Below are positions 1 to 64,000 of a stretch of 64,000 bases of DNA, one piece after another. The translations under genes and the position numbers were made by a program. Origin of the DNA: an uncultured bacterium (GTDB lineage: Bacteria; Bacteroidota; Bacteroidia; Chitinophagales; Chitinophagaceae); contig CAIKEH010000042.1 in assembly GCA_903826405.1 (NCBI GenBank), positions 186,001 to 250,000 of the forward strand, read 5' to 3'. The notes beneath the pieces are model-generated. The model searched no databases. It was given only the letters and a program-made list of their open reading frames with translations, and had not been told where the DNA came from. Position 1 is the first letter of the stretch. Each line of letters begins with the position of its first letter.

Positions 1-427
1 GGTCTGCAGGGAGAAGGTCCAGCATCTGACGTACACGATCGTGGCTTTGCTTCTGCATCATCTTGCGGTCAACACCATCTTCAGTGATGTTGAGCACTTC
101 GAAAATGTCATGGTCTTCGCTATTGCGTACAGTGGGGGTCCTTTTCACTTTGCGGAAATGATCCACGCAGAGGTTATGTGCAATCCGCATGGCCCAAGGA
201 AGGAATTTTCCTTCTTCAGTATAGCGACCTCCACGTACGGTGTCGATCACCCGGATGAATACATCCTGGAAGATGTCTTCCGCCAGGTACTTGTCTTTGA
301 CGAGTAGATAGATGGAAGTGTAGATCTTGTCTTTGTGGCGATGAATGAGGGTTTCCAGTGCTTCTGCATCACCGTCAGTGAATAAGTGGACGAGTTGCTG
401 GTCGGAGAGATGGGTTAGGGATTTCAT
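1..427 (-). CDS. RNA polymerase ECF-type sigma factor (partial, runs off left edge)
   Basis: The minus strand is open from an ATG at 425-427 to the window edge (142 codons, no stop). It begins MKSLTHLSDQQLVHLFTDGD and continues with a sigma region 2 block (ALETLIHRHKDKIYTSIYLL, then AEDIFQDVFIRVID) and FLPWAMRIAHNLCVDHFRK. This is the usual pattern of Bacteroidota sigma-70 family ECF factors, which are about 190 residues long, so most of region 4 (promoter -35 recognition) lies outside the window. It should direct RNA polymerase to a dedicated set of promoters. No anti-sigma gene is visible on this side. It is divergent from uvrA across a 280-bp gap. The family call is firm; the regulon cannot be inferred. 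Confidence 0.9.
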   Translation of the reverse strand, partial: MKSLTHLSDQQLVHLFTDGDAEALETLIHRHKDKIYTSIYLLVKDKYLAEDIFQDVFIRVIDTVRGGRYTEEGKFLPWAMRIAHNLCVDHFRKVKRTPTVRNSEDHDIFEVLNITEDGVDRKMMQKQSHDRVRQMLDLLPAD

Positions 428-644
428 AACTTCTACGGTTTTAAAATGGTTTGGATTTTGGGATTTTTCGCTACCCGGTAAAGCAGAAGTCCATTCAGGA
501 AAAACGAAGAAAGGCTTTCTATCTTTACTTGGATATTGAAAATCGAAGGTATCCCTTTTCCCATCACAGCAATTTTTTTAACGAACAATTTTCAACAATT
601 CAGTATTTGTTCTCGAAGTGGATTTCCATTCCATAGTAAAAATC

Positions 645-662
645 TCACGTGTTAACACGTGA
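645..662. promoter_or_regulatory. Perfect 18-bp palindrome upstream of uvrA, candidate operator
   Basis: TCACGTGTTAACACGTGA is a perfect palindrome with no spacer. It lies 47 bp before the uvrA start, in the gap divergent from the ECF sigma gene. It is not followed by a T-run, so it does not look like a terminator. Its symmetry fits a dimeric repressor or activator site. Which protein binds is unknown; a DNA-damage regulator is an inference from the neighbouring repair gene only. Confidence 0.5.
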
Positions 663-693
663 TGTATTTCAGTCGTGATTGCCGATTAAAAAC

Positions 694-701
694 TATTTTT
701 G
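694..701 (+). promoter_or_regulatory. Candidate -7 element (TAnnTTTG) of uvrA
   Basis: TATTTTTG matches the Bacteroidota -7 consensus TAnnTTTG exactly. It lies 8 nt before the chosen uvrA ATG at 710, which would make the transcript leaderless or nearly so. No good TTTG is seen 19-21 nt upstream, so the -33 element is weak or absent. It argues against the earlier in-frame starts at about 659. Confidence 0.4.
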
Positions 702-709
702 TCACATAC

Positions 710-3520
710 ATGGCAAAGGCAAAAAAAACGAAAGTAGAATTACCCGTAACGTCTGCGGAAAAATACGATGATCGCATTCTGATCAAAGGTGCACGCGTGC
801 ACAATCTGAAAAATGTCACGGTGGGCATACCCAGGAACCAATTTGTAGTAGTGACCGGTGTATCCGGTTCTGGAAAATCGTCCCTCACCATAGACACCTT
901 GTTTGCAGAAGGTCAGCGCAGGTATGCGGAGAGCCTGAGTGCTTATGCTCGTCAGTTCCTTATGCGTATGAACAAGCCTGATGTGGATCATATCCAGGGG
1001 TTGAGTCCCGCCATTGCCATAGAGCAGAAGGTGATCACCCGAACTCCTCGTTCCACCGTGGGCAGCATGACCGAGATTTATGATTATCTGCGTTTGTTTT
1101 TTGCCCGTATCGGCAGGACCCTATCACCGGTTTCTGGAAGGGAAGTGCGTAAAGATGACGTACAGGATGTGGTAAATACGGTATGTGGTTTTCCACATCA
1201 AACCCGCGTATATATACTAACCTCGTTCCCGCAACAGGGAAAACGGGATCCGCGTGAAGAGTTGGCCATTTTACTCCAAAAAGGCTTTTCCCGGGTCTAT
1301 GACCACCATGCCAAGGGTCTTTTTCGGATCGAGGAACTCCAGGACCTGAAGAATTGGAAGCCTGGAAAAGGCACTTTTGTGCTTGTGGACAGGCTGGTGG
1401 TCAAGGATTTTGACGAGGACGACAGACATCGTATATCCGACTCCGTTAGTACAGCCTTTTATGAAGGTGAGGGGGAGATCGACATCGTGATAGATGAGGA
1501 AAAGATGCTTCATTTCTCGAATCGTTTCGAGTTGGACGGAATCAAGTTCGAGGAGCCTGTTCCCAATCTTTTCTCTTTCAATAATCCTTTTGGTGCTTGT
1601 CCCACATGTGAGGGATTCTCGCAGGTGCTGGGGATAGATCCAGATCTGGTCATTCCGGATCGCAGGCTTTCTGTTTATGAGGGTGCTGTGGCGCCATGGA
1701 AGGGAGAAAAGTTGGGAAAATGGAAAGACCGCTTCGTTCGGGATGCCCAGAAAAGTGGGTTCCCTGTTCATAGGCCCATCGCTGATTTGTCAAAAGATCA
1801 TCTCAACCTGCTTTGGGAAGGGGACAAATTAATTTATGGGATAAATGATTTTTTCAAGGAAGTGGAATCCAATTTGTACAAGGTGCAGTACCGTGTATTG
1901 CTATCCCGTTATCGCGGACGCACGATTTGTCCGGACTGTAAAGGTTACAGGTTGCGACCAGAGGCGTTATACATAAAAGTAGGTGGTTTGCACATCGGTG
2001 AGCTCTGTGCCATGCAGATTGATGAATTGCTAGGTTGGTTCGATGTATTGGTTTTAACGGAATTCGAAATGCAGGTTGCTAAGCGGGTATTGATTGAGAT
2101 CCGGCAGAGGGTACAAACCTTGCTTGATGTTGGTCTGGGTTACCTAACGCTCGATCGACTTGCTAATTCATTGAGTGGAGGAGAAAGTCAGCGCATTCAA
2201 CTCACCCGTAATCTGGGCAGTAATCTGACCAACTCGCTATATATATTGGACGAACCTTCCATAGGATTGCATTCACGGGACACTAAAAGATTGATTGGTG
2301 TATTAAAATCATTAAGGGATCTGGGCAATACGGTGATCGTTGTTGAGCACGATGAGTTGATGATGAGAGAGGCAGACCATATCATCGACATGGGGCCGTT
2401 GGCCAGCCATCTGGGCGGAGAAGTGGTGGCAGAGGGACATTGTAGTGAGTTGGAGAAAAATCCAAAGAGTCTGACCGGCCAATATCTGAACGGAAAACTC
2501 ACCATACCAACACCCGAAAAAGTCAGGAAGTGGTCGAATTCTGTCATCCTTGAAGGTGCAGCGCAGCATAACCTCAAAAATCTGGCCGTTACTTTTCCTA
2601 TGAATGTGCTGTGTGTGGTATGTGGTGTCAGCGGCAGTGGAAAAACAACCCTGGTCAAGCAGGTGCTTTATCCGGCATTGCAAAAAAGCATCACAGGCGT
2701 CGGTGAGAAAGGGGGTACTTACCGATCGGTCAGCGGCGATCTACCTTCGATCAGCCAGATTGAATTGGTGGATCAGAATCCAATAGGCAAATCATCCAGG
2801 AGTAATCCGGTCACCTACATAAAGGCATGGGATGAGGTACGGGATCTTTTTTCACGTCAACCATTGAGCAAGATGCGTGGTTACCAGCCCAAGCATTTTT
2901 CATTCAATGTGGATGGTGGTAGATGTGATGCCTGTAAAGGGGAGGGTGAACAGGTCGTAGAGATGCAATTCCTCGCCGATGTACATCTGACTTGTGAAGT
3001 CTGTGGAGGCAAAAGGTTCAAAGAAGAAGTGCTTGAAGTGGAATTCAGAGGGAAGAATATTCACGACATCCTGGAGTTGAGCATTGATGAAGCCCTGGAG
3101 TTTTTCCATGACGACAAGGATGTAATTAACAAGATCAAACCTCTAAGCGATGTAGGATTGGGTTATGTGAAGCTTGGTCAGTCCAGTGATACGCTTTCAG
3201 GTGGTGAAGCTCAGCGTGTCAAACTTGCTCTTTTTCTGGGCAGGGGAAAGTCCCAGGGGCAGATCCTGTTCGTCTTTGATGAGCCCACCACAGGTCTGCA
3301 TTTCCATGATATCCGGAAACTGTTGGCATCTTTCCATGCCCTGATCGAACAGGGGCATTCAGTTATTGTCATCGAGCATAATCTGGATGTGATCCGTTCA
3401 GCGGACTGGGTCATAGAACTGGGTCCCGGTGCAGGGGATGCTGGGGGAAACTTGGTATATGCAGGTATCCCTTCAGGATTGAAATCCGTTAAAGAGAGTC
3501 CGACGGGTTCTTTTCTCTGA
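710..3520 (+). CDS. uvrA: Excinuclease ABC subunit A (UvrA)
   Basis: This is the damage-recognition ATPase of nucleotide excision repair, which loads UvrB on lesions. The protein has 936 aa (family about 940). It shows two ABC modules: Walker A GVSGSGKSS near residue 50 and GVSGSGKTT near 640, and signatures LSGGESQ near 488 and LSGGEAQ near 828. The C-terminal zinc module is intact (CDACKGEG near 739, then CEVCGGKRF). In the first ATPase insert, the leading CxxC seen in E. coli UvrA is replaced by FSNRFELDGIKFEE, and only the following CPTC near 297 remains. From memory this is common in Bacteroidota UvrA. The start MAKAKKTKVE was chosen because a -7 box sits at 694-701 and the 17 upstream residues look non-native. 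It is convergent with DUF4293, 13 bp away. Confidence 0.96.
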   Translation: MAKAKKTKVELPVTSAEKYDDRILIKGARVHNLKNVTVGIPRNQFVVVTGVSGSGKSSLTIDTLFAEGQRRYAESLSAYARQFLMRMNKPDVDHIQGLSPAIAIEQKVITRTPRSTVGSMTEIYDYLRLFFARIGRTLSPVSGREVRKDDVQDVVNTVCGFPHQTRVYILTSFPQQGKRDPREELAILLQKGFSRVYDHHAKGLFRIEELQDLKNWKPGKGTFVLVDRLVVKDFDEDDRHRISDSVSTAFYEGEGEIDIVIDEEKMLHFSNRFELDGIKFEEPVPNLFSFNNPFGACPTCEGFSQVLGIDPDLVIPDRRLSVYEGAVAPWKGEKLGKWKDRFVRDAQKSGFPVHRPIADLSKDHLNLLWEGDKLIYGINDFFKEVESNLYKVQYRVLLSRYRGRTICPDCKGYRLRPEALYIKVGGLHIGELCAMQIDELLGWFDVLVLTEFEMQVAKRVLIEIRQRVQTLLDVGLGYLTLDRLANSLSGGESQRIQLTRNLGSNLTNSLYILDEPSIGLHSRDTKRLIGVLKSLRDLGNTVIVVEHDELMMREADHIIDMGPLASHLGGEVVAEGHCSELEKNPKSLTGQYLNGKLTIPTPEKVRKWSNSVILEGAAQHNLKNLAVTFPMNVLCVVCGVSGSGKTTLVKQVLYPALQKSITGVGEKGGTYRSVSGDLPSISQIELVDQNPIGKSSRSNPVTYIKAWDEVRDLFSRQPLSKMRGYQPKHFSFNVDGGRCDACKGEGEQVVEMQFLADVHLTCEVCGGKRFKEEVLEVEFRGKNIHDILELSIDEALEFFHDDKDVINKIKPLSDVGLGYVKLGQSSDTLSGGEAQRVKLALFLGRGKSQGQILFVFDEPTTGLHFHDIRKLLASFHALIEQGHSVIVIEHNLDVIRSADWVIELGPGAGDAGGNLVYAGIPSGLKSVKESPTGSFL

Positions 3521-3533
3521 TATTATTTTTTGA

Positions 3534-3965
3534 TCAACGGAGTTTTTCCAAGTCTCTGAGCATTTTTTCATCTTTCCTGATACCACTGCGGGCCATGCTG
3601 AAGAATACGGTCATGACGATCGGTATTACTGCGCCGATTTGCCAGTAATTGGATTGGAATGGGAAGGCGGCTGCTTTTTTCAGGCCATCCACCATGAAAA
3701 ACTCCATGGCTAGAATTGCAAAAGACAACAGGATTCCCAGAATGCAAAGCGACTTCTGTGATCTCCTGTCCTTGAACATGAAGATGGTGAACAGGGCGAT
3801 AAGAGTAGTGACGATGATGGTGATGAAAAGTAGCAAGTTCTCCGATCCACTGAAATATCTGAAAGTGCCATCGGCCAATTTGCCTTTCCATAATGGGAGT
3901 TTATACATGGCGGCACCAGCGGATGCGGCAAGGATTAGCCATATGGTTTGGATGCGTTGGATCAT
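3534..3965 (-). CDS. DUF4293 family four-helix membrane protein
   Basis: The protein has 143 aa and starts MIQRIQTIWLILAASAGAAM, the typical N-terminus of DUF4293, a Bacteroidota-restricted inner-membrane family. Four hydrophobic segments can be seen: residues about 8-22, 45-65, 75-92 and 107-124. The tail is charged (RKDEKMLRDLEKLR). The function is unknown. It is a single gene convergent with uvrA. Repeat element A begins 36 bp upstream of its start, so the element lies in its promoter region. Confidence 0.85.
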   Translation of the reverse strand: MIQRIQTIWLILAASAGAAMYKLPLWKGKLADGTFRYFSGSENLLLFITIIVTTLIALFTIFMFKDRRSQKSLCILGILLSFAILAMEFFMVDGLKKAAAFPFQSNYWQIGAVIPIVMTVFFSMARSGIRKDEKMLRDLEKLR

Positions 3966-4001
3966 AGATCTTTTTTTGGCGCTAAAATAGGATAATTCGC
4001 C

Positions 4002-4151
4002 CCACCCTTGGAGGGTCCACCCTTGGAGGGTTCTGGAATTTTGTTCAAAAAATGATATTAAAGCTACCTGCAGGGGTGAGTTTTGAGATAAATGGCACTA
4101 GAAAGGGCATGATTTTTAAACCACCCTTGGAGGGTGGACTCTTGGAGGGTG
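4002..4151. repeat. Intergenic inverted-terminus repeat element, copy A
   Basis: The left arm (4002-4031) and right arm (4121-4151) each hold two copies of a GG-A/T-C-rich unit ending CTTGGAGGGT, and enclose an AT-rich core of about 90 bp. Each arm also contains a short internal palindrome (ACCCTTGGAGGGT). Copies B (36998-37144) and C (50055-50203) have nearly the same total length. This copy lies between the glyA stop and the DUF4293 start, and no ORF spans it. I see no clear target-site duplication. Confidence 0.7.
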
Positions 4152-4173
4152 AATATGGAGCTAAAAAAAACGC

Positions 4174-5454
4174 TCACCCGAGTTCGGGATACAAAGGGAA
4201 TCTCCCCATGAACTCCCGGACTTCCGTGGAAGTGCTCTTGATCAGGGATTCATCATCCGCATTCATCAGTACACGATCGATCAGGGCAACAGTTGTTTCC
4301 ATGTCCGCTTCAAGGAGTCCGCGTGTGGTGACCGCCGGCACACCCACTCGGATACCGGAAGTGACGAACGGACTTTTGTCATCGTTGGGGACGGAATTTT
4401 TATTAAGAGTTATATGGGCGCGGTCCAGTGTTTCCTGTGCCTTCTTTCCGGTGATATTCTTATTGCGAAGGTCGATCAACATCAGGTGGTTGTCCGTGCC
4501 ATTACTGATCAGGTTGTATCCGCGATCTACAAATGCTTTTGCCATGGCCTGGGCATTCTTCCTCACTTGCTCCTGATATACTTTGAATGATGGATCCAGG
4601 ATTTCGCCGAATGCGATGGCTTTTGCCGCAATAACATGTTCCAAAGGTCCGCCCTGCATACCGGGAAATACCGCTAGATCAAGTGCGGCGCTCATTGGCC
4701 TGATATTTCCTTTGGGATCCTTTACCCCCATGGGATTATCAAAATCATGTCGGATCATGATCACTCCTCCGCGTGGTCCCCGAAGGGTCTTGTGGGTGGT
4801 GGAGGTGACGATATGGCAATATTCGAAGGGATCGTTGAGCAAACCTGCTGCGATAAGGCCCGCTGGATGTGCGATATCTGCAAGAACGATCGCGCCTACC
4901 TCATCTGCCACGGCACGTATCCGCTGGTAATCCCAATCACGACTGTATGCTGAAGCACCACAAATGATGATTCTGGGTTTCTCGGCCCTTGCCACTTGTT
5001 CCAGTTGTTCATAATCCACAAGTCCGGTGTCTTTTTTGACACCATAAAAATGGGCCTGATAGTTTTTCCCACTGAAATTAGCGGGACTTCCATGAGTAAG
5101 ATGACCTCCCATGCTCAGATCGAGGCCGAGGATCTTGTCTCCGGGTTTGAGGCATGCTATGAATACGGCGGTGTTCGCTTGTGCACCTGCATGTGGTTGC
5201 ACATTGGCCCAGTTTGCCTTGAAAATGGATTTGAGACGTTCTATCGCAAGGGTCTCTATCTCATCCACCACTTCACAACCACCATAATATCTTTTGCCGG
5301 GATAACCTTCGGCATATTTGTTCGTTGCAACAGTACCCATTGCTTCCATCACCTGGAGTGAAGTGAAGTTTTCTGAAGCGATCAGTTCGATGCCATGACG
5401 TTGACGATCCAATTCCTTGCGGATGAGGTCGAACACAATCGTATCTCTTTGCAT
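4174..5454 (-). CDS. glyA: Serine hydroxymethyltransferase
   Basis: This PLP enzyme interconverts serine plus tetrahydrofolate with glycine plus 5,10-methylene-THF, the main source of one-carbon units. It has 426 aa. The N-terminus holds [10 protein letters not shown], followed by [15 protein letters not shown]. The PLP-binding lysine is in [13 protein letters not shown] (Lys about 222), and [13 protein letters not shown] precedes it. The start [13 protein letters not shown] was chosen rather than a Met 24 codons upstream. The family begins there, and a full promoter lies at 5472-5502, between the two Mets and the start. It is transcribed alone. Repeat element A lies just after its stop. Confidence 0.97.
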
Positions 5455-5471
5455 GTGAGGGGAATTTGCCG

Positions 5472-5502
5472 CAAAAATAGCCGATGACCGGGTGCAGTCA
5501 AA
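5472..5502 (-). promoter_or_regulatory. Promoter of glyA (TTTG-N19-TAnnTTTG)
   Basis: On the minus strand TTTG (5499-5502) is followed after exactly 19 nt by TATTTTTG (5472-5479). This is a full match to the Bacteroidota housekeeping promoter. The predicted transcription start is near 5465, giving a leader of about 10 nt before the ATG at 5454. Confidence 0.75.
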
Positions 5503-5609
5503 AAATAGTTGCCAAAGGTTTTGCACAAATGGTTGTTGATCAGAAGCCTGTGACCAGAGTTGAAAAATAGCCTATTTTCACTTACTGTTTCACCCCAAAG
5601 AGCTCGTCC

Positions 5610-6602
5610 ATGAAAGCAATCATACCTGTTGCCGGCGCAGGAACTAAACTTCGACCGCATACCTATACCCAGCCGAAGGCGCTCATTCCCCTTGCGGGAA
5701 AGACAGTCCTGAGCATACTCATAGAGCAATTGCTCGAAGGGGGAATTCAGGAGTTCGTTCTTGTGGTGGGTTATCTGGGCGAAAAGATTCAGGATTACGT
5801 AAAAGTTAATTATCCCCACCTTACCTTCCATTTCATACATCAGAATGAAAGGCAAGGTCTTGGTCATGCGATTTATCTTTCCAAGGAACTCATCGGTGAT
5901 GACGAGGTTTTTATTGTATTGGGAGATACCATTTGCGAATATGATGTGAAGGATCTGCTTCAGACTGCGGGGTCTTTGTTGGGTGTTAAGAAGGTTGACG
6001 ATCCCCGCAATTTCGGGGTAGCTGAGATCGACGATGCTTCTGTAATTACCCGAGTTGTGGAAAAACCTCAGATCCCGAAATCCAACATGGCCTTGGTTGG
6101 CCTTTACAAAATCAGGGAGACCGCCTTGCTTTTCGATTGCCTGGAAAGCAATTTCCGTGAAGGTGTCAAGACGAATGATGAATATAGTCTTACCGATGCC
6201 CTTGAATGTATGATCCGAAAAGGTGCGGTCTTTCATTCCTATAAAGTGAAGAACTGGTTCGACTGTGGTCGGAAGGATACATTATTGATCAGCAATGCAA
6301 CGTTGCTCAAAAAATTCGGGGGCGTCATTGATGACAGTCATCAATTCGAGAACACGATAATCATCGCACCCGTTAGTATCGCAGCGGGCTGCGACATCCG
6401 CAACTCGATCATAGGACCTAATGTGGCGATCGGTGAACAAACATTCATAGATTATTCCATCGTCAAGGATTCCATCATCGGCTCGTTCTCCAAACTTTAC
6501 GATGTGGTTCTGCACGATTCTCTGATCGGCAGTGATACCGAGATCAAAGGAGAGACGCGAACACTGAATATTGGGGACAATACCGAAATAGATCTGGGTT
6601 AG
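5610..6602 (+). CDS. NDP-sugar pyrophosphorylase (RmlA/GlmU-like nucleotidyltransferase)
   Basis: The enzyme transfers a nucleotidyl group to a sugar-1-phosphate to make an NDP-sugar. It has 330 aa. The N-terminal nucleotide-binding signature is PVAGAGTKLRPHTYTQPKAL, with Lys where many homologues have Arg. Other motifs are GYLGEKIQDYV, the metal-binding region VLGDTICEYD (about 108-117) and VEKPQIPKSNMALVGLY. The C-terminal third (from about 235) has hexapeptide-like left-handed beta-helix repeats (IRNSIIGPNVAIGEQ). The substrate is probably glucose-1-phosphate for dTDP- or UDP-sugars, but sequence alone does not settle it. No other sugar-nucleotide genes adjoin. It is divergent from glyA. 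Confidence 0.85.
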   Translation: MKAIIPVAGAGTKLRPHTYTQPKALIPLAGKTVLSILIEQLLEGGIQEFVLVVGYLGEKIQDYVKVNYPHLTFHFIHQNERQGLGHAIYLSKELIGDDEVFIVLGDTICEYDVKDLLQTAGSLLGVKKVDDPRNFGVAEIDDASVITRVVEKPQIPKSNMALVGLYKIRETALLFDCLESNFREGVKTNDEYSLTDALECMIRKGAVFHSYKVKNWFDCGRKDTLLISNATLLKKFGGVIDDSHQFENTIIIAPVSIAAGCDIRNSIIGPNVAIGEQTFIDYSIVKDSIIGSFSKLYDVVLHDSLIGSDTEIKGETRTLNIGDNTEIDLG

Positions 6603-6721
6603 CTCCAACTTTGAATTTTTGGCTTTCCCCAATGTTTACAGCTGGTTTCTTTAAGGTCTGCGATCGATCCGTTGATTTTTCGAAGAAAACCGACGTTGTA
6701 ATCGTTTAAAGAAAATCATCT

Positions 6722-7678
6722 ATGCCACTCTCGAACCGGATCACCCGTCTTTTCGAAATCGAATATCCCATCATACAGGCCGGTATGGTCTGGGCAAGTG
6801 GATGGAAACTGGCCGGTGCGGTCAGTAATTCTGGTGGACTTGGGATCATTGGGGCAGGCAGTATGTATCCGGAGGTGTTGAAAGAGCATATCCTGAGTTT
6901 CCGGGCTAACTCCACAAAGACTTTTGCAGTAAATCTTCCTTTGCTCTATCCAGAAATAGACAAGCATATAGAGACGATCATCAAAGAGAAAGTGCCGATC
7001 GTTTTCACTTCGGCTGGTAATCCCAGAACCTGGACGGGAAAACTCAAAGACCATGGTATCAAGGTGGTTCATGTAGTCAGCAGTACCAGTTTTGCCAAGA
7101 AGGCAGAAGCCGCGGGTTGTGATGCGGTCGTTGCTGAGGGATTCGAGGCGGGCGGCCATAATGGAAGGGAAGAAACAACCAGCATGGTTTTGATCCCCAT
7201 GGTGCGTGATGCAGTAGGTATTCCGGTGATCGCTGCGGGTGGTATTGCAACGGGCAGGCAGATGCTTGCCGCTATGGTATTGGGGGCTGAAGCTGTACAG
7301 ATCGGCACACGTTTCGTAGCAAGTCACGAGGCATCCTCACACCTGAATTTCAAAGAAGCTATCATACGATCCGAGGAAGGCAGTACTCATCTTTCCTTGA
7401 AAAAATTGGTACCTGTCCGACTCATGAAGAATGCATTCTTCGACAGGATCAACGATGCAGAGATGCGTGGCGCAGATCGGGAGGAACTATTGAATTTATT
7501 AGGCAGGGGTCGTGCCAAACAAGGCATGTTCGAAGGCGATCTGGAGGAAGGGGAGTTGGAGATCGGGCAGGTGGCGGCCATGTTAAGGGATATACTGCCT
7601 GCTGGTGACATCCTCAGGAATATCTGGTCGGAATTCACAGTTGCCCTGTCCTCTCCGCTGAAAGGGAATCTCCAGTGA
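6722..7678 (+). CDS. Nitronate monooxygenase / FabK-like flavoprotein
   Basis: This 318-aa TIM-barrel FMN protein belongs to the 2-nitropropane dioxygenase superfamily. Visible motifs are PIIQAGMVWASGWKLAGAVS and GGLGIIGAGSM near the N-terminus (FMN site). Further on are FTSAGNPRTW, the GGHNG loop with the active-site His (about 145), and the phosphate-binding segment IPVIAAGGIATGRQ, then GAEAVQIGTRFVAS. The family includes nitronate monooxygenases and the enoyl-ACP reductase FabK, and I cannot separate them here. Because FabK would serve fatty-acid synthesis and no fab genes adjoin, nitronate monooxygenase-like is the safer name. It is convergent with the ABC permease, 17 bp away. Confidence 0.85.
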   Translation: MPLSNRITRLFEIEYPIIQAGMVWASGWKLAGAVSNSGGLGIIGAGSMYPEVLKEHILSFRANSTKTFAVNLPLLYPEIDKHIETIIKEKVPIVFTSAGNPRTWTGKLKDHGIKVVHVVSSTSFAKKAEAAGCDAVVAEGFEAGGHNGREETTSMVLIPMVRDAVGIPVIAAGGIATGRQMLAAMVLGAEAVQIGTRFVASHEASSHLNFKEAIIRSEEGSTHLSLKKLVPVRLMKNAFFDRINDAEMRGADREELLNLLGRGRAKQGMFEGDLEEGELEIGQVAAMLRDILPAGDILRNIWSEFTVALSSPLKGNLQ

Positions 7679-7695
7679 TAAGATTGTTGTATTTG

Positions 7696-9027
7696 TCAAG
7701 ATCTCCTGAAAGCCCATTTGATCATTTCCTTCCATGATGATCTCTTCCCATACATCAATATGCCAATGCGGTAAACTTTACCTGCGAACCAAGTGGTGAA
7801 CAGAAAGCCACCTATCAGCATCAGCATGGAAAGTGCAAGTTGCCAATAGGGTACCGTGTCCGGCACTCCAAAAGGTATGCGCCCCATCATCACGATAGGG
7901 GAAGTGAAAGGAATGATACTTGCCCAAACTGCCACCGGACTGTTCGGATTGTTTAAGCTGCTGGTGAGGATGATGAACCCGAATATGATGGGCATGGTGA
8001 TGGGTAGCATGAGAGACTGTGCTTCCTGAGGGTCCTCATTGATCACACTTCCAATTGCCGCGAAAAGGGATGCATAAAACAGGTATCCCCCCAGAAAATA
8101 GAACATGAAGAGCAAGATGATCAGCGTCCAATTGACGCCAGTGGTGAGATGGGTCTTCGCTTCAAGTAGTTTGAAGGCCAGATCTGTGCCCCCGCCTCCG
8201 GGTATGGGTTGCTGAATTTGCTGCATTTGCTGGACATGTATCCATGTCTCATGTGGAATGAATAGTTGGATCCCTGTTGAAAGTAGCAGGATGAGTAGGA
8301 TCCATAGCATGAATTGAGTGAGGCCGACGCCGGCGATCCCGATGATCTTGCCCAACATGAGTTCGAACGGTTTGCAAGAGGAGACTATCACTTCTGCGAT
8401 CCGATTCATCTTTTCTTCTGCCACACCCCTCATGACCATGGCTCCGAATATGAACATCGTAATGTATATGAGTATGCCACTGCCGAATCCTATGCCATAA
8501 GCAAGTCCGACATTGGCGTTCTTCGCATCGCCCGATCTATCAGTTACGATATTTTTGAGGCTGACGGCATGTTCACTCATGGAGGATACGGAATCAAGCA
8601 TGGCACGGGAAATCCCATTTTCCAGTAAGAGACGGTTTTCGATGGCCTTATTCAACTGGCTTTCGATCTTACCCTTGGATTCAAGTCCAACTTGCTTTTT
8701 AGATATCAGTTTGAAATTCCGGTCCGTGGGATCTGTTGGCAAATAAAGGACGGCATCAAAGCCTTTTTCCTTAAAATTCATGCTGTCCACGTCTTTGCGG
8801 AATGCAAAGCTCACTAATTCCGAATCTGATCGGAGAGCGGATGCATAAAACCCAGGATCGTTCACCACGGCGATATTTTGCTTCTCGCGTGAATGGATCG
8901 CGAAAAAGACGGATCCGAATATGAAGAGGATCATCATGATGGGCAATAGGAATGTGGACAAGATGAAGGTTTTGTTGCGAACCCTGGTCAGATATTCCCT
9001 TTTGATGATGATGCCGATCTTGCTCAT
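7696..9027 (-). CDS. ABC-2 type exporter permease (NatB-like)
   Basis: This 443-aa membrane subunit partners the upstream ATPase. The N-terminus MSKIGIIIKREYLTRVRNKT leads into a first transmembrane helix (about 22-43). A large extracytoplasmic domain follows, to about residue 175. Five or six further helices follow, with the conserved GAMVMRGVAEEKMNRIAEVI block typical of Na+/drug ABC-2 permeases. A longer frame opens at an ATG (9073-9075) that overlaps the ATPase stop as ATGA. The overlap suggests translational coupling, but the family N-terminus begins at 9027, so I chose that and note the 16-residue longer form as possible. The substrate is unknown. Confidence 0.88.
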   Translation of the reverse strand: MSKIGIIIKREYLTRVRNKTFILSTFLLPIMMILFIFGSVFFAIHSREKQNIAVVNDPGFYASALRSDSELVSFAFRKDVDSMNFKEKGFDAVLYLPTDPTDRNFKLISKKQVGLESKGKIESQLNKAIENRLLLENGISRAMLDSVSSMSEHAVSLKNIVTDRSGDAKNANVGLAYGIGFGSGILIYITMFIFGAMVMRGVAEEKMNRIAEVIVSSCKPFELMLGKIIGIAGVGLTQFMLWILLILLLSTGIQLFIPHETWIHVQQMQQIQQPIPGGGGTDLAFKLLEAKTHLTTGVNWTLIILLFMFYFLGGYLFYASLFAAIGSVINEDPQEAQSLMLPITMPIIFGFIILTSSLNNPNSPVAVWASIIPFTSPIVMMGRIPFGVPDTVPYWQLALSMLMLIGGFLFTTWFAGKVYRIGILMYGKRSSWKEMIKWAFRRS

Positions 9028-9071
9028 GGTGCGGGTTGAAATAGTAAAATCACATTTGTCAGAGAGGATGA

Positions 9072-10013
9072 TCATTTTTCGGCCACCTCGAATCTTCTGG
9101 TTTTTGGAGATCCCTCCACCAGCCGGATGAAGATGTCGTTCAAGGAAGGTAGTAATTCCCGGAATCCATGGACGAGGAGTCCTTTGTGTATGAAGTACTG
9201 AAGTATATCATTGGTGGTGAAATCAGGATTCTTTTTGATGATAATCGACTTTTCTTCTTTTTTGACTACTTCGAACAGGTGTATGGCTGTATGTTCAGGT
9301 AACACCATTTGTTCAAATTCGATTTGGTAAAGGTTCTCCTTGTATTCCGATTTTACGTCGGCCACGCTTCCATCCAGAATTTTCTTTCCCTTGTTGACCA
9401 GAATGATGTGATCGCAGATCTCCTCCACCTGTTCCATCCTGTGTGTGCTGAAAATGATGGTGCTTCCGGCTTTGGCTAGTCGGTCGATCTCATCTTTGAT
9501 GAGATTCGCGTTCACGGGATCAAGCCCGCTGAATGGCTCATCAAGAATGATGAGCTTGGGTCGGTGGAGAACGGTGGTAACGAATTGGAGTTTCTGACTC
9601 ATTCCTTTGCTGAGGTCCTCCACTTTTTTGTTCCACCAACTTTGCATCTCCAGCCTGATGAACCATTCCTTGATATTGGTTACGGCTTCTTGATGGGAAA
9701 GCCCTTTAAGTTGAGCAAGGTAAACGGCCTGTTCACCGATCTTCATTTTCTTGTATAAGCCCCTTTCTTCGGGCATATATCCGATATGGGCTGTATCCGC
9801 TTCCGGATCGAAGGGCTTCCCATCAAAAAGTATTTTGCCTTGATCCGGGAAGAAGATGCCGGTGATCATTCTTAACAGTGTGGTCTTGCCTGCTCCGTTG
9901 GGGCCTAATAATCCAAATATGGAACCCCTGTTGATGCTGAAACTGATATCATCAACAGCTTTCTGACCGGAAAAGAATTTTTTGATATTTCTTACTTCAA
10001 GGATTTTTTCCAT
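9072..10013 (-). CDS. ABC exporter ATP-binding protein (NatA-like)
   Basis: This 313-aa ATPase powers the adjacent permease. It shows Walker A GPNGAGKTT (about 37-45), the Q-loop region GYMPEERGLYKKM, signature LSKGMSQKLQF (about 133), Walker B LIILDEPFSGLDP and the H-loop STHRMEQ. A C-terminal extension of about 90 residues (from about 220) is the DUF4162-like tail common in this subfamily. The stop overlaps the possible permease ATG by ATGA. Together the two genes form a two-gene exporter operon for ions, drugs or lipids, with specificity not readable. Confidence 0.93.
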   Translation of the reverse strand: MEKILEVRNIKKFFSGQKAVDDISFSINRGSIFGLLGPNGAGKTTLLRMITGIFFPDQGKILFDGKPFDPEADTAHIGYMPEERGLYKKMKIGEQAVYLAQLKGLSHQEAVTNIKEWFIRLEMQSWWNKKVEDLSKGMSQKLQFVTTVLHRPKLIILDEPFSGLDPVNANLIKDEIDRLAKAGSTIIFSTHRMEQVEEICDHIILVNKGKKILDGSVADVKSEYKENLYQIEFEQMVLPEHTAIHLFEVVKKEEKSIIIKKNPDFTTNDILQYFIHKGLLVHGFRELLPSLNDIFIRLVEGSPKTRRFEVAEK

Positions 10014-10163
10014 TATTGGATTTTTGAATGGAGACCAGCATTTATTCCGAATGAAGACATTTGCTTGGCACAGGTGTTAGTCGGGGCAATTTATATTTTG
10101 TTACCTGAAAGCGATAGAAAAATAAATGGGCGGTCCTTTGAAAGGATGAGGAGCTAAATGGGT

Positions 10164-11774
10164 TCAGGTTGATGATACTAATTCTGCAAGCTTGGCAGCC
10201 ACGGCTTCTCCGTCCATGGCCGCGCTGATGATTCCGCCAGCATAGCCTGCTCCTTCCCCACAGGGATAGAGGTTCGAAATCTGAGGATGTACAAGGGTGT
10301 TCGTATGCCGAGGGATCCTGATCGGGGAGGAGGTTCGACTTTCAGTAGCAACCAAGAGCGCTTCGTTGGTACGATAACCTTTCATTTTATTGCCGAAAGC
10401 CATGAAGCCTTCCCGCAGTCGTTGTGAAATGAAGGGAGGCAGAACATCTTTAATTGAGGCTGATCTGACCCCTGGCTGGTACGAACAGTCCGGCAAGTTG
10501 GAGGATGTCGCGTTTCTGATGAAATCCTCCATTCGTTGAGCAGGTGCAACGAAATGCCCACCACCTGCCCGGAATGCATCTGCTTCCACCATTTGTTGGA
10601 AGCGAAGTAGCAATAAAGGGTCATCTTCTTTTGACCACTTGCCCTTGGTTGATCTTTTTGTTTTTAGGAAAGATGCGGCTTCTTTTTGACCGACCTGAAC
10701 CACCATGCCTGAATTTGCGAACGGGTTATTCCTTTTGGAAGGGCTCCATCCGTTGACCACAAGTTCACCGGGAGATGTAGCTGCGGGTGCGATAATGCCA
10801 CCCGGGCACATGCAGAAGGAGAATACGCCACTCCCTTCTACCTGTTCCACCAAACTGTAGGAGGCGGGAGGCAACAGGGGGGAGCGAACGGAACCGATGG
10901 GACAATGATATTGGACCGAATCGATCAGATTCTGGGGATGTTCCACACGAACACCCAGAGCGAAGGGTTTGGCTTCGATGAGTATGTTTTCCCGGTTGAG
11001 CAGTTCGAAAATATCACGAGCGGAGTGCCCAGTGGCCAAAATGAAAGCATCAGCATGATACCTGTTGCCATCAGAACTGTGCACAGCGGTGAGTCTGCCT
11101 TTTTCGGTGATCAGACCATCTACTTTTGTCCCGAAATGAAATATACCCCCATGCTCCATAATGCATTCCCTCATGGCAGTGATGATCTGAGGGAGTTTGT
11201 TTGTTCCGATATGTGGGTGGGATTCAAAGAGGATCTTTTCCTCCGCCCCGAATCGGACGAGCAGGTGCAGAATTCGATCCACATCGCCTCGTTTATTGCT
11301 ACGGGTATAGAGTTTGCCATCGCTGTAGGTTCCCGCCCCACCTTCACCGAAGCAGTAATTACTTTCTGGGTCTAATATGCCTTCCTTATTCAACTTGGCC
11401 AAGTCACGTCGACGTGTGCGGACGTCCTTACCGCGTTCCAATACGATGGGCCGAATACCTTTTTCCAGAAGGGATAGAGCAGCGAAAAGACCTGCCGGGC
11501 CTGCGCCGATTATGACGACCTGCTTCGGTTTTTTGCGCACGTCCTGGAATGTGAAATTCCGGATAGTCCTCTTGCTGTAAGGCTCATTGATGAATACCTT
11601 GGCCAGAAGGTTTATCCTGATCTGTTTTCCGCGCGCATCGATGGACCGCTTCAGGGAATGGAATCCGGTGATCGAGGATGGTGGACAGGCGAGGGCCTCA
11701 GCCATCTTGGCTTTGATGGCGCTATCTTCAGACGCCTCTCGAGGTGACAATTGGAGCGAAAGATTCTGTTGCAT
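10164..11774 (-). CDS. FAD-dependent dehydrogenase (COG2509-type)
   Basis: This 536-aa flavoprotein has an N-terminal substrate-like domain of about 90 residues, then a Rossmann FAD site VVIIGAGPAGLFAALSLLEK (about 91-110) ending in VLERG. The conserved CFGEGGAGTYSDGKL segment (about 142-156) is a hallmark of the uncharacterised COG2509 dehydrogenases. A second FAD contact, ATGHSARDIFELL, and the C-terminal GEGAGYAGGIISAAMDG complete the fold. The electron donor and substrate are unknown. It follows the DUF3127 gene by 35 bp on the same strand, so the two are probably co-transcribed. Confidence 0.88.
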   Translation of the reverse strand: MQQNLSLQLSPREASEDSAIKAKMAEALACPPSSITGFHSLKRSIDARGKQIRINLLAKVFINEPYSKRTIRNFTFQDVRKKPKQVVIIGAGPAGLFAALSLLEKGIRPIVLERGKDVRTRRRDLAKLNKEGILDPESNYCFGEGGAGTYSDGKLYTRSNKRGDVDRILHLLVRFGAEEKILFESHPHIGTNKLPQIITAMRECIMEHGGIFHFGTKVDGLITEKGRLTAVHSSDGNRYHADAFILATGHSARDIFELLNRENILIEAKPFALGVRVEHPQNLIDSVQYHCPIGSVRSPLLPPASYSLVEQVEGSGVFSFCMCPGGIIAPAATSPGELVVNGWSPSKRNNPFANSGMVVQVGQKEAASFLKTKRSTKGKWSKEDDPLLLLRFQQMVEADAFRAGGGHFVAPAQRMEDFIRNATSSNLPDCSYQPGVRSASIKDVLPPFISQRLREGFMAFGNKMKGYRTNEALLVATESRTSSPIRIPRHTNTLVHPQISNLYPCGEGAGYAGGIISAAMDGEAVAAKLAELVSST

Positions 11775-11809
11775 GCCGGGTCAGGTATTCATCCTGAAAA
11801 CGGAAAAAT

Positions 11810-12190
11810 TCAGAAGGGAAGGTCGTCCACTGCATCAGAGGGAGCAGGATTTGCAGGTTGATAGGCTGAATTACCGGAACCGCCATTATTGGACTGCCCG
11901 CCTGCGGATTCTATCCTCCAGGCATCCAGATTAGTGATGTAATTGGTGTTGCCGTTCTTCTCCCACTTGGAACCTCTGATATTGAAGTGCACTTTGACCA
12001 GTTCCCCAATACTGAAACGGTCGATCACTGTTGTTCTATCCTGAACGGACTGGAACTTGACATAATTGGTGATGGTCCTGCCATTGATTTCCTCGCTGGT
12101 TTCTATGACGAATTCCCTTGTTTTGAAGGTTTCAGTACGTTGTACGGTGTCGAATTTGGCAACTAGTTTGCCGGTGATGTCAAATCCCAT
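11810..12190 (-). CDS. DUF3127 OB-fold-like protein with SSB-type acidic tail
   Basis: The protein has 126 aa. Residues 1-90 form the DUF3127 domain (MGFDITGKLVAKFDTVQRTE at the start, later VKVHFNIRGSKW). A Gly/Asn/Ser/Pro-rich linker follows, then the C-terminal tail DAVDDLPF. The design copies that of single-stranded DNA-binding proteins, whose DDIPF-type tip recruits repair proteins, so a ssDNA or RNA role is likely but inferred. The start at 12190 was chosen over a Met 8 codons upstream because a TAnnTTTG box (12212-12219) overlaps that earlier codon. Confidence 0.85.
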   Translation of the reverse strand: MGFDITGKLVAKFDTVQRTETFKTREFVIETSEEINGRTITNYVKFQSVQDRTTVIDRFSIGELVKVHFNIRGSKWEKNGNTNYITNLDAWRIESAGGQSNNGGSGNSAYQPANPAPSDAVDDLPF

Positions 12191-12211
12191 GTAGCATATT
12201 TTTAAGTTTTG

Positions 12212-12219
12212 CAAAGGTA
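12212..12219 (-). promoter_or_regulatory. Candidate -7 element of the DUF3127 gene
   Basis: On the minus strand TACCTTTG matches TAnnTTTG exactly. It lies 21 nt before the ATG at 12190. It covers the upstream in-frame Met at 12214, which supports the shorter start. The -33 element is not convincing. Confidence 0.45.
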
Positions 12220-13180
12220 TCGCTATTCACCAGTATCATGGAATTCTGTTTTTGAGGCAGATTCTTCTAACATGATCTGCCTTTATTTATAATGGGAATT
12301 TTGTGTCAGACCGTTCCTGCCAAAATGATAATTCGGGAATTTTAGGCTTTTGGGGGACTTTTTTTAAAAAAAGGCCAAAATGGGTTGCAAAATGTTTCAG
12401 TAATACTTTTCTGGAACTGTAATTCCAACTTCCTGTAGGTCTGACAAAATGGTGCATGAATTTTTACGGATTCTCTCCGTTGGACAAGCCTTTCATAGGT
12501 ATAAAGTATTCTGGATTAATTGGTAGATCTATGCTTCATCTTGGTTTGGAGTTTGGAATCTGGCGGAAGAAGATATCCGGGAATCTGCTAAGTTTTACTT
12601 TAGTCAATGTTAATCAATGGTATATGGACTCAGAATTCAACTTTTAAAATTTTTTTCGGGAATACCTCTTTCCCTTGGTCGACCGATTAATTGGTCAATG
12701 TCTATTCGAAGTTGGCAAAATATCATGCAAACCTTTCCTGGAAGAGTATACCTGACAAGCTTTCTGGGAGGTCTATTTTTTGAGGGGGGATTGGTGAAAA
12801 TCAAGGTGGGGATTGTCATTAGGAGGCACACGAAAAAAATAAGGAGAATAAAAATTTTTTTTTCAACATACCCCACTCTATATTCGCTACCCTCTCAAAA
12901 AGTACCCCTTTTCCCGACAGGAAAAAAGACCTGATTAGAGTAGGAAATTCCATATATTTATTTGAATACAACTTGACCGAAACGATGTACAACACAAGTT
13001 TATCCAAAGCCCGGGTTCTTTACCGAAGAAAGTGGGGGAGCCCTGGGTTGAAGACTGGCACTTCACCCGTTCAGTCTTTTGGATCAAGCTACTTGTGCTC
13101 TCTGCCTGAATAATACCAAGTTGATACCCACTGAAGATCATGAGCACATTTTGAAACCCTACTAAAAGGCCAATGAAATA
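12220..13180. other. 960-bp AT-rich intergenic region upstream of dnaA
   Basis: No recognisable gene is present. It has a widely spaced inverted pair TGTCAGACC (12304-12312) and GGTCTGACA (12438-12446). It also has an imperfect palindrome GACCGATTAATTGGTC (12681-12696) and long A/T runs near 12840-12870. A minus-strand frame at 12637-12876 would encode a 79-aa protein with one hydrophobic segment (IFILLIFFVCLLMTIPTLIF), but it lacks any family signature. Only one loose DnaA-box-like word (TTATCCAAA near 13001) is seen, so an origin is not supported. Confidence 0.5.
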
Positions 13181-14614
13181 ATGGAGAAAGCCCACGATAA
13201 AGTTTGGAACAATTGTCTAGCAATAATCAAGGATATCGTTGAATGGCAACATTTCAAGACCTGGTTCGAGCCTATAAGGCCAGTCGGCATTAAAGAACAT
13301 GTTTTGACGATTCAGGTCCCCAGCCAATTTTTCTTTGAATATCTGGAAGAGCATTATGTGAATTTACTGGCCAAGACCCTGAAGAGGGAATTGGGAAAGG
13401 AAGCCAGGTTGGAGTATCGCATCATGGTGGATAGTGGGAACGACAAGAATAAACCGGTGACCATGGATGTTTCAGGTCATGGCTATAAAACCTATTCAAA
13501 CAACGAGATGGATTTCCCGCTGGTCATCAACAATCCTGTCAAGAATCCATTCGTGATCCCTGGTTTGAAGAAGATGCAGATTGATGCCCAACTGAATCCT
13601 GTACATACTTTTGATTCTTTTGTCGAGGGAGATTGTAATCGGGTGTCACGTAGGGCAGGAAAGACCGTTGCTGAGAAGCCGGGAGCCACTTCATTCAATC
13701 CCTTGGTACTATATGGTGGTGTCGGATTAGGGAAGACCCATTTGGCTCAAGCCGTTGGCAATGAGGTGAAAAGGCTTCACCCGAACAAGGTTGTGCTTTA
13801 CGTGAGTTCTGAAAAATTCATCAATCAATTCCAGGATCACAGCAGAAACAATGCCATCAATGATTTCATACATTTCTACCAGCTGATCGATGTCCTGATC
13901 ATAGATGATGTTCAGTTCTTCAATCGTGCAGAGAAGTCGCAGGATGCACTGTTCGCCATATTCAATCACCTGCATCAATCCGGCAAGCAACTCATATTGA
14001 CTTCCGACAAGCCTCCCAAAGATCTGGAAGGTGTTCAGGAAAGGTTATTGAGCCGCTTTCGATGGGGGTTGAGCGCGGATCTTCAGGTTCCTGATTATGA
14101 AACGCGCATAGACATCCTTGAGAAGAAGATGAGAAATGATGGACTGGAGATGCCCCGTGAAGTGGTGAAGTACATCGCATACAATATCCAGAGCAATGTC
14201 CGTGAACTGGAAGGAGCCCTGATATCCCTGTTGGCCCAGTCATCACTCAACAAACGTGAGATAGATCTGGATCTTGCGAAAAAGGTTCTCCGAAATTTCG
14301 TTAAAACTTCCTCCAAGGAGATCACTATCGATACCATTCAGAAAATGGTCTGTGATTTCTTCGATGTTCCATACGACAAGTTGTTACAGAAAACCCGCAA
14401 ACGGGAGATCGTACAAGCCCGTCAGATCACGATGTACTTGGCCAAGATCTTCACCAAAAACTCACTGAAGACGATCGGTGAGCACTTCGGTGGACGCGAT
14501 CATACCACGGTCATCCACTCTTGTCAGACAGTCAAGGATCTGATGGATACGGACAATCTTTTCCGCGAGAGTGTGATGGAATTGCAACAGAAAGTGCAGT
14601 TGGCCGCTATGTGA
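13181..14614 (+). CDS. dnaA: Chromosomal replication initiator protein DnaA
   Basis: DnaA binds origin DnaA boxes and opens the duplex for helicase loading. The protein has 477 aa with all four domains. Domain I starts KVWNNCLAIIKDIVEWQHFK and domain II is a linker (about 85-140). The AAA+ domain has Walker A GGVGLGKTHLAQAV (about 180), Walker B VLIIDDVQF (about 236) and RLLSRFRWGLSADL with the Arg finger region. Domain IV has the DNA-binding signature GGRDHTTVIHSC (about 437-448). The start ATG is followed directly by the conserved region, so the start is secure. It is transcribed alone after a long AT-rich gap. dnaN, recF and gyrB do not adjoin within the window. Confidence 0.97.
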   Translation: MEKAHDKVWNNCLAIIKDIVEWQHFKTWFEPIRPVGIKEHVLTIQVPSQFFFEYLEEHYVNLLAKTLKRELGKEARLEYRIMVDSGNDKNKPVTMDVSGHGYKTYSNNEMDFPLVINNPVKNPFVIPGLKKMQIDAQLNPVHTFDSFVEGDCNRVSRRAGKTVAEKPGATSFNPLVLYGGVGLGKTHLAQAVGNEVKRLHPNKVVLYVSSEKFINQFQDHSRNNAINDFIHFYQLIDVLIIDDVQFFNRAEKSQDALFAIFNHLHQSGKQLILTSDKPPKDLEGVQERLLSRFRWGLSADLQVPDYETRIDILEKKMRNDGLEMPREVVKYIAYNIQSNVRELEGALISLLAQSSLNKREIDLDLAKKVLRNFVKTSSKEITIDTIQKMVCDFFDVPYDKLLQKTRKREIVQARQITMYLAKIFTKNSLKTIGEHFGGRDHTTVIHSCQTVKDLMDTDNLFRESVMELQQKVQLAAM

Positions 14615-14736
14615 TCCGACAAAATGCCTCGGTCTACATTTTCCTGAATGAATTACTTCCTTGATTTGTGTGAATTTTCAGTTGATCGGCATGCATTGGG
14701 TCGGCTGAAGTCCATGCGTTCATCCGGTGGTGAGAA

Positions 14737-14744
14737 TATCTTTG
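14737..14744 (+). promoter_or_regulatory. Candidate -7 element of the acylphosphatase gene
   Basis: TATCTTTG matches TAnnTTTG exactly. Transcription starting a few bases later would begin at or after the first in-frame ATG at 14746. The second ATG at 14770 is therefore the more likely translation start. Confidence 0.4.
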
Positions 14745-14769
14745 GATGGCCAGTAATCTTCCGTTGGAG

Positions 14770-15039
14770 ATGATCTCCAGAACTGTCATAGTAAGAGGCA
14801 AAGTTCAAGGTGTTTTTTTTCGGCTACATACACGTGAAAAAGCGATCAGTTTGGGGATTGTAGGCCAGGTGCGGAATCTGCCGGATGGAACGGTGCAGAT
14901 TCGGGCCGAAGGTGAAGTCGGGGTCATGGGAACATTCTTGGATTGGTGTAAAATAGGACCTGCCCGGGCTCAAGTAGTGGAATGTAAAGTAGAAGAATCA
15001 TCCCTAAAGGGTTTCAGTGGATTCGACATCGTTGGGTAA
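14770..15039 (+). CDS. acyP: Acylphosphatase
   Basis: This small cytosolic enzyme hydrolyses acyl phosphates such as acetyl phosphate and 1,3-bisphosphoglycerate. The protein has 89 aa (family about 90). Both signatures are present: VRGKVQGVFFRLHTREKA with the catalytic Arg in FFR, and VRNLPDGTVQIRAEG with the catalytic Asn. The C-terminus ends GFSGFDIVG. A longer form from ATG 14746 (97 aa) is possible, but a -7 box at 14737-14744 argues for MISRTVIVRG. It lies between dnaA and tRNA-Ser on the plus strand. Confidence 0.93.
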   Translation: MISRTVIVRGKVQGVFFRLHTREKAISLGIVGQVRNLPDGTVQIRAEGEVGVMGTFLDWCKIGPARAQVVECKVEESSLKGFSGFDIVG

Positions 15040-15159
15040 CTGCATTTTGATTTGGCATTTGCTCCCCTGTTGATTATTTTTGTCATCCTTTTTACTGTTC
15101 CGTATCTCAGGGTCCGGAGTTCATAGAAGTAGAGCTTGAAAATTTTTTAAGCAATTCCA

Positions 15160-15248
15160 GGTGGGGTGGATGAGTGGCTTAAATCAGTAGTTTGCTAAAC
15201 TGCCGTACGGGTAACTCTGTACCGAGGGTTCGAATCCCTCCCCCACCG
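15160..15248 (+). tRNA. tRNA-Ser(GCT)
   Basis: An 89-nt class II tRNA. The acceptor stem is GGTGGGG (15160-15166) with CCCCACC (15241-15247), discriminator G. The anticodon loop TTGCTAA gives GCT (reads AGC/AGT), a long variable arm (about GTACGGGTAACTCTGTAC) follows, and the T arm is GAGGG-TTCGAAT-CCCTC. No CCA is encoded. A strong terminator follows 15 nt later. Confidence 0.96.
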
Positions 15249-15263
15249 CAACCCACTCCATGA

Positions 15264-15290
15264 ACCCCAGCGCACAGCGCTGGGGTTTTT
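15264..15290 (+). terminator. Rho-independent terminator after tRNA-Ser
   Basis: A perfect 10-bp stem ACCCCAGCGC / GCGCTGGGGT with an ACA loop is followed by a T-run. This is the clearest intrinsic terminator in the window. Confidence 0.9.
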
Positions 15291-15936
15291 GTTTGCCTTC
15301 AAGCAAAGCCGAAGGCTGAACGCCGCCGGTCAAGTAAAGGCTCATGGAATGTCCAGAAGAGCCCACAAAACAGGCTCAACATATGTATTCTACAACCAAC
15401 GCTCAAAACGCCCCCCCTTAAGTCAATTGATTTCAAGTGGTTCTGGCGTTTTAGAGCAGTCAAATAAGTTCGGAAAGGCTCAGAAAAAAGGGCTTTGAGG
15501 GGCCAAATTCGGGGGTGGTAGCGAAGTGAACCCTTGGTGCCCGGAATGTTCAGTAAGCCTAGACTTGGCAAGCTATTTAGTGATTGAACTTCTTAACTCA
15601 TGTTTCCTACCTTCAGTTTTTAAACTAACGGGCAACTCTCCTTTTGCCTTCTTGTATCTATGGTCCCAAACATCGGAATTCCTCTCTTCTGCCGATACGA
15701 AAATCCGGTTGGCCTGTAGCCCTTCCAACGCGAAAAGCAATATGCCTGCATTATCTGGACATATTTAATGCCGCACTGACTTTTCTCAGTTTTCTGGTAA
15801 TCAACCTTTTCGATGGGTATTTCTTTGCTCTGACTGCTTAAGCCTGAATGATCATATTCTGATCTAAAGTGACTTTGTCCATACCATAATGGGGCGTATG
15901 GGGAAGCTAACCTACATTTTACTATATTACAAGAGT
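15291..15936. other. Intergenic region after tRNA-Ser with a possible gene remnant
   Basis: No recognisable gene. On the minus strand a frame without stops runs from about 15891 down to a TAA at 15620-15622 (about 90 codons). It includes stretches that read like protein (SSQSKEIPIEKVDYQKTEK, then QAYCFSRWKGYRPTGFSYR). It has no early Met, and a second frame over the same stretch also looks protein-like (MDKVTLDQNMIIQA). This could be a decayed gene inserted next to the tRNA, or chance. I do not recognise a family. Confidence 0.3.
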
Positions 15937-17199
15937 ATGCCGCTGTATAAAAAAGTTCTCTCCACCCGTGTTATAGCACTTTTGTTAGCGCTTTGTGTTT
16001 TTCTGCTTTCTACCTGCGTAGGTGGACGAAAGGAAACCCCGGTTGCTGAACCCAGAGTGAATTTGACGGCGGAGAACAACGTGCTGGTAGGCTCCGCTGC
16101 CTGCAGAAAATGCCACCAGGAGATCTACGACAACTACGTGTACACTGCACATAAAGCTACGTCGGCGCCTGCCAACCTTCAGACCGTAAAAGGATCTTTC
16201 CTTGCGGGTCAGAATACATATGTGTTCGGAAAGCAGGATTCCGTGGTCATGCGGTCTACGGATTCGGGTCTATATCAATTCAATTATGTTGGCGGTGAAC
16301 TTCGTTATGCCTTCCCATTTGGTATTGTAGTTGGATCCGGGAGCAAGGGGCAGAGCTATCTGTATTGGAGGGAAAACCATCTTTTCCAGTTGGCCATCTC
16401 CTACTATTCTAGTGCACATAGTTGGTCCAACAGCCCTGGTTTTAACAGATACAGTGCTAATTTCAACAGACCAATCCACAGTGAGTGCATGGGTTGCCAC
16501 GGGAGTTTCACGGATGTGGACTTCAATTCTGGTTTCCTGTTGGAAGCGTACAATCCCAAAACCATGGTGATGGGTGTGAACTGTGAGCGTTGCCATGGGC
16601 CGGGCGGAAACCACGTGGAGATGTTCACCAGGAATCCCAATGCCAAAGGGGATCCGCAAGTGGTCAATGCTGCCAAACTTTCACGACTGAAACAACTGGA
16701 CGCATGCGGCGTCTGCCATGCCAGTATCTACAAAACCATGACCCCCATAGTGAGTTTTCGAACCGGTGATACCCTGTCCATGGTTTCAATGGAAAATTTG
16801 GATAGCACCGGTCGTATAGATGTGCATGGCAATCAATATGGAATGCTCAAGCGTAGCAAATGTTTTATCGCTTCCAATACGTTGACCTGCAGTACCTGTC
16901 ATGATCCGCATAAGGCAGAGCGCGGTAATGAGGCCATGTTCTCTCAACGGTGCATGACTTGTCACACCGATAAGAATACCAATTTCGCAAAGATGATCCC
17001 TGCCATGCCGGTGGACCAGATCAAACAGAAATGCATTACTTGCCATATGCCAAATCAGGAGTCGAAAGTGCTGAATGTCCGTCTGGAACAGAACCAGTCT
17101 CGAACTCCTGCAGTGATGCGCTCTCATCTGATCCGCGTTTATCCGGATACCTTTCCCTCCATTTCGGTACTTTTCCGTAAAGGGAAAATAATACCATAG
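15937..17199 (+). CDS. Seven-heme c-type cytochrome lipoprotein
   Basis: This 420-aa protein has a lipoprotein signal (hydrophobic ALLLALCVFLL, lipobox LSTC) and should sit in the periplasm or on the outer membrane. Seven CxxCH motifs are visible: CRKCH, CMGCH, CERCH, CGVCH, CSTCH, CMTCH and CITCH. The arrangement resembles cytochrome c554 / doubled-CxxCH proteins that carry electrons or act on small nitrogen or sulfur compounds. An in-frame ATG 16 codons upstream exists, but MPLYKKVLSTRVIALL gives a proper signal peptide. The next gene (233 bp later, same strand) encodes an Asp-box propeller. Maturation genes (ccs/ccm) are not in the window. The redox partner is unknown. Confidence 0.88.
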   Translation: MPLYKKVLSTRVIALLLALCVFLLSTCVGGRKETPVAEPRVNLTAENNVLVGSAACRKCHQEIYDNYVYTAHKATSAPANLQTVKGSFLAGQNTYVFGKQDSVVMRSTDSGLYQFNYVGGELRYAFPFGIVVGSGSKGQSYLYWRENHLFQLAISYYSSAHSWSNSPGFNRYSANFNRPIHSECMGCHGSFTDVDFNSGFLLEAYNPKTMVMGVNCERCHGPGGNHVEMFTRNPNAKGDPQVVNAAKLSRLKQLDACGVCHASIYKTMTPIVSFRTGDTLSMVSMENLDSTGRIDVHGNQYGMLKRSKCFIASNTLTCSTCHDPHKAERGNEAMFSQRCMTCHTDKNTNFAKMIPAMPVDQIKQKCITCHMPNQESKVLNVRLEQNQSRTPAVMRSHLIRVYPDTFPSISVLFRKGKIIP

Positions 17200-17432
17200 G
17201 CTTTCGGGTAAGAAGACTATTTGGGAAAATCTTTACAGTTCCAATCCTGAGCTGCATTGGATGATCCCCGGACAAAAAATTTTCATCAAAGATTCTTTCT
17301 ATGTTAAAAAAGGGTGATTGAATTTCTACTGACAAAAATCCTTCCCTATCGAATTAGATCAAGAGAAAATTATAAAAGCGGCCTATTTTGTGACTGTCGT
17401 AGGCTGGATAAAATCAACTAAATCTTTTGGTC

Positions 17433-18509
17433 ATGTTTTTTGAGATCATATTTCTTTTGCTATCATGGGAGATCGATCACGGTGCAATTGACGCAACTAT
17501 TTATTCTGAAAAATCAACTGATCTTCGTGGTCCCATATCAAGTTTTCATGGCACGGCTCCTTCTTTGACTGCCGATAGCAGTAGGTTCCAACTTACTTTT
17601 TCTTCCGGCGACAGCATTTTTTACACTTATTCCGACATCCATGACGTGCATTTTGTGGATCCAGTTCCAGTAGCAATTGTAAAGGGATTGGTATCTGTTG
17701 GTGGGCGGGGTCCTGAGATCATAACAACGCGGCAGGGGCTGCTTATAGCCGCACCAGATGATTCTGGCGATATTCATACATTTTTAAAGGCAACACATCA
17801 GGACAATTGGGCGAAAGGGGGTATCATAAATGAACTTTCTGGTGTCGCCAGAGAGGCTTTCGTTTCCCTTGCTTGCAATACAGATGGTGATGTTTATGCG
17901 GTTTGGCTTGATCTTCGTGCGGATGGCCATAATAAGATTGCAGGAGCAAAAAGCATCGACGGGGGAATGTCCTGGTCAAAGAACCAGATCATATATCGGT
18001 CACCAGACAGTACTGTATGTGAGTGCTGTAAGCCTACTGTAGCCTTGAATGGCGCTCACGTGGCAGTGATGTTCAGGAATTGGATCGACGGCAATAGAGA
18101 TCTATATGTCATTCAGTCATTTGATGGAGGGGCGAGGTTTGGGAATGCAACAAAACTGGGAAAGGGTAGTTGGAAACTGAATGGATGCCCTATGGACGGA
18201 GGAAATGTTTTGTTGGATGCCAGTGGTGATGTGCACACTGTTTGGCGCAGGAAAGGTGAGGTCTTTGAGTGTCAGACTGGCAAAGAAGAAAAGTTAATCG
18301 GAGAAGGGATGCATTGCATTATGGCCGGACAGCCTGAAACTCGAGTCATTGCCTTTATGAATAAGGGACAGATATACCTCCGGAAACAAATAGGGGCCAT
18401 AACAAAACTTGGGGAAGGGGAGCGGCCAGCACTGGTTATCTCCGGACAGACGGCTCTATGTGCATGGGAACAGAACGGGAATATAGCTTATCGAGCGATA
18501 CCTAATTGA
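17433..18509 (+). CDS. Exported sialidase-like Asp-box beta-propeller protein
   Basis: The protein has 358 aa from the ATG at 17433 (an in-frame TTG lies two codons earlier). A short hydrophobic N-terminus (MFFEIIFLLLSW) could be a weak signal or anchor. It lacks the usual basic residues, so the true N-terminus may be shortened. Asp-box-type motifs occur in SIDGGMSWSKN and SFDGGARFGN, and blade-like repeats run throughout. A cysteine motif VCECCKPTV near residue 190 pairs with LNGCPMDGG further on. Such sialidase-fold proteins often lack sialidase activity, and no catalytic Arg triad is apparent. The neighbouring seven-heme lipoprotein suggests a shared extracytoplasmic function. The function is not known. 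Confidence 0.7.
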   Translation: MFFEIIFLLLSWEIDHGAIDATIYSEKSTDLRGPISSFHGTAPSLTADSSRFQLTFSSGDSIFYTYSDIHDVHFVDPVPVAIVKGLVSVGGRGPEIITTRQGLLIAAPDDSGDIHTFLKATHQDNWAKGGIINELSGVAREAFVSLACNTDGDVYAVWLDLRADGHNKIAGAKSIDGGMSWSKNQIIYRSPDSTVCECCKPTVALNGAHVAVMFRNWIDGNRDLYVIQSFDGGARFGNATKLGKGSWKLNGCPMDGGNVLLDASGDVHTVWRRKGEVFECQTGKEEKLIGEGMHCIMAGQPETRVIAFMNKGQIYLRKQIGAITKLGEGERPALVISGQTALCAWEQNGNIAYRAIPN

Positions 18510-19234
18510 GGAAAATTCTTTCAAAGTCAGCCATGTTTTACCCTAGCCAATGACTGCATATGTTTTTTTGCGTACATAACTTATCAGAATATTTTTATGA
18601 AGTTGAGTAAAAGTATTTGTTGATTGACTGGCAAGTGAATTAAGGGGTGGATGAAATTCAATGTTTGGATTGATCATCTTCGCAACGATCCTATTCAATG
18701 ACTATATATATGTATCCTATAATGTTGAGCATGGGATGGAGCGTCATACTAACGACTCTCGGCATGCCGGATCAAACGACTGAAATTTGCCCCCATCCGT
18801 ACTCAATAACCTTGGTCAAGCAGAACATTTCCTGCACTGAATGTATTTTGCAACAAGGCGCTTCACTTTCTACATGTACATATAGATCATAGACTTATAT
18901 CTATCTTAAAAACTTTGATTCTTCACCATTTTTTTGTGCTTGCGCCCGGTACGATTGCAAGGAGCTAAAAGTTCCTGACGGCGCTACGGCTGATTCCAGT
19001 TGGGATGATTTCATCAATAACATGACCAACAGGGGAATTTTCTGGTCCAAATAGACAATCCCGATTGATGATCGATTAGGGAATTTTTACGGATATCGAA
19101 ATACATGTCTATCAGTTCATATTTGATTTATGGATCAAATTATTTTGTTGACGGTTTTATAGTTACATGATCGATTAGGCGCTTGAAATGGAACTGCTTT
19201 AAGCTGTTGACATTTAAAGTAAGCCATTATATCC
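18510..19234. other. 725-bp intergenic region, possible short remnant
   Basis: No recognised gene. In one plus-strand frame, 18893-19054 reads as a coherent C-terminal-like stretch (ELKVPDGATADSSWDDFINN, then MTNRGIFWSK and TAG) without a good start. The same frame upstream (18698-18892) is an open 64-codon ORF ending in TAG. This may be an eroded gene. It lies downstream of both the beta-propeller gene and the TonB-receptor gene (convergent). Confidence 0.3.
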
Positions 19235-21691
19235 TCAGAATTCCACGATCAACCCGATCGTGGGCAGTACCGTCTTATCCAAATTGGGCAGGATCAATGC
19301 AATGGCATTACTGCCGTTCTGTTGGATGGGCTGACCATCTGTTGTGGTGAAGGCCGTATTATCCGCATTGCGTTGGAATGTGTATTGGGGAAGGCCGGCA
19401 TTTTTTGAGCCATACCAATTCTGAACTTCAAGGAAAATATCCAGAGTGAAATTTTTGACATTCCATTTCTTGTCGATCCGGATATCACTGGCATGGAATG
19501 CTTTCAGTTCCATGGAATTGGTCTTGTTGTAATCATTGATACCAGTGCCAAGGGTTAGGTAATTCAACTGGCTTCCGGGCATGTCGAATGGTGTGTAAGG
19601 CGCAGGGCCTTGGTATCTGAATTTCAAACCCAATTCCCAGTTGTGCTTGAATTTGTAGCCGAGCGTGGTGCTCAGGAGATGACGATTGTCCCAGTTGGCG
19701 CGGATCATGTTACCCTGGATATTGGTGAATTCCGATCGATAGAATGTATAGCTCAACACGCCGAAAAATCGCTTGGTCAGTTTCTGCTGTGCGAAGAACT
19801 CAAAACCATAAGCCCTTCCCTTGCCACTCTGTACCACGGACTCGTTGCCGACCGCGCCGAAGTCCGTTCCCTTGTTGGCCAAGCTCACCCCGTCGAGCAG
19901 ACTGACGGGATAATTGCTGTATTTCTTGTAGAATCCTTCCAACGTGAACCTGGTGGCACTGCTGCGCAAGTATTCCACTCCTGCCACGACATGGGTGCTG
20001 CGGATGTAGTCGCCCGGATTCCGGATGATGGTGCTACTTTGAAGATTCTGGTAGGTCAGTTGCGTATAGCTCGGCAGGCGATAATAAATGCCGTAGCTGG
20101 CACTGATGTTCCATTGGTTGCTGAGTGCATAGCTAGCGCTGATCCTGGGACTCAATTGCTTAAAAGGATTTGACTCGCTATTCTTCAAGCCATTCCCATC
20201 TATACGCAATCCCGCGCTCAAGGCCAATCTATCTTTCCATATCCTTTTCCCTGCCTGCACGAAAGCTCCATAGCGGAAAAAGTTGGTGTTGTCAGCCGTG
20301 CTCAGGATCTCCGCTTCCTGGATCACGTTGCCCTGGTCGTCGGTCAGACGCGGACGGTAGCGCTGGAAGAAGCTGTTGTCGAATTGCACGTATTGAACGG
20401 ATGCGCCATAAGCCAGCTTTATGCCCGCGAAATTTTTGGTGAGGTCGAACCTCAGTTTGTTCTCCGTTTCCCGGCTTTTGATGCGCAGGGTACGCTCGAA
20501 CTCTTGAGGATGATTATTGTCTTCGTATTTGTCGGCCTCATTGTCCAGCGTATTTCGGCTGAGGGATAGGTTCCAATAGCCTTTGTTGATCAGACGCTGC
20601 AAGGTGGCGCCGATGGTATAGCTCCATTGGTTGATGAGTGGGCTACTGTTGATGACGTATAGTTTTTCAGGCGTGGCGTTTTTGGGAGCGGCAAAGCTGA
20701 ACTCATCGATCGCCCCGATCCCGAGAAAGCTGAGGGTGGTCTTGTTGTCGATCTTCGTAGTGCTTTTGAATTGGAAGTCCCAATAATTAGGTCGGATAGG
20801 AAGGTCCAATGCCTTAAACAGGAACTGCAGATAACTTCGTCTTGCACTGGCAATGAAGGTTGTTTTTTTATTTATTGGACCGTCGAATGTTGCTGCTAGT
20901 TCGGTAGCACTTAGCCTGATGTTTCCTTGCAGGCGATTGGTGTTCCCGTTTTTCTGTTTGAACTGGAAGACGCTGCTCAAGGTGTTGTCGTATTTGGCGT
21001 CAAATGCGGAACTGTTCAGTTTTACGTCCTCGATGAAACTCACGTTGAGGATTCCTTGTGGGCCACCTCCACTACCCTGCGTACTGAAGTGATTGATGAT
21101 GGGCACTTCTATACCATCAAGATAATAAACATTTTCACTAGGAGCACCGCCACGGATAATGATGTCATTGCGGAAACCGCCCCCGCCTACACCACCTCCT
21201 ACACCGGGAAGAGATTGGATAACCTTGCTTATATCGAAGTTTCCTCCGGGATTCGCTTTTATGTCTTCGGTCGTTAGACGCTGAACACTGAGTGGGCTTT
21301 CCAGACTGGCTGCTCTTGCTGTATTCTTTCTGCCATTTACCACAATGGTCCCTAGTTGGCCAACGACTTGTTCCAGTTCGATTCCCAATGTGTTTTCATT
21401 GCCAGAAGTGATCACGATGTTATTCAGTATTTTGTTCTGATAACCTAGCGCTGTCAGTTCGAGCGTATATGTACCGGGTAAGATATCCCTGATGCGGAAA
21501 GCTCCATTGATGTCTGTTGTGGATCCGGAATTTCCGGGCTTCAGGATGATACTGACGGCGGGTAAGGAGGACTTTGTATTTTTATCTGTCACACTGCCAC
21601 CTATGCTGCCCGTAGTCTGTGCCATCAACGAGATACAGAGCAAATGGCCAATAAGAGTTATACTTGCTTTGTTTAGAAGTCCGTTTTTCAT
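19235..21691 (-). CDS. TonB-dependent outer-membrane receptor
   Basis: The protein has 818 aa. A Sec signal peptide (ITLIGHLLCISLMAQ) is followed by a carboxypeptidase-regulatory-like beta domain (about 28-110: GSIGGSVTDKNTKSSLPAVS). The plug domain carries IIIRGGAPSENVYYLDG (about 175-191), and a 22-strand-type barrel ends in a terminal aromatic residue (GLIVEF). No SusD partner adjoins, so it is not a classic Sus pair; the ligand could be a siderophore, peptide or small glycan. Its start is clear (ATG at 21689-21691) with a 330-bp upstream gap. A large sortilin-like propeller gene lies upstream on the same strand. Confidence 0.93.
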   Translation of the reverse strand: MKNGLLNKASITLIGHLLCISLMAQTTGSIGGSVTDKNTKSSLPAVSIILKPGNSGSTTDINGAFRIRDILPGTYTLELTALGYQNKILNNIVITSGNENTLGIELEQVVGQLGTIVVNGRKNTARAASLESPLSVQRLTTEDIKANPGGNFDISKVIQSLPGVGGGVGGGGFRNDIIIRGGAPSENVYYLDGIEVPIINHFSTQGSGGGPQGILNVSFIEDVKLNSSAFDAKYDNTLSSVFQFKQKNGNTNRLQGNIRLSATELAATFDGPINKKTTFIASARRSYLQFLFKALDLPIRPNYWDFQFKSTTKIDNKTTLSFLGIGAIDEFSFAAPKNATPEKLYVINSSPLINQWSYTIGATLQRLINKGYWNLSLSRNTLDNEADKYEDNNHPQEFERTLRIKSRETENKLRFDLTKNFAGIKLAYGASVQYVQFDNSFFQRYRPRLTDDQGNVIQEAEILSTADNTNFFRYGAFVQAGKRIWKDRLALSAGLRIDGNGLKNSESNPFKQLSPRISASYALSNQWNISASYGIYYRLPSYTQLTYQNLQSSTIIRNPGDYIRSTHVVAGVEYLRSSATRFTLEGFYKKYSNYPVSLLDGVSLANKGTDFGAVGNESVVQSGKGRAYGFEFFAQQKLTKRFFGVLSYTFYRSEFTNIQGNMIRANWDNRHLLSTTLGYKFKHNWELGLKFRYQGPAPYTPFDMPGSQLNYLTLGTGINDYNKTNSMELKAFHASDIRIDKKWNVKNFTLDIFLEVQNWYGSKNAGLPQYTFQRNADNTAFTTTDGQPIQQNGSNAIALILPNLDKTVLPTIGLIVEF

Positions 21692-22022
21692 TTATTAATT
21701 CTTTCAGACCTTGATATGTATGATCAACTTTTTTGAAGGAATAAAACAATAACAAAATATTCGGGAAAAGGTTTATTCTGTTCAGGCAAGCCGACCATAC
21801 GGTTATTTTTTCAATGACAAGGCAGTTTACAAAAAATGTTCGCGCAAGGGTATTTATTCACCTGGTTGGCGGAATTTTATTTTTGACCATGAGCCAATGC
21901 TTTTTCAGTATGAATTCCATCCTGTAATGGAATCCAAAAATTCTTTCGATGGGGAAACAACCATTGTTCAAGAAAACATTCCATTGGGAATGGTTTGATG
22001 AACATCAATTTAAGTTCACGGC
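21692..22022. other. 331-bp leader region of the TonB receptor
   Basis: AT-rich gap between the TonB-receptor start and the stop of the upstream gene on the same strand. I see no ORF, no tRNA and no full TTTG-N19-TAnnTTTG match. A promoter for the receptor is expected here. Confidence 0.4.
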
Positions 22023-25000
22023 TCAGAATTGGATGGCATCCACTTGTTTAGCTTTGACCAATGCATTATATCTAGATATCGATCCCTTGATGTCCGCTAG
22101 TTTTGCCTTTTCCCCAGCCCATTGCTTCTCCAGATCAATAATTCGATCTTTTGCTCCTTGTGTTACCCGAGGGTCGGCGACATCCAGATATCCATGCAGG
22201 GCAAAGAACTCGGTATTGAGTTTGCTTGCATAGTTGATCATGTCCTGCCCTCCTTTTGAACGGGTCTCCAATATATTGGATTCCCATTCGTCGATACTCT
22301 TGATGATAGCCTTTGCTTCATTGACTAATGTGTCAGCGCCTTTCACGCCGGCATAGGTTTCTATCTGATTGTTGAATTGGGCTTTCATCTTCCGCATACT
22401 ATTGATAGTGCTGTGAACATCTGTGACATCGGCACTGACCCTGTCCAGCATGCTTTTTTGCTCGGCCCAATCAATTTCCGAAACCGGTATGAGTGGGTTG
22501 GGTAGCAGGGTAACTTGTGTTTCGGAAAGTTGACCTTTGGCGCTCAACACGGCTTTGTATTGACCCGGTGGTACTAGGGCACCCGTGTATGGCATGGTCA
22601 TGAATTGACCTTTGATGTCGGGATGCAATTGTTCTCCCCGAATATCCCATAGGAAACGATTATGACCCTTTGCCACTTTGAGTGGCTCGGCCGGAGCAGG
22701 TCCGCCTTCATATCTGGAATATTCAGGATCTTTTTGATTCGTGAAGTATCTGACCAGTTTGCCATTCTTATCATAAATCGATAGGGTGATGGTATCCTTT
22801 TCCGTGTTTTCCGGCAAAGTGTAATCCAAGATCACGCCTGTTGGGGCGTCTTGTCCTGCATGAGGGTCCTTCTGAGGCAGGCCAGTACCGGCCCCATATC
22901 TATATGAGGCTTTGGGATGGAACAATTTCACTGCCAAGGGTCCCTCTGATACGGCATATTGTTGAAGGGATCCGAGATCGTCGAGGATCCAGAAAGCTCT
23001 TCCGGCAGTTGCTGCAACCAGATCGTTGTCACGGATCATGAGGTCGGTGACCGGCACTATGGGGAGGTTCAATTGAAGAGGTTGCCAATTGACTCCTGCA
23101 TTGAAGGATATGTAGAAACCTCGTTCGGCACCTGCATACAAAATGTTCTTGTTGACTTTGTCCTCCCGGATCACTTTGATGAAATCGTCTGCCTTCAAGC
23201 CATTTGAGATCTTGTTCCAACTTTTGCCATAGTCGGTGGTCTTATAGGTATAGGAACTGAAGTCGTTGAACTTGTAGCGGGTCCCTGTTATGTAAGCAGT
23301 TCCTTTGTCAAAAGAAGAAAGCTCTATGCTTTGTATCAGGCATTCAGGCAGTCCCGAGGGAGTGATGTTGGTCCAATTCACCCCGCCGTCCATTGTGAGA
23401 TGGACGAGTCCATCATCGCTGGCGGTCCAGATAACCCCTTTCTCCAGCGGGGATTCCATTACGTAATACAACGTGTTATAGACTTCCCCGCCAGCACCTT
23501 CATTGGTGAAAGGGATCCCTCCATCCACCTGTTTTGACTTTTCATTTCGGGTGAGATCGGGACTGATGACATCCCATTTGAGACCTCCATTGGTGGAGCG
23601 GAAAAGGACATTGCCTGCGTGGTAGACAACTTTAGGATCATGAGGTGATACTAAGACAGGGAAATTCCAATTGAATCGGTATTTCATGTCCTTAGGGGTG
23701 TTTGCCATCATCACGGAAGGGTAGGCCTGGATATTTTTCACTTCTCCTGACTTCATATCCTTGCGGTCGATAAATCCCTGATAACCTCCCCCATATACCA
23801 CAGAAGGGTCATTTGGATCGAATACCAGGTAAGCGGATTCTCCGCCAGGGCCATAAGTCCAATCTCTTTCCGTGATTTCTCCTTTGTTGTTTCGGCTAGC
23901 AATGATCACTGATGTATTATCCTGTTGGCCTCCGTATAGTTTGTATGGAAATACATTATCCGTGTTCACCCTGTAAAATTGAGCGGTGGGCTGATTATTG
24001 ATACTGCTCCAGGAGTGTGCGCCGTCGTAACTGATCTGACCTCCACCATCGTCAGCCAGTGCCATGATACCTGAATTCTGTGGGTGTATCCAGAGATCAT
24101 GTGTATCGCCATGTTGAATCTTGATCTGATGGAAAGTATTCCCCCCGTCTATGGATTTTTGCACCTGTGAATTCAAAACATAAACGACATCCTGATTTTT
24201 GGGGTCGGCAACGACTTTCATATAGTACCAGGAGCGACTGACCAGATCTGTTCCTTTTCCATGTAGTGACCAGGTCTTTCCTCCGTCGTCTGAGCGATAC
24301 AAGCCGGCAATGCTACGATCGGTCTCGACGATCGCGAAAACCCGATCGGGATTGGCGCGTGAAATGGCCAAGCCGATCTTGCCCATTTTTTCAGGCAATC
24401 CGGTTTTTAGTTTCTCCCAAGTTTTTCCTTCATCAGTGGATTTCCAAATCGCAGATCCCGGCCCACCGCTGGATACTGTCCAGGGAAAGCGTCGATGTTC
24501 CCATGATGCAGCATATAGGATTCGCGGGTTATTCATGTCCATTTGGAGTGAGGCAATGCCCGTGCTGTCGTTGATGTAGAGTATTCTTTCCCAGTTATTG
24601 CCGCCATCAACGGATTTATAAACTCCTCTTTCAGGGTTTGGACCATGTACAGTCCCTTGCGCGGCTACATATACGACATCCGGATTTTTCGGGTGTATGA
24701 CGATGTCGGAAATATGTCTTGTTTTTTCGAGCCCCATATTTTTCCAGGACCTGCCGCCATCGGTGGATCTATAAACTCCATCGCCATAGCTGGTCATGAC
24801 TCCCCGGACCGCATGCTCACCCGTACCTACAAAAACCACATTGGGATCGGATTCTGAAACGGAAATCCTTCCTATGGAACCTACTTTGAAGTATCCGTCC
24901 GATATATTATGCCAGGAATAGCCTGCATCGTCAGTGGTCCAAACTCCTCCGCCCGTATAGCCTGCATAATATTTCTGATCATTGGTGATCACGCCTGATA

Positions 25001-25166
25001 TGGTATTGGATCTTCCGCCGCGGAACGGTCCGACGTTTCGCCACTTGAGGTCCCTGAAGATGGAGTCCGGGACCATCTGGATGGTTTCAACGGTTTTTTC
25101 TTTTTTCTTTTGTGCAAAGCCGGAAATGGTGATCAGTGCAAAAAAGGCTAAGTAGATTGAACGCAT
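22023..25166 (-). CDS. Exported VPS10/sortilin-like Asp-box propeller protein
   Basis: The protein has 1047 aa with a Sec signal peptide (MRSIYLAFFALITISGFAQ). The long N-terminal part (about 40-720) is rich in Asp-box repeats: STDGGRSWKN, SVDGGNNWER, STDEGKTWEK, SDDGGKTWSL, SIDGGNTFHQ, STNGGLKWDV and TMDGGVNWTN. They would form one or two multi-bladed propellers like VPS10 domains. After about 780, a FlgD/Ig-like segment (DYTLPENTEKDTITLSIYD) and a helical C-terminal region follow. Such proteins are often annotated as glycosyl hydrolases, but no catalytic residues can be assigned. The start was chosen at the signal peptide, 44 codons into a longer frame. The function is unknown, with a binding role likely. 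Confidence 0.85.
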   Translation of the reverse strand: MRSIYLAFFALITISGFAQKKKEKTVETIQMVPDSIFRDLKWRNVGPFRGGRSNTISGVITNDQKYYAGYTGGGVWTTDDAGYSWHNISDGYFKVGSIGRISVSESDPNVVFVGTGEHAVRGVMTSYGDGVYRSTDGGRSWKNMGLEKTRHISDIVIHPKNPDVVYVAAQGTVHGPNPERGVYKSVDGGNNWERILYINDSTGIASLQMDMNNPRILYAASWEHRRFPWTVSSGGPGSAIWKSTDEGKTWEKLKTGLPEKMGKIGLAISRANPDRVFAIVETDRSIAGLYRSDDGGKTWSLHGKGTDLVSRSWYYMKVVADPKNQDVVYVLNSQVQKSIDGGNTFHQIKIQHGDTHDLWIHPQNSGIMALADDGGGQISYDGAHSWSSINNQPTAQFYRVNTDNVFPYKLYGGQQDNTSVIIASRNNKGEITERDWTYGPGGESAYLVFDPNDPSVVYGGGYQGFIDRKDMKSGEVKNIQAYPSVMMANTPKDMKYRFNWNFPVLVSPHDPKVVYHAGNVLFRSTNGGLKWDVISPDLTRNEKSKQVDGGIPFTNEGAGGEVYNTLYYVMESPLEKGVIWTASDDGLVHLTMDGGVNWTNITPSGLPECLIQSIELSSFDKGTAYITGTRYKFNDFSSYTYKTTDYGKSWNKISNGLKADDFIKVIREDKVNKNILYAGAERGFYISFNAGVNWQPLQLNLPIVPVTDLMIRDNDLVAATAGRAFWILDDLGSLQQYAVSEGPLAVKLFHPKASYRYGAGTGLPQKDPHAGQDAPTGVILDYTLPENTEKDTITLSIYDKNGKLVRYFTNQKDPEYSRYEGGPAPAEPLKVAKGHNRFLWDIRGEQLHPDIKGQFMTMPYTGALVPPGQYKAVLSAKGQLSETQVTLLPNPLIPVSEIDWAEQKSMLDRVSADVTDVHSTINSMRKMKAQFNNQIETYAGVKGADTLVNEAKAIIKSIDEWESNILETRSKGGQDMINYASKLNTEFFALHGYLDVADPRVTQGAKDRIIDLEKQWAGEKAKLADIKGSISRYNALVKAKQVDAIQF

Positions 25167-25362
25167 GTTGCGTGGTTTAGGGGATTCAAGATACTGAATG
25201 CAGGGGTATAAACGTGATGTTGCTAGATATGGAAATAGGTTGTTTTCATAGGTTTTGAGCTTCCGGTGAAGTATGGCCGAGTACATCACTTGAATCACGG
25301 AGTTTCATGCCTGATCATCAAGCTTGGTTCAAGTTTGATGTGGCATTCTCCTTCAAGATCTG

Positions 25363-28002
25363 TCAACTGATCTCAAAAGCGATTTCCTTTCCTGATACTT
25401 TCACTTTTTTGAGTTCCAATTTTCCTGACCTCATCTTGATTTTAGGCTTTCCGCCACTCAGCATCACGGTTCCGAAACCTGTTGCGGTGGACAGGAAGGA
25501 ACGAAAGTCTCCCACCTTGGAATCGATATACAAAGTTTTTTCCACGGCATCATATCGTACACCTGTCAATGCTTGCAGGTATCCATAGCTGGACATGGCT
25601 CTGGCATACCAGTGACCACATTCATATTCATTAAAGGGGTTTCTGACCTTGCCATCATATCTTTTTCTGGACAATCTTAATATGTCCAGACCTTCCTTCA
25701 CCATGCCCATCAACATCAGGTGGGAAGCCGCCTGGTGTTCGATACCGGTCCATACCTCGTCGCTGTAGACGAAAGGGAGAGAAAGTTTTCCTCCATTAGG
25801 CCAGGTACAGAGTAGCAGTCCACCTTCTTCTCCAAGAGCGAATGATGGCCTTTGCGGGTTGGCATGTTCCTGTAGGTTTTCCTTCAGATTGTATTTGTGG
25901 ATGGCTTTGAGGTGACTTTTGATCCGGGAGGGATCCAGTACATCATCCATCCCGCACATGCGTGCGATCCAAGCGCCCAACACGCCATCGGACAGGCATC
26001 CCATTCCGTATTGGTATTTGGGTCCTTCTTTTTGAAGTAGCTCCTTTGCCTCGATGGAATATTCACCTCCGAAGGACATGGCCGTCAAAGGGTCTTTGGC
26101 TTGTAAGCCCGTGTATCGGATCTCCTGAATGAAGTATTCGCCATTGTAGAGGCGTGATTCCATGTATGACTTTCCCTTGATCAGGATGGTTCTGTATCGT
26201 TCGACATCGATCCCCAATTTTTCCCCCATGGAGATGATGGATCGAAGAGCCCCAAGGTAAAAGCTGACATGCATTCCATCGGGCCCCCAAAATTCAATGT
26301 CGTAGGTGTTGTGATGGGGTTCTTCGATCACTCCCTGTTCCTTGGGATCCCACGTAAGGATGCAGTAGTCCATGCTTTTTTTGACCATGGGGAACATTTT
26401 CTTGATCCAGGCATCATCTCCGCTGATACGCCATTCCCTGTATGCTTTCATGATACCGCCCAGTTGTCCGTCTGCAGCGGCATGGAAATCGTGCTTGTTC
26501 GGCTTAATGGGTAATGTGGCACGGAAATTCTGATGGCCCATGCTGTCCTGATTCTCGCAAAATTCGGTATGGCGCAGGCTTCTTTCCAAAGCGGGGAACA
26601 GATGAGGGATGGCCTGAGCATAATTCCATACATGGGTGCATGATCCGTGACAGCAACCCCAACTGTCTCCACAACCCTCCCAACTCCATAGTCTGCCGTC
26701 ATATTGCCGCAAGACGGTAGGTGATTTCAAGATGGTGAGATTGGCTGCAACTGCTTCTATGACTTCCGGGGGTAATGTGCTATCGTAAAAACAGTCACGG
26801 AATGTTGCCGATTTTTCCCGAAGCGAATCATAATTCCCTTTCCAGTGATCCGAAATTTCTTTTATCGAGGTGAATATGCTGCTGTAATAAGGTTTGTAGG
26901 TTTTGCCGTTGAAATCCTTGTCGTAAGGGTCTAAACCCATGTCACTGGGTGAATTACAACAGCCGGAATCCGGGTTGCAGTTTTCCTTGGGTGCGCCTTC
27001 CTCTCCATATGTTTCGAGAGATTCGGGAGTATACCAAGATATCATGACCCGAATGGTTTTCTTCTTGCCAGGTGCCAATTGGAAGGGAACGTAAAGTGAG
27101 GCACCGGGTGCGTCTTTTTCCACGGGCGGGTTGCTGCTGATGATGCCATCACGTACGTGATTCCAGGCCATGGTCATTGGGTCCCACCATCCTCCTCTGA
27201 ACCAGCAATGGTCGACACTGGTGGCAGCGTCATCTGTGAAGATGGCCAGTTCACTCTGGTATGGTATGTTTTTATTACCCGCTTCCGCAAGTATGAATCC
27301 ATTTGAATATGGGTCGATCTTATTTCTGCCTTCGTCAAGTCGCAGGAAATTTTTGGTATTGAACGAGAAAACCTGATCGTAAGTTTTCGTGCCTTTATTG
27401 GTAAAACTATATTCCAGCGCCGCAACGGGCAAACTTGAATTCCTGTCGTCTCCAGGGATGAACGGGCTCCACCCGGTGATCTCTGCTTGAATGGGGTGGT
27501 CCGGGTCGCTCAGGCTGATGATGCCGAATGGGAATCTGGTCAGAAACTCTGTATTTCGGAAACGGGGCAGACCGGTGGTAGAGCCGGTATCGCCATTCCC
27601 AGCATCCTTCCTACCGAATTTCTTCCAATCTGGCACTGGTCCCTCGAGCACCTTTGCGCCATTGGGCACACCTTTTACCAGCAAAGCTGCGAAAAGTCCA
27701 GGTTCGTTGAAAATATCGGGTTTGTTACGTACGGAAACATGTGAGATCGCCCCAGTCCCTTCCAAGCAAATCATGCCTGCCCCCATCCCCCCCAAGGGGA
27801 AGGCTAGGCGGTTGAGGTGTGAGCCTGTATATGTACTGTTGAATGGATGGCCGAACTTTTGTTGAGGCTCGGCGCCCTCACTTTTCATGGTGGATGTTTC
27901 CTTAACCCCAGTAGCCTTGAGGGCGGCTGGAAATAAAGCGGTGGCTGTACTTCCCAAGCCGATACTCCGTATAAAGGATCTGCGTCCGGAATTTCTCTTC
28001 AT
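25363..28002 (-). CDS. GH116-family glycosidase (GBA2-like), Tat-exported
   Basis: The protein has 879 aa. The N-terminus SGRRSFIRSIGLGSTATALF is a twin-arginine signal, so it is folded before export. The N-terminal beta-sandwich begins LNRLAFPLGGMGAGMICLEG. The (alpha/alpha)6 catalytic domain includes WSWEGCGDSWGCCHGSCTHV and later HNTYDIEFWGPDGMHVSFYL, the characteristic block that holds the nucleophile Glu region of GH116. The acid/base is expected near CGMDDVLD or the SFGGEYS segment. GH116 enzymes cleave beta-glucosides, beta-xylosides or glucosylceramide. The substrate here is unknown. The Met 9 codons upstream was rejected because the Tat motif should be near the start. Same strand as the propeller gene, with a 196-bp gap. 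Confidence 0.9.
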   Translation of the reverse strand: MKRNSGRRSFIRSIGLGSTATALFPAALKATGVKETSTMKSEGAEPQQKFGHPFNSTYTGSHLNRLAFPLGGMGAGMICLEGTGAISHVSVRNKPDIFNEPGLFAALLVKGVPNGAKVLEGPVPDWKKFGRKDAGNGDTGSTTGLPRFRNTEFLTRFPFGIISLSDPDHPIQAEITGWSPFIPGDDRNSSLPVAALEYSFTNKGTKTYDQVFSFNTKNFLRLDEGRNKIDPYSNGFILAEAGNKNIPYQSELAIFTDDAATSVDHCWFRGGWWDPMTMAWNHVRDGIISSNPPVEKDAPGASLYVPFQLAPGKKKTIRVMISWYTPESLETYGEEGAPKENCNPDSGCCNSPSDMGLDPYDKDFNGKTYKPYYSSIFTSIKEISDHWKGNYDSLREKSATFRDCFYDSTLPPEVIEAVAANLTILKSPTVLRQYDGRLWSWEGCGDSWGCCHGSCTHVWNYAQAIPHLFPALERSLRHTEFCENQDSMGHQNFRATLPIKPNKHDFHAAADGQLGGIMKAYREWRISGDDAWIKKMFPMVKKSMDYCILTWDPKEQGVIEEPHHNTYDIEFWGPDGMHVSFYLGALRSIISMGEKLGIDVERYRTILIKGKSYMESRLYNGEYFIQEIRYTGLQAKDPLTAMSFGGEYSIEAKELLQKEGPKYQYGMGCLSDGVLGAWIARMCGMDDVLDPSRIKSHLKAIHKYNLKENLQEHANPQRPSFALGEEGGLLLCTWPNGGKLSLPFVYSDEVWTGIEHQAASHLMLMGMVKEGLDILRLSRKRYDGKVRNPFNEYECGHWYARAMSSYGYLQALTGVRYDAVEKTLYIDSKVGDFRSFLSTATGFGTVMLSGGKPKIKMRSGKLELKKVKVSGKEIAFEIS

Positions 28003-28155
28003 TCCATTGATTTTAAAGGTGGTTATCAATTTAAGTGATTTGAAGGGAATATTCAGATTTTGGAGTTTTCAAGTTGATCAATGACCTATTTCTGATATCA
28101 GACAGCCATTAAATCGCATCTCGTGTGATGCGAAAGGTTCATTTTTACAAGTTCA

Positions 28156-28188
28156 TTTGTTCTGAACGGAACATCGAGCTTAAATTTT
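28156..28188 (+). promoter_or_regulatory. Promoter of the SMR gene with a candidate operator
   Basis: TTTG (28156-28159) is followed after 21 nt by TAAATTTT (28181-28188), one base off TAnnTTTG. The spacer holds TGTTCTGAACGGAACA (28158-28173), a near-palindrome with 7-bp arms (one G-T pair). A repressor of the TetR type could bind there. The start codon is 25 nt after the -7 box. Confidence 0.5.
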
Positions 28189-28213
28189 ATCTTACACCAA
28201 GAATGTATTCCCC

Positions 28214-28531
28214 ATGGGTTATCTGTTTCTCCTGCTCACCATTCTAGCTGAGACCGTTGCTGTTTTATACATGAAAGCTTCGAATGGGTTTGAGCACAAG
28301 TGGAGTGCCGCATTAGCGGTCATGGCCTATTTGTTGAGTTTTGTTTTCCTGACTTTGGCTTTGAAACGGCTTCCCATGGGTACCGCAAACGCTACTTGGG
28401 CTGGTGCGAGCACCCTACTGGTTGCCGTGCTTGGCGTTTACCTGTTCAAAGAGGAGTTGAATCCCAAACAGGTATTATTTCTGACACTTATTGTTGTTGG
28501 GTTGATGGGTTTGCATTGGAGCAGGCAGTAG
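28214..28531 (+). CDS. Small multidrug resistance (SMR) transporter
   Basis: This 105-aa four-helix inner-membrane protein has the EmrE/SugE architecture. The conserved TM1 glutamate is in LTILAETVAVLYMKASNG (Glu 13). LKRLPMGTANATWAGAS covers TM3 and GLMGLHWSR is near the end. It works as a proton-coupled antiporter for cationic compounds or guanidinium. EmrE-type and Gdx-type members are not separated by sequence reading alone. The DUF421 gene follows 82 bp downstream on the same strand. Confidence 0.93.
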   Translation: MGYLFLLLTILAETVAVLYMKASNGFEHKWSAALAVMAYLLSFVFLTLALKRLPMGTANATWAGASTLLVAVLGVYLFKEELNPKQVLFLTLIVVGLMGLHWSRQ

Positions 28532-28613
28532 TGGAGGCTTTCACAAAATCCGGAAACATTAACTTGGCAGATGGGGATTCTTTTTATTGATCATAATTCA
28601 TAACTTGATATTT

Positions 28614-29129
28614 ATGGATTTCATACTCCCTTATTTGATCATTGCCGGCAAATCCGTTTCTGTTTATCTGTTCATTATTTTGGCCATCAGGCTGTTCGGG
28701 AAGAAGGAAATGGCTCAATTGTCGGTCGCGGATTTCGTATTCATCCTGCTCATCAGCAACAGCGTCCAGAATGCGATGGTAGGTTCAGATTCGACACTTA
28801 TCGGTGGCCTTTCTGCAGCTTTCGCCCTGTTCCTGAGCAATTATATTTTCAAGTTCCTCATGCGCAAGAATGCCCGTTTCAGCAGGATCGTCCAGGGAAA
28901 GAAGGTCATGCTGGTTCATAATGGTCAGGTGGACCAACGTGGGATGGAGGAAGCCATGATGTCGACAGATGAGTTACAGCGTGCCATCCGCGAACATGGT
29001 GTAGAACATATCCGGGATGTGGATCTGGCGTATATGGAGGTGGATGGCAACATCAGCATTCTTTCCGATGATTACAAGAAAAGATCAATGAAACCCAGGA
29101 AGAAAGCTCAACTTTCACATAATCCCTGA
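28614..29129 (+). CDS. DUF421 (YetF-like) membrane protein
   Basis: The protein has 171 aa. Three N-terminal transmembrane helices (about 4-25, 35-50 and 58-77) are followed by a cytoplasmic DUF421 domain. This has RIVQGKKVMLVHNGQVD and HGVEHIRDVDLAYMEVDGNI. The family is known from Bacillus YetF and spore proteins, and its biochemical role is unsettled. The start ATG at 28614 (MDFILPYLII) replaces an earlier in-frame Met at 28587. It ends 18 bp before the convergent CDF gene. A small hairpin (29131-29146) sits in the gap. Confidence 0.88.
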   Translation: MDFILPYLIIAGKSVSVYLFIILAIRLFGKKEMAQLSVADFVFILLISNSVQNAMVGSDSTLIGGLSAAFALFLSNYIFKFLMRKNARFSRIVQGKKVMLVHNGQVDQRGMEEAMMSTDELQRAIREHGVEHIRDVDLAYMEVDGNISILSDDYKKRSMKPRKKAQLSHNP

Positions 29130-29147
29130 CGCGAGGATTTCTTCGCA

Positions 29148-30062
29148 TCAGCATTCACCATTGTCGCAAGGGTATTCCGTGCTTTCCGTTTCAATCGTGA
29201 CATGCCGGATGTTCAGATGTTCCATTTCGTGGCGCAGTTCATGTTTGATACTGAATTCTTCCTGTTTGCTCGTGTTGTCCAGCAACTGAATATGGACGGT
29301 CATGGCGTTTTCTGTGGTGCTCATGGCCCAAACATGCATATGATGAATGGCCTTCACGCCGGGGATGGATCGGGTTTTTTGCTTGACCTCATTCAGGTCG
29401 ATCTCCCGGGGAACGCCATCCAAGGATAGGCGAAGACTGCTCTGGAGTAGGTTCCAGGTGCTGAAAAGTATCACGATGGCCACCGTCATACCGAGCAATG
29501 CATCCAGCCAGTACCACTGTGTGTATGCAATGATGATGCCTCCCACCACTAATGCGGCGCTGACAAGCGCATCGGACATGAGGTGCAGATAGGCGCTTTT
29601 TATGTTCAGGTCTTTTTCCTTATCCTTCATGAACAGGTAGGCCGTGAAGGCGTTGATAAGGATGCCTATTCCTGCAACCATGGCAATGGTCCGACCCGGA
29701 AGTGGTTCTGGGTTGAGGAGCCTGTGCAGGGCCTCATAAGCAATGGCACCGATCGAGACCAGCAGGACCATGGCATTGAAGAGGGCGGTGAGGATGGTTG
29801 TCTTTTTATATCCGTAGGTGTATTTTTCGTTGGCCTTATTCTTCATCAGACGGAAAGCCAACAGAGAAAGGGCAAGGCTTCCCACATCGGCAAGATTGTG
29901 TCCCGCATCAGATAGTAGCGATAGGGAATGGATGTTCAAACCTACGCCTACTTCAATGATCACGAAGAGCATGTTCAGGCAGATTCCAATGATGAAGGCG
30001 TTGTTCAATTCCTTCATTTCTGGCCCGTGGTGATGATGATGGTGGGAATGGTCGTGGGACAT
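29148..30062 (-). CDS. Cation diffusion facilitator (CDF) metal exporter
   Basis: This 304-aa protein has six transmembrane helices and a C-terminal cytoplasmic metal-sensing domain. The N-terminus is a His-rich metal buffer (MSHDHSHHHHHHG). Metal-site motifs are SDAGHNLADV (about 51-60, HxxxD) and LMSDALVSA (about 161-169, DxxxS/A). ZitB/CzcD-like proteins exchange Zn2+, Cd2+ or Co2+ for protons. Zinc is the likely cargo from the His-rich tip. It ends CDNGEC. It is transcribed alone, convergent with DUF421. Confidence 0.95.
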   Translation of the reverse strand: MSHDHSHHHHHHGPEMKELNNAFIIGICLNMLFVIIEVGVGLNIHSLSLLSDAGHNLADVGSLALSLLAFRLMKNKANEKYTYGYKKTTILTALFNAMVLLVSIGAIAYEALHRLLNPEPLPGRTIAMVAGIGILINAFTAYLFMKDKEKDLNIKSAYLHLMSDALVSAALVVGGIIIAYTQWYWLDALLGMTVAIVILFSTWNLLQSSLRLSLDGVPREIDLNEVKQKTRSIPGVKAIHHMHVWAMSTTENAMTVHIQLLDNTSKQEEFSIKHELRHEMEHLNIRHVTIETESTEYPCDNGEC

Positions 30063-30360
30063 GAGAATTAAAAATGTACCGTAAAAATAGATGGTTTTGG
30101 GAAAATCGATCAGGATTGCTATGGGGATAGGAAATTGACTTCAAGTTCGAAGATAAAACTGTGGAGGTCGATTGAACGTGCGTAGTGGAACAGGTAAGCA
30201 GACAAGAAGCAAACATTTTTTGAGATATATATTTTTCTTCATTTGAGTCAGTTCGTCCAGGATCGGATGTATTTGAATAACTGTGAAGGTTTTCTGATCA
30301 AAAATCATCCAATTAGAGTTCAAACCTGCAGATTCCATTTTGACGTTCATACATAGTATC

Positions 30361-32769
30361 ATGGGTAAGCCCTCCCGAAAGTTGATTTTGATTTTCCTCA
30401 CCCTTTTACAAGCTCACCTCGTCAGTTCACAAACACTGATCGGTAAGGTGCTCTCCGAAAGCAAGCCCATGGAATTAGCCAACATATATTTGTACCCACG
30501 ATTGGACAGTACAAAAATGGCCGGATTTGCTACTGCGGATACCGATGGGAAATTCCAGTTCATGGATATTCCGCCCGGGCCATACTTGATCAAGGTGCAA
30601 CGGATCGGATTCCTTGTCATACGAAAGGAAATGACGGTGAAGCCTGGTAAGGAAGTTCAGGATCTGGGCTCATTCGACATGTTAAGTGATCGAAGGACTC
30701 TTCAGGGTGTTACGGTGACGGCTCCACGTAAGATCATCCAGAAAACGCCGCAAGGTTTCGTTGTCCGTGCGGAGGACAACATCACTTCCGGCACGGGAAC
30801 GGCCACCGATCTATTGGCCAATACCCCAACGGTTATCGTGGATGCCGAAGGTGCTATTTCGATGCGGGGCAAGAGTCCGCAAGTGTTGGTCAATGGTCGT
30901 AATTCTGCATTGACCACTCATAATCTTGACCGGATTCCCGCCAGTAGCATCGACAGGATCGAGATCATAAATACTCCTGGTGCCCGGTACGACGCCGATG
31001 CAGAGGGGGGGATAATCAATATCATCCTGAAGAAGAACACCAAGCCGGGCACGAATGGCGCTTTCGCCATAGGTGCTGGATATGGGGCAAAATACCGACT
31101 TAACAGTTCTTTCATTTTGAATCATCAGTTCAGTCCCAAGTTGAATCTGGGGGTTTCTTATGACAATCGTTTCGCCGGACGAAAAAGATATATCGATGCA
31201 CAGCGTGAAAATTTCAACCTTACGGATGACCATTTTCTGGTCCAGCATCGCGATGATGACAGGTCGGAGACGGAGCATAACTTTAAACTCAATTTAGATT
31301 ATGATATCAACAAGAAGAACAGTTTGGGATTTGAGGGGATCTATGGGCATAATGGTCAGCATAACATGGAGAGTCTGACCAGTAACCTGCAGAAATCCGA
31401 TCGTTCATTCACTTCTGCCAACAATAGATTTTCGGATGAGATCCCTAATGAGGATGTTTTCGAGCTTTCCAGTAATTATGCACATAAATTCAACGATAGC
31501 AGGAGAAGTCTGACTGCCGAAGTGAGCACCAGTTTTGAAAAGGGGAATGAGAATACCGATATCACTACCCGTTCGCTTGATCAGCATATGTTGTCATTCG
31601 GGGAACCCTTTCTGCAGCAGACACATAATCTTGAGCGATCCGGGATTTCGAATGGAAGGATCGACTATGCTTTCCCGGTAACTCCCCGTACACAGATGGA
31701 GATCGGATATAAAGGCATTTTCAGGCATTTGAACGCGAATTTCCGCAGCCTGTATGAACAGGGAGGGAGTTTCATTCCTGATCCTCGTTCCAGCAACATT
31801 TTCATCTATGGGGAACAGGTCAATGCGGCTTATGCGCAAATGCATTCTTACGTTGGTGATAAGGAAAGCCCCAAGATGAGGTACGAGGCGGGTATCCGTT
31901 TGGAAAACATGTCTCTTCATGGGGAATCTTCAGGAGCTGATCCTTTTCGACATTCGTATTTCAATGTTTTTCCCACTGCCACCATTTCTTGGTATACCGG
32001 AAAGCAGGATTTTTTCAAAGTGAATATTGGCCGGCGTATCAACAGGCCTGGTCTAGGGATGCTCAATCCATTCCTAGATATAACCGACTCCTTGAATCCA
32101 CACAGCGGTAATCCCGACCTGAAACCGGAGTTGGTGAATACCCTTGAAATGGGATACAACAAGGAGTGGCGACATTTCTCCCTGACTTCCAATTTATTTT
32201 ACCGTCGGGGTACGAACACGATCATGAATTATGTTTTTCTGGATAGTACAGGGAAGGCGCTTTCAAAGCCGATCAATCTCGGCAGTGCGACAACTTATGG
32301 TCTGGAAAGTATTCTCGGTGCCCAGTTCAACCCGGTTTGGCAGGCCAATGTGAGTATTTCCTTGTTTCAGCAGCATCTGCTGGGCCAGACGGATGGCCAG
32401 AGCATCAAGAGTGATGCCTTCACCTGGTATGTGAAGATGACACAGAATTTCAGCTTTTGGAAAGGGAGTAAATTCCAGTTTCTCGCCAATTATCAGGCAC
32501 CCGTGGCATTGCCACAGGGGAAACGGATCGCAGTATATAACGTAGACTTTGGATTCCAGCAGAAGATCATGAAAGGTCAGGGACGTATGGGAATAGCGGT
32601 TACGGATATTTTCAATACGCAACGCAACGGAAATAATCTGCTGACGCCTGATTTTTCCTCATGGCGGAGATCACGTGTGGACAGCAGGGCGGTCATACTC
32701 ACATTCGGATATACATTCGGTACGACATTCAAGGAAAAACTCATGGAATACAAATATTCCAATGATTGA
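30361..32769 (+). CDS. Outer-membrane beta-barrel receptor (OMP_b-brl_3 type)
   Basis: The protein has 802 aa from the ATG at 30361 (an upstream in-frame TTG is not needed). After the signal peptide (LILIFLTLLQAHLVSSQ) a carboxypeptidase-regulatory-like domain runs to about residue 100 (TLIGKVLSESKPMELANIYL). The plug-like part has VLVNGRNSALTTHNL and IPASSIDRIEIINTPGARYD, then GGIINIILKKNTKPG. A long TonB-receptor-like barrel ends in FGTTFKEKLMEYKYSND. Such receptor-family proteins lack a clear TonB box and their ligands are unknown. It is convergent with the DUF1501 gene, with a 17-bp gap. Confidence 0.9.
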   Translation: MGKPSRKLILIFLTLLQAHLVSSQTLIGKVLSESKPMELANIYLYPRLDSTKMAGFATADTDGKFQFMDIPPGPYLIKVQRIGFLVIRKEMTVKPGKEVQDLGSFDMLSDRRTLQGVTVTAPRKIIQKTPQGFVVRAEDNITSGTGTATDLLANTPTVIVDAEGAISMRGKSPQVLVNGRNSALTTHNLDRIPASSIDRIEIINTPGARYDADAEGGIINIILKKNTKPGTNGAFAIGAGYGAKYRLNSSFILNHQFSPKLNLGVSYDNRFAGRKRYIDAQRENFNLTDDHFLVQHRDDDRSETEHNFKLNLDYDINKKNSLGFEGIYGHNGQHNMESLTSNLQKSDRSFTSANNRFSDEIPNEDVFELSSNYAHKFNDSRRSLTAEVSTSFEKGNENTDITTRSLDQHMLSFGEPFLQQTHNLERSGISNGRIDYAFPVTPRTQMEIGYKGIFRHLNANFRSLYEQGGSFIPDPRSSNIFIYGEQVNAAYAQMHSYVGDKESPKMRYEAGIRLENMSLHGESSGADPFRHSYFNVFPTATISWYTGKQDFFKVNIGRRINRPGLGMLNPFLDITDSLNPHSGNPDLKPELVNTLEMGYNKEWRHFSLTSNLFYRRGTNTIMNYVFLDSTGKALSKPINLGSATTYGLESILGAQFNPVWQANVSISLFQQHLLGQTDGQSIKSDAFTWYVKMTQNFSFWKGSKFQFLANYQAPVALPQGKRIAVYNVDFGFQQKIMKGQGRMGIAVTDIFNTQRNGNNLLTPDFSSWRRSRVDSRAVILTFGYTFGTTFKEKLMEYKYSND

Positions 32770-32786
32770 TGGTTTAAGGAATTTCA

Positions 32787-34049
32787 TCATTTCATGATGG
32801 AAATTTGATTTGCTTTCCAGTCGGGGAATAGATCGGCATCATGCCGGATCTCCAGATGTTTTTTGGCCACTTCATTGAATACGGTTCTGAAATCGGTTGT
32901 CACGGGCAGATCACGTCCATCTGCCAGATTATCCTGCGATAGCGGTTGTATGTTCCCATGAACGACGCCTCCCTGAACATCATTTCCCAGTATGAAACTG
33001 CAGCTGGCACGACCATGGTCCGTGCCTCCGGTTCCATTTTGCTTCACGGTGCGACCGAATTCCGTTGCGGTCATCAGGGTGACATCATCCTGGTATTGTC
33101 CCAGATCGTTCCAAAATGCGGAGATACTTGCGCCGAGGTCTTTCGCATTTCGGGCGAATGTACCGTTATCCGTGCCTTGATTGAAGTGCGTATCCCATCC
33201 ACTACTTTCCGCAAACGCAATCTCTAGGCCAACATTAATCTTGATGAGTTGGGCGATCTGCTTGAGAGCGTTTCCCAGTGGTGACATGGGATAGGTGGCA
33301 CCATTTGCTGGTATGTAGTGACGGATATCTGTTTTACCCAAGATCTGCAGTGCTTCAAAAGTTTCTTGACCATTCTTGTTCAACAAGGAAGAACTGGTCT
33401 GGTCATAGAGTTCCTCGAAGCTTTTGGCGGCGAGATTGGCCATTGACGGATTGGCTTTTGCCTGGATGGCAAAATCATTCAAATTGTTGATGGCCAATGC
33501 TGGGAAATCGCCGTACAGCGAACGGGGAAGTGCCGAGGTCAGGCTAACGGCGGAAAAAGGGGTTCCCTGGCTGCCGGTAGCCTTCGCGGTCCGATTGAGC
33601 CAACCGTCGGGAGTGCCTTTGCTGAACGGGGTACCACTTTCCATGTAATCCTGTGCATCAAAATGACTTCTTGATTCGTTCGGGGAACCCATTCCATGAA
33701 TGATGGCAAGTCTTTTTTCATGGAATAGGGGTTCCATCCCGGAAAAAGCGGGATGTAATCCGAATCTGCCATCCAGATCCATCAAAGGGGTATGTCCACT
33801 ATTTTTTGCAGCAGTCATGAACAAAGTGGGGCGGAATTGGGAGAGATGGGCATCTGTGAAGGGCGTGACGGCCATGAGACCGTCCATAGCACCTCGCTGG
33901 AAAATGAAGACGAGTGTTTTGGGCCTGCGGAATGAAACCGAATGTTTTTCATTAGCAGCGGCTCGCAATAGGAACCCAGGTATGCCTGTTAGTCCCAAGC
34001 TGAGCAGAGACATGCCTGCTCCTTTCATAAAATATCTTCTGTTGGTCAT
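32787..34049 (-). CDS. DUF1501 exported protein
   Basis: The protein has 420 aa. The N-terminus MTNRRYFMKGAGMSLLSLGL is Tat-like. Conserved DUF1501 features are LVFIFQRGAMDGLMAV (about 45-60), GWDTHFNQGTDNG, TEFGRTVKQNGTGGTDHGRA and a C-terminal PDWK. The family is distantly related to the alkaline phosphatase/sulfatase fold, and its enzymatic role is unknown. It follows the DUF1800 gene by 7 bp and is very probably translated from the same mRNA, an arrangement seen across many bacteria. Convergent with the OMP receptor. Confidence 0.9.
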   Translation of the reverse strand: MTNRRYFMKGAGMSLLSLGLTGIPGFLLRAAANEKHSVSFRRPKTLVFIFQRGAMDGLMAVTPFTDAHLSQFRPTLFMTAAKNSGHTPLMDLDGRFGLHPAFSGMEPLFHEKRLAIIHGMGSPNESRSHFDAQDYMESGTPFSKGTPDGWLNRTAKATGSQGTPFSAVSLTSALPRSLYGDFPALAINNLNDFAIQAKANPSMANLAAKSFEELYDQTSSSLLNKNGQETFEALQILGKTDIRHYIPANGATYPMSPLGNALKQIAQLIKINVGLEIAFAESSGWDTHFNQGTDNGTFARNAKDLGASISAFWNDLGQYQDDVTLMTATEFGRTVKQNGTGGTDHGRASCSFILGNDVQGGVVHGNIQPLSQDNLADGRDLPVTTDFRTVFNEVAKKHLEIRHDADLFPDWKANQISIMK

Positions 34050-34056
34050 GACTGAT

Positions 34057-36027
34057 CTATTTTCGTTGAAATTCAGGTGATCCTATGATGATGCCTACGA
34101 CCTGTGCGAGCAATTTGTTCTCATCCTGCATGATTTGCTGATCTTCTGTAACAGGGGCTGCAGGTCTTTGTTTTTTCTTTTCAGTTACTTCTTCTTCGAA
34201 CATGTCATCAACGATTTGGATGTTTTCCTGTACCGGTGAACTTGCAGCCGCGTCATTTATCTTCTGCTGAATGCTCGGGTCCATGACTAAGGGTTTTAGT
34301 CTGTTCAGGGTGGGTTCCATGTCCCGCCCCGGCAGTATGAGGTAGGCATATGTTTTTAATGCGTCTTCCGAACTCTCCGGTTCATGATGATCATTGAGTG
34401 CTGCAAGGTCAAGATGTACACCAGGTATCTTTTGTGCCGCCATGTCCATGCCGAAGTTCATTCTACTGATCAGTGATCCCGCATTGATCCAGTAGCTTCC
34501 TTTGTCCGGGAAACCTGTTGGAGCTTGATAATGGTATAAATTTTGTCCCATTTTCTTGATGTAGTTATAAATCATGAAAGGAGCCTTGACATCGGCATTC
34601 AGTATCCTGATGCTGGCGATGGCAAGTTCGAATGGGGATCGTGTTTTTTCTCGAACGGATCCCTTTGCCCAGAATTCCGGCGATGCAACCATGGTTTTGA
34701 GTACTTCTTGTATATCTCCATCCGAAGTCCGGAATGTTTTGGCCATCCGCACAATCAGTGCAGAGGGTGGTTCATCGCAGACGAAACGAACCGCCAATTT
34801 TTTGCAGATGAATGTTGCGGTGGATTGATGATCGGCAAGTAGCCTGATCAATGCCACACCTTCCTCATACCCCCCACCTTGGCGGAAAGTCTTCCCAAGA
34901 ACCGTTTTCTCCTTTGTGTCATGGCGGTTCATGGCAAAAAGAAAATCCCCATCATGCAGGAATCCTTTTGCAGTTAATCTATCTTCTCCTGATTGGTCAA
35001 ACATCTTGCGGATGACCCGCCCAGGACCTTCCTGATTTGCCGGGAAAATGGTCCATCCGGTAAGCACCCTTGCAGCTTCCGTTACATCATTTTGCGTATA
35101 TCCACCATCAACACCCATGGTATGGAGTTCCATGATCTCCCTGGCATAGTTCTCATTTAATCCCTCATTCTTCAATCGATCTACCCTTTTTTGGAGTTGT
35201 TTCGCCAATGGGCTTTCCGGATCCAGGGAACCTATTTTGCGATGCATTCTTTCTTCTGCCATCCTTTTTTGTTCCAACATCTGTTCATTCTGACCCATGC
35301 TGGAAAAATTATCGAGGTAAAGCAACATGGCCGGGGATCGGGCAGTTGCCAGGAGCAGGTTGAAGAATTTGCCGGTTGCGTTCGGTCTGATCACATCACG
35401 TTCGAAGGAAGGGATATAGGGAGCGCATTCGTTTTTGGTCAATGACACGTTGAAATGGTTGAACCAGAAATCGGTCAAGATTTCCTGAAGTTGATTATTG
35501 CTGTAGGCGGCCCTGAGTATTTTCTGATTGATGAACTGACGGAACAGTTCTTGATGGGGTCGGTAGTTTTTGCTGTCCATGTATGCTTTTATGGCTTGCC
35601 TGTTCTCAGGAGATTTTTTATCGGGAAGGAATTCGTCCTTCTTCAAGAATCCGGCTTCCACGGCTTCTTTGAACAGCCGAGCTGGTCTTGGGAATATTGA
35701 AAGCACTTGTTCATTGCTTAGAGCAAGTGCATCGTATTGGGCGAGTCTTTTATCGAGTTCTTCATTCGGCAGGTTGCCCTTCAGTTGCGCCAAGAACCAT
35801 TCTTCCAAACCCATTTTGGCCAATCGGTCGGGATCTTCTTTATGCGCACCGAACGTGAATCGATCCAACAGGTGAGCTGCGGCTTGTTTCTTGGTCAATC
35901 CAGCTTCCGCCCAGGGCATGTGAAATGGGGAATGGTAATAGTGGGGAGAAGGCCTGAATGACGAAATGGATATCAGGATAATTATGAGAATCCAGGGTTT
36001 GCTCTGGAGATATTTAGTAAATGCCAT
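34057..36027 (-). CDS. DUF1800 exported protein
   Basis: The protein has 656 aa. A Sec signal (WILIIILISISSF) is followed by the DUF1800 core. This starts AAAHLLDRFTFGAHKEDPDR and includes ILTDFWFNHFNVSLTKNE and REIMELHTMGVDGGYTQNDV, then AARVLTGWTI. The C-terminal part includes PTGFPDKGSYWINAGSLISR. A Glu/Lys-rich insert (FEEEVTEKKKQRP) lies near the end. The function is unknown. It forms a fixed two-gene pair with DUF1501. The preceding gene (intradiol-dioxygenase-like) is on the same strand, 162 bp upstream. Confidence 0.9.
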   Translation of the reverse strand: MAFTKYLQSKPWILIIILISISSFRPSPHYYHSPFHMPWAEAGLTKKQAAAHLLDRFTFGAHKEDPDRLAKMGLEEWFLAQLKGNLPNEELDKRLAQYDALALSNEQVLSIFPRPARLFKEAVEAGFLKKDEFLPDKKSPENRQAIKAYMDSKNYRPHQELFRQFINQKILRAAYSNNQLQEILTDFWFNHFNVSLTKNECAPYIPSFERDVIRPNATGKFFNLLLATARSPAMLLYLDNFSSMGQNEQMLEQKRMAEERMHRKIGSLDPESPLAKQLQKRVDRLKNEGLNENYAREIMELHTMGVDGGYTQNDVTEAARVLTGWTIFPANQEGPGRVIRKMFDQSGEDRLTAKGFLHDGDFLFAMNRHDTKEKTVLGKTFRQGGGYEEGVALIRLLADHQSTATFICKKLAVRFVCDEPPSALIVRMAKTFRTSDGDIQEVLKTMVASPEFWAKGSVREKTRSPFELAIASIRILNADVKAPFMIYNYIKKMGQNLYHYQAPTGFPDKGSYWINAGSLISRMNFGMDMAAQKIPGVHLDLAALNDHHEPESSEDALKTYAYLILPGRDMEPTLNRLKPLVMDPSIQQKINDAAASSPVQENIQIVDDMFEEEVTEKKKQRPAAPVTEDQQIMQDENKLLAQVVGIIIGSPEFQRK

Positions 36028-36189
36028 GTAGATGTGATTTTCGTCCGGAACTCCTGTTGATTGGACTTTTCCATCTCATAGAGGTTTAACGGCTATCCGG
36101 GATGAATGCGGTATTGGTGAACGAATGCTGATTTTGGATCGGCAATGGCACCGAAAAGAAGTGATCTCGAAGCTGAAGCGGCTGTGGGG

Positions 36190-36915
36190 TCAATTTTTCA
36201 GGATGAAATTCAATTTCCAGGCCAAGACACCTTTTTCATTTTTTTCCAGTTTCATGATAGGGTATTCTTCCCTGGCAGCCCAAGGTCTCCAATAATCATC
36301 CAGAGCGGGGTCGTCATCAAAAAGGGCCTGTATCCTTTTTTTAGGCAATCCCGGAGCTGAGATCTGGAGATGGATGTGAGCCGGTACGATCCTGCCGTTG
36401 TCGAGCATGGGATAGCTGGCAGGCCTTGTTGTGAGGATCTCGAAATTTCCCCGATTGTCCGTCCGGAGAAAACCCATGATCCTGGCATCTGGTTCGTTGA
36501 GCTTTCTGGTCACAGAATCCCAGGGGGTATAGTAACCATGGCTGTCGGTAGAGGAAATGACCAGTAGTACATTCCGGTATGGTTCACCATTAAGGTTGCT
36601 TATGTGACCATTTATGGAGATGCGGCCTCCGGGTTCTTCTGGCGATGTGGCGACTGTAATGGAAGACTGAACAGTGTTGGTCAGTAATTCCCGGTAGACC
36701 TGCCTTTCCTGCACGGTGAGATCCTGATAAAAGACTTTCAATATGTTGTGCAACTTGATCCATTTCTCCCTGTTTCCCGGATCGGATTGAAGTTCACTGG
36801 CGGCCAAGTTGGCGATGGTGGTGATATTTTCCGACTTCACCTGTGCATCTGTTTGTGCGGAGGCGTTAATACGTATGCAGAACAAGAGTATAATAGCGAG
36901 AGTCCAGTGTTTCAT
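36190..36915 (-). CDS. Exported intradiol ring-cleavage dioxygenase-like protein
   Basis: The protein has 241 aa with a Sec signal (LAIILLFCIRINASAQ). The C-terminal half has the catechol/protocatechuate intradiol dioxygenase fold: GHISNLNGEPYRNVLLVISS, then GFLRTDNRGNFEILTTRPAS, YPMLDNGR and PAHIHLQISAPG. Likely Fe(III) ligands are Tyr residues in GYYTPWD and SYPML and both His in PAHIH. The N-terminal 80 residues are an extra helical region (TTIANLAASELQSDP). Most intradiol enzymes are cytoplasmic, so export and the shortened core make the substrate uncertain. The ATG at 36915 is 17 nt from a -7 box at 36933-36940, which rules out the longer frame. Confidence 0.78.
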   Translation of the reverse strand: MKHWTLAIILLFCIRINASAQTDAQVKSENITTIANLAASELQSDPGNREKWIKLHNILKVFYQDLTVQERQVYRELLTNTVQSSITVATSPEEPGGRISINGHISNLNGEPYRNVLLVISSTDSHGYYTPWDSVTRKLNEPDARIMGFLRTDNRGNFEILTTRPASYPMLDNGRIVPAHIHLQISAPGLPKKRIQALFDDDPALDDYWRPWAAREEYPIMKLEKNEKGVLAWKLNFILKN

Positions 36916-36932
36916 GAAGAGGTTATGGGCTG

Positions 36933-36940
36933 CAAATTTA
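36933..36940 (-). promoter_or_regulatory. Candidate -7 element of the intradiol dioxygenase-like gene
   Basis: On the minus strand TAAATTTG matches TAnnTTTG exactly, 17 nt before the ATG at 36915. A TTTTG lies farther upstream than usual (26 nt), so the -33 element is imperfect. Confidence 0.45.
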
Positions 36941-36997
36941 TGTTTTTTGGTGAGTGGTGTGGGGGTCAAAATTCCATTTTAACAAAGTTCTGCGCTA

Positions 36998-37144
36998 ACC
37001 CTCCAAGAGTCCACTCTCCAAGCGTTCATCAAAAACTTCAGGTATTTCCGGAGCTTGAGCCCTTAAAATCTACAAAGCCGCTATTTTTCATCATTTTGCG
37101 ACGAAATTCGTACCACCCTCCAAGGGTGGACTCTTGGAGGGTGG
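36998..37144. repeat. Intergenic inverted-terminus repeat element, copy B
   Basis: The left arm ACCCTCCAAGAGTCCACTCT... (36998-37022) and the right arm (37113-37144, containing GGACTCTTGGAGGGTGG) are inverted relative to each other. The core is about 90 bp. The right arm also holds the short palindrome CCACCCTCCAAGGGTGG. It lies between two divergent genes (dioxygenase-like and APC permease), about 50 bp before the latter's start. The right end of its core (TTTTGCGACGAAATTCG) resembles that of copy A read in reverse. Confidence 0.7.
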
Positions 37145-37194
37145 TGGAGAATATCTCTGGCCTTATATTTACCATTCAATTATTCCCCCTTTAC

Positions 37195-38475
37195 TTGAAG
37201 CGCAAGATCTCCGTTTGGACAGCCGCCTCCATTGTGGTGGCAAATATGATCGGTACCGGTGTTTTCACCAGTGTTGGCTTCCAATTGTCGGCAGTTCAGA
37301 ATACATGGAGTATTGTTCTCCTATGGATCGGAGGTGGTATCCTTGCGCTGTTCGGTGCATTTGCCTATGCCGAACTGGGTACTAATTTCAAGGCATCCGG
37401 CGGAGATTATGTTTTTCTTTCCGAGGTCTTTCATCCCTTTCTGGGTTTTCTGACCGCTTGGGCTGGGTTAACGGTCGGTTTCTCGGCACCTGTTGCTCTC
37501 GCTGCCATTGCCATCACCAAATACCTTGCTCCTTTCGGACTTAACGGCAACATCAGTTTGGCATTGGGAGTCATCATTTTGGTCAGTTTGATGCACAGCT
37601 TCACTATCAAGCACAGCAGTGGTATGCAAAATATTTCCACGCTTGTCAAGGTGCTTTTCATCCTTACACTGATCAGTTTGGGATTTTTGCGTCCGGGACA
37701 ACAGGAGAATGCCATATTATTGAATGGATCCTGGAAGAAAGAAATTTTGCAACCGGGTTATGCCATTTCCATGGTGTTCGTGACCTATGCCTATACGGGG
37801 TGGAATGCATCGGCATATATTGTAGAAGAAATTGAAGATCCGAGGAAGAATATACCACGCTCACTAATTGGCAGTACTTTGTTCATCGCGGTCATCTATG
37901 TTCTTTTTCAGATCGTGCTGCTCAGGAATGGTTCAGTTGAACAACTTCATGGAAAAGAAGAGGTGAGTTTCATCGCATTCCAAAATCTGCTCGGAAAGAA
38001 AGGTGGGGAGTGGGTCAGTTTTTTCATCGCCCTGCAATTGATCGCGACCATCAGTAGTTATCTTTGGGTAGGGCCGAGAGTGACGTGGGCCATGGCCAAG
38101 AATCATCGATTATTGAAGCCCTTGTCAAAGGTCAACAAGCATGGAATCCCTGTACGCGCGGTTTGGGTCCATGCGGTCATTGCCACTGTTCTGACGGCGA
38201 CCGGATCTTTTGAGAAGGTGCTGTTGTATGCTGGTTTCGTACTTCAGTTGGTCTTATCGCTCGCCGTGGCGTCGAGCCTATTCATCAGAGCTCGGGAAAA
38301 GGGAAGTTTCAAAGCTCCATTCCACCCCTGGCCTCAGATCATTTTTCTTTTGTTCAGTCTGTGGATCCTGATCTATACCATGATAGATAAGCCTTGGGAG
38401 AGTCTTGCTGGATTTGGCATTCTCGCACTTGGAGCGATCATTTATTTGATCGACAGGAGGTTCAAAGCGCGGTAA
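37195..38475 (+). CDS. APC-family amino acid permease
   Basis: The protein has 426 aa and about 12 transmembrane helices. The N-terminal signature is KISVWTAASIVVANMIGTGV followed by FTSVGFQLSAV, where the GTG turn binds substrate amino and carboxyl groups. YAELGTNFKASGGDYVFLSE and VTYAYTGWNASAYIVEEIED are further APC hallmarks. No ATG fits. I chose TTG at 37195, because the homologous N-terminus begins K-R-K-I and the frame upstream runs through repeat B. The substrate is unknown. The last 14 bp overlap the convergent YceI gene. Confidence 0.85.
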   Translation: MKRKISVWTAASIVVANMIGTGVFTSVGFQLSAVQNTWSIVLLWIGGGILALFGAFAYAELGTNFKASGGDYVFLSEVFHPFLGFLTAWAGLTVGFSAPVALAAIAITKYLAPFGLNGNISLALGVIILVSLMHSFTIKHSSGMQNISTLVKVLFILTLISLGFLRPGQQENAILLNGSWKKEILQPGYAISMVFVTYAYTGWNASAYIVEEIEDPRKNIPRSLIGSTLFIAVIYVLFQIVLLRNGSVEQLHGKEEVSFIAFQNLLGKKGGEWVSFFIALQLIATISSYLWVGPRVTWAMAKNHRLLKPLSKVNKHGIPVRAVWVHAVIATVLTATGSFEKVLLYAGFVLQLVLSLAVASSLFIRAREKGSFKAPFHPWPQIIFLLFSLWILIYTMIDKPWESLAGFGILALGAIIYLIDRRFKAR

Positions 38476-39004
38476 CTGGGATATCCAGTTTTACGGTAAC
38501 TATTTCTCCCATGCTCAGGGAGGAACCGCCGATGCCAAAGTCCTTTCTGTTGATGGTGAATCCTCCGGTGAACCGGGCATTTTTGCCATCTGATTGAAAT
38601 TGAAACGGGATAATCAATACTTTCTCTGTTTTTTTCAAGAACAATCGTCCACTGACTCCAAAACTACCGTCGTTTTTCTTTTCAATGGAGTTGGATCTGA
38701 ATTTTATGGTCGGATAATGTTCGCTGTCGAAATATTCTTCTCTGGCCAAGTGACTGTCCCGCATGGAGATGCCCGTGTTCAAGGAATTAACGTCTAATCC
38801 CACTGTGAAAGAGGAATGCGCCAGATCTGATGTGTCGAATCGGATATCCGTGGAACTCAATTGTAATGTGCCATTGACGGTTGTGCCCAAAATCCCCCGG
38901 ATGGAAAAACGAATCGGGGTTCCCGGCTTAATTTTCCATTGGGGAGGGATCTTTTCTGATATGCCCCAGGCGACGAGTGTCATTAAAAATGCCATTTTAA
39001 ACAT
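38462..39004 (-). CDS. YceI-family exported lipocalin-like protein
   Basis: This 180-aa protein has a short signal (MAFLMTLVAWGISEK) and a YceI domain. Key segments are PIRFSIRGILGTTVNGTLQL, HLAREEYFDSEHYPTIKFRS and TGGFTINRKDFGIGGSSLSM, then DIPVTAL at the end. YceI proteins bind isoprenoid or amphiphilic ligands in a beta-barrel in the periplasm. The two convergent genes overlap by 14 bp at their 3' ends. The second Met (38995) could also be the start. Confidence 0.9.
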   Translation of the reverse strand: MFKMAFLMTLVAWGISEKIPPQWKIKPGTPIRFSIRGILGTTVNGTLQLSSTDIRFDTSDLAHSSFTVGLDVNSLNTGISMRDSHLAREEYFDSEHYPTIKFRSNSIEKKNDGSFGVSGRLFLKKTEKVLIIPFQFQSDGKNARFTGGFTINRKDFGIGGSSLSMGEIVTVKLDIPVTAL

Positions 39005-39171
39005 CTACTGTAATTTACTGCATAAAGATGTGCTTTGGGTAGTTCCAAAAGTTAATCTGAAGTCAAATTGTTCCTCGGCAGATGCTTTTGCTTTTGTTTT
39101 CATCCCGGAATTGCGTTGTCTGTATTTTCAATAAAGGCTGTATTTTTAAGTGAAAGAAATCCTGGGTGCTT

Positions 39172-40455
39172 ATGGGTAATTCATGTTTTTCGAGATTCTG
39201 TGATCCAATCTTTGGGATGATATTCCTAATCTTCTTGATCTCATGTGGAACGGGCGGGATGAAATCTTCCAACTCAAACGGATTCAAATTCAATCAGAAT
39301 TTCCAGGACAAGCTGCTGGAGAAGTGCATTCTTGCGGAGGATGGAACTGTAATCGAGATCCCAGAAGGCAAATTTCTATTGAGCAAACCCCTTTCCATAG
39401 ATGGCAAAAAGCGTATCACCATCAGAGGGAAGGGTGTAGGAAAGAGTTTCCTCTCTTTTTCGCGTCAATCTGAAGGCGGTGAAGGTTTTCTTGTCACGAA
39501 CAGTACAGGTGTGATCATGGAAGGGTTCACCGTTCAGGATGCGAAAGGGAATAACATCAAATTGCTCAATTGCGACACTGTTTTGATCCGGAACATGAAT
39601 TCTACTTGGACAAGCGGCGTGGACAGTACCAATGGTGATTATGCTTATTACCCCGTTCAGTGCAAGAATCTCGTGATGGAAAATTGTGAAGCTTCTTTTT
39701 CCAGCGATGCCGGGATTTATGTAGGTCAGACCATCAATGTTGTTGTCCGGAACTGTCATGCGCATCATAATGTTGCCGGAATCGAGATCGAAAATTGCAT
39801 CAATTCTGATGTTTATCATAACCTGTCAGAGAATAATACCGGCGGGATACTGGTTTTCGATACTCCCGGACTCCCTCTGCACAATGGAAGGAACGCGAGG
39901 GTTTACGACAATGACTGTCTGAATAATAACGAGAAGAATTTCGGGAAAGTCAGTTCCCTGGTATCATCCGTGCCCCCAGGTTCAGGGATCATCGTGATGG
40001 GGACCGACAGCGCGGAATTTCATCACAACCGCATTAAATTCAACAAGACCTTCGGTTTGACCGTGGTCAGTTTTCAACTAACGGGTAAGCCGTTCAATGA
40101 TTCTTTGTATGGCCAATATTGCACGGCGATCTACATTCATGACAATATATTTGACACCGAATCCATTTCCATCCCCGATCTTACCACTGACTTGGGCAAG
40201 CTTGTTTCGTTGGGATTGAAAGGGTATAAGGATATCATCGTGGACGGATCGGCCGATCCCGCCTATAGCAAAGTGGGCGGCATAGTTCCAGAGGAAAAGA
40301 GAATCTGCATCAGGAATAATGGCGAGATCAAGTTCGCAGACTTGAACCTATGGGCCGTGAAAGGCGAGAGTGATATCACTGATCATGTGGAATATGATCT
40401 TGGCAAATACGATTGTAGCCATTCTGGCATCAAGGGCGACCCCGGTAAACCATGA
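39172..40455 (+). CDS. Parallel beta-helix lipoprotein (partner of diheme cytochrome)
   Basis: The protein has 427 aa from ATG 39172 (a GTG lies two codons earlier). It has a lipoprotein signal with lipobox LISC (FGMIFLIFLISCGTGG). The body is a right-handed parallel beta-helix: repeated short blocks such as GVIMEGFTVQDAKGNNIKLL, TVLIRNMNSTW and GIYVGQTINVVVRNCHAHH. Then come VAGIEIENCINSDVYHN and FHHNRIKF. From memory this matches the TIGR03805 family, which occurs as a two-gene pair with a TIGR03806-type diheme cytochrome. Such folds bind or cleave polysaccharides, but no catalytic site is evident. Its stop overlaps the next start as ATGA. Confidence 0.82.
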   Translation: MGNSCFSRFCDPIFGMIFLIFLISCGTGGMKSSNSNGFKFNQNFQDKLLEKCILAEDGTVIEIPEGKFLLSKPLSIDGKKRITIRGKGVGKSFLSFSRQSEGGEGFLVTNSTGVIMEGFTVQDAKGNNIKLLNCDTVLIRNMNSTWTSGVDSTNGDYAYYPVQCKNLVMENCEASFSSDAGIYVGQTINVVVRNCHAHHNVAGIEIENCINSDVYHNLSENNTGGILVFDTPGLPLHNGRNARVYDNDCLNNNEKNFGKVSSLVSSVPPGSGIIVMGTDSAEFHHNRIKFNKTFGLTVVSFQLTGKPFNDSLYGQYCTAIYIHDNIFDTESISIPDLTTDLGKLVSLGLKGYKDIIVDGSADPAYSKVGGIVPEEKRICIRNNGEIKFADLNLWAVKGESDITDHVEYDLGKYDCSHSGIKGDPGKP

Positions 40456-41558
40456 TCATGAAGCGAACCTCCCTGATCTTCGTTTGTTCGATGCTGCTTT
40501 TGATCTTGATCGTTTTCGATCAATGTCAAAACCGGGGCAATAAAGAGGTTACACTTGATGTCAACTATTCAACTCCTCCCAAACGACTGTCAGACTATCA
40601 TTTCTTCAAAGGTGAGATGAATGAACTTTTGCCGAACAATCGGGTGCTTCCATATGATCTCATCACACCTTTGTTCAGTGACTATGCCCAGAAGCAAAGA
40701 TTCGTATGGATGCCGGAAGGTGTTTCGGCTAAATATACTCGTGATGAGGTGTTTGATTTTCCCTTAGGCACGGTACTCATCAAGAATTTTTACTACCCTT
40801 ACGATCTCCGGGATCAATCGAAAGGCCGACGTATCGTCGAGACCAGACTGTTGATCCATAAGTCCGACAAGTGGGATGCGTTGACATATGTTTGGAATGA
40901 AAAACAGGATGACGCGGAGCTGAACATCATTGGTGCGAACAGGAATGTGGAATGGGTGGATCTGAATGGTATAAAAATGCATGATGATTATTCCGTGCCA
41001 AATAAAAATCAGTGCAAGGGTTGCCATGGTTTCAACGGTAGCCTGAGTGCCATTGGTCCAAAGGTTCGAAACCTCAATCATGATTATGATTATGTGGAAG
41101 GCAGGTCAAATCAGTTGGCACGCTGGGCTTCTACAGGATATCTCACCGGTTTTGACGCCGCTGCCAATCTGAGTAATAAAGTTGCCAAATGGGACGATAG
41201 CACAACGGGCACCGTTGAGCTGCGAGCGCGGGCATATCTTGACGTGAATTGCGCGCACTGCCATCGACCCGAGGGGTCAGCCAATCCGAGTGGACTTTAT
41301 CTATTTTATGGCAACACGGACCCCGGCAAATTGGGTGTGCTGAAGACCCCTGAGGCAGCTGGTAGTGGTGGCGGCGATTTTCTATACGACATCATCCCCG
41401 GCCATCCAGAGTCATCCATACTTCCTTATCGGATGGGGAATATCGATCCTGGCAAGATGATGCCGCAGATCGGGCGCAAGTTGGTACATCAGGAAGGCCT
41501 CGATCTCATAAAGACTTGGATCTCTTCCATGCCGCAAAAGGCATCAATTAAGAAATGA
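40452..41558 (+). CDS. SO_2930-type diheme c-type cytochrome
   Basis: The protein has 368 aa. The ATG overlaps the upstream stop by ATGA, and a second Met two codons later is an alternative start. The N-terminus is a lipoprotein-like signal (SLIFVCSMLLLILIVFDQC). The N-terminal half (PKRLSDYHFFKGEMNELLPN, NRVLPYDLITPLFSDYAQK) is a hallmark of this family. Two heme motifs, CKGCH (about 186) and CAHCH (about 273), sit in the C-terminal cytochrome-like half. With the beta-helix partner it forms a conserved pair of unknown function. Translational coupling implies the two proteins work together in the periplasm. Confidence 0.85.
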   Translation: MIMKRTSLIFVCSMLLLILIVFDQCQNRGNKEVTLDVNYSTPPKRLSDYHFFKGEMNELLPNNRVLPYDLITPLFSDYAQKQRFVWMPEGVSAKYTRDEVFDFPLGTVLIKNFYYPYDLRDQSKGRRIVETRLLIHKSDKWDALTYVWNEKQDDAELNIIGANRNVEWVDLNGIKMHDDYSVPNKNQCKGCHGFNGSLSAIGPKVRNLNHDYDYVEGRSNQLARWASTGYLTGFDAAANLSNKVAKWDDSTTGTVELRARAYLDVNCAHCHRPEGSANPSGLYLFYGNTDPGKLGVLKTPEAAGSGGGDFLYDIIPGHPESSILPYRMGNIDPGKMMPQIGRKLVHQEGLDLIKTWISSMPQKASIKK

Positions 41559-41565
41559 TCACTTT

Positions 41566-42612
41566 TCAGAATGTGTATTTGAGTCCGAGCACCAATCCAT
41601 AATCGAATGTATTGGCGTTGATGGCAACGGGCTTGCTATCGTAGTTGTGGTAGAAATTCATGCTTAGTGAGAGATCCCTTATCATTTCCCAGGAAAGGCG
41701 TGTGTCGCCATCGTAACGGAATCTACCTTTCTGTGAAAGGCTGACATAAAAAGTCTGGCTGGTGGTGAAGCTTATATTGGGTTTCTCGAACTTGAAAAAA
41801 TTGAGGTTGATGTTGAATGGAATCTCGTATCGGGTCGGTTGCCCTACTCCATCAGTGTTTTTTTCCTGATTTATGGCGATACCGGAAAGGGCTCTGAGTT
41901 GGAAGCGGTTCCGGTATATGATGTTGTAACGGTATCCAAAGGATTCCTGAAAGCGTCGTTGAAGTCCCAGTTCCAGATTGCGCTGATAGCTCAATAGTGC
42001 ACCAAGCGACCACCAGGGGTTCAGGATGTAGAAACTGCTGGTGCTGATGTTCTCGCGGTCCCGGCTGAATATTTTTTGGGTTTGTGTATAGGATGCGTTG
42101 CCCGATAAGGATGTCGACATCTTTTTGCTGTTGTAGTTCACTGCACCATCCAAGTTGAATCTGCCGATGTTACTTGATTTTGTATAACTGTATCCAGCAG
42201 AAACGAAGCCGTGCAGGTTCTTGAACCACCGGTTGTCGAAAGCTGTTATGAGGGTAACTTGATTTATGGGTATAAAGATGGTGGAATCCCCGCTCTGGAT
42301 GCGGATGATCCCGTCGTCTACGGATGGCTTTATGATGCCTGTTATGATCCGCCGGTCCGCCGTCTCCACCCGATAAATGTGCTGGTGGGTTCTTATCGTC
42401 CTGATCTTGGTATATTTAACGTTGACCAGTTGAACGTTGTCCATGTCGAATTCGATCTTGCCATATTGGTATTTTTTAAGTTCACCGGAGAGAACTTGAC
42501 CATCATGCAGGAAAAGGGTATCCTTCAATTGTGCGGAAAGACGTGATCCTGAAAGGATACAGATGAAGATGGTCGGGAATACGAGTCTGAAGATGATTTT
42601 CAGATGGCCCAT
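41566..42612 (-). CDS. DUF481 outer-membrane beta-barrel protein
   Basis: The protein has 348 aa with a Sec signal (FPTIFICILSGSRLSAQ). An N-terminal SH3-like domain (DTLFLHDGQVLSGELKKYQY to about residue 130) is followed by a DUF481 barrel of 12 or more strands with alternating residues. It ends in a terminal aromatic (DYGLVLGLKYTF). DUF481 proteins are small outer-membrane barrels of unknown cargo. It is convergent with the diheme cytochrome (7-bp gap) and upstream of tRNA-Pro on the other strand. Confidence 0.88.
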   Translation of the reverse strand: MGHLKIIFRLVFPTIFICILSGSRLSAQLKDTLFLHDGQVLSGELKKYQYGKIEFDMDNVQLVNVKYTKIRTIRTHQHIYRVETADRRIITGIIKPSVDDGIIRIQSGDSTIFIPINQVTLITAFDNRWFKNLHGFVSAGYSYTKSSNIGRFNLDGAVNYNSKKMSTSLSGNASYTQTQKIFSRDRENISTSSFYILNPWWSLGALLSYQRNLELGLQRRFQESFGYRYNIIYRNRFQLRALSGIAINQEKNTDGVGQPTRYEIPFNINLNFFKFEKPNISFTTSQTFYVSLSQKGRFRYDGDTRLSWEMIRDLSLSMNFYHNYDSKPVAINANTFDYGLVLGLKYTF

Positions 42613-42789
42613 ATGTTGTTATGCAAAAATTTGATGGTCATGAAAGTAGGAATTATTCAGTGATATAAAAGGTGCTGGGATCTGTTTGGGGCGATGGATG
42701 TAAAACCTTAATTTTGCCATCCTTGCTATTTGGTCGTTGGCCCCTGAGCTAATGTTTAGATGGTAAGTTGAGCATTGAGAAATTGAGTC

Positions 42790-42863
42790 CGGGAAGTAGC
42801 GCAGGCCGGTAGCGCACCTGGTTTGGGACCAGGGGGTCGCAGGTTCGAATCCTGTCTTCCCGA
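42790..42863 (+). tRNA. tRNA-Pro(TGG)
   Basis: A 74-nt tRNA. The acceptor stem is CGGGAAG (42790-42796) with CTTCCCG (42856-42862), discriminator A. The anticodon stem-loop CCTGG-TTTGGGA-CCAGG gives TGG. The T arm is CAGGTTCGAATCCTG. No CCA is encoded. A terminator follows 5 nt later. Confidence 0.96.
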
Positions 42864-42868
42864 CGAAC

Positions 42869-42897
42869 AAAGAGCATCTGATTTCAGGTGCTCTTTT
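42869..42897 (+). terminator. Rho-independent terminator after tRNA-Pro
   Basis: AAAGAGCATCTGA pairs with TCAGGTGCTCTTT (42869-42881 with 42884-42896, one G-T pair), then T/C-rich TTCTTTTT. The stem is long and the loop short. Confidence 0.8.
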
Positions 42898-43154
42898 CTT
42901 TTTGTAACTGATAATCAATAAGATCGGGGTAAGATAGTCAGGGTAACCTGTTTGAATCTCAAATCTCCAAAATGGGTATATAGCCCTCTATTTGACCCCA
43001 AAAACCTCTAATTAGGTCAAAGATGGGTCAAAGAAATTCCAACGGTTCTGTAAGCATTTGCAACTTTCTTTGCGTTTCAATGGAAAGGTAAACATCACCA
43101 TGAGCATTGGTTTGAATTCCATCGAATTCCATGAAAGTGGATCATGATGGTCGT

Positions 43155-43817
43155 TCAGATTGAATCCAATGGTATCTGCAGTAAACAATTGAATTCCCTT
43201 GCGAAATCGACGGAGACCCTTGCGTGAACCGCTCCTTGCCGATCCAGGAAACGCTGTTTGCCCTGGAGGGCGAATACCCCTTCATGCCAAATATTTGCAT
43301 GTATATACAGGCCTTTATCTCCTTTACAAAGGAAACAGATGAATTTTTCGGGACTGATATCATCTCCCGGAAGTGCCACGGGAACAAGGAATGGTCTTTT
43401 GTCCAGTGGAAAAAAAAGTTGACCTCCATCTGGATGGTAATTTGCATGCCAGAGTAGAATCTGATCTGGTTTTTCCGTTCCTTGTTCGGATGCCGATTCG
43501 GGTTCTTTTGCATATCCTAGTATATAATGTCCTCCAACCGCTTCGTTACTGCCATATAAAATATCTCCCTTCCATTCGCTATGAAAAATCCCCTCTGTAG
43601 TTCCACCTTCATCCCCGCTGTCGGTATCAACCGGACGCCATCCTTGTGCTGGCCATCGGGTGATCTCCATTTGACAGGTCAATGGATCATCCACCAGCCA
43701 TCCATATCCCTTTACGGATTCATCCGTGGCTTCTATAATGGGGATTCGGAAATGAGTTAGACCTGTAGGAAGGGCAGGATTCAAATAGTCGGGAGGCGAT
43801 TGATTGGACATATTCAT
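43155..43817 (-). CDS. Ureidoglycolate lyase (AllA)-like protein
   Basis: The protein has 220 aa, about 60 longer than E. coli AllA, with the extra part at the N-terminus. The cupin-like core matches AllA: HPDGGQLFFPLDKRPFLVPV, ALPGDDISPEKFICFL and GLYIHANIWHEGVFALQ. The WH pair of the active region is kept. AllA releases urea from ureidoglycolate in purine degradation. No other purine-catabolic genes are near, so a related sugar-acid or ureido substrate is equally likely. Its ATG follows the DUF5107 stop directly (TGA-ATG), so the two are co-translated. Confidence 0.75.
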   Translation of the reverse strand: MNMSNQSPPDYLNPALPTGLTHFRIPIIEATDESVKGYGWLVDDPLTCQMEITRWPAQGWRPVDTDSGDEGGTTEGIFHSEWKGDILYGSNEAVGGHYILGYAKEPESASEQGTEKPDQILLWHANYHPDGGQLFFPLDKRPFLVPVALPGDDISPEKFICFLCKGDKGLYIHANIWHEGVFALQGKQRFLDRQGAVHARVSVDFAREFNCLLQIPLDSI

Positions 43818-46800
43818 TCAGAGTTTTCTTTTCAGCATTTCTTCTATCAAGATTAGGTTGGATTCCTTTTTTTCTTCTGGAACGGAGCGGTGTTGTTCCC
43901 CTGAGAAGACGTCCCGGCTCCAGGTTATGCCGGTATTGCCAGGATGCGCTTTTTCCATATCGGCCAAGAAGGTCCTTGCTTTTTCTTTTTCTCCCATTCT
44001 TTCATATGCCATCGCCGTTATCAGACTGTTGGAAGGGTAGAAGTTGGACACCGTATTTTCCACTTTAGGCGTAAAGAGGATGATCTGGTTGATTAAAGTT
44101 TCAGCTTTCACTTTGTCTTTCATCGATGTGTAACATTGTGCGGAAAGCCAATCTTCAAAACGTCCGTCTAGACTCTCATCATATGGCTTGCCGACTCCAA
44201 GATTCTCTGGCCAAAGGCGTGCTTGATCAATCAATGTCAATGCGCCTTTGTAATTCTTTTTTTCCATTTGCTGCATCGCCATCATGAGTTTTGCTTGACG
44301 ATAAAGCTCATGTCCGGAGGTTGCACCCTCGAAGGGAATCACGTTGATTTTTGACAGTATGGCATCTGCTTCTGTAAACTTTCCATTCAGTAGCAACGTG
44401 CGTGCTTGCAACATGCCCATGATATAGTCGTTCGGATGGGATTGGTAGTAGGGTGCCGTCAGGGAAAGGGCTTTTTCATTTTGGTTTTGGGCCAGATAGT
44501 GTTCGGCAAGTGCCTTGGTATAGCGCCACTGGCCGTCCAAGGAGAGGGCTTTTTTAAGATCCTTCTCTTTTGCATCTGGATCTGATGCGCCGTTGATCTG
44601 CGCACGTACGGCATAGAACGGCGCGTAGGGTGGATTCTCTCCGCAGGAGGCCAAGAGTGCTCTGGCTTCATCCAGCCGGTTACGGTCCTTGTAAATGAGC
44701 GCAAGTTGGTATTTAAGTAGCCAATGGTTTTCTGTCTTCATCAATTGCTCGATGACCTTTGCAGTTTCGGAGCGAAAAGGGAATGAAAAATCCGGTTTTA
44801 GACTTTTCGAGTCAAGGGGTTTGCCTTCTAAGTAGGCTAGCCAGTATGCGGCTTCTGGTGTGGCAGGGCACATCTTGAAGAGCCTGATGGCTTCATCGTT
44901 CTGCCCCGCATTGTGATACCAGATGGCCATTTCGATATAGGTCTCTTGAGGTAATTCGTTCCTGATGAGTGAAGTGAATTTATCCTTATTTACTGCTGAG
45001 GCATCGCTTATATACGTTTCGAATCTGCTGTAATGGCTCAACGCATCGAACTCACTCATTGTCTTGATGGCTTGTTGTGCTCCGGGTTGATCGAATTGTT
45101 TTCTTGCTGCCACGGCTTCTATCTGCCAGGCGTCCATATTGTATTTGTTGAAATCAATCGCTTTATGGGCATATTCCCGGGCTTTCAGGAGATCGCCGTC
45201 CTGAAGTAGCATGCGGGCGATGCCCGTATATGCTGCACTGCGGAAAGCAGGGGAGAGCGTAGCAATGTCAAAACCATCACGGGCATCTACTCGATGTGCC
45301 AGTTGTAGATTGGTCAAAGCATAGATGTAATTTGCCGCCCCGTCGTAGGTGTCGATACTCAGGGCTTTTTTCGTTAGATCAAGGGCTTCTGCATATCGCA
45401 TGTTCCTGTAGTGGAGTTCGGCCAATTTGACCAACGCAGGTAGATAATTATGGTCTTTCTCCAGGCTGGCCTGCAACTTGGTTTCCGCTTGCGGATAAAG
45501 TTTCTGGTCCATATACTCCTCACCCTGCATACATAATCCATAGGCGCTGTTCCAGTCAAAATCCGCTGGTGCATCCACAGGCCTTGATAATAAGTTCGCG
45601 TCTGGATCCGATCGGTATTCCATCATTTTGGCGCCGATCATCAGGTAGATCTTTTTGGGATCTGCATTGCTGCGTATGGAATCTGTGAAAAGCTGCATGG
45701 GTTTGAGATCGACTCCCTTTGCATAGATCGCTTTATCGCCTTCGAGGATCGCGATTATGTCCTTAATAGCTTGTGTAGGTGATAATCGGATCTTCATCCA
45801 TCCATTTTCCATCTGTATGTTCAATGCTCCGAATTGATTGGCTTCCACGATACCTTTCGTTTTCAGGACAGGGTACCAGTATTCTTTCCAGGTCTCTGTC
45901 TGAGCGGGTTGAAGGCTCAGGTGCTGGAAAGGGGTGTACATGCTTTTCTCCGCGCTTTGATTGAACAATCTTCCTGATTGAAGTTCCCAATACTGCCCGT
46001 CTTTGTCCGTGAGCAATTTCTCCCAGATCATTCCTTGCCGGGAAAGTCCCCAGATCCATAATTTTTTTCCGGGCTTGTCATCATGTGCGCCATATCGGAC
46101 CATGCCCATGTCATCATCATGGTAATAGGCACCAGTGAAATCGGTGTATTTGCCGAACACATGGTAAGATTTATAACTGCCGAAATCGTTCTGTTCATAG
46201 AAATTGATCTTTTTGCCATTTTGGGTATTTACGGGCCAATCTGCATATTCGCCTTCATGGCCTACATATCTGTTACCGGGGTAGATGAATTCAAGGTTGC
46301 CTTTGGTCTTAAGGCCCGCATTCATCCAGTGATAATAGGGCTGTTCGATTCCGGTTTCATTGTACCAGAAAGATTGTGTGGTGAAATATGCTTTGTCCTT
46401 TGGCACGTTGATCTCCATCCTCCAGTTCGTACGGGTGAGCAGATCAAGTGTGCCAATGATGCAACTCACACTTCCATCCTCATTGGTGCGGGTGACATAG
46501 TCCACCGGGGTGGCGCAATTCGGCGTATGACCTATAATGCCGTAGTTTGCTTCCAGACCTCCGCTTGTCCACGGGCCACGCATGGCGATGTCCCTGAATT
46601 TGACGGTTTGATTATAATAAAGGAATGGGTTCCCTGTTGATTTCTCGATCGCTGCCCAGATCTTACCTCCGATCTCTGGAAGGATCAGCAACTTGATCCA
46701 CTGATTTTCCAATTCAACCACTTTCCATTCTTTCTCCACGGGTTTGTCCGTGAATCCGTCGAAACGGAAATAAGGATAAACCGGACTCAGAAGGGGTATG

Positions 46801-46922
46801 GGATTAGGATCTGAAAAAGGGTAGGTGGGGAAGCTTTTTTTGTATTCCTTGACCGTTGCGATCTGTTGGGAATAGCTGACCATGGAGGTCAGCAAAAAAC
46901 TCAGTAGGAAGATCTTCTTCAT
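43818..46922 (-). CDS. DUF5107 protein with C-terminal TPR repeats, exported
   Basis: The protein has 1034 aa with a Sec signal (MKKIFLLSFLLTSMVSYSQ). Residues about 60-370 are a DUF5107 domain, a galactose-mutarotase-like fold: LLILPEIGGKIWAAIEKSTG, AMRGPWTSGGLEANYGIIGH and later HWMNAGLKTKG. The C-terminal half (about 440-1000) is a run of TPR units (for example YAEALDLTKKALSIDTYDGA). DUF5107 members occur with glycan-degradation genes, and the fold suggests sugar binding. Two TAnnTTTG boxes lie upstream on the minus strand (46975-46982 and 46988-46995). The AllA-like gene follows with no gap. Confidence 0.87.
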   Translation of the reverse strand: MKKIFLLSFLLTSMVSYSQQIATVKEYKKSFPTYPFSDPNPIPLLSPVYPYFRFDGFTDKPVEKEWKVVELENQWIKLLILPEIGGKIWAAIEKSTGNPFLYYNQTVKFRDIAMRGPWTSGGLEANYGIIGHTPNCATPVDYVTRTNEDGSVSCIIGTLDLLTRTNWRMEINVPKDKAYFTTQSFWYNETGIEQPYYHWMNAGLKTKGNLEFIYPGNRYVGHEGEYADWPVNTQNGKKINFYEQNDFGSYKSYHVFGKYTDFTGAYYHDDDMGMVRYGAHDDKPGKKLWIWGLSRQGMIWEKLLTDKDGQYWELQSGRLFNQSAEKSMYTPFQHLSLQPAQTETWKEYWYPVLKTKGIVEANQFGALNIQMENGWMKIRLSPTQAIKDIIAILEGDKAIYAKGVDLKPMQLFTDSIRSNADPKKIYLMIGAKMMEYRSDPDANLLSRPVDAPADFDWNSAYGLCMQGEEYMDQKLYPQAETKLQASLEKDHNYLPALVKLAELHYRNMRYAEALDLTKKALSIDTYDGAANYIYALTNLQLAHRVDARDGFDIATLSPAFRSAAYTGIARMLLQDGDLLKAREYAHKAIDFNKYNMDAWQIEAVAARKQFDQPGAQQAIKTMSEFDALSHYSRFETYISDASAVNKDKFTSLIRNELPQETYIEMAIWYHNAGQNDEAIRLFKMCPATPEAAYWLAYLEGKPLDSKSLKPDFSFPFRSETAKVIEQLMKTENHWLLKYQLALIYKDRNRLDEARALLASCGENPPYAPFYAVRAQINGASDPDAKEKDLKKALSLDGQWRYTKALAEHYLAQNQNEKALSLTAPYYQSHPNDYIMGMLQARTLLLNGKFTEADAILSKINVIPFEGATSGHELYRQAKLMMAMQQMEKKNYKGALTLIDQARLWPENLGVGKPYDESLDGRFEDWLSAQCYTSMKDKVKAETLINQIILFTPKVENTVSNFYPSNSLITAMAYERMGEKEKARTFLADMEKAHPGNTGITWSRDVFSGEQHRSVPEEKKESNLILIEEMLKRKL

Positions 46923-47033
46923 ATGGCTTTTTTGGGGAATATACTCTTTGGTGATTCGGTTGTTGAAAGACTTGCAAACTTATCTTTCAAATGTATTCAT
47001 ATCCTGACAATTCTCGCGAGATAACATGTGCAT

Positions 47034-50018
47034 TCATTCTATAATGAGCAGCCAGCCTTTACCGTTCTCTACAGGTATTTCTTCGCTAGGACTGAAATTT
47101 CTTTCCGGTTGAAAATTCATGATCTCCGGTGCTTTTATTTTTGCTTGGTCAGGGTTTATTCCCAATGCCTTCCAATCGATTTTCAATCGGAAACTGTCAT
47201 TCTTCCCAGCCCAACTGGCGATCGATACCATTGACCGACCTTTCTTCCGGTATACGGTGGCTTTGATGTTTGGCTTGTCCGTACTAACAGGACACTTATT
47301 AGACCAATATCCGATCATTTCACTACCTGTCATACCGAAAGAATCCCATGTTTTCCATATCGGACGGGGATCCGCTTTTTGGGACCAGGGCATGCGACTG
47401 GTCATTCCATATACCATACCTCTCCAGGGATTGCCACCGCCCTCTAACATCTCTCCCATCAATCCAAAGGGTATACCGCTCACTTCCGTCAGGAAAAAAT
47501 CGGGACCATTTTTTTCATAATCAAAGTATTCCCCGAACCAGAGTCTGCTTAAGTATGGGAAATGTTCCATGTACAGATTGGCGCTGTTGTTAAACCCATC
47601 GTTCTTGTTGTATTGGTTGGCGGAATGCAGATCGATGATGCCTGGATGACCATCTTGGGTAAGTACTCTTTTGATGCGTTTCATGGTGACCCTGTCGAAG
47701 GCCACATCATCCAGATAGATACCGTCAATGCCTACATTTCGGGTCAGCCAATTCATTCCTTCCACATAATAATTATGCCATCTGCTCATTCCGCTGTTGA
47801 CCAGGGCGGCGTCCTTGATCTCTGGAACGAACCATGCGGCGATGTAGTCTTCTCCTATATGTTCCTGCAGCCAGCTAAAACCGCCCCCTTTGCCTGTTGA
47901 GTAGATTTCATGTCCGAGACTGCGCATAGGGAAAGTTTCGTAAGCATGATTGGAAAGTTCCCGAACGGTATTGTAGATCTTCACTTTGAGACCTTTGGCA
48001 TGTGCACTGTCTATATAATCTTTCATCTTCTTGTATTCGATGAAAGGATAGTTGATCCAGGGATTGATAGGCGTGGCATGATGGATATTCACTATCGTTG
48101 CACCGGCCATTTTGATGCTATCGAGATCCTGATACTTATGATAAAATCTGCCGGCCCATTGAAAGTCGGTGTTGAGTGTATGGAAAGGAGTGATCAGCAG
48201 GGTGAAGTTGTAAAATAGCACATCCCCTTTTTTCAAGTTCCTGCTTCCGCTATAGTTATGTACCATGATGGCATTTCCTTCCGGGAAGATCCGAATACCA
48301 CCTTTTTTACCATTCGCCCATGAATTGGGTAGGATAAGGGGTTTTTGCAGGTAGAAATTGGTATTGAGAGGACGTACATACCTTTCATCTCGCAGCGAGT
48401 ATTGTAGTCCTGCATTCACACTTCCGATCCAGGCGCCATCCTGATTAAGGGAGTCCACTTTCCATTTCCAGTCAAGTGTGTCCGGGCGTATCCCTCCTTT
48501 CCTGCCCAGGCCCATGAGGTAATCCGATGCGGATTTTTGAAAGGGCATTTCCAGAGAAAATTCTGAAAGGGATATATCCTGATTTGCTGTGATCTTTATA
48601 GTATAGTCGACGAAACCATCGAATTCAAGGGAAGCAGATACCTCCATTTGCAAGGGTCCATTGGAACTCATGACCGACCAGGAGTAAGTGCCAGAAGACT
48701 TTTTGGTGAATGTAGTTGAGTTTGATCTCCAACTCAAGGCTTTGCCGTCTTCAGATCTAATGCACACGAAGCGCATGGGATTGGATAATATTTCGTTCGG
48801 GGTTGATTGATAATTGGTCATCTCCGGAGTGAAGAAGGTCTGGATCTTTCCGGGAAGTCCGTCAGGTGAAAGAGTCAGTTTCCTGCCCAGCAGGCTTATC
48901 GTTCTGCCATCAAGTTTAAGGTCGGTGTACGGTGCGATTACCTTGTTTTCCTGGGCTAAAGTGGAATTCAGCCATTTCAATCTGGTTTGCTTCCAAGGTT
49001 CACTGATGCCGCCATCGGTGGAGATCTCTTTGCCAACCTCCAGCGTGATCCGGGTGACGGCATCTGGTGCATTTCGGGAACTGATGGTTGCTGTACCGGT
49101 GTATATTCCTGGAGGGATGCCCGAAGGAATGTCGATACCGCACCAGAGTGCTTGTATCTTACCTTGGTCTACGAGAATCCTTTTGGTGAAGGGTTTGCCA
49201 GTATAGTCCACTCCTGCGGAATTTAAACAGTAAAGATTTTTTTCTGGTATGATGCCCTTCCCGTTTTTCAATGCACTGAGTTTGACACGGACATCCTCCA
49301 GCGTCTTCAATGCGTACAATCCCAACTGGAAAGTGTAATTCTCCCCTCGTGATGCACGTCCTTGGAATGAGTTGTTCGCGCCATTCTGCACCCATCGGTA
49401 GGGTAGGTGGTCGGTCATTTTGATAGGATGTTGTCTGTCTTCAGGGAATACGATCAAATCCTGCCTTGCAGCGGATGATACCAGATTCTTCGTTTCCTTA
49501 TCCGTTGCAATTACCTCCATGGGGTAAAAGCTGTTCATTTCGTTGATGGACTGGATCCCGATTGTGGTGCAGTTTGTCGATATATCTGATCCTTTTGATC
49601 CTGGCCAAGATGGCGAGGCTGTAGAGTCTGGTTTCAGGTAGGTTCCTTTGGGATAATTGGACCTTCCCTCGTTTCTAGACGGAAGGTAATAGCAGTAATA
49701 AGTGCCTTTTCCCGATATGGGTTCGAAAAGAAGGTCGCCAAGTTCATTATTAATGTTCAGTGCTCTGAAATTCAGGATTCGATCTCCCGTTTTTCCATCC
49801 TGAATGATGATCCTTTTTTGATCTGGATTCTTATCGCGTCTCCTCCATGGGATTATCACCCTTGCGACACGACCCATCCCGTCAAAGCGAATGACTGCTC
49901 GATGGTTTCCAAGGGAGTCCGCATTCCAGATATTTTCCGCCACCGAATACTCCAATATTTGAGCATGGGCAGTATATGCAAGCAGGATGTTTGATATGAG
50001 AAAGATGATTTTTTGCAT
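47034..50018 (-). CDS. GH123/DUF6067-like glycoside hydrolase, exported
   Basis: The protein has 994 aa with a Sec signal (IIFLISNILLAYTAHAQ). The N-terminal 550 residues include beta-sandwich regions (GH123_N-like: FTPEMTNYQSTPNEILSNPM). A TIM-barrel-like catalytic part follows (WAGRFYHKYQDLDSIKMAG to GMNWLTRNVGIDGIYLDDVA). IYLDDVAFD and the ENGKGWLLIIE end are visible. Acid residues in LDD and in FLTEVSG are catalytic candidates. GH123 cleaves N-acetylgalactosaminides, but the substrate here is not certain. It precedes DUF5107 on the same strand (111-bp gap). Repeat C begins 36 bp upstream of its start. Confidence 0.8.
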   Translation of the reverse strand: MQKIIFLISNILLAYTAHAQILEYSVAENIWNADSLGNHRAVIRFDGMGRVARVIIPWRRRDKNPDQKRIIIQDGKTGDRILNFRALNINNELGDLLFEPISGKGTYYCYYLPSRNEGRSNYPKGTYLKPDSTASPSWPGSKGSDISTNCTTIGIQSINEMNSFYPMEVIATDKETKNLVSSAARQDLIVFPEDRQHPIKMTDHLPYRWVQNGANNSFQGRASRGENYTFQLGLYALKTLEDVRVKLSALKNGKGIIPEKNLYCLNSAGVDYTGKPFTKRILVDQGKIQALWCGIDIPSGIPPGIYTGTATISSRNAPDAVTRITLEVGKEISTDGGISEPWKQTRLKWLNSTLAQENKVIAPYTDLKLDGRTISLLGRKLTLSPDGLPGKIQTFFTPEMTNYQSTPNEILSNPMRFVCIRSEDGKALSWRSNSTTFTKKSSGTYSWSVMSSNGPLQMEVSASLEFDGFVDYTIKITANQDISLSEFSLEMPFQKSASDYLMGLGRKGGIRPDTLDWKWKVDSLNQDGAWIGSVNAGLQYSLRDERYVRPLNTNFYLQKPLILPNSWANGKKGGIRIFPEGNAIMVHNYSGSRNLKKGDVLFYNFTLLITPFHTLNTDFQWAGRFYHKYQDLDSIKMAGATIVNIHHATPINPWINYPFIEYKKMKDYIDSAHAKGLKVKIYNTVRELSNHAYETFPMRSLGHEIYSTGKGGGFSWLQEHIGEDYIAAWFVPEIKDAALVNSGMSRWHNYYVEGMNWLTRNVGIDGIYLDDVAFDRVTMKRIKRVLTQDGHPGIIDLHSANQYNKNDGFNNSANLYMEHFPYLSRLWFGEYFDYEKNGPDFFLTEVSGIPFGLMGEMLEGGGNPWRGMVYGMTSRMPWSQKADPRPIWKTWDSFGMTGSEMIGYWSNKCPVSTDKPNIKATVYRKKGRSMVSIASWAGKNDSFRLKIDWKALGINPDQAKIKAPEIMNFQPERNFSPSEEIPVENGKGWLLIIE

Positions 50019-50054
50019 GTATATGTGTTGATGGCTAAAGCTATAAAAAACCTG

Positions 50055-50203
50055 CCACCCTCCAAGAGTCCACCCTCCAAGGGGGCAATGATTTTATCCC
50101 CTTTTCTTGCGGGTTTTTACTCTTTGCTTAAGAGTTTCATCTTCGGGAGGTCTTTCCAGGGGGATTTTTATGAGGACTCTTGGAGGGTGGACTCTTGGAG
50201 GGT
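50055..50203. repeat. Intergenic inverted-terminus repeat element, copy C
   Basis: The left arm (50055-50085) reads CCACCCTCCAAGAGTCCACC and continues, holding two units. The right arm (50174-50203) is two tandem copies of GGACTCTTGGAGGGT. The arms are inverted to each other, so the 149-nt element could fold into a long hairpin with a core of about 88 nt. It sits between divergent genes (GH123-like and SdpI-like). This copy has the clearest unit structure. Confidence 0.75.
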
Positions 50204-50251
50204 CATCCGACCGTTACCTTTTCTCATGTGTCTTATTTGTTTAATTTTACT

Positions 50252-50273
50252 GGTCTGACTTGCTTTTCAGACC
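50252..50273. promoter_or_regulatory. Inverted repeat GGTCTGA-N8-TCAGACC upstream of the SdpI-like gene
   Basis: Perfect 7-bp arms (50252-50258 and 50267-50273) lie 33 bp before the ATG at 50307. It could be a regulator site or a hairpin in the leader. The same word, GGTCTGAC, is also seen in an inverted pair near 12.3-12.4 kb. Confidence 0.35.
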
Positions 50274-50306
50274 TTCATCTTTCCAGTTCATGAAAAAGCC
50301 TCGATA

Positions 50307-50999
50307 ATGGCAAAACAGAATCAATCTTCTTCCTCAGCGATCCACTTGAGTGGCATCGACTTGACTGCCATCGTGATTTGGATATTACCTGTCTTATACC
50401 TCATTTACGTATTTCCTGCTTTGCCTGAATCAGTACCCATGCATTTCGATGCGAAAGGAAGAGCTGATGATTTCGGCAGCAAGAGCAACCACCTGCTCAT
50501 CATGATCGGCCTCGCTGTTTTCAACATATTGATTTATCTTCTGGTGAGAAACGTCAACCGCCTGGACCCCAAGGCCATCAACAGTCTTTCAACGAAAACA
50601 TACCGCAACTTGGCTTTGGCCATACTGATATTCCTCTCTGCAATACATTTGATCATCACCCATTCGACGGCTCAAGGTGAATTGTCGTTGGACAAGGCGC
50701 TGCTCGCATTGATGGGTTTTTTCTTCGCTTATCTGGGTTGGATCATGAAAGAGATACAGCCGAATTATTTCATCGGGATACGGACCCCTTGGACTTTGGA
50801 AGATCGGGAGAATTGGAAAGCCACTCACAGCATGGGTTCACGCTATTTTTTCTGGGGTGGTCTTTTCATCGCACTCGCGGCCTTTATATTGGGAAGACCC
50901 GCTGGACTAATCGTCTGTATCAGTGCGCTGCTGGTCATCACTTTGATCCCTCTGACCTATTCATATCTGTTTTTTCGGAAAAAACGGAATGAACAGTAA
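50307..50999 (+). CDS. DUF1648/SdpI-like membrane protein
   Basis: The protein has 230 aa with about six transmembrane helices. The N-terminal DUF1648 region is marked by PESVPMHFDAKGRADDFGSK (about 42-61). The SdpI-like part has IKEIQ-type sequence MKEIQPNYFIGIRTPWTLED (about 147-166) and RENWKATHSMGSRYFFWGGL. Bacillus SdpI is an immunity protein against the SdpC toxin, but no toxin or SdpR gene is seen here. Convergent with the DUF4405 gene, 12 bp away. Confidence 0.88.
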   Translation: MAKQNQSSSSAIHLSGIDLTAIVIWILPVLYLIYVFPALPESVPMHFDAKGRADDFGSKSNHLLIMIGLAVFNILIYLLVRNVNRLDPKAINSLSTKTYRNLALAILIFLSAIHLIITHSTAQGELSLDKALLALMGFFFAYLGWIMKEIQPNYFIGIRTPWTLEDRENWKATHSMGSRYFFWGGLFIALAAFILGRPAGLIVCISALLVITLIPLTYSYLFFRKKRNEQ

Positions 51000-51011
51000 T
51001 CCACCTGAATA

Positions 51012-51857
51012 TCATCTGATGTCTCCGATCGCCCTTTCCAAAAGGGCCTGATCCTGGGTTGAAAGTGAGAAGGCCTTGCCCGCTACGGTATCCATGTTCG
51101 TTTGATACAACGCATGTTGGCCACCGGCCACGATCTCCAGATACAGAAAGGCTGATGTCGCTTTGCCGATATGCGTGTTCAACACAAAGTTCTCGAACGG
51201 AGTGGTTCCGGGATGATTGCTTTTCCTGTCAGAAGTTGCAGCTTTCCAGGCGGGGAATGATCCAGGGTTGAGATCAACTAAAGTCAATTCGCCTTCTTCG
51301 ATCGCTTCACGAACATCGCTTTCCCCTTCTGGCAGGCTTGCCACTTTTGCCGGAACGAAGATGTTCTGCAGGAAATGATGGGCACTGTCTTCGGTCCAAA
51401 TGACCATGGAGGGGAGCGTGACGTCCTTTCCTTTCTGAATGATCAGTGACAGCGACGGGCCACCCTTTACGCCATCAACTGAAATTGTTTCGAACATCAC
51501 TCTTCCTGCCCTCCTGCCTTTTTCGCCGTCTCTGGACAATTCCTCGCCAAAGCGTTGGATCTGCGGGAAAGGGGGGATGCTGAATCCCGCTCCAAGGAGT
51601 ACGATGCCAGCAACGAGAGATCCTATGATCAGCTCTTTTCTGATGGGTCGACCATTTTTTTCCCTCATGTATGATTTTAGCGGGCCCCAGTTGTTCAGGA
51701 TATGGAATATGGCGAAACCGATCAGGATGAGTCCAAACAGTACATGTATGCCCTTCACGGGCCCTGGCTTGAAATCAAAATACATCAACAGACCCGTGGA
51801 AGAAATGGCCAGGAAGGCAAAGGACATCATCAGGCTGACAAAATTCTTACGTTTCAT
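51012..51857 (-). CDS. DUF4405 flavinylation-associated cytochrome-like protein
   Basis: The protein has 281 aa. The N-terminal part has two or three transmembrane helices with paired His (GIHVLFGLILIGFAIFHILN, His about 37 and 51), the DUF4405 feature thought to bind heme. A third helix is at about 74-92 (LIIGSLVAGIVLLGAGFS). The rest (about 110-281) is an exposed domain with segments TLVDLNPGSFPAWKAA and FLYLEIVAGGQHALYQ, resembling DUF2271-type proteins. A role in extracytoplasmic electron transfer is inferred. No ApbE (flavin transferase) gene is in the window. Confidence 0.8.
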   Translation of the reverse strand: MKRKNFVSLMMSFAFLAISSTGLLMYFDFKPGPVKGIHVLFGLILIGFAIFHILNNWGPLKSYMREKNGRPIRKELIIGSLVAGIVLLGAGFSIPPFPQIQRFGEELSRDGEKGRRAGRVMFETISVDGVKGGPSLSLIIQKGKDVTLPSMVIWTEDSAHHFLQNIFVPAKVASLPEGESDVREAIEEGELTLVDLNPGSFPAWKAATSDRKSNHPGTTPFENFVLNTHIGKATSAFLYLEIVAGGQHALYQTNMDTVAGKAFSLSTQDQALLERAIGDIR

Positions 51858-51933
51858 TCAGGAAAGGTTTTTTAGATATTTCACCTGATATTTAGATGCC
51901 TTGACAGACTTGTTCCTGCGCTGGGATCTTCGG

Positions 51934-53523
51934 TCAGGGTTTTTTCTTCAATGCGGCAGCGATCGCCTTCTCGGCAAGGGGTTCCATGACCTTGTAACCT
52001 GCAAGGTTCGGATGCACACCATCCTCTGAGAATTTTACAGGTAGACCTTGGCGTTCATCAGCCATGGCACTATGGTAGTCCAGGTATGTGAATCCATTCT
52101 TTTCCGCATATGCCTTGATGCGTTTGTTCAGGGCGATGACTTTAGTAGCAGGTTGAAGTCCGGCCCTCCAGGGGAAGTCGTATGCCGGCATCACGGAGCA
52201 GAGTACCACCCGGATCTGATTCGACCTTGCGATCTCTGCCATGGCAGAGATGTTGTCCATGGTTTTGTCCTCGTCGTACGGACCTGTATTCTGGGCGATA
52301 TCATTGATGCCTATCATCAGTACCACGACTGCCGGATTCAGATTGACCACATCCTGTCGGAAACGTAGCAAGTTTTGAGGGGAGGTCTGTCCGCTGATAC
52401 CGCGATCGACATATGGCCGGCCTTTGAAAAAATCCGGGTCGGTCGCGATCCAGCCTTCCGTGATCGAATTGCCCATGAAAACGACCCTTTTCTCACCGGA
52501 CTTCACCGGCGCCAGTTTGGCATTGTCGGCGGCATAGCGGGTTAGATTGCCCCAGTCCTCGCGATTTCTTTTTTCGTCATCCTTCCTGAATTGCCGGATC
52601 TGGTCGGGAGTGAAATTTTTTTCCCATCCAGTCGGATTAGCGGGGTAGAGCAGCCCCTGAATGTCCAGCCATTCGCCGAATCTGTCGATCCACTGGTCGA
52701 TGGGCAGGTTCTGCTTGCGCATGCCGAATCCATGACCTCCTTTGGCATATATATGTAGTTCTGCTTTCTTGCCGGCTTTGATCCAGTCTTCGTAAGTACC
52801 ACTGCTCACCGGTGCCAGTCCAAGTTGGTCGTCGGTCGCCGCGGTTATGAACAGGGGTGGGGCATCTGATGGGACGGGTATCGGTTTGGAACGATCCACA
52901 TAAGGATAAATCGGTGCTGCGAAATCCGGTTTGCTCGAAACATCGTGCCGATAGACGACATCCATCGCCACACCTCCGCCGGCAGAGAATCCCATGATGC
53001 CGACCCTGTTCGGACTGATATGATATTTGGCCGCATGGGCTCTGACCCAGGCCACTGCTGCTCTGCCGTCATCACCTGCATACCTGAAAACGGTGAGCAT
53101 GGAGGTGTCGATAACTTTTCCTGCGATCTTGTCCGTCATCTCCTGAGCCGGATTGTCCGTCAAGCTTTTCATGAGCCTGTATTTGAGCACGAATGCTGCA
53201 ACACCCCTTGATTTGAGCCATTGCGCTACGGCTATCCCCTCATTTTCTATGCTCAACACCTGGTAACCTCCACCAGGGCAGATGATCACGGCTGTCCCAT
53301 TCGCACTCCCTTCACTGGGTATGAATGCGGTCAGGGTAGGGTTTGTGACGTTATAAACCAATGGCGTGTTGAAAGCATTTTTTTCGGTGGTCTTTTCTGT
53401 CCAATCCCACTGCTCACTTCCGGGAGCTTTACCTGGATAAAGGAGGATGACTTCGTTCTGAGCGATGGAGGATAAGCTGATCAACGAGCAAATCAGCAGG
53501 AGAGCGCACTTTGTTTTTTTCAT
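51934..53523 (-). CDS. Two-domain carbohydrate esterase (alpha/beta hydrolase + SGNH)
   Basis: The protein has 529 aa with a Sec signal (ALLLICSLISLSSIAQ). The first domain (about 25-285) is an acetyl-xylan-esterase-like alpha/beta hydrolase. It has oxyanion region AVIICPGGGYQVLSIENEG, nucleophile GIMGFSAGGGVAMDV, acid region DDQLG and a catalytic His in GGHGFGMR. The second domain (from about 330) is an SGNH/GDSL esterase: block I VFMGNSITEGW, GIND (about 409-412) and the catalytic pair in EDGVHPNLAGYKV. Two esterases on one chain suggest removal of acetyl or methyl groups from a decorated polysaccharide. Divergent from rhaM. The start was set at the signal peptide. Confidence 0.88.
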   Translation of the reverse strand: MKKTKCALLLICSLISLSSIAQNEVILLYPGKAPGSEQWDWTEKTTEKNAFNTPLVYNVTNPTLTAFIPSEGSANGTAVIICPGGGYQVLSIENEGIAVAQWLKSRGVAAFVLKYRLMKSLTDNPAQEMTDKIAGKVIDTSMLTVFRYAGDDGRAAVAWVRAHAAKYHISPNRVGIMGFSAGGGVAMDVVYRHDVSSKPDFAAPIYPYVDRSKPIPVPSDAPPLFITAATDDQLGLAPVSSGTYEDWIKAGKKAELHIYAKGGHGFGMRKQNLPIDQWIDRFGEWLDIQGLLYPANPTGWEKNFTPDQIRQFRKDDEKRNREDWGNLTRYAADNAKLAPVKSGEKRVVFMGNSITEGWIATDPDFFKGRPYVDRGISGQTSPQNLLRFRQDVVNLNPAVVVLMIGINDIAQNTGPYDEDKTMDNISAMAEIARSNQIRVVLCSVMPAYDFPWRAGLQPATKVIALNKRIKAYAEKNGFTYLDYHSAMADERQGLPVKFSEDGVHPNLAGYKVMEPLAEKAIAAALKKKP

Positions 53524-53698
53524 ACCTATGATTGGGTGTGTTGAAATGGGCTGATAAGATAAGTTAAAATATGGACTCTGTTCCGGCAAGGCGTTCTATT
53601 TTTTCATTACCTTAACGGGGTTGCGTTTGAACAATATTTTATCATTACGATCATTGTCTGGATCAGTTTCATGGGTACTTTGATCTCAAAATTCATAC

Positions 53699-54013
53699 AT
53701 GACTAGATTGGCTTTCAAAATGCAGTTGATCAAGGGGAATGAAGAGGAATATCAACGACGTCATGAATCCATTTGGCCTGAACTGGCATCCTTGCTGAAT
53801 GTTGTCGGGATTGCTGATTATTCCATATTCTTGGATGAGGATACCGGCGAACTTTTCGGATATCTGCTTTCTTCGGATCCCGTCAAAATGGATGATCTGC
53901 CCAAGCATCCCGTAATGAAAAAATGGTGGGATCACATGAAGGATATCATGGATGTCAATCCGGATAATTCGCCCGTGAGTATCCCACTTAGGGAAGTTTT
54001 TCACCTGGATTAA
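53699..54013 (+). CDS. rhaM: L-rhamnose mutarotase
   Basis: The 104-aa enzyme interconverts the alpha and beta anomers of L-rhamnose, aiding its catabolism. The match to E. coli RhaM is close: FKMQLIKGNEEEYQRRHESI (active-site His 22), WPELASLL, SIFLDEDTGELFGYL, KKWWDHMKDIM and VNPDNSPVSIPLREVFHL. It is the first gene of a plus-strand group with the FGGY kinase 36 bp downstream. rhaA and rhaD are not in the window, so the remaining steps must be encoded elsewhere. Confidence 0.95.
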   Translation: MTRLAFKMQLIKGNEEEYQRRHESIWPELASLLNVVGIADYSIFLDEDTGELFGYLLSSDPVKMDDLPKHPVMKKWWDHMKDIMDVNPDNSPVSIPLREVFHLD

Positions 54014-54049
54014 GGGTCAATTAAGCCCAAGATCAAAAATAATGATGAA

Positions 54050-55387
54050 ATGAGCCAAAAGGTTGCTGCCATATTCGATATCGGGAAGACCAACCACAAG
54101 TTCTTCCTTGTGGATCAATCATATCATATATTACACGAGCATACGGAACATGGTGTGGAGATAACGGATGAGGATGGATTCCCATCGGAGGATCTTGGCG
54201 CTTTGCAGGATTTCATGAGGCGCTCACTTCAAGAGGCAATAGCTGTTAAAGATTTCGAAATCCGGGCAGTGAACGTATCCACATATGGTGCAAGCATGGT
54301 TCATGTAGATGACAACGGTCGGCCCGTAACTCCTCTCTATAATTATCTGAAACCCTATCCGCTGGGGCTGGATGAAGATCTTTATGCACAATACGGAGGC
54401 AAGGATGCATTCCTGGTAGAGACGGCATCACCCGCATTGGGAAGTCTGAATTCAGCCCTTCAACTCTATCGGATCTGCAAAACCAGTCCTGAGGTTTTCA
54501 AAAGGATCCGGCACAGCTTTCACTTGCCTCAGTACCTGGCATCTCTTCTGCACGGGAATCCCGTTTCTGAAATGACGAGTATCGGATGTCATACCGCACT
54601 TTGGGATTTCAATTCCTGGGATTACCATACTTGGGTGAAGAACGAAGGCCTGGTGGCAAAATTCCCAGGCATTATTCCCACCGACACCGTGTATCCCATC
54701 ACAGTGGGTGAACATACCGCTTCCTGTGGCATCGGCGTTCATGATAGTTCCTCATCGCTTTTGCCATATCTGCATGCTGGCAAGGAGCCTTTCCTGTTGT
54801 TGTCAACCGGTACCTGGTCGATATGCCTGAATCCATTCCAGACAGAGCCACTGACACTGGATCAGCTGGGGCAGGATTGCCTGAATTACATCTCTGTTCA
54901 AGGGAAGCCAGTTCGAGCATCCCGGCTTTTTGCCGGTAAGATGTATGCTGACGGCGTGAAGAAATTATCGGCGAAATACCAAAAAAGTGATGACTATTTC
55001 AATACTCTAAAAGCCGACCGGGAAAAGCTGGTGAAAACAAGTGATTGGTTGAGAGAAGGCATGCCCGAGGCGGGGGAGCGTGATATGGATGCCGATACCG
55101 CATATTATCATTTCATGTCCGAACTGGTCCGTCTGCAAGTGAGGTCAATCAATTTGATCGGTTCCCCTTCCATCCAACAGATATTCGTCGAGGGGGGATT
55201 CTGCGGAAATGAAATTTTCATGTACATGTTGGCGAATGCTTTCCACCATAAAAGGATCTATGCGGCAACACTGCCCCAGGCATCCGCATTGGGTGCAGCC
55301 ATGGTCATCCATTCCGCATGGAACGACCATGCAGTGCCCTCCCGAGGTCCTGATTTCCGATTATTCCCTCCCGTTGTGAATTCCTGA
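54050..55387 (+). CDS. FGGY-family carbohydrate kinase, probably rhamnulokinase-like
   Basis: The protein has 445 aa. It phosphorylates a ketose with ATP. FGGY motifs seen are AAIFDIGKTNHKFFLVD (N-terminal phosphate loop, about 6-22), VNVSTYGASMVHVDDNG and LLLSTGTWSICLNPF (about 247-261). A second motif region is IFVEGGFCGNEIFMYML. Because it follows rhaM it probably acts on L-rhamnulose or L-fuculose. True RhaB enzymes have the classical FGGY signature in a different form, so the sugar remains uncertain. Confidence 0.85.
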   Translation: MSQKVAAIFDIGKTNHKFFLVDQSYHILHEHTEHGVEITDEDGFPSEDLGALQDFMRRSLQEAIAVKDFEIRAVNVSTYGASMVHVDDNGRPVTPLYNYLKPYPLGLDEDLYAQYGGKDAFLVETASPALGSLNSALQLYRICKTSPEVFKRIRHSFHLPQYLASLLHGNPVSEMTSIGCHTALWDFNSWDYHTWVKNEGLVAKFPGIIPTDTVYPITVGEHTASCGIGVHDSSSSLLPYLHAGKEPFLLLSTGTWSICLNPFQTEPLTLDQLGQDCLNYISVQGKPVRASRLFAGKMYADGVKKLSAKYQKSDDYFNTLKADREKLVKTSDWLREGMPEAGERDMDADTAYYHFMSELVRLQVRSINLIGSPSIQQIFVEGGFCGNEIFMYMLANAFHHKRIYAATLPQASALGAAMVIHSAWNDHAVPSRGPDFRLFPPVVNS

Positions 55388-55476
55388 TCGGATCCGGGCT
55401 CCAAAGGCACTCTTTATTTTTGATCTAGGGGCAACTTGTTGGATCAAGACATTTCTCAACTTGAAGTTTGTACTAC

Positions 55477-55494
55477 ATAGCACTCCAGTGCTAT
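55477..55494. promoter_or_regulatory. 18-nt palindrome ATAGCACT-CC-AGTGCTAT, candidate operator
   Basis: Perfect 8-bp arms around CC, in the 285-bp gap between the kinase and the DUF1080 operon. No T-run follows, so a terminator is less likely. It is 179 bp before the DUF1080 start and could bind a LacI- or GntR-type regulator of the sugar operon. Confidence 0.45.
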
Positions 55495-55672
55495 CGAAGC
55501 ATGATGGATCTGTCTTAATGATGGGAAAGCCCGATTTGAAATTTTGTGCTTCTTCACTTGCATAATTCGATGGGTCAAGGGTTCTGAAAAATCCATGCAG
55601 ATCTTATCATGTTGATATTTTTCAGGCATCCACGGATTCTGCCTGTGTTTTTTGTTGTACTTTTTACCTCCA

Positions 55673-57046
55673 ATGAAGAAAGATATGCGTCTCACTCCCC
55701 TGGTCACGGCTTGCCTTTTCATGCTGAGCAGCCTTGACGCTCAGGATAAGGATGGTTGGGTAAGTATTTTCAATGGGAAGGATCTGAGTGGATGGACACA
55801 ATTGAACGGTAAGGCGAATTATACCGTGAAAAATGGTGTACTCATCGGAACGACTGTTTCCGATCAACCCAATTCATTCCTCGCTACGCAAAAAATGTAT
55901 GGGGACTTCCAGTTGGAACTGGATCTTTTGGTGGATACAGCGATGAACTCAGGTGTCCAGTTCAGGAGTGAGAGTCTTCCAGATTATCAGAATGGCCGAG
56001 TTCACGGCTATCAGATGGAAGTTGACCCATCTTCCAGAGCCTGGAGTGGAGGCATTTACGATGAAGGTCGCAGGCTATGGTTATATACCTTGGAATACAA
56101 TCAAGAAGGCAAGAAGGCTTTCCGAAATGGGCAATGGAACCATTACCGGATCGAATGCATCGGTAACAGGATGCGTACCTGGGTGAACGGAATCCCGACG
56201 GCAGCACTCATCGATGATATGACCCCGAAGGGCTTCATTGCACTGCAGGTGCATTCGGTGAGCAGACCAGAAGAGGTTGGTCGGCAGATCCAATGGAAGA
56301 ACATTCGCATCCGTGAAAAAAATCTCAAACCATGGCCGGATCAAAAGATCTTCATCGCAAATCTACTTCCCAACTCCCTGACCGAGGAAGAGAAAAAAAG
56401 TGGGGTATCTCTCCTCTGGGATGGAAAGACGACAAGTGGTTGGAGGGGAGTATACAAGACCACTTTCCCGGAGAAAGGGTGGGAGATCAAAGAAGGCACG
56501 ATCAATGTACAACCTTCCGCAGGAGGTGAATCCGCCAATGGCGGTGATATAGTCACGGAAAGGATGTTCAGTGCTTTTGAGCTTCAGTTCGAATTCCGGT
56601 TGACCGAAGGTGCAAATAGTGGGGTTAAATACTTCGTAACGGAGAAAGAGAACAATTCCGGATCTGCGATAGGTTTAGAGTATCAGGTACTCGACGACGA
56701 GAAGCATCCCGATGCAAAACTTGGTGCTGCTGGAAACCGAACTTTGGCGTCACTATATGATCTTATCCCTTCGATAAAATATCCCCAGTCGATCAAAAAA
56801 ATTGGGGAGTGGAACAGGGGCATGATCAGGGTTTATCCAGATAACCATGTTGAACATTTCCTGAATGGATACAAAGTGGTGCAATATGAGAGAAGCTCAC
56901 AGATGTATCAGGCCCTTGTGGCCAGGAGTAAATACGTGCAGTGGCCGGAATTCGGCATGGCAAAACAGGGGAGGATCCTGTTGCAGGACCATGGCAATGC
57001 CGTGTCCTTTCGCAGTATCCGGATCCGGGAGATGACGAACGAGTGA
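55673..57046 (+). CDS. Double DUF1080 protein (3-keto-glycoside hydrolase/lyase family)
   Basis: The protein has 457 aa with a Sec signal (VTACLFMLSSLDAQ). Two DUF1080 (concanavalin-like beta-sandwich) domains lie in tandem: about 25-210 (GWVSIFNGKDLSGWTQLNGK; QFRSESL) and about 250-455 (LLWDGKTTSGWRGVYKTTFP; NSGVKYFVT). DUF1080 proteins are known as 3-keto-disaccharide hydrolases or lyases that act after C3 oxidation of a glycoside. Here it is followed 41 bp later by a Gfo/Idh/MocA oxidoreductase, which fits that pathway. It heads the operon 55.7-61.3 kb. Confidence 0.87.
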   Translation: MKKDMRLTPLVTACLFMLSSLDAQDKDGWVSIFNGKDLSGWTQLNGKANYTVKNGVLIGTTVSDQPNSFLATQKMYGDFQLELDLLVDTAMNSGVQFRSESLPDYQNGRVHGYQMEVDPSSRAWSGGIYDEGRRLWLYTLEYNQEGKKAFRNGQWNHYRIECIGNRMRTWVNGIPTAALIDDMTPKGFIALQVHSVSRPEEVGRQIQWKNIRIREKNLKPWPDQKIFIANLLPNSLTEEEKKSGVSLLWDGKTTSGWRGVYKTTFPEKGWEIKEGTINVQPSAGGESANGGDIVTERMFSAFELQFEFRLTEGANSGVKYFVTEKENNSGSAIGLEYQVLDDEKHPDAKLGAAGNRTLASLYDLIPSIKYPQSIKKIGEWNRGMIRVYPDNHVEHFLNGYKVVQYERSSQMYQALVARSKYVQWPEFGMAKQGRILLQDHGNAVSFRSIRIREMTNE

Positions 57047-57087
57047 AAACATTGAATAAACAGGAATATCAACTTTAAACTTGACAT

Positions 57088-58443
57088 ATGTCGAACCGCA
57101 GGCACTTCATCAAACAATCCGCAAAAGCCACTGCAGCTACTTATATAGGGGCAATGGGATTCTCCGCCAAGAGTTATGCCCGAATACGTGGTGCCAATGA
57201 CCGTGTGCTGGTGGGTGTCGTCGGCTTTTCCGATAGATTCCGAAGTTCATTGCTTCCGAGTTTCCTCCTGCATAACAAAGAATTGAACTTCGACATCATC
57301 GCCGTCTCCGACATCTGGAAATTGCGCCGGGAGGAGGCACAGTCCCAACTTTCAAAACTGGTGGGTCACGACATCCAACAGCATCTCAACAACGATGAAC
57401 TGTACAAGAACAAGGATATCGATGCGGTCATCATCAGCACTGCCGATTTTCAACATGCACGTCATTGCATTGAGGCGGTCAAGGCGGGGAGGGATGCTTA
57501 TGTGGAGAAGCCTTTTGCGGAAACCATGGAAGACAACCGTGCTGCATTGAAGGCCGTCAAGGAAACCGGACGGATCGTGCAGGTAGGGTCACAGCGGCGC
57601 AGCGGAAGTAACTACAAGTCTGCAGCGCAATTCGTTCAGGAAGGGAAGTTCGGCGCCATCACGATGGTTGAACTCACCTGGAATGTCAATCAACCTGGGC
57701 GATGGCGGAGACCTGCTCTGGTGGCGAAGATGCGTGAAGAAGATACGGATTGGAAGCGATTCCTGATGAACAGGCCCTATGAGCCCTTTGATGCCCGCAA
57801 GCACCTTGAGTTCCGTCTTTTCTGGCCTTACTCATCCGGAATGCCTGCACAATGGATGAGTCACCAGATTGATACCGTGCATTGGTTCTCCGGACTTAAA
57901 CATCCGCGCAGCGTTGTCGCTAACGGTGGCGTGTACATGTGGAAAGATGGCAGGAAGAACTGGGACACAACGACAGCGGTTTTCGACTACGGACCTGCAG
58001 AAGATCCGGCAACCGGCTTTCAGGTAATCTTTTCCTCCCGTATGCATAATGGTGACGACGACCCCTCAGAAATTTATTACTCCAACGGTGGTGAACTGAA
58101 TTTGATCACCAATATGGTAACCCCGAAAGGTGGTTTGTCAAAAGGGGCAGCTGCGGCGATGAACATGCAGCCCAATCTCTTACCTGATATCAAACTGGAT
58201 GACCTTGCTTCCAAAGTGGTCACATCAGCCAATACCGGAAGTGATCCACTCACATCTGCACATATGCGTAACTGGATGGAATGCGTCCGGAACAGAGCTA
58301 CACCAAATGCTCCTGTTGAAGCAGGTTATTCCCATGCCATTGCCACGATCATGACCAATGCCGCGGTCCGTACTGGGAACAAGGCTTTTTTTGATGAAAA
58401 GAAGCAGGAGGTGATGGCCGGTGGCAAGATCTTCCAATACTGA
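57088..58443 (+). CDS. Tat-exported Gfo/Idh/MocA oxidoreductase
   Basis: The protein has 451 aa. The N-terminus MSNRRHFIKQSAKATAATYI is a twin-arginine signal, as needed for a protein exported with bound NAD(P). The Rossmann-like NAD site has an unusual P-loop VLVGVVGFSDRFRSS, followed by IIAVSDIW. The Gfo/Idh hallmark EKPF is at about residue 149 (YVEKPFAETMEDN). A catalytic His/Asp triad candidate lies in WMSHQIDTVHWFSG. It probably oxidises C3 of a sugar or glycoside for the DUF1080 partner upstream. The TIM-barrel gene starts one base after its stop. Confidence 0.9.
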   Translation: MSNRRHFIKQSAKATAATYIGAMGFSAKSYARIRGANDRVLVGVVGFSDRFRSSLLPSFLLHNKELNFDIIAVSDIWKLRREEAQSQLSKLVGHDIQQHLNNDELYKNKDIDAVIISTADFQHARHCIEAVKAGRDAYVEKPFAETMEDNRAALKAVKETGRIVQVGSQRRSGSNYKSAAQFVQEGKFGAITMVELTWNVNQPGRWRRPALVAKMREEDTDWKRFLMNRPYEPFDARKHLEFRLFWPYSSGMPAQWMSHQIDTVHWFSGLKHPRSVVANGGVYMWKDGRKNWDTTTAVFDYGPAEDPATGFQVIFSSRMHNGDDDPSEIYYSNGGELNLITNMVTPKGGLSKGAAAAMNMQPNLLPDIKLDDLASKVVTSANTGSDPLTSAHMRNWMECVRNRATPNAPVEAGYSHAIATIMTNAAVRTGNKAFFDEKKQEVMAGGKIFQY

Positions 58444-58444
58444 T

Positions 58445-59326
58445 ATGCAGGTATACCATCTGAAATATGAATTGCTGATACTGCTGTTGGTTTCCTGGAA
58501 CTGCATGCCCTCCAAGGCCAAGGCGCAGGAAAGGCATAAGCCAACTATCGGCATCATCACCGGCAAAGAGCAGGATAGTCTATTTGCCAAACATGGGTAC
58601 CCTTTTCGCGAAGAAGGGGTCGGTAATACTTTCTCGCCCCGACGGGTATCAGAACAGGATTTCCTTAAAAATGTAGACAGGGTTTTAGGATCACAATGCA
58701 AGGTGCTTTCGGCGAATTCATTTTTTCATGGGTATATCAAATTGGTCGGACCGGACAGGAATGAAGCACTTGCATTGGGATATGCGGATACGGTTTTCCG
58801 GAGGTGTCATGAAGCGGGTTTGAAGATAGTTGTATTGGGCAGCGGTGACGCAAGAAGGATACCCGACGGATATGACCATGCCCTTGCCCGGGATGAATTC
58901 ATTTCATTGGTGAAGAAGATGGCGGTGTTGGCCGGAAAGCATAGGATCACCATCGCCATGGAGAACCTGAATCGCGGGGAGACGAATCTGGGAAACAGTT
59001 TGGAGGAAGTGGTTGGAATGGTCAAAGAAGTGGGAAGCCGGCATTTCCGGGCCACGGCGGACATCTACCATATGCTTCGTGAACACGAATCCGCCTCTTC
59101 AATTGACAGGGCTGGCAAACTGCTGGTGCATTGCCACATAGCGGAAAATAAGGATCGAGCGAGACCAGGCAAGAACGGAGAAGATTTCAGGACCTACTTT
59201 CAGGCCATGAAAAGGGTTCATTATCGCGGATTGATCATGATGGAATGCGGATGGACCAACATGGCGGACGAGGCAACACCTGCACTGGTTTACCTGCAGG
59301 GGCAATTGGATGAAGTTTATCAGTGA
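58445..59326 (+). CDS. Exported TIM-barrel sugar isomerase/epimerase-like protein
   Basis: The protein has 293 aa from ATG 58445. An earlier GTG at 58421 would overlap the upstream gene. It has an N-terminal signal with a possible lipid-type Cys (LLILLLVSWNC). The AP-endonuclease-2/xylose-isomerase-like barrel has RITIAMENLNRGETNLGNSL, with the metal-binding Glu in AMENLN. RATADIYHMLRE, LVHCHIAENKDRARPG and GLIMMECGW carry further ligands. In the 3-keto-glycoside pathway such proteins serve as hydratases or epimerases of the released keto sugar. Gene order and export agree with that role, but this is inference. Confidence 0.82.
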   Translation: MQVYHLKYELLILLLVSWNCMPSKAKAQERHKPTIGIITGKEQDSLFAKHGYPFREEGVGNTFSPRRVSEQDFLKNVDRVLGSQCKVLSANSFFHGYIKLVGPDRNEALALGYADTVFRRCHEAGLKIVVLGSGDARRIPDGYDHALARDEFISLVKKMAVLAGKHRITIAMENLNRGETNLGNSLEEVVGMVKEVGSRHFRATADIYHMLREHESASSIDRAGKLLVHCHIAENKDRARPGKNGEDFRTYFQAMKRVHYRGLIMMECGWTNMADEATPALVYLQGQLDEVYQ

Positions 59327-59337
59327 AAAAAAGAAAA

Positions 59338-60096
59338 ATGACGGATACATTCACTTTGAAAGGAAGAAGAGCTTTAGTAACCGGTGGAGGTACCGGACTG
59401 GGTTTCGGGATAAGCAAGGCATTCATCGAGGCTGGAGCTCAGGTCATGATCACAGGAAGGAGGGAAGATGTTCTGAAAGATGCAGTAGCTGCACTCGGAC
59501 CTCATGCAGCCTACTCCGTGGGTGATGTGGCGGACCTTGCATCCATTCCCGGCCTCATCAGGAAGATCGAGGAAGGGTGGGGTCCTTTGGACATTCTAGT
59601 GAACAATGCGGGGATCAATATGAAGAAGACGGCACTCGAAGTGAGTGACGAGGATTTCCAGCGGATCGTACAGACCAACCTGAATGGATTGTTCGCAGTA
59701 ACTCGCGAAGTGGGAAGATTCATGCAGCAGCGCGGAAAAGGATCCATCATCAACATCACTTCCATGGCCGCCATGTACGGACTTCCTTTAGTGGCTGGAT
59801 ATGCTTCCTCGAAGACGGCGGTACTCGGACTTACCCGAACATTGGCCAGCGACCTTGCGCCATTGGGAATACGAGTGAATGCCATAGCTCCCGGATTCAT
59901 TGAATCTGAAATGACCCGTAAGGCGCTTGATGCCGATCCTGTCAGAAAACAGAAAGCTTTGGGGAGGACCCCAATGGGAAGGATGGGTTTGCCGGAAGAC
60001 ATCGGCTGGGCGGCCGTCTATCTGGCCAGTGATGCGGCAAGGTTCGTAACCGGTGTTAACCTTCCCATAGACGGAGGGAACAGTATCGGCTTCTGA
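59338..60096 (+). CDS. Short-chain dehydrogenase/reductase (SDR)
   Basis: The protein has 252 aa from ATG 59338. A GTG at 59323 that overlaps the upstream stop is an alternative. Classical SDR motifs are present: nucleotide loop TGGGTGLGFGIS (TGxxxGxG), NNAG at about 88, catalytic Ser in NITSMAAMYG, and YASSK (Tyr-xxx-Lys). The C-terminus DGGNSIGF is typical. It resembles gluconate 5-dehydrogenase-like and fructuronate reductase-like enzymes. Placed directly before uxuA, it probably reduces D-fructuronate to D-mannonate or a related acid. It lacks a signal peptide, so the operon spans periplasm and cytoplasm. Confidence 0.9.
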   Translation: MTDTFTLKGRRALVTGGGTGLGFGISKAFIEAGAQVMITGRREDVLKDAVAALGPHAAYSVGDVADLASIPGLIRKIEEGWGPLDILVNNAGINMKKTALEVSDEDFQRIVQTNLNGLFAVTREVGRFMQQRGKGSIINITSMAAMYGLPLVAGYASSKTAVLGLTRTLASDLAPLGIRVNAIAPGFIESEMTRKALDADPVRKQKALGRTPMGRMGLPEDIGWAAVYLASDAARFVTGVNLPIDGGNSIGF

Positions 60097-60123
60097 TAGA
60101 GGGTTACATACCGAAGTTATTCA

Positions 60124-61317
60124 ATGAACAAAATCATGAGCATGGATCACAGGATGCTGCAATGCATGCGCTGGTTCGGACCATCCGACCCGGTCAGTCT
60201 AAGTGATATTCGACAGTCTGGCGCGAGCGGCATCGTTACCGCTCTACATCATATTCCCAACGGAGAAGTATGGTCGAAAGAAGAGATCGGGGAAAGGAGA
60301 CGTTTGATCGAAGAGGCCGGACTGACATGGGCCGTAGTGGAAAGCATCCCCGTACATGAAGATATCAAGCTCGCTGCCCCGGGTCATGAAAGATACTTAC
60401 TGAATTATAAGGAAAGTATTCGCAACCTGGCAGCCGAAGGAGTGAAAGTGGTGACCTACAATTTCATGCCCGTCCTCGATTGGACCCGGACCGATCTGGC
60501 CTATCCCTATGGTGATGGTTCACTGGCACTGCATTTTGACAAGGCGGCTTATATGGCATTCGACCTGTTCATTTTGCAGAGACGGAATGCCGGCATGTCT
60601 TATAGTTCTGCAGAGATCATCCGGGCAAGGGAAATGTTCGATGGCATGGGCAAAGCTGAGCGGAAAAGACTTCAGGATACCATCATCGCAGGACTTCCCG
60701 GTGCTGAGGAACACTTCACCCTTGAGCAGTTCAGCACTGCACTTGATCGTTACCGTGATATGGATTCTGATGGGCTGAGGGCCAATCTGATCGGTTTCCT
60801 GAAGGCCATCATTCCTGTTGCAGAAGAATCGGGGGTGGTACTCGCCATTCATCCTGACGATCCTCCTTATCCCATTTTCGGTCTGCCCAGAGTTGTCAGC
60901 ACCAGCGACGATATAGACCAACTGATCGAAGTATTGCCATCTCTGAATAATGGCCTATGCTTTTGTACCGGATCATTTGGAGTACGACCGGACAACGATC
61001 TGCCTTCCATGATCAGGAAATACAGTGACCGTATACATTTCCTTCATCTTCGCAGCACCCGTCGTGACCATTTGGGTAATTTCACCGAAGCCGATCATCT
61101 TGATGGAGATGTGAACATGCCTGCCGTAGTACAAGAGATCCTTCTCCTGATGAAAGCAAAGGAGGTTTCCATCCCCATGAGGCCCGACCATGGACATCAG
61201 ATGTTGGATGACCTGAAAAAGCACACGAATCCGGGCTATAGCGCCATTGGCAGGCTTCGGGGACTTGCAGAACTCCGCGGCCTGGAGTTGGGAATTGCGA
61301 CCATGATGTCACTTTGA
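60124..61317 (+). CDS. uxuA: Mannonate dehydratase
   Basis: The enzyme converts D-mannonate to 2-keto-3-deoxy-D-gluconate. The protein has 397 aa, the usual size. Motifs include [20 protein letters not shown] near the N-terminus, [29 protein letters not shown] and [20 protein letters not shown] with metal-binding residues. [20 protein letters not shown] follows near the C-terminus. The gene follows the SDR by 27 bp and ends the operon. The downstream enzymes KdgK and KdgA are not in the window. Confidence 0.95.
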
Positions 61318-62022
61318 ACAGGAACAAAATTTCTTTTCTGCTGGTAATGCCTTGATATAAATTACTTTGTACGGAAGTGCATGAATTGAACTCTTCACCT
61401 GTTCCCATGAGCGAACAGAGATCTCCGTTCACTTGTATTCAAAAAATTCTTCTCAAATCTTTTTCTGGCACATTTTAAAGCGATATCCCGCTTTTAATGA
61501 TTGTCAATTCCCTTCATGAATTTCAACCTCTTAGGTTTGGCTGTATCCAATTGTGCATAAAGAGTTTGTATCTCTGGTTGCATTTATGATAATGGCCTGA
61601 TAGTTTTGGAATTGAAACCAATTTTTGGAAAGTGCTTGCTCACAATCGTATAGAATTGCATCATAAATTTTTCTATTATTATCCTTAAGCATACTTTCAT
61701 TCTTCCTCTGAAATCCGACGTATACCCTATATCCTTCCTTTCTCCTACCCGGAGATCCTGAAATTCAAAGCCTAACCTCTCAAACTGAACGGTTGAATAC
61801 CGTCAAATCCAATTCCTTGTAAATCAGTTTCGCGCCTGCGCGTGCATCCAATCTCATCCTTCCTGAATTTCTTTTGTTGACTTCCTTCTGAACAATCATC
61901 ACAAGAAGCGACTGTCCCTGGCAAGTATATGACCATGGCTACTGACTCCATGCCATATCTCTTGTTAACCGGTCGAAGCTATCTAACAAGGATCACGGAA
62001 CTGTAACATTTCAAAGCTACTT
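61318..62022. other. 705-bp intergenic region with a possible decayed gene
   Basis: No recognised gene. On the minus strand, 61531-61692 encodes a 53-aa ORF that starts MLKDNNRKIYDAILYDCEQA and ends at a TAA. The frame continues upstream past two TGA codons with protein-like stretches (MRLDARAGAKLIYKELDLTV), and a neighbouring frame reads QFERLGFEFQDLRVGERKD. This looks like a frameshifted gene remnant, but I cannot name it. An inverted repeat CTGTTC-N8-GAACAG (61399-61418) lies near the uxuA end. Confidence 0.3.
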
Positions 62023-63036
62023 GTGAAGAATATCAGAATCATTTTACTCATCCTGACCGGAATCCTGGTAGGTATCTGTGCGAGAGCGCAGGATCCCAGT
62101 TTTTCCCAATTCTTCTCTTCACCATTGAATATCAATCCATCACTCACCGGAAACATTAACAACGAATGGAGGGCGATCAGCAATTTCCGTGACCAATGGG
62201 CGGGTCCGGCATATCCTTATATCACGGGAACCATATCATTTGATACGCGCATGCTCAAAGACAAGATACCTGAGAATCATTCCTTGGGTATAGGCGGAAT
62301 GCTCATGTTCGATAAGACCATGGGCGGTGTATTAAAGAGCAACTATGCCTCTATAAATAGCGCATACAACATACAGATCGGAGAATCGGACAGAGGTGGT
62401 GTACATCGTCTGGGTTTGGGAATAGGAGGCATATATGGCAACAGACGAGTGGATTATAGTAGACTGGTTTTCGGAGAGCAGTTCAATGGTACCGGATTCG
62501 ATGCCAATCTTCCCACTGGAGAAACTGCTTTGTCCCAGATGAAACCCTATTGGTCCGTCAGTTCCGGTTTACTCTATTCCTATTCCTCGGATTTTACCAA
62601 TGTGGATGTGGGTTTTGCGGGATTCCATCTCAACAAACCCAAGCAAAGTTTCCTGGAGGATCCCAAACAGATTCTTCCTGTACGCTGGGTGGGGCATGCG
62701 AATTTCGAACATTTCATCAATGAGATGGTCGTGGTCAATGCCAATGCCATTTATCAAAGGCAAAGCACGACCAGCTATTTTTCTGTCGGGGCAGCTTTGG
62801 GATACTATTTGAGTGAGGAAGATAACATACTTGTCAATGGAGGATTGTGGTATTGGTCGAACAATGCCGTGGTTCCTTATTTCGGTTTCGTGTACAAGAA
62901 ATTCCAGGTCGGATTGAGTTATGATATCACGGTTTCCAAACTCAGTTCCGGAGCTCGCCGTCCGAATTCCTTTGAGATGTCACTCATACTCAGAGGAGAT
63001 CGGAATAAGGTATATGTTCCGTGCCCCTGGAAATAG
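62023..63036 (+). CDS. PorP/SprF family type IX secretion membrane protein
   Basis: The protein has 337 aa, starting at GTG 62023 (no ATG nearby). The signal peptide (IILLILTGILVGICARAQ) is followed by the family N-terminus DPSFSQFFSSPLNINPSLTG. It is a beta-barrel-like protein with repeats such as SLGIGGMLMFDKTMGGVLKS, and the C-terminal segment SFEMSLILRG is typical. PorP/SprF proteins anchor or export partner proteins with type-B C-terminal signals in gliding and T9SS bacteria. The long Ig-like protein that begins 95 bp downstream is probably its client. Confidence 0.93.
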   Translation: MKNIRIILLILTGILVGICARAQDPSFSQFFSSPLNINPSLTGNINNEWRAISNFRDQWAGPAYPYITGTISFDTRMLKDKIPENHSLGIGGMLMFDKTMGGVLKSNYASINSAYNIQIGESDRGGVHRLGLGIGGIYGNRRVDYSRLVFGEQFNGTGFDANLPTGETALSQMKPYWSVSSGLLYSYSSDFTNVDVGFAGFHLNKPKQSFLEDPKQILPVRWVGHANFEHFINEMVVVNANAIYQRQSTTSYFSVGAALGYYLSEEDNILVNGGLWYWSNNAVVPYFGFVYKKFQVGLSYDITVSKLSSGARRPNSFEMSLILRGDRNKVYVPCPWK

Positions 63037-63131
63037 GGTAGATCTATATATTATTTTATTCAAGACCTCCATAGCAGGTCCTTTATTAATCCAATCATGT
63101 CAAAACCAGCCAAACAAACTGTTGTACCATC

Positions 63132-64000
63132 ATGTGTTTCAAAACGAACGCAACGACTTATGTTCATCGTATCCAGCTGCCCTGGCGTAGCAGGATATTG
63201 GCGTTCGTATTGGCCTGTGTGCTGATGACATCAGCGACAGGTGATCTATTTGCTCAATCTTCTTTACCACCTTCGATTGCATACAATTCCATCAAGAATT
63301 ACGGAGTGGGTTTGTTCAGTTTGCCATCATTCATGGCTTCTGCACAAGGCCCCTCGACAACGACCATAACGAATATCACACCCAATCCGGCCTGTGACAA
63401 CAAGCCTGTTGCCATTACGGTTTCTGTTACTCCTGCGGATGCTACCGGTACAGTTGAGTTTTTTGCAGATGATGGTGTGAATCCTGTCTTCTCATTAGGC
63501 ACTATCACACTAGGGGGGTCTAACACGCTCAATGTTTCCAATCTATTTCCCTCCACATACACCATTACTGCCAATTATAGTGGTGATGTCAATAATGATC
63601 CCAGTGTTTCGACTGGTGTATCTCTTTTGGTGAATAGTTCCCCAACGGTCGCTGCTATTACGGGAACAAATACGGTTTGTGTTGGCTCAACGGTCACCCT
63701 ATCCGATGCAACCACCAGCGGCACCTGGAGCAGCAGCAACACTGCGATTGCCACGGTGAATGCTAGCACGGGTGTGGTAACGGGTGTTGCGGGAGGTACT
63801 GCAACGATCAGTTATACTGTTGGTACGGGATGCACGACCGTTGTTACATACCCGGTTACGGTAACGCCTACCAATACGATCGTTCTCTCTTCAGTATCAG
63901 GTACAGATGCCCAAAAAATTTGTCTTGGTCCTGCTATTACAAATATCACCTACACGACAACCGGTGCAACCGGGGCCAGCGTGACAGGACTTCCAACTGG
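63132..64000 (+). CDS. Large Ig-like repeat surface protein, T9SS candidate (partial, runs off right edge)
   Basis: An open frame runs from ATG 63132 to the window edge (289 codons). After an N-terminal signal (LAFVLACVLMTSATGDLFAQ) it has repeated Ig-like modules. One is TVEFFADDGVNPVFSLGTIT with NVSNLFPSTYTITANYSGD. Another is a Big_2-like module with TWSSSNTAIATVNASTGVVT and GVAGGTATISYTVGTG. A PKD-like module starts at the edge. It is Thr/Ser-rich. Such proteins are giant secreted adhesins or exoproteins in Bacteroidota, often beside PorP/SprF. The C-terminal sorting domain is out of view. Confidence 0.85.
   Translation, partial: MCFKTNATTYVHRIQLPWRSRILAFVLACVLMTSATGDLFAQSSLPPSIAYNSIKNYGVGLFSLPSFMASAQGPSTTTITNITPNPACDNKPVAITVSVTPADATGTVEFFADDGVNPVFSLGTITLGGSNTLNVSNLFPSTYTITANYSGDVNNDPSVSTGVSLLVNSSPTVAAITGTNTVCVGSTVTLSDATTSGTWSSSNTAIATVNASTGVVTGVAGGTATISYTVGTGCTTVVTYPVTVTPTNTIVLSSVSGTDAQKICLGPAITNITYTTTGATGASVTGLPT

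Follow-up and report, generated by a model that had tools for sequence, protein, structure and literature searches.

Two adjoining genes in a 64,000-nucleotide stretch of DNA (hereafter, the window), encoding an exported beta-helix protein (B) and a diheme c-type cytochrome (C), are an ordinary member of the known, unexplained TIGR03805-TIGR03806 pair, and the co-occurrence, adjacency and fusion of B and C across genomes leave little doubt that the two proteins work together. The families were known beforehand; the new element is how firmly they are linked to each other. B and C together are likely an exported oxidoreductase. The fuller reading that we favour, tentatively and at slightly under an even chance, is an exported two-part heme c redox unit in which B would bind a carbohydrate-like substrate and C would move electrons.

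The gene pair in the window

B (positions 39172-40455, forward strand) is 427 aa long when read from its ATG, the first start in the frame being a GTG six bases upstream. C (40452-41558, forward strand; 368 aa), a member of TIGR03806 or the 'SO2930 family', begins within the stop of B in an ATGA overlap (40452-40455, forward strand), and the same 4-base overlap was found in loci L041, L048, L051 and L065. Both reading frames and the overlap had been described in an earlier note made from the sequence alone, which also named the two families and asked for an HMM check. The names were right: in searches with the NCBIfam HMMs, B scores 302.5 bits against TIGR03805 (cut-off 141.5; model positions 2-313 of 314) and C scores 395 bits against TIGR03806 (cut-off 313.3; model positions 1-314 of 314). 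Because these scores are far above the curated cut-offs and the B-C order is the same in other phyla, chance can be ruled out for the pair. B further matches the Pfam families Beta_helix (49.6 against a threshold of 25.9) and NosD (31.2 against 23.6). Neither B nor C matched PF07995 (GSDH, PQQ sugar dehydrogenase) at E 0.01, and our own GSDH profile found no GSDH in positions 29001-53000 of the window.

The pair is flanked by YceI and DUF481 genes. Repeats were limited to two-copy matches of a chance-like kind, and promoter-like sites numbered 12, compared with 5.0 (sd 2.1) in shuffles, none of them on the forward strand just upstream of B. Elsewhere, the window carries a multiheme cytochrome gene (15889-17199) with Pfam matches of the Cytochrome_C554, C7 and MtrC/MtrF-like kinds, DUF1501 and DUF1800 genes side by side about 3 kb before the pair (32787-36027), and a gene with a very strong match to the GH123 N-terminal family (47034-50018; 1504.9 bits).

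In agreement with the statement of the earlier note that the pair has no assigned function, none was found in the literature searched, and a search on TIGR03806 and on HNE_0200 returned nothing for either. One table places SO_2930 and SO_2931 as outer-membrane or extracellular cytochromes (PMC4837345). In another study, a strain was made that lacks seven loci at once, SO2931 among them, so that no effect can be assigned to this gene (PMC5829830). For Bcam1339, from an exopolysaccharide cluster, the relevant table passage gives a TIGR03805 prediction and lists no cytochrome (PMC3584217).

Co-occurrence of B and C

B-like helices below the cut-off are common, with matches at E 0.001 in 89 of 247 Bacteroidota and 47 of 299 Pseudomonadota genomes, and only matches over the curated cut-offs were therefore counted. 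Among the 247 Bacteroidota genomes, C is present in 18 and B in 20, and all 18 C carriers have both; among the 299 Pseudomonadota genomes, the corresponding numbers are 25 for C and 29 for B, with both in 25/25 C carriers (Fisher p 2e-25 and 1e-32, respectively, the genomes being treated as independent though they are related). The two genes are adjacent in 14 of the 18 Bacteroidota carriers and apart in four (G131, G013, G034 and G190), and they are adjacent or fused in 25/25 Pseudomonadota carriers. B over the cut-off is found without C over the cut-off in two Bacteroidota genomes (G033 and G134, of 247) and four Pseudomonadota genomes (G344, G459, G392 and G499, of 299). G344 and G459 encode B-C fusions in which the C part is below the cut-off, and the B matches of the other four genomes are weaker (181-189 bits).

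The pairing rule fails for divergent C-like genes below the cut-off. Long matches of this kind occur in eight Bacteroidota genomes (G226, G084, G012, G118, G057, G182, G134 and G093), only one of which, G134, has B over the cut-off. In Pseudomonadota, they occur in four genomes, including the B-C fusions of G459 and G344, as well as G511 and G452, which are without B over the cut-off. Four separate C genes below the cut-off (L182-L185) lack both B and GSDH in the flanks that were fetched.

A scan of contigs yielded at least 585 stretches encoding relatives (at least 590 candidates), from which the best 80 loci were taken. With all ORFs considered, B exceeds 100 bits by our own profile in 58 of these 80 loci (L063 among them); the other 22 lack such a B, some of them because the contig ends. 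Genomes were searched for 20 of the best 80 loci, chosen by us, and B was over the cut-off in 20/20, including 11 that have no B in the fetched locus (L010, L013, L014, L016, L020, L027, L035, L037, L043, L044 and L049). Among the matches listed, the pair is found in Bacteroidota, Pseudomonadota and contigs titled Bryobacterales, Binatia, Planctomycetaceae and Neomarinimicrobiota.

Single-chain fusions and export signals

In addition to being adjacent, B and C are found in single chains, always with B first and C last. Such fusions are encoded in L057, L061 and L076, in five Pseudomonadota genomes (G481, G555, G508, G459 and G344) and in more genomes of the order to which G481 belongs. A tree of 146 C rows, 17 of them fused, needs four changes of state, of which at least two are forced by starred branches; this is a quick tree with SH-aLRT support only, and some of its rows sit on long branches. 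The fusion alignment (A4) is a smaller set chosen by trial, part of the B rows having fallen into C columns in a larger one (A1). The earlier note had treated the two proteins as coupled, and this link is now strongly supported by co-occurrence in 43/43 C carriers, by adjacency and by the fusions.

Several loci depart from the simple two-gene arrangement. In L048, a second B gene (11088-12326) directly follows C, producing the order B-C-B. A separate second C gene accompanies the B-C fusion in L201-L208, from genomes of G481's order, where it comes after the fusion, and in L153, where two ORFs that by eye resemble transposases lie between the two. Further on in L201, the scan identified an AraC-type regulator and a VolA/Pla-1 lipase gene, and L202-L208 look alike by eye. 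In L175, an ORF (7799-9094) that appears FadL-like by eye stands directly before the fusion.

Both window proteins are probably exported. Under the lipobox motif rule, the N-terminus of B carries a canonical box, LISC (Cys25; 39235-39246, forward strand), whereas C has a hydrophobic start and a Cys25 within FDQC, the Gln before the Cys being non-canonical. Of the export signals reported in the earlier note, that of B is a putative lipobox by its motif, and the lipoprotein-like call for C is weaker because FDQC is not a canonical lipobox. A crude regular expression, run on B and C proteins from separate genes, whose start codons are uncertain, recovered the canonical box in 32 of 88 B proteins and in 40 of 121 C proteins. 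Among C proteins from Bacteroidota loci, a polar residue (Q, R, N or K) often precedes the Cys, unlike in the standard lipobox. In three B-C fusions, the single export-like signal seen by eye is at the N-terminus of B, and both parts should therefore share a compartment.

The predicted diheme protein C

Two CXXCH motifs are present in C, namely, CKGCH (C188-H192; 41013-41027, forward strand) and CAHCH (C267-H271; 41250-41264, forward strand). C188, C191 and H192 of the first and C267, C270 and H271 of the second are invariant across 61 rows, and C is accordingly predicted from its motifs to carry two hemes, as the earlier note had it. The alignment also singles out an invariant Met337 (41460-41462, forward strand) as a candidate heme ligand. 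The AlphaFold2 model of the window C (pLDDT 92.0, pTM 0.88) has a mostly beta part before the heme sites (residues 46-182; 40587-40997, forward strand). Foldseek matched this model to no PDB structure at E 0.001 or better (best 0.066), a search in which a distant relative may be missed, and sequence comparison likewise retrieved no PDB relatives of C.

The beta-helix protein B

The fold of B was modelled on the L057 fusion (pLDDT 83.8, pTM 0.57), in which the helix is confident and the linker of low confidence; for the window B, the basis is the Pfam Beta_helix match. Foldseek matches of the fusion model in the PDB include the RbmB lyase (E 1e-8) and the AlgE4 epimerase (TM 0.59 by target length), along with the AlgE6 epimerase, an inulin fructotransferase, a pectin methylesterase and some phage tailspikes. 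The model thus supports a beta-helix fold for B, with polysaccharide lyases and epimerases as the best matches, and the polysaccharide-type fold proposed in the earlier note is borne out on a relative of the window protein. By sequence, no convincing PDB relative of B was found, the best match (E 0.0011) covering a short stretch. A docking of B and C derived from the same model was rejected, as the domain placement is too uncertain at a pTM of 0.57.

Conservation was assessed in alignment A3 (50 rows), which has 39 invariant columns. When mapped on the secondary structure of L057, 16 of the 39 invariant residues, all between residues 157 and 229 (39640-39858, forward strand), are placed within the first strands of four successive coils or at the residue that directly follows such a strand: Y157, Y160 and P161; A180, G181, Y183, G185 and Q186; A202, G203, E205, I206, E207 and N208; and G225 and F229. 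They are preceded by the invariant K130 and N154 and the nearly invariant W146; the remaining invariant residues, many of them Gly and Asn, are elsewhere. Judging from the alternation of residues along the strands, the polar conserved residues would point outward. No redox cofactor site was recognised in B. Compared by eye, Y157 and Y160 are spaced like Y149 and D152 of the AlgE enzymes, the motif letters between the compared residues being those that we presume for AlgE.

Gene neighbourhood

Of 100 non-redundant loci, 16 have a TonB-dependent receptor gene no more than 300 bp from the pair. When the same receptors were placed at random within their loci, the mean was 1.1 and the highest count in 2000 draws was 6, kinship among the loci being ignored. 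The four seeds of this count were themselves neighbours of pairs and could favour the result; the count was therefore redone with other seeds, giving 18 of 100 loci against 1.4 expected and a maximum of 8, one of these seeds being an antisense frame, with a few hits that may be spurious. For seven of the eight neighbouring receptors that were scanned, the TonB-siderophore model is the best match, with every score below its cut-off (92-148 against 223.5 bits). In L008, the closest relative of the window pair, a TonB-dependent receptor gene follows C by 7 bp; the window pair has no such receptor beside it. On a Novosphingobium plasmid, the genes around the pair bear annotations as TonB-dependent receptors, alcohol dehydrogenases and aldehyde dehydrogenases.

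No family besides B and C recurs near most of the loci examined. TetR-like genes were seen by eye near 11 of the best 80 loci, and the one that was scanned, in L209, is below threshold (18.3 against 24). A penicillin-acylase-like gene lies near the pair in L087 (6070-7983) and also in L019, L032 and L050; the PvdQ match of the L087 gene is below the cut-off (143.8 against 950).

C-like domains joined to GSDH

Some C-like domains have another partner. In 9/9 long C-like proteins without B (L178-L181 and L213-L216 by Pfam, L150 by our own GSDH profile), a GSDH domain precedes the C-like domain; this count leaves out eight more long C-like ORFs, six in G575 and one each in G577 and G727. In the tree, these GSDH-joined C domains group separately from the B-C family (100*), and those scored against TIGR03806 are below its cut-off, so that their role carries over to C by analogy only. 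The single chain of L181 unites GSDH and a C-like domain with a type IX secretion tail, and its C-like domain may therefore act outside the cell. L013-L016, whose C belongs to the main family, have a GSDH gene that begins 12-49 bp downstream of C; these four loci are partly close kin, and the GSDH gene of L013, the one scanned, has a type IX secretion tail. By analogy with these chains and gene neighbours, C may serve as an electron partner.

A rule that makes GSDH an obligate third partner is unsupported, given that the distribution of GSDH genes among genomes does not follow that of B-C. Of the 247 Bacteroidota genomes, 121 have such a gene at E 1e-30 or better, compared with 18 that have B-C. 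The window genome has four PF07995 matches over the cut-off, the best GSDH being weak (131.6 bits). Among the 125 loci that had not been fetched as GSDH hits, 11 contain GSDH, in five cases as a GSDH-C chain.

Possible function of the pair

Because B and C go together in the sampled genomes and are sometimes fused, they very probably act as one electron-transferring unit. In the proposed mechanism, B and C would constitute one exported redox unit of the cell envelope. The conserved face of B would bind a carbohydrate-like or polymeric substrate, and C, presumably docked to B or, in the fusions, joined to it covalently, would shuttle electrons between the respiratory cytochrome c pool and the substrate side, an oxidation with C as the acceptor being the most likely case. 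Where a TonB-dependent receptor adjoins the pair, it may import the product or a ligand. This scheme would accommodate the suggestion of the earlier note that the activity is oxidative or electron-delivering and directed at a polymer or surface. A further-reaching proposal, which we regard as unlikely, is that the pair represents a distinct class of exported heme c enzymes in which a lyase/epimerase-type beta-helix takes the place of the GSDH dehydrogenase of related chains. A polysaccharide-type binding face would then be linked straight to a two-heme electron carrier, for whose fold Foldseek found no significant counterpart in solved structures.

Electrons could also flow the other way, with C sending them outward to a ligand of B or of the TonB-dependent receptor, such as a metal chelate or an oxidised compound, and thereby aiding its acquisition instead of oxidising food. 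The TonB-siderophore likeness of seven of the eight neighbouring receptors and the listing of SO_2930 and SO_2931 as outer-membrane or extracellular cytochromes (PMC4837345, in the table concerned) would be in keeping with such a reductive role, but the siderophore subtype rests on scores below the cut-off, the fold of B is of a type found in carbohydrate-active enzymes, and the distant C domains share a chain with a dehydrogenase-type domain, a setting in which they would be expected to act as acceptors; we consider reduction rather improbable. Our doubt is greater for a three-part enzyme in which a GSDH-type dehydrogenase would feed C in trans and B would be a substrate-binding scaffold. This arrangement is suggested by the GSDH genes that closely follow C in L013-L016, including the one with a type IX secretion tail, and by the existence of GSDH-C single chains, and appears quite unlikely in view of the wide spread of GSDH in Bacteroidota compared with B-C, the weak best GSDH of the window genome and the low frequency of GSDH in loci not fetched for it.

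The match of B above the Pfam NosD threshold raises the question of whether the pair serves maturation, with B acting in a NosD-like manner and C giving electrons for the assembly of a metal centre in another envelope enzyme. Such a role is very improbable, considering that B is far below the NCBIfam NosD cut-off, that 0/8 neighbouring window proteins scanned match nos families and that no additional gene family accompanies B and C in most loci. That B and C are mere neighbours with unrelated functions is barely credible: the four Bacteroidota genomes in which the two genes are apart and the divergent C-like genes without B speak for such independence, but they stand against co-occurrence in all 43 carriers and repeated fusion. 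The fusions and the change of partner, with either GSDH or a beta-helix before the heme domain, allow a concrete hypothesis to be framed for a family pair that had lacked an explanation. Chains in which B and C are naturally fused also offer convenient proteins for determining heme content, substrate and structure.

Comparison with known systems

The window B and C match nearly the whole TIGR03805 and TIGR03806 models, and no difference from these families was found. With AlgE4 and RbmB, B shares the right-handed beta-helix, as predicted from the model, and its Tyr spacing seems, by eye, to resemble that at Y149 of AlgE, whereas identity is 12-18%. The AlgE enzymes use Y149, D152, H154 and D178 (PMC8824271). 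As judged by eye, the places of D152 and H154 seem to be taken in B by Tyr160 and Val162 (Val or Ile in the family), and the AlgE mechanism is therefore not expected in B. NosD is likewise a point of resemblance, B being a predicted beta-helix above the Pfam NosD threshold, but membership of B in that family was rejected, as it reaches 26.1 bits against the TIGR04247 cut-off of 300. The proteins combining GSDH (PF07995) with a C-like heme domain resemble the B-C fusions in having the partner directly before the heme domain, and differ from them in that the partner is GSDH instead of a beta-helix and that their C domains form a separate clade.
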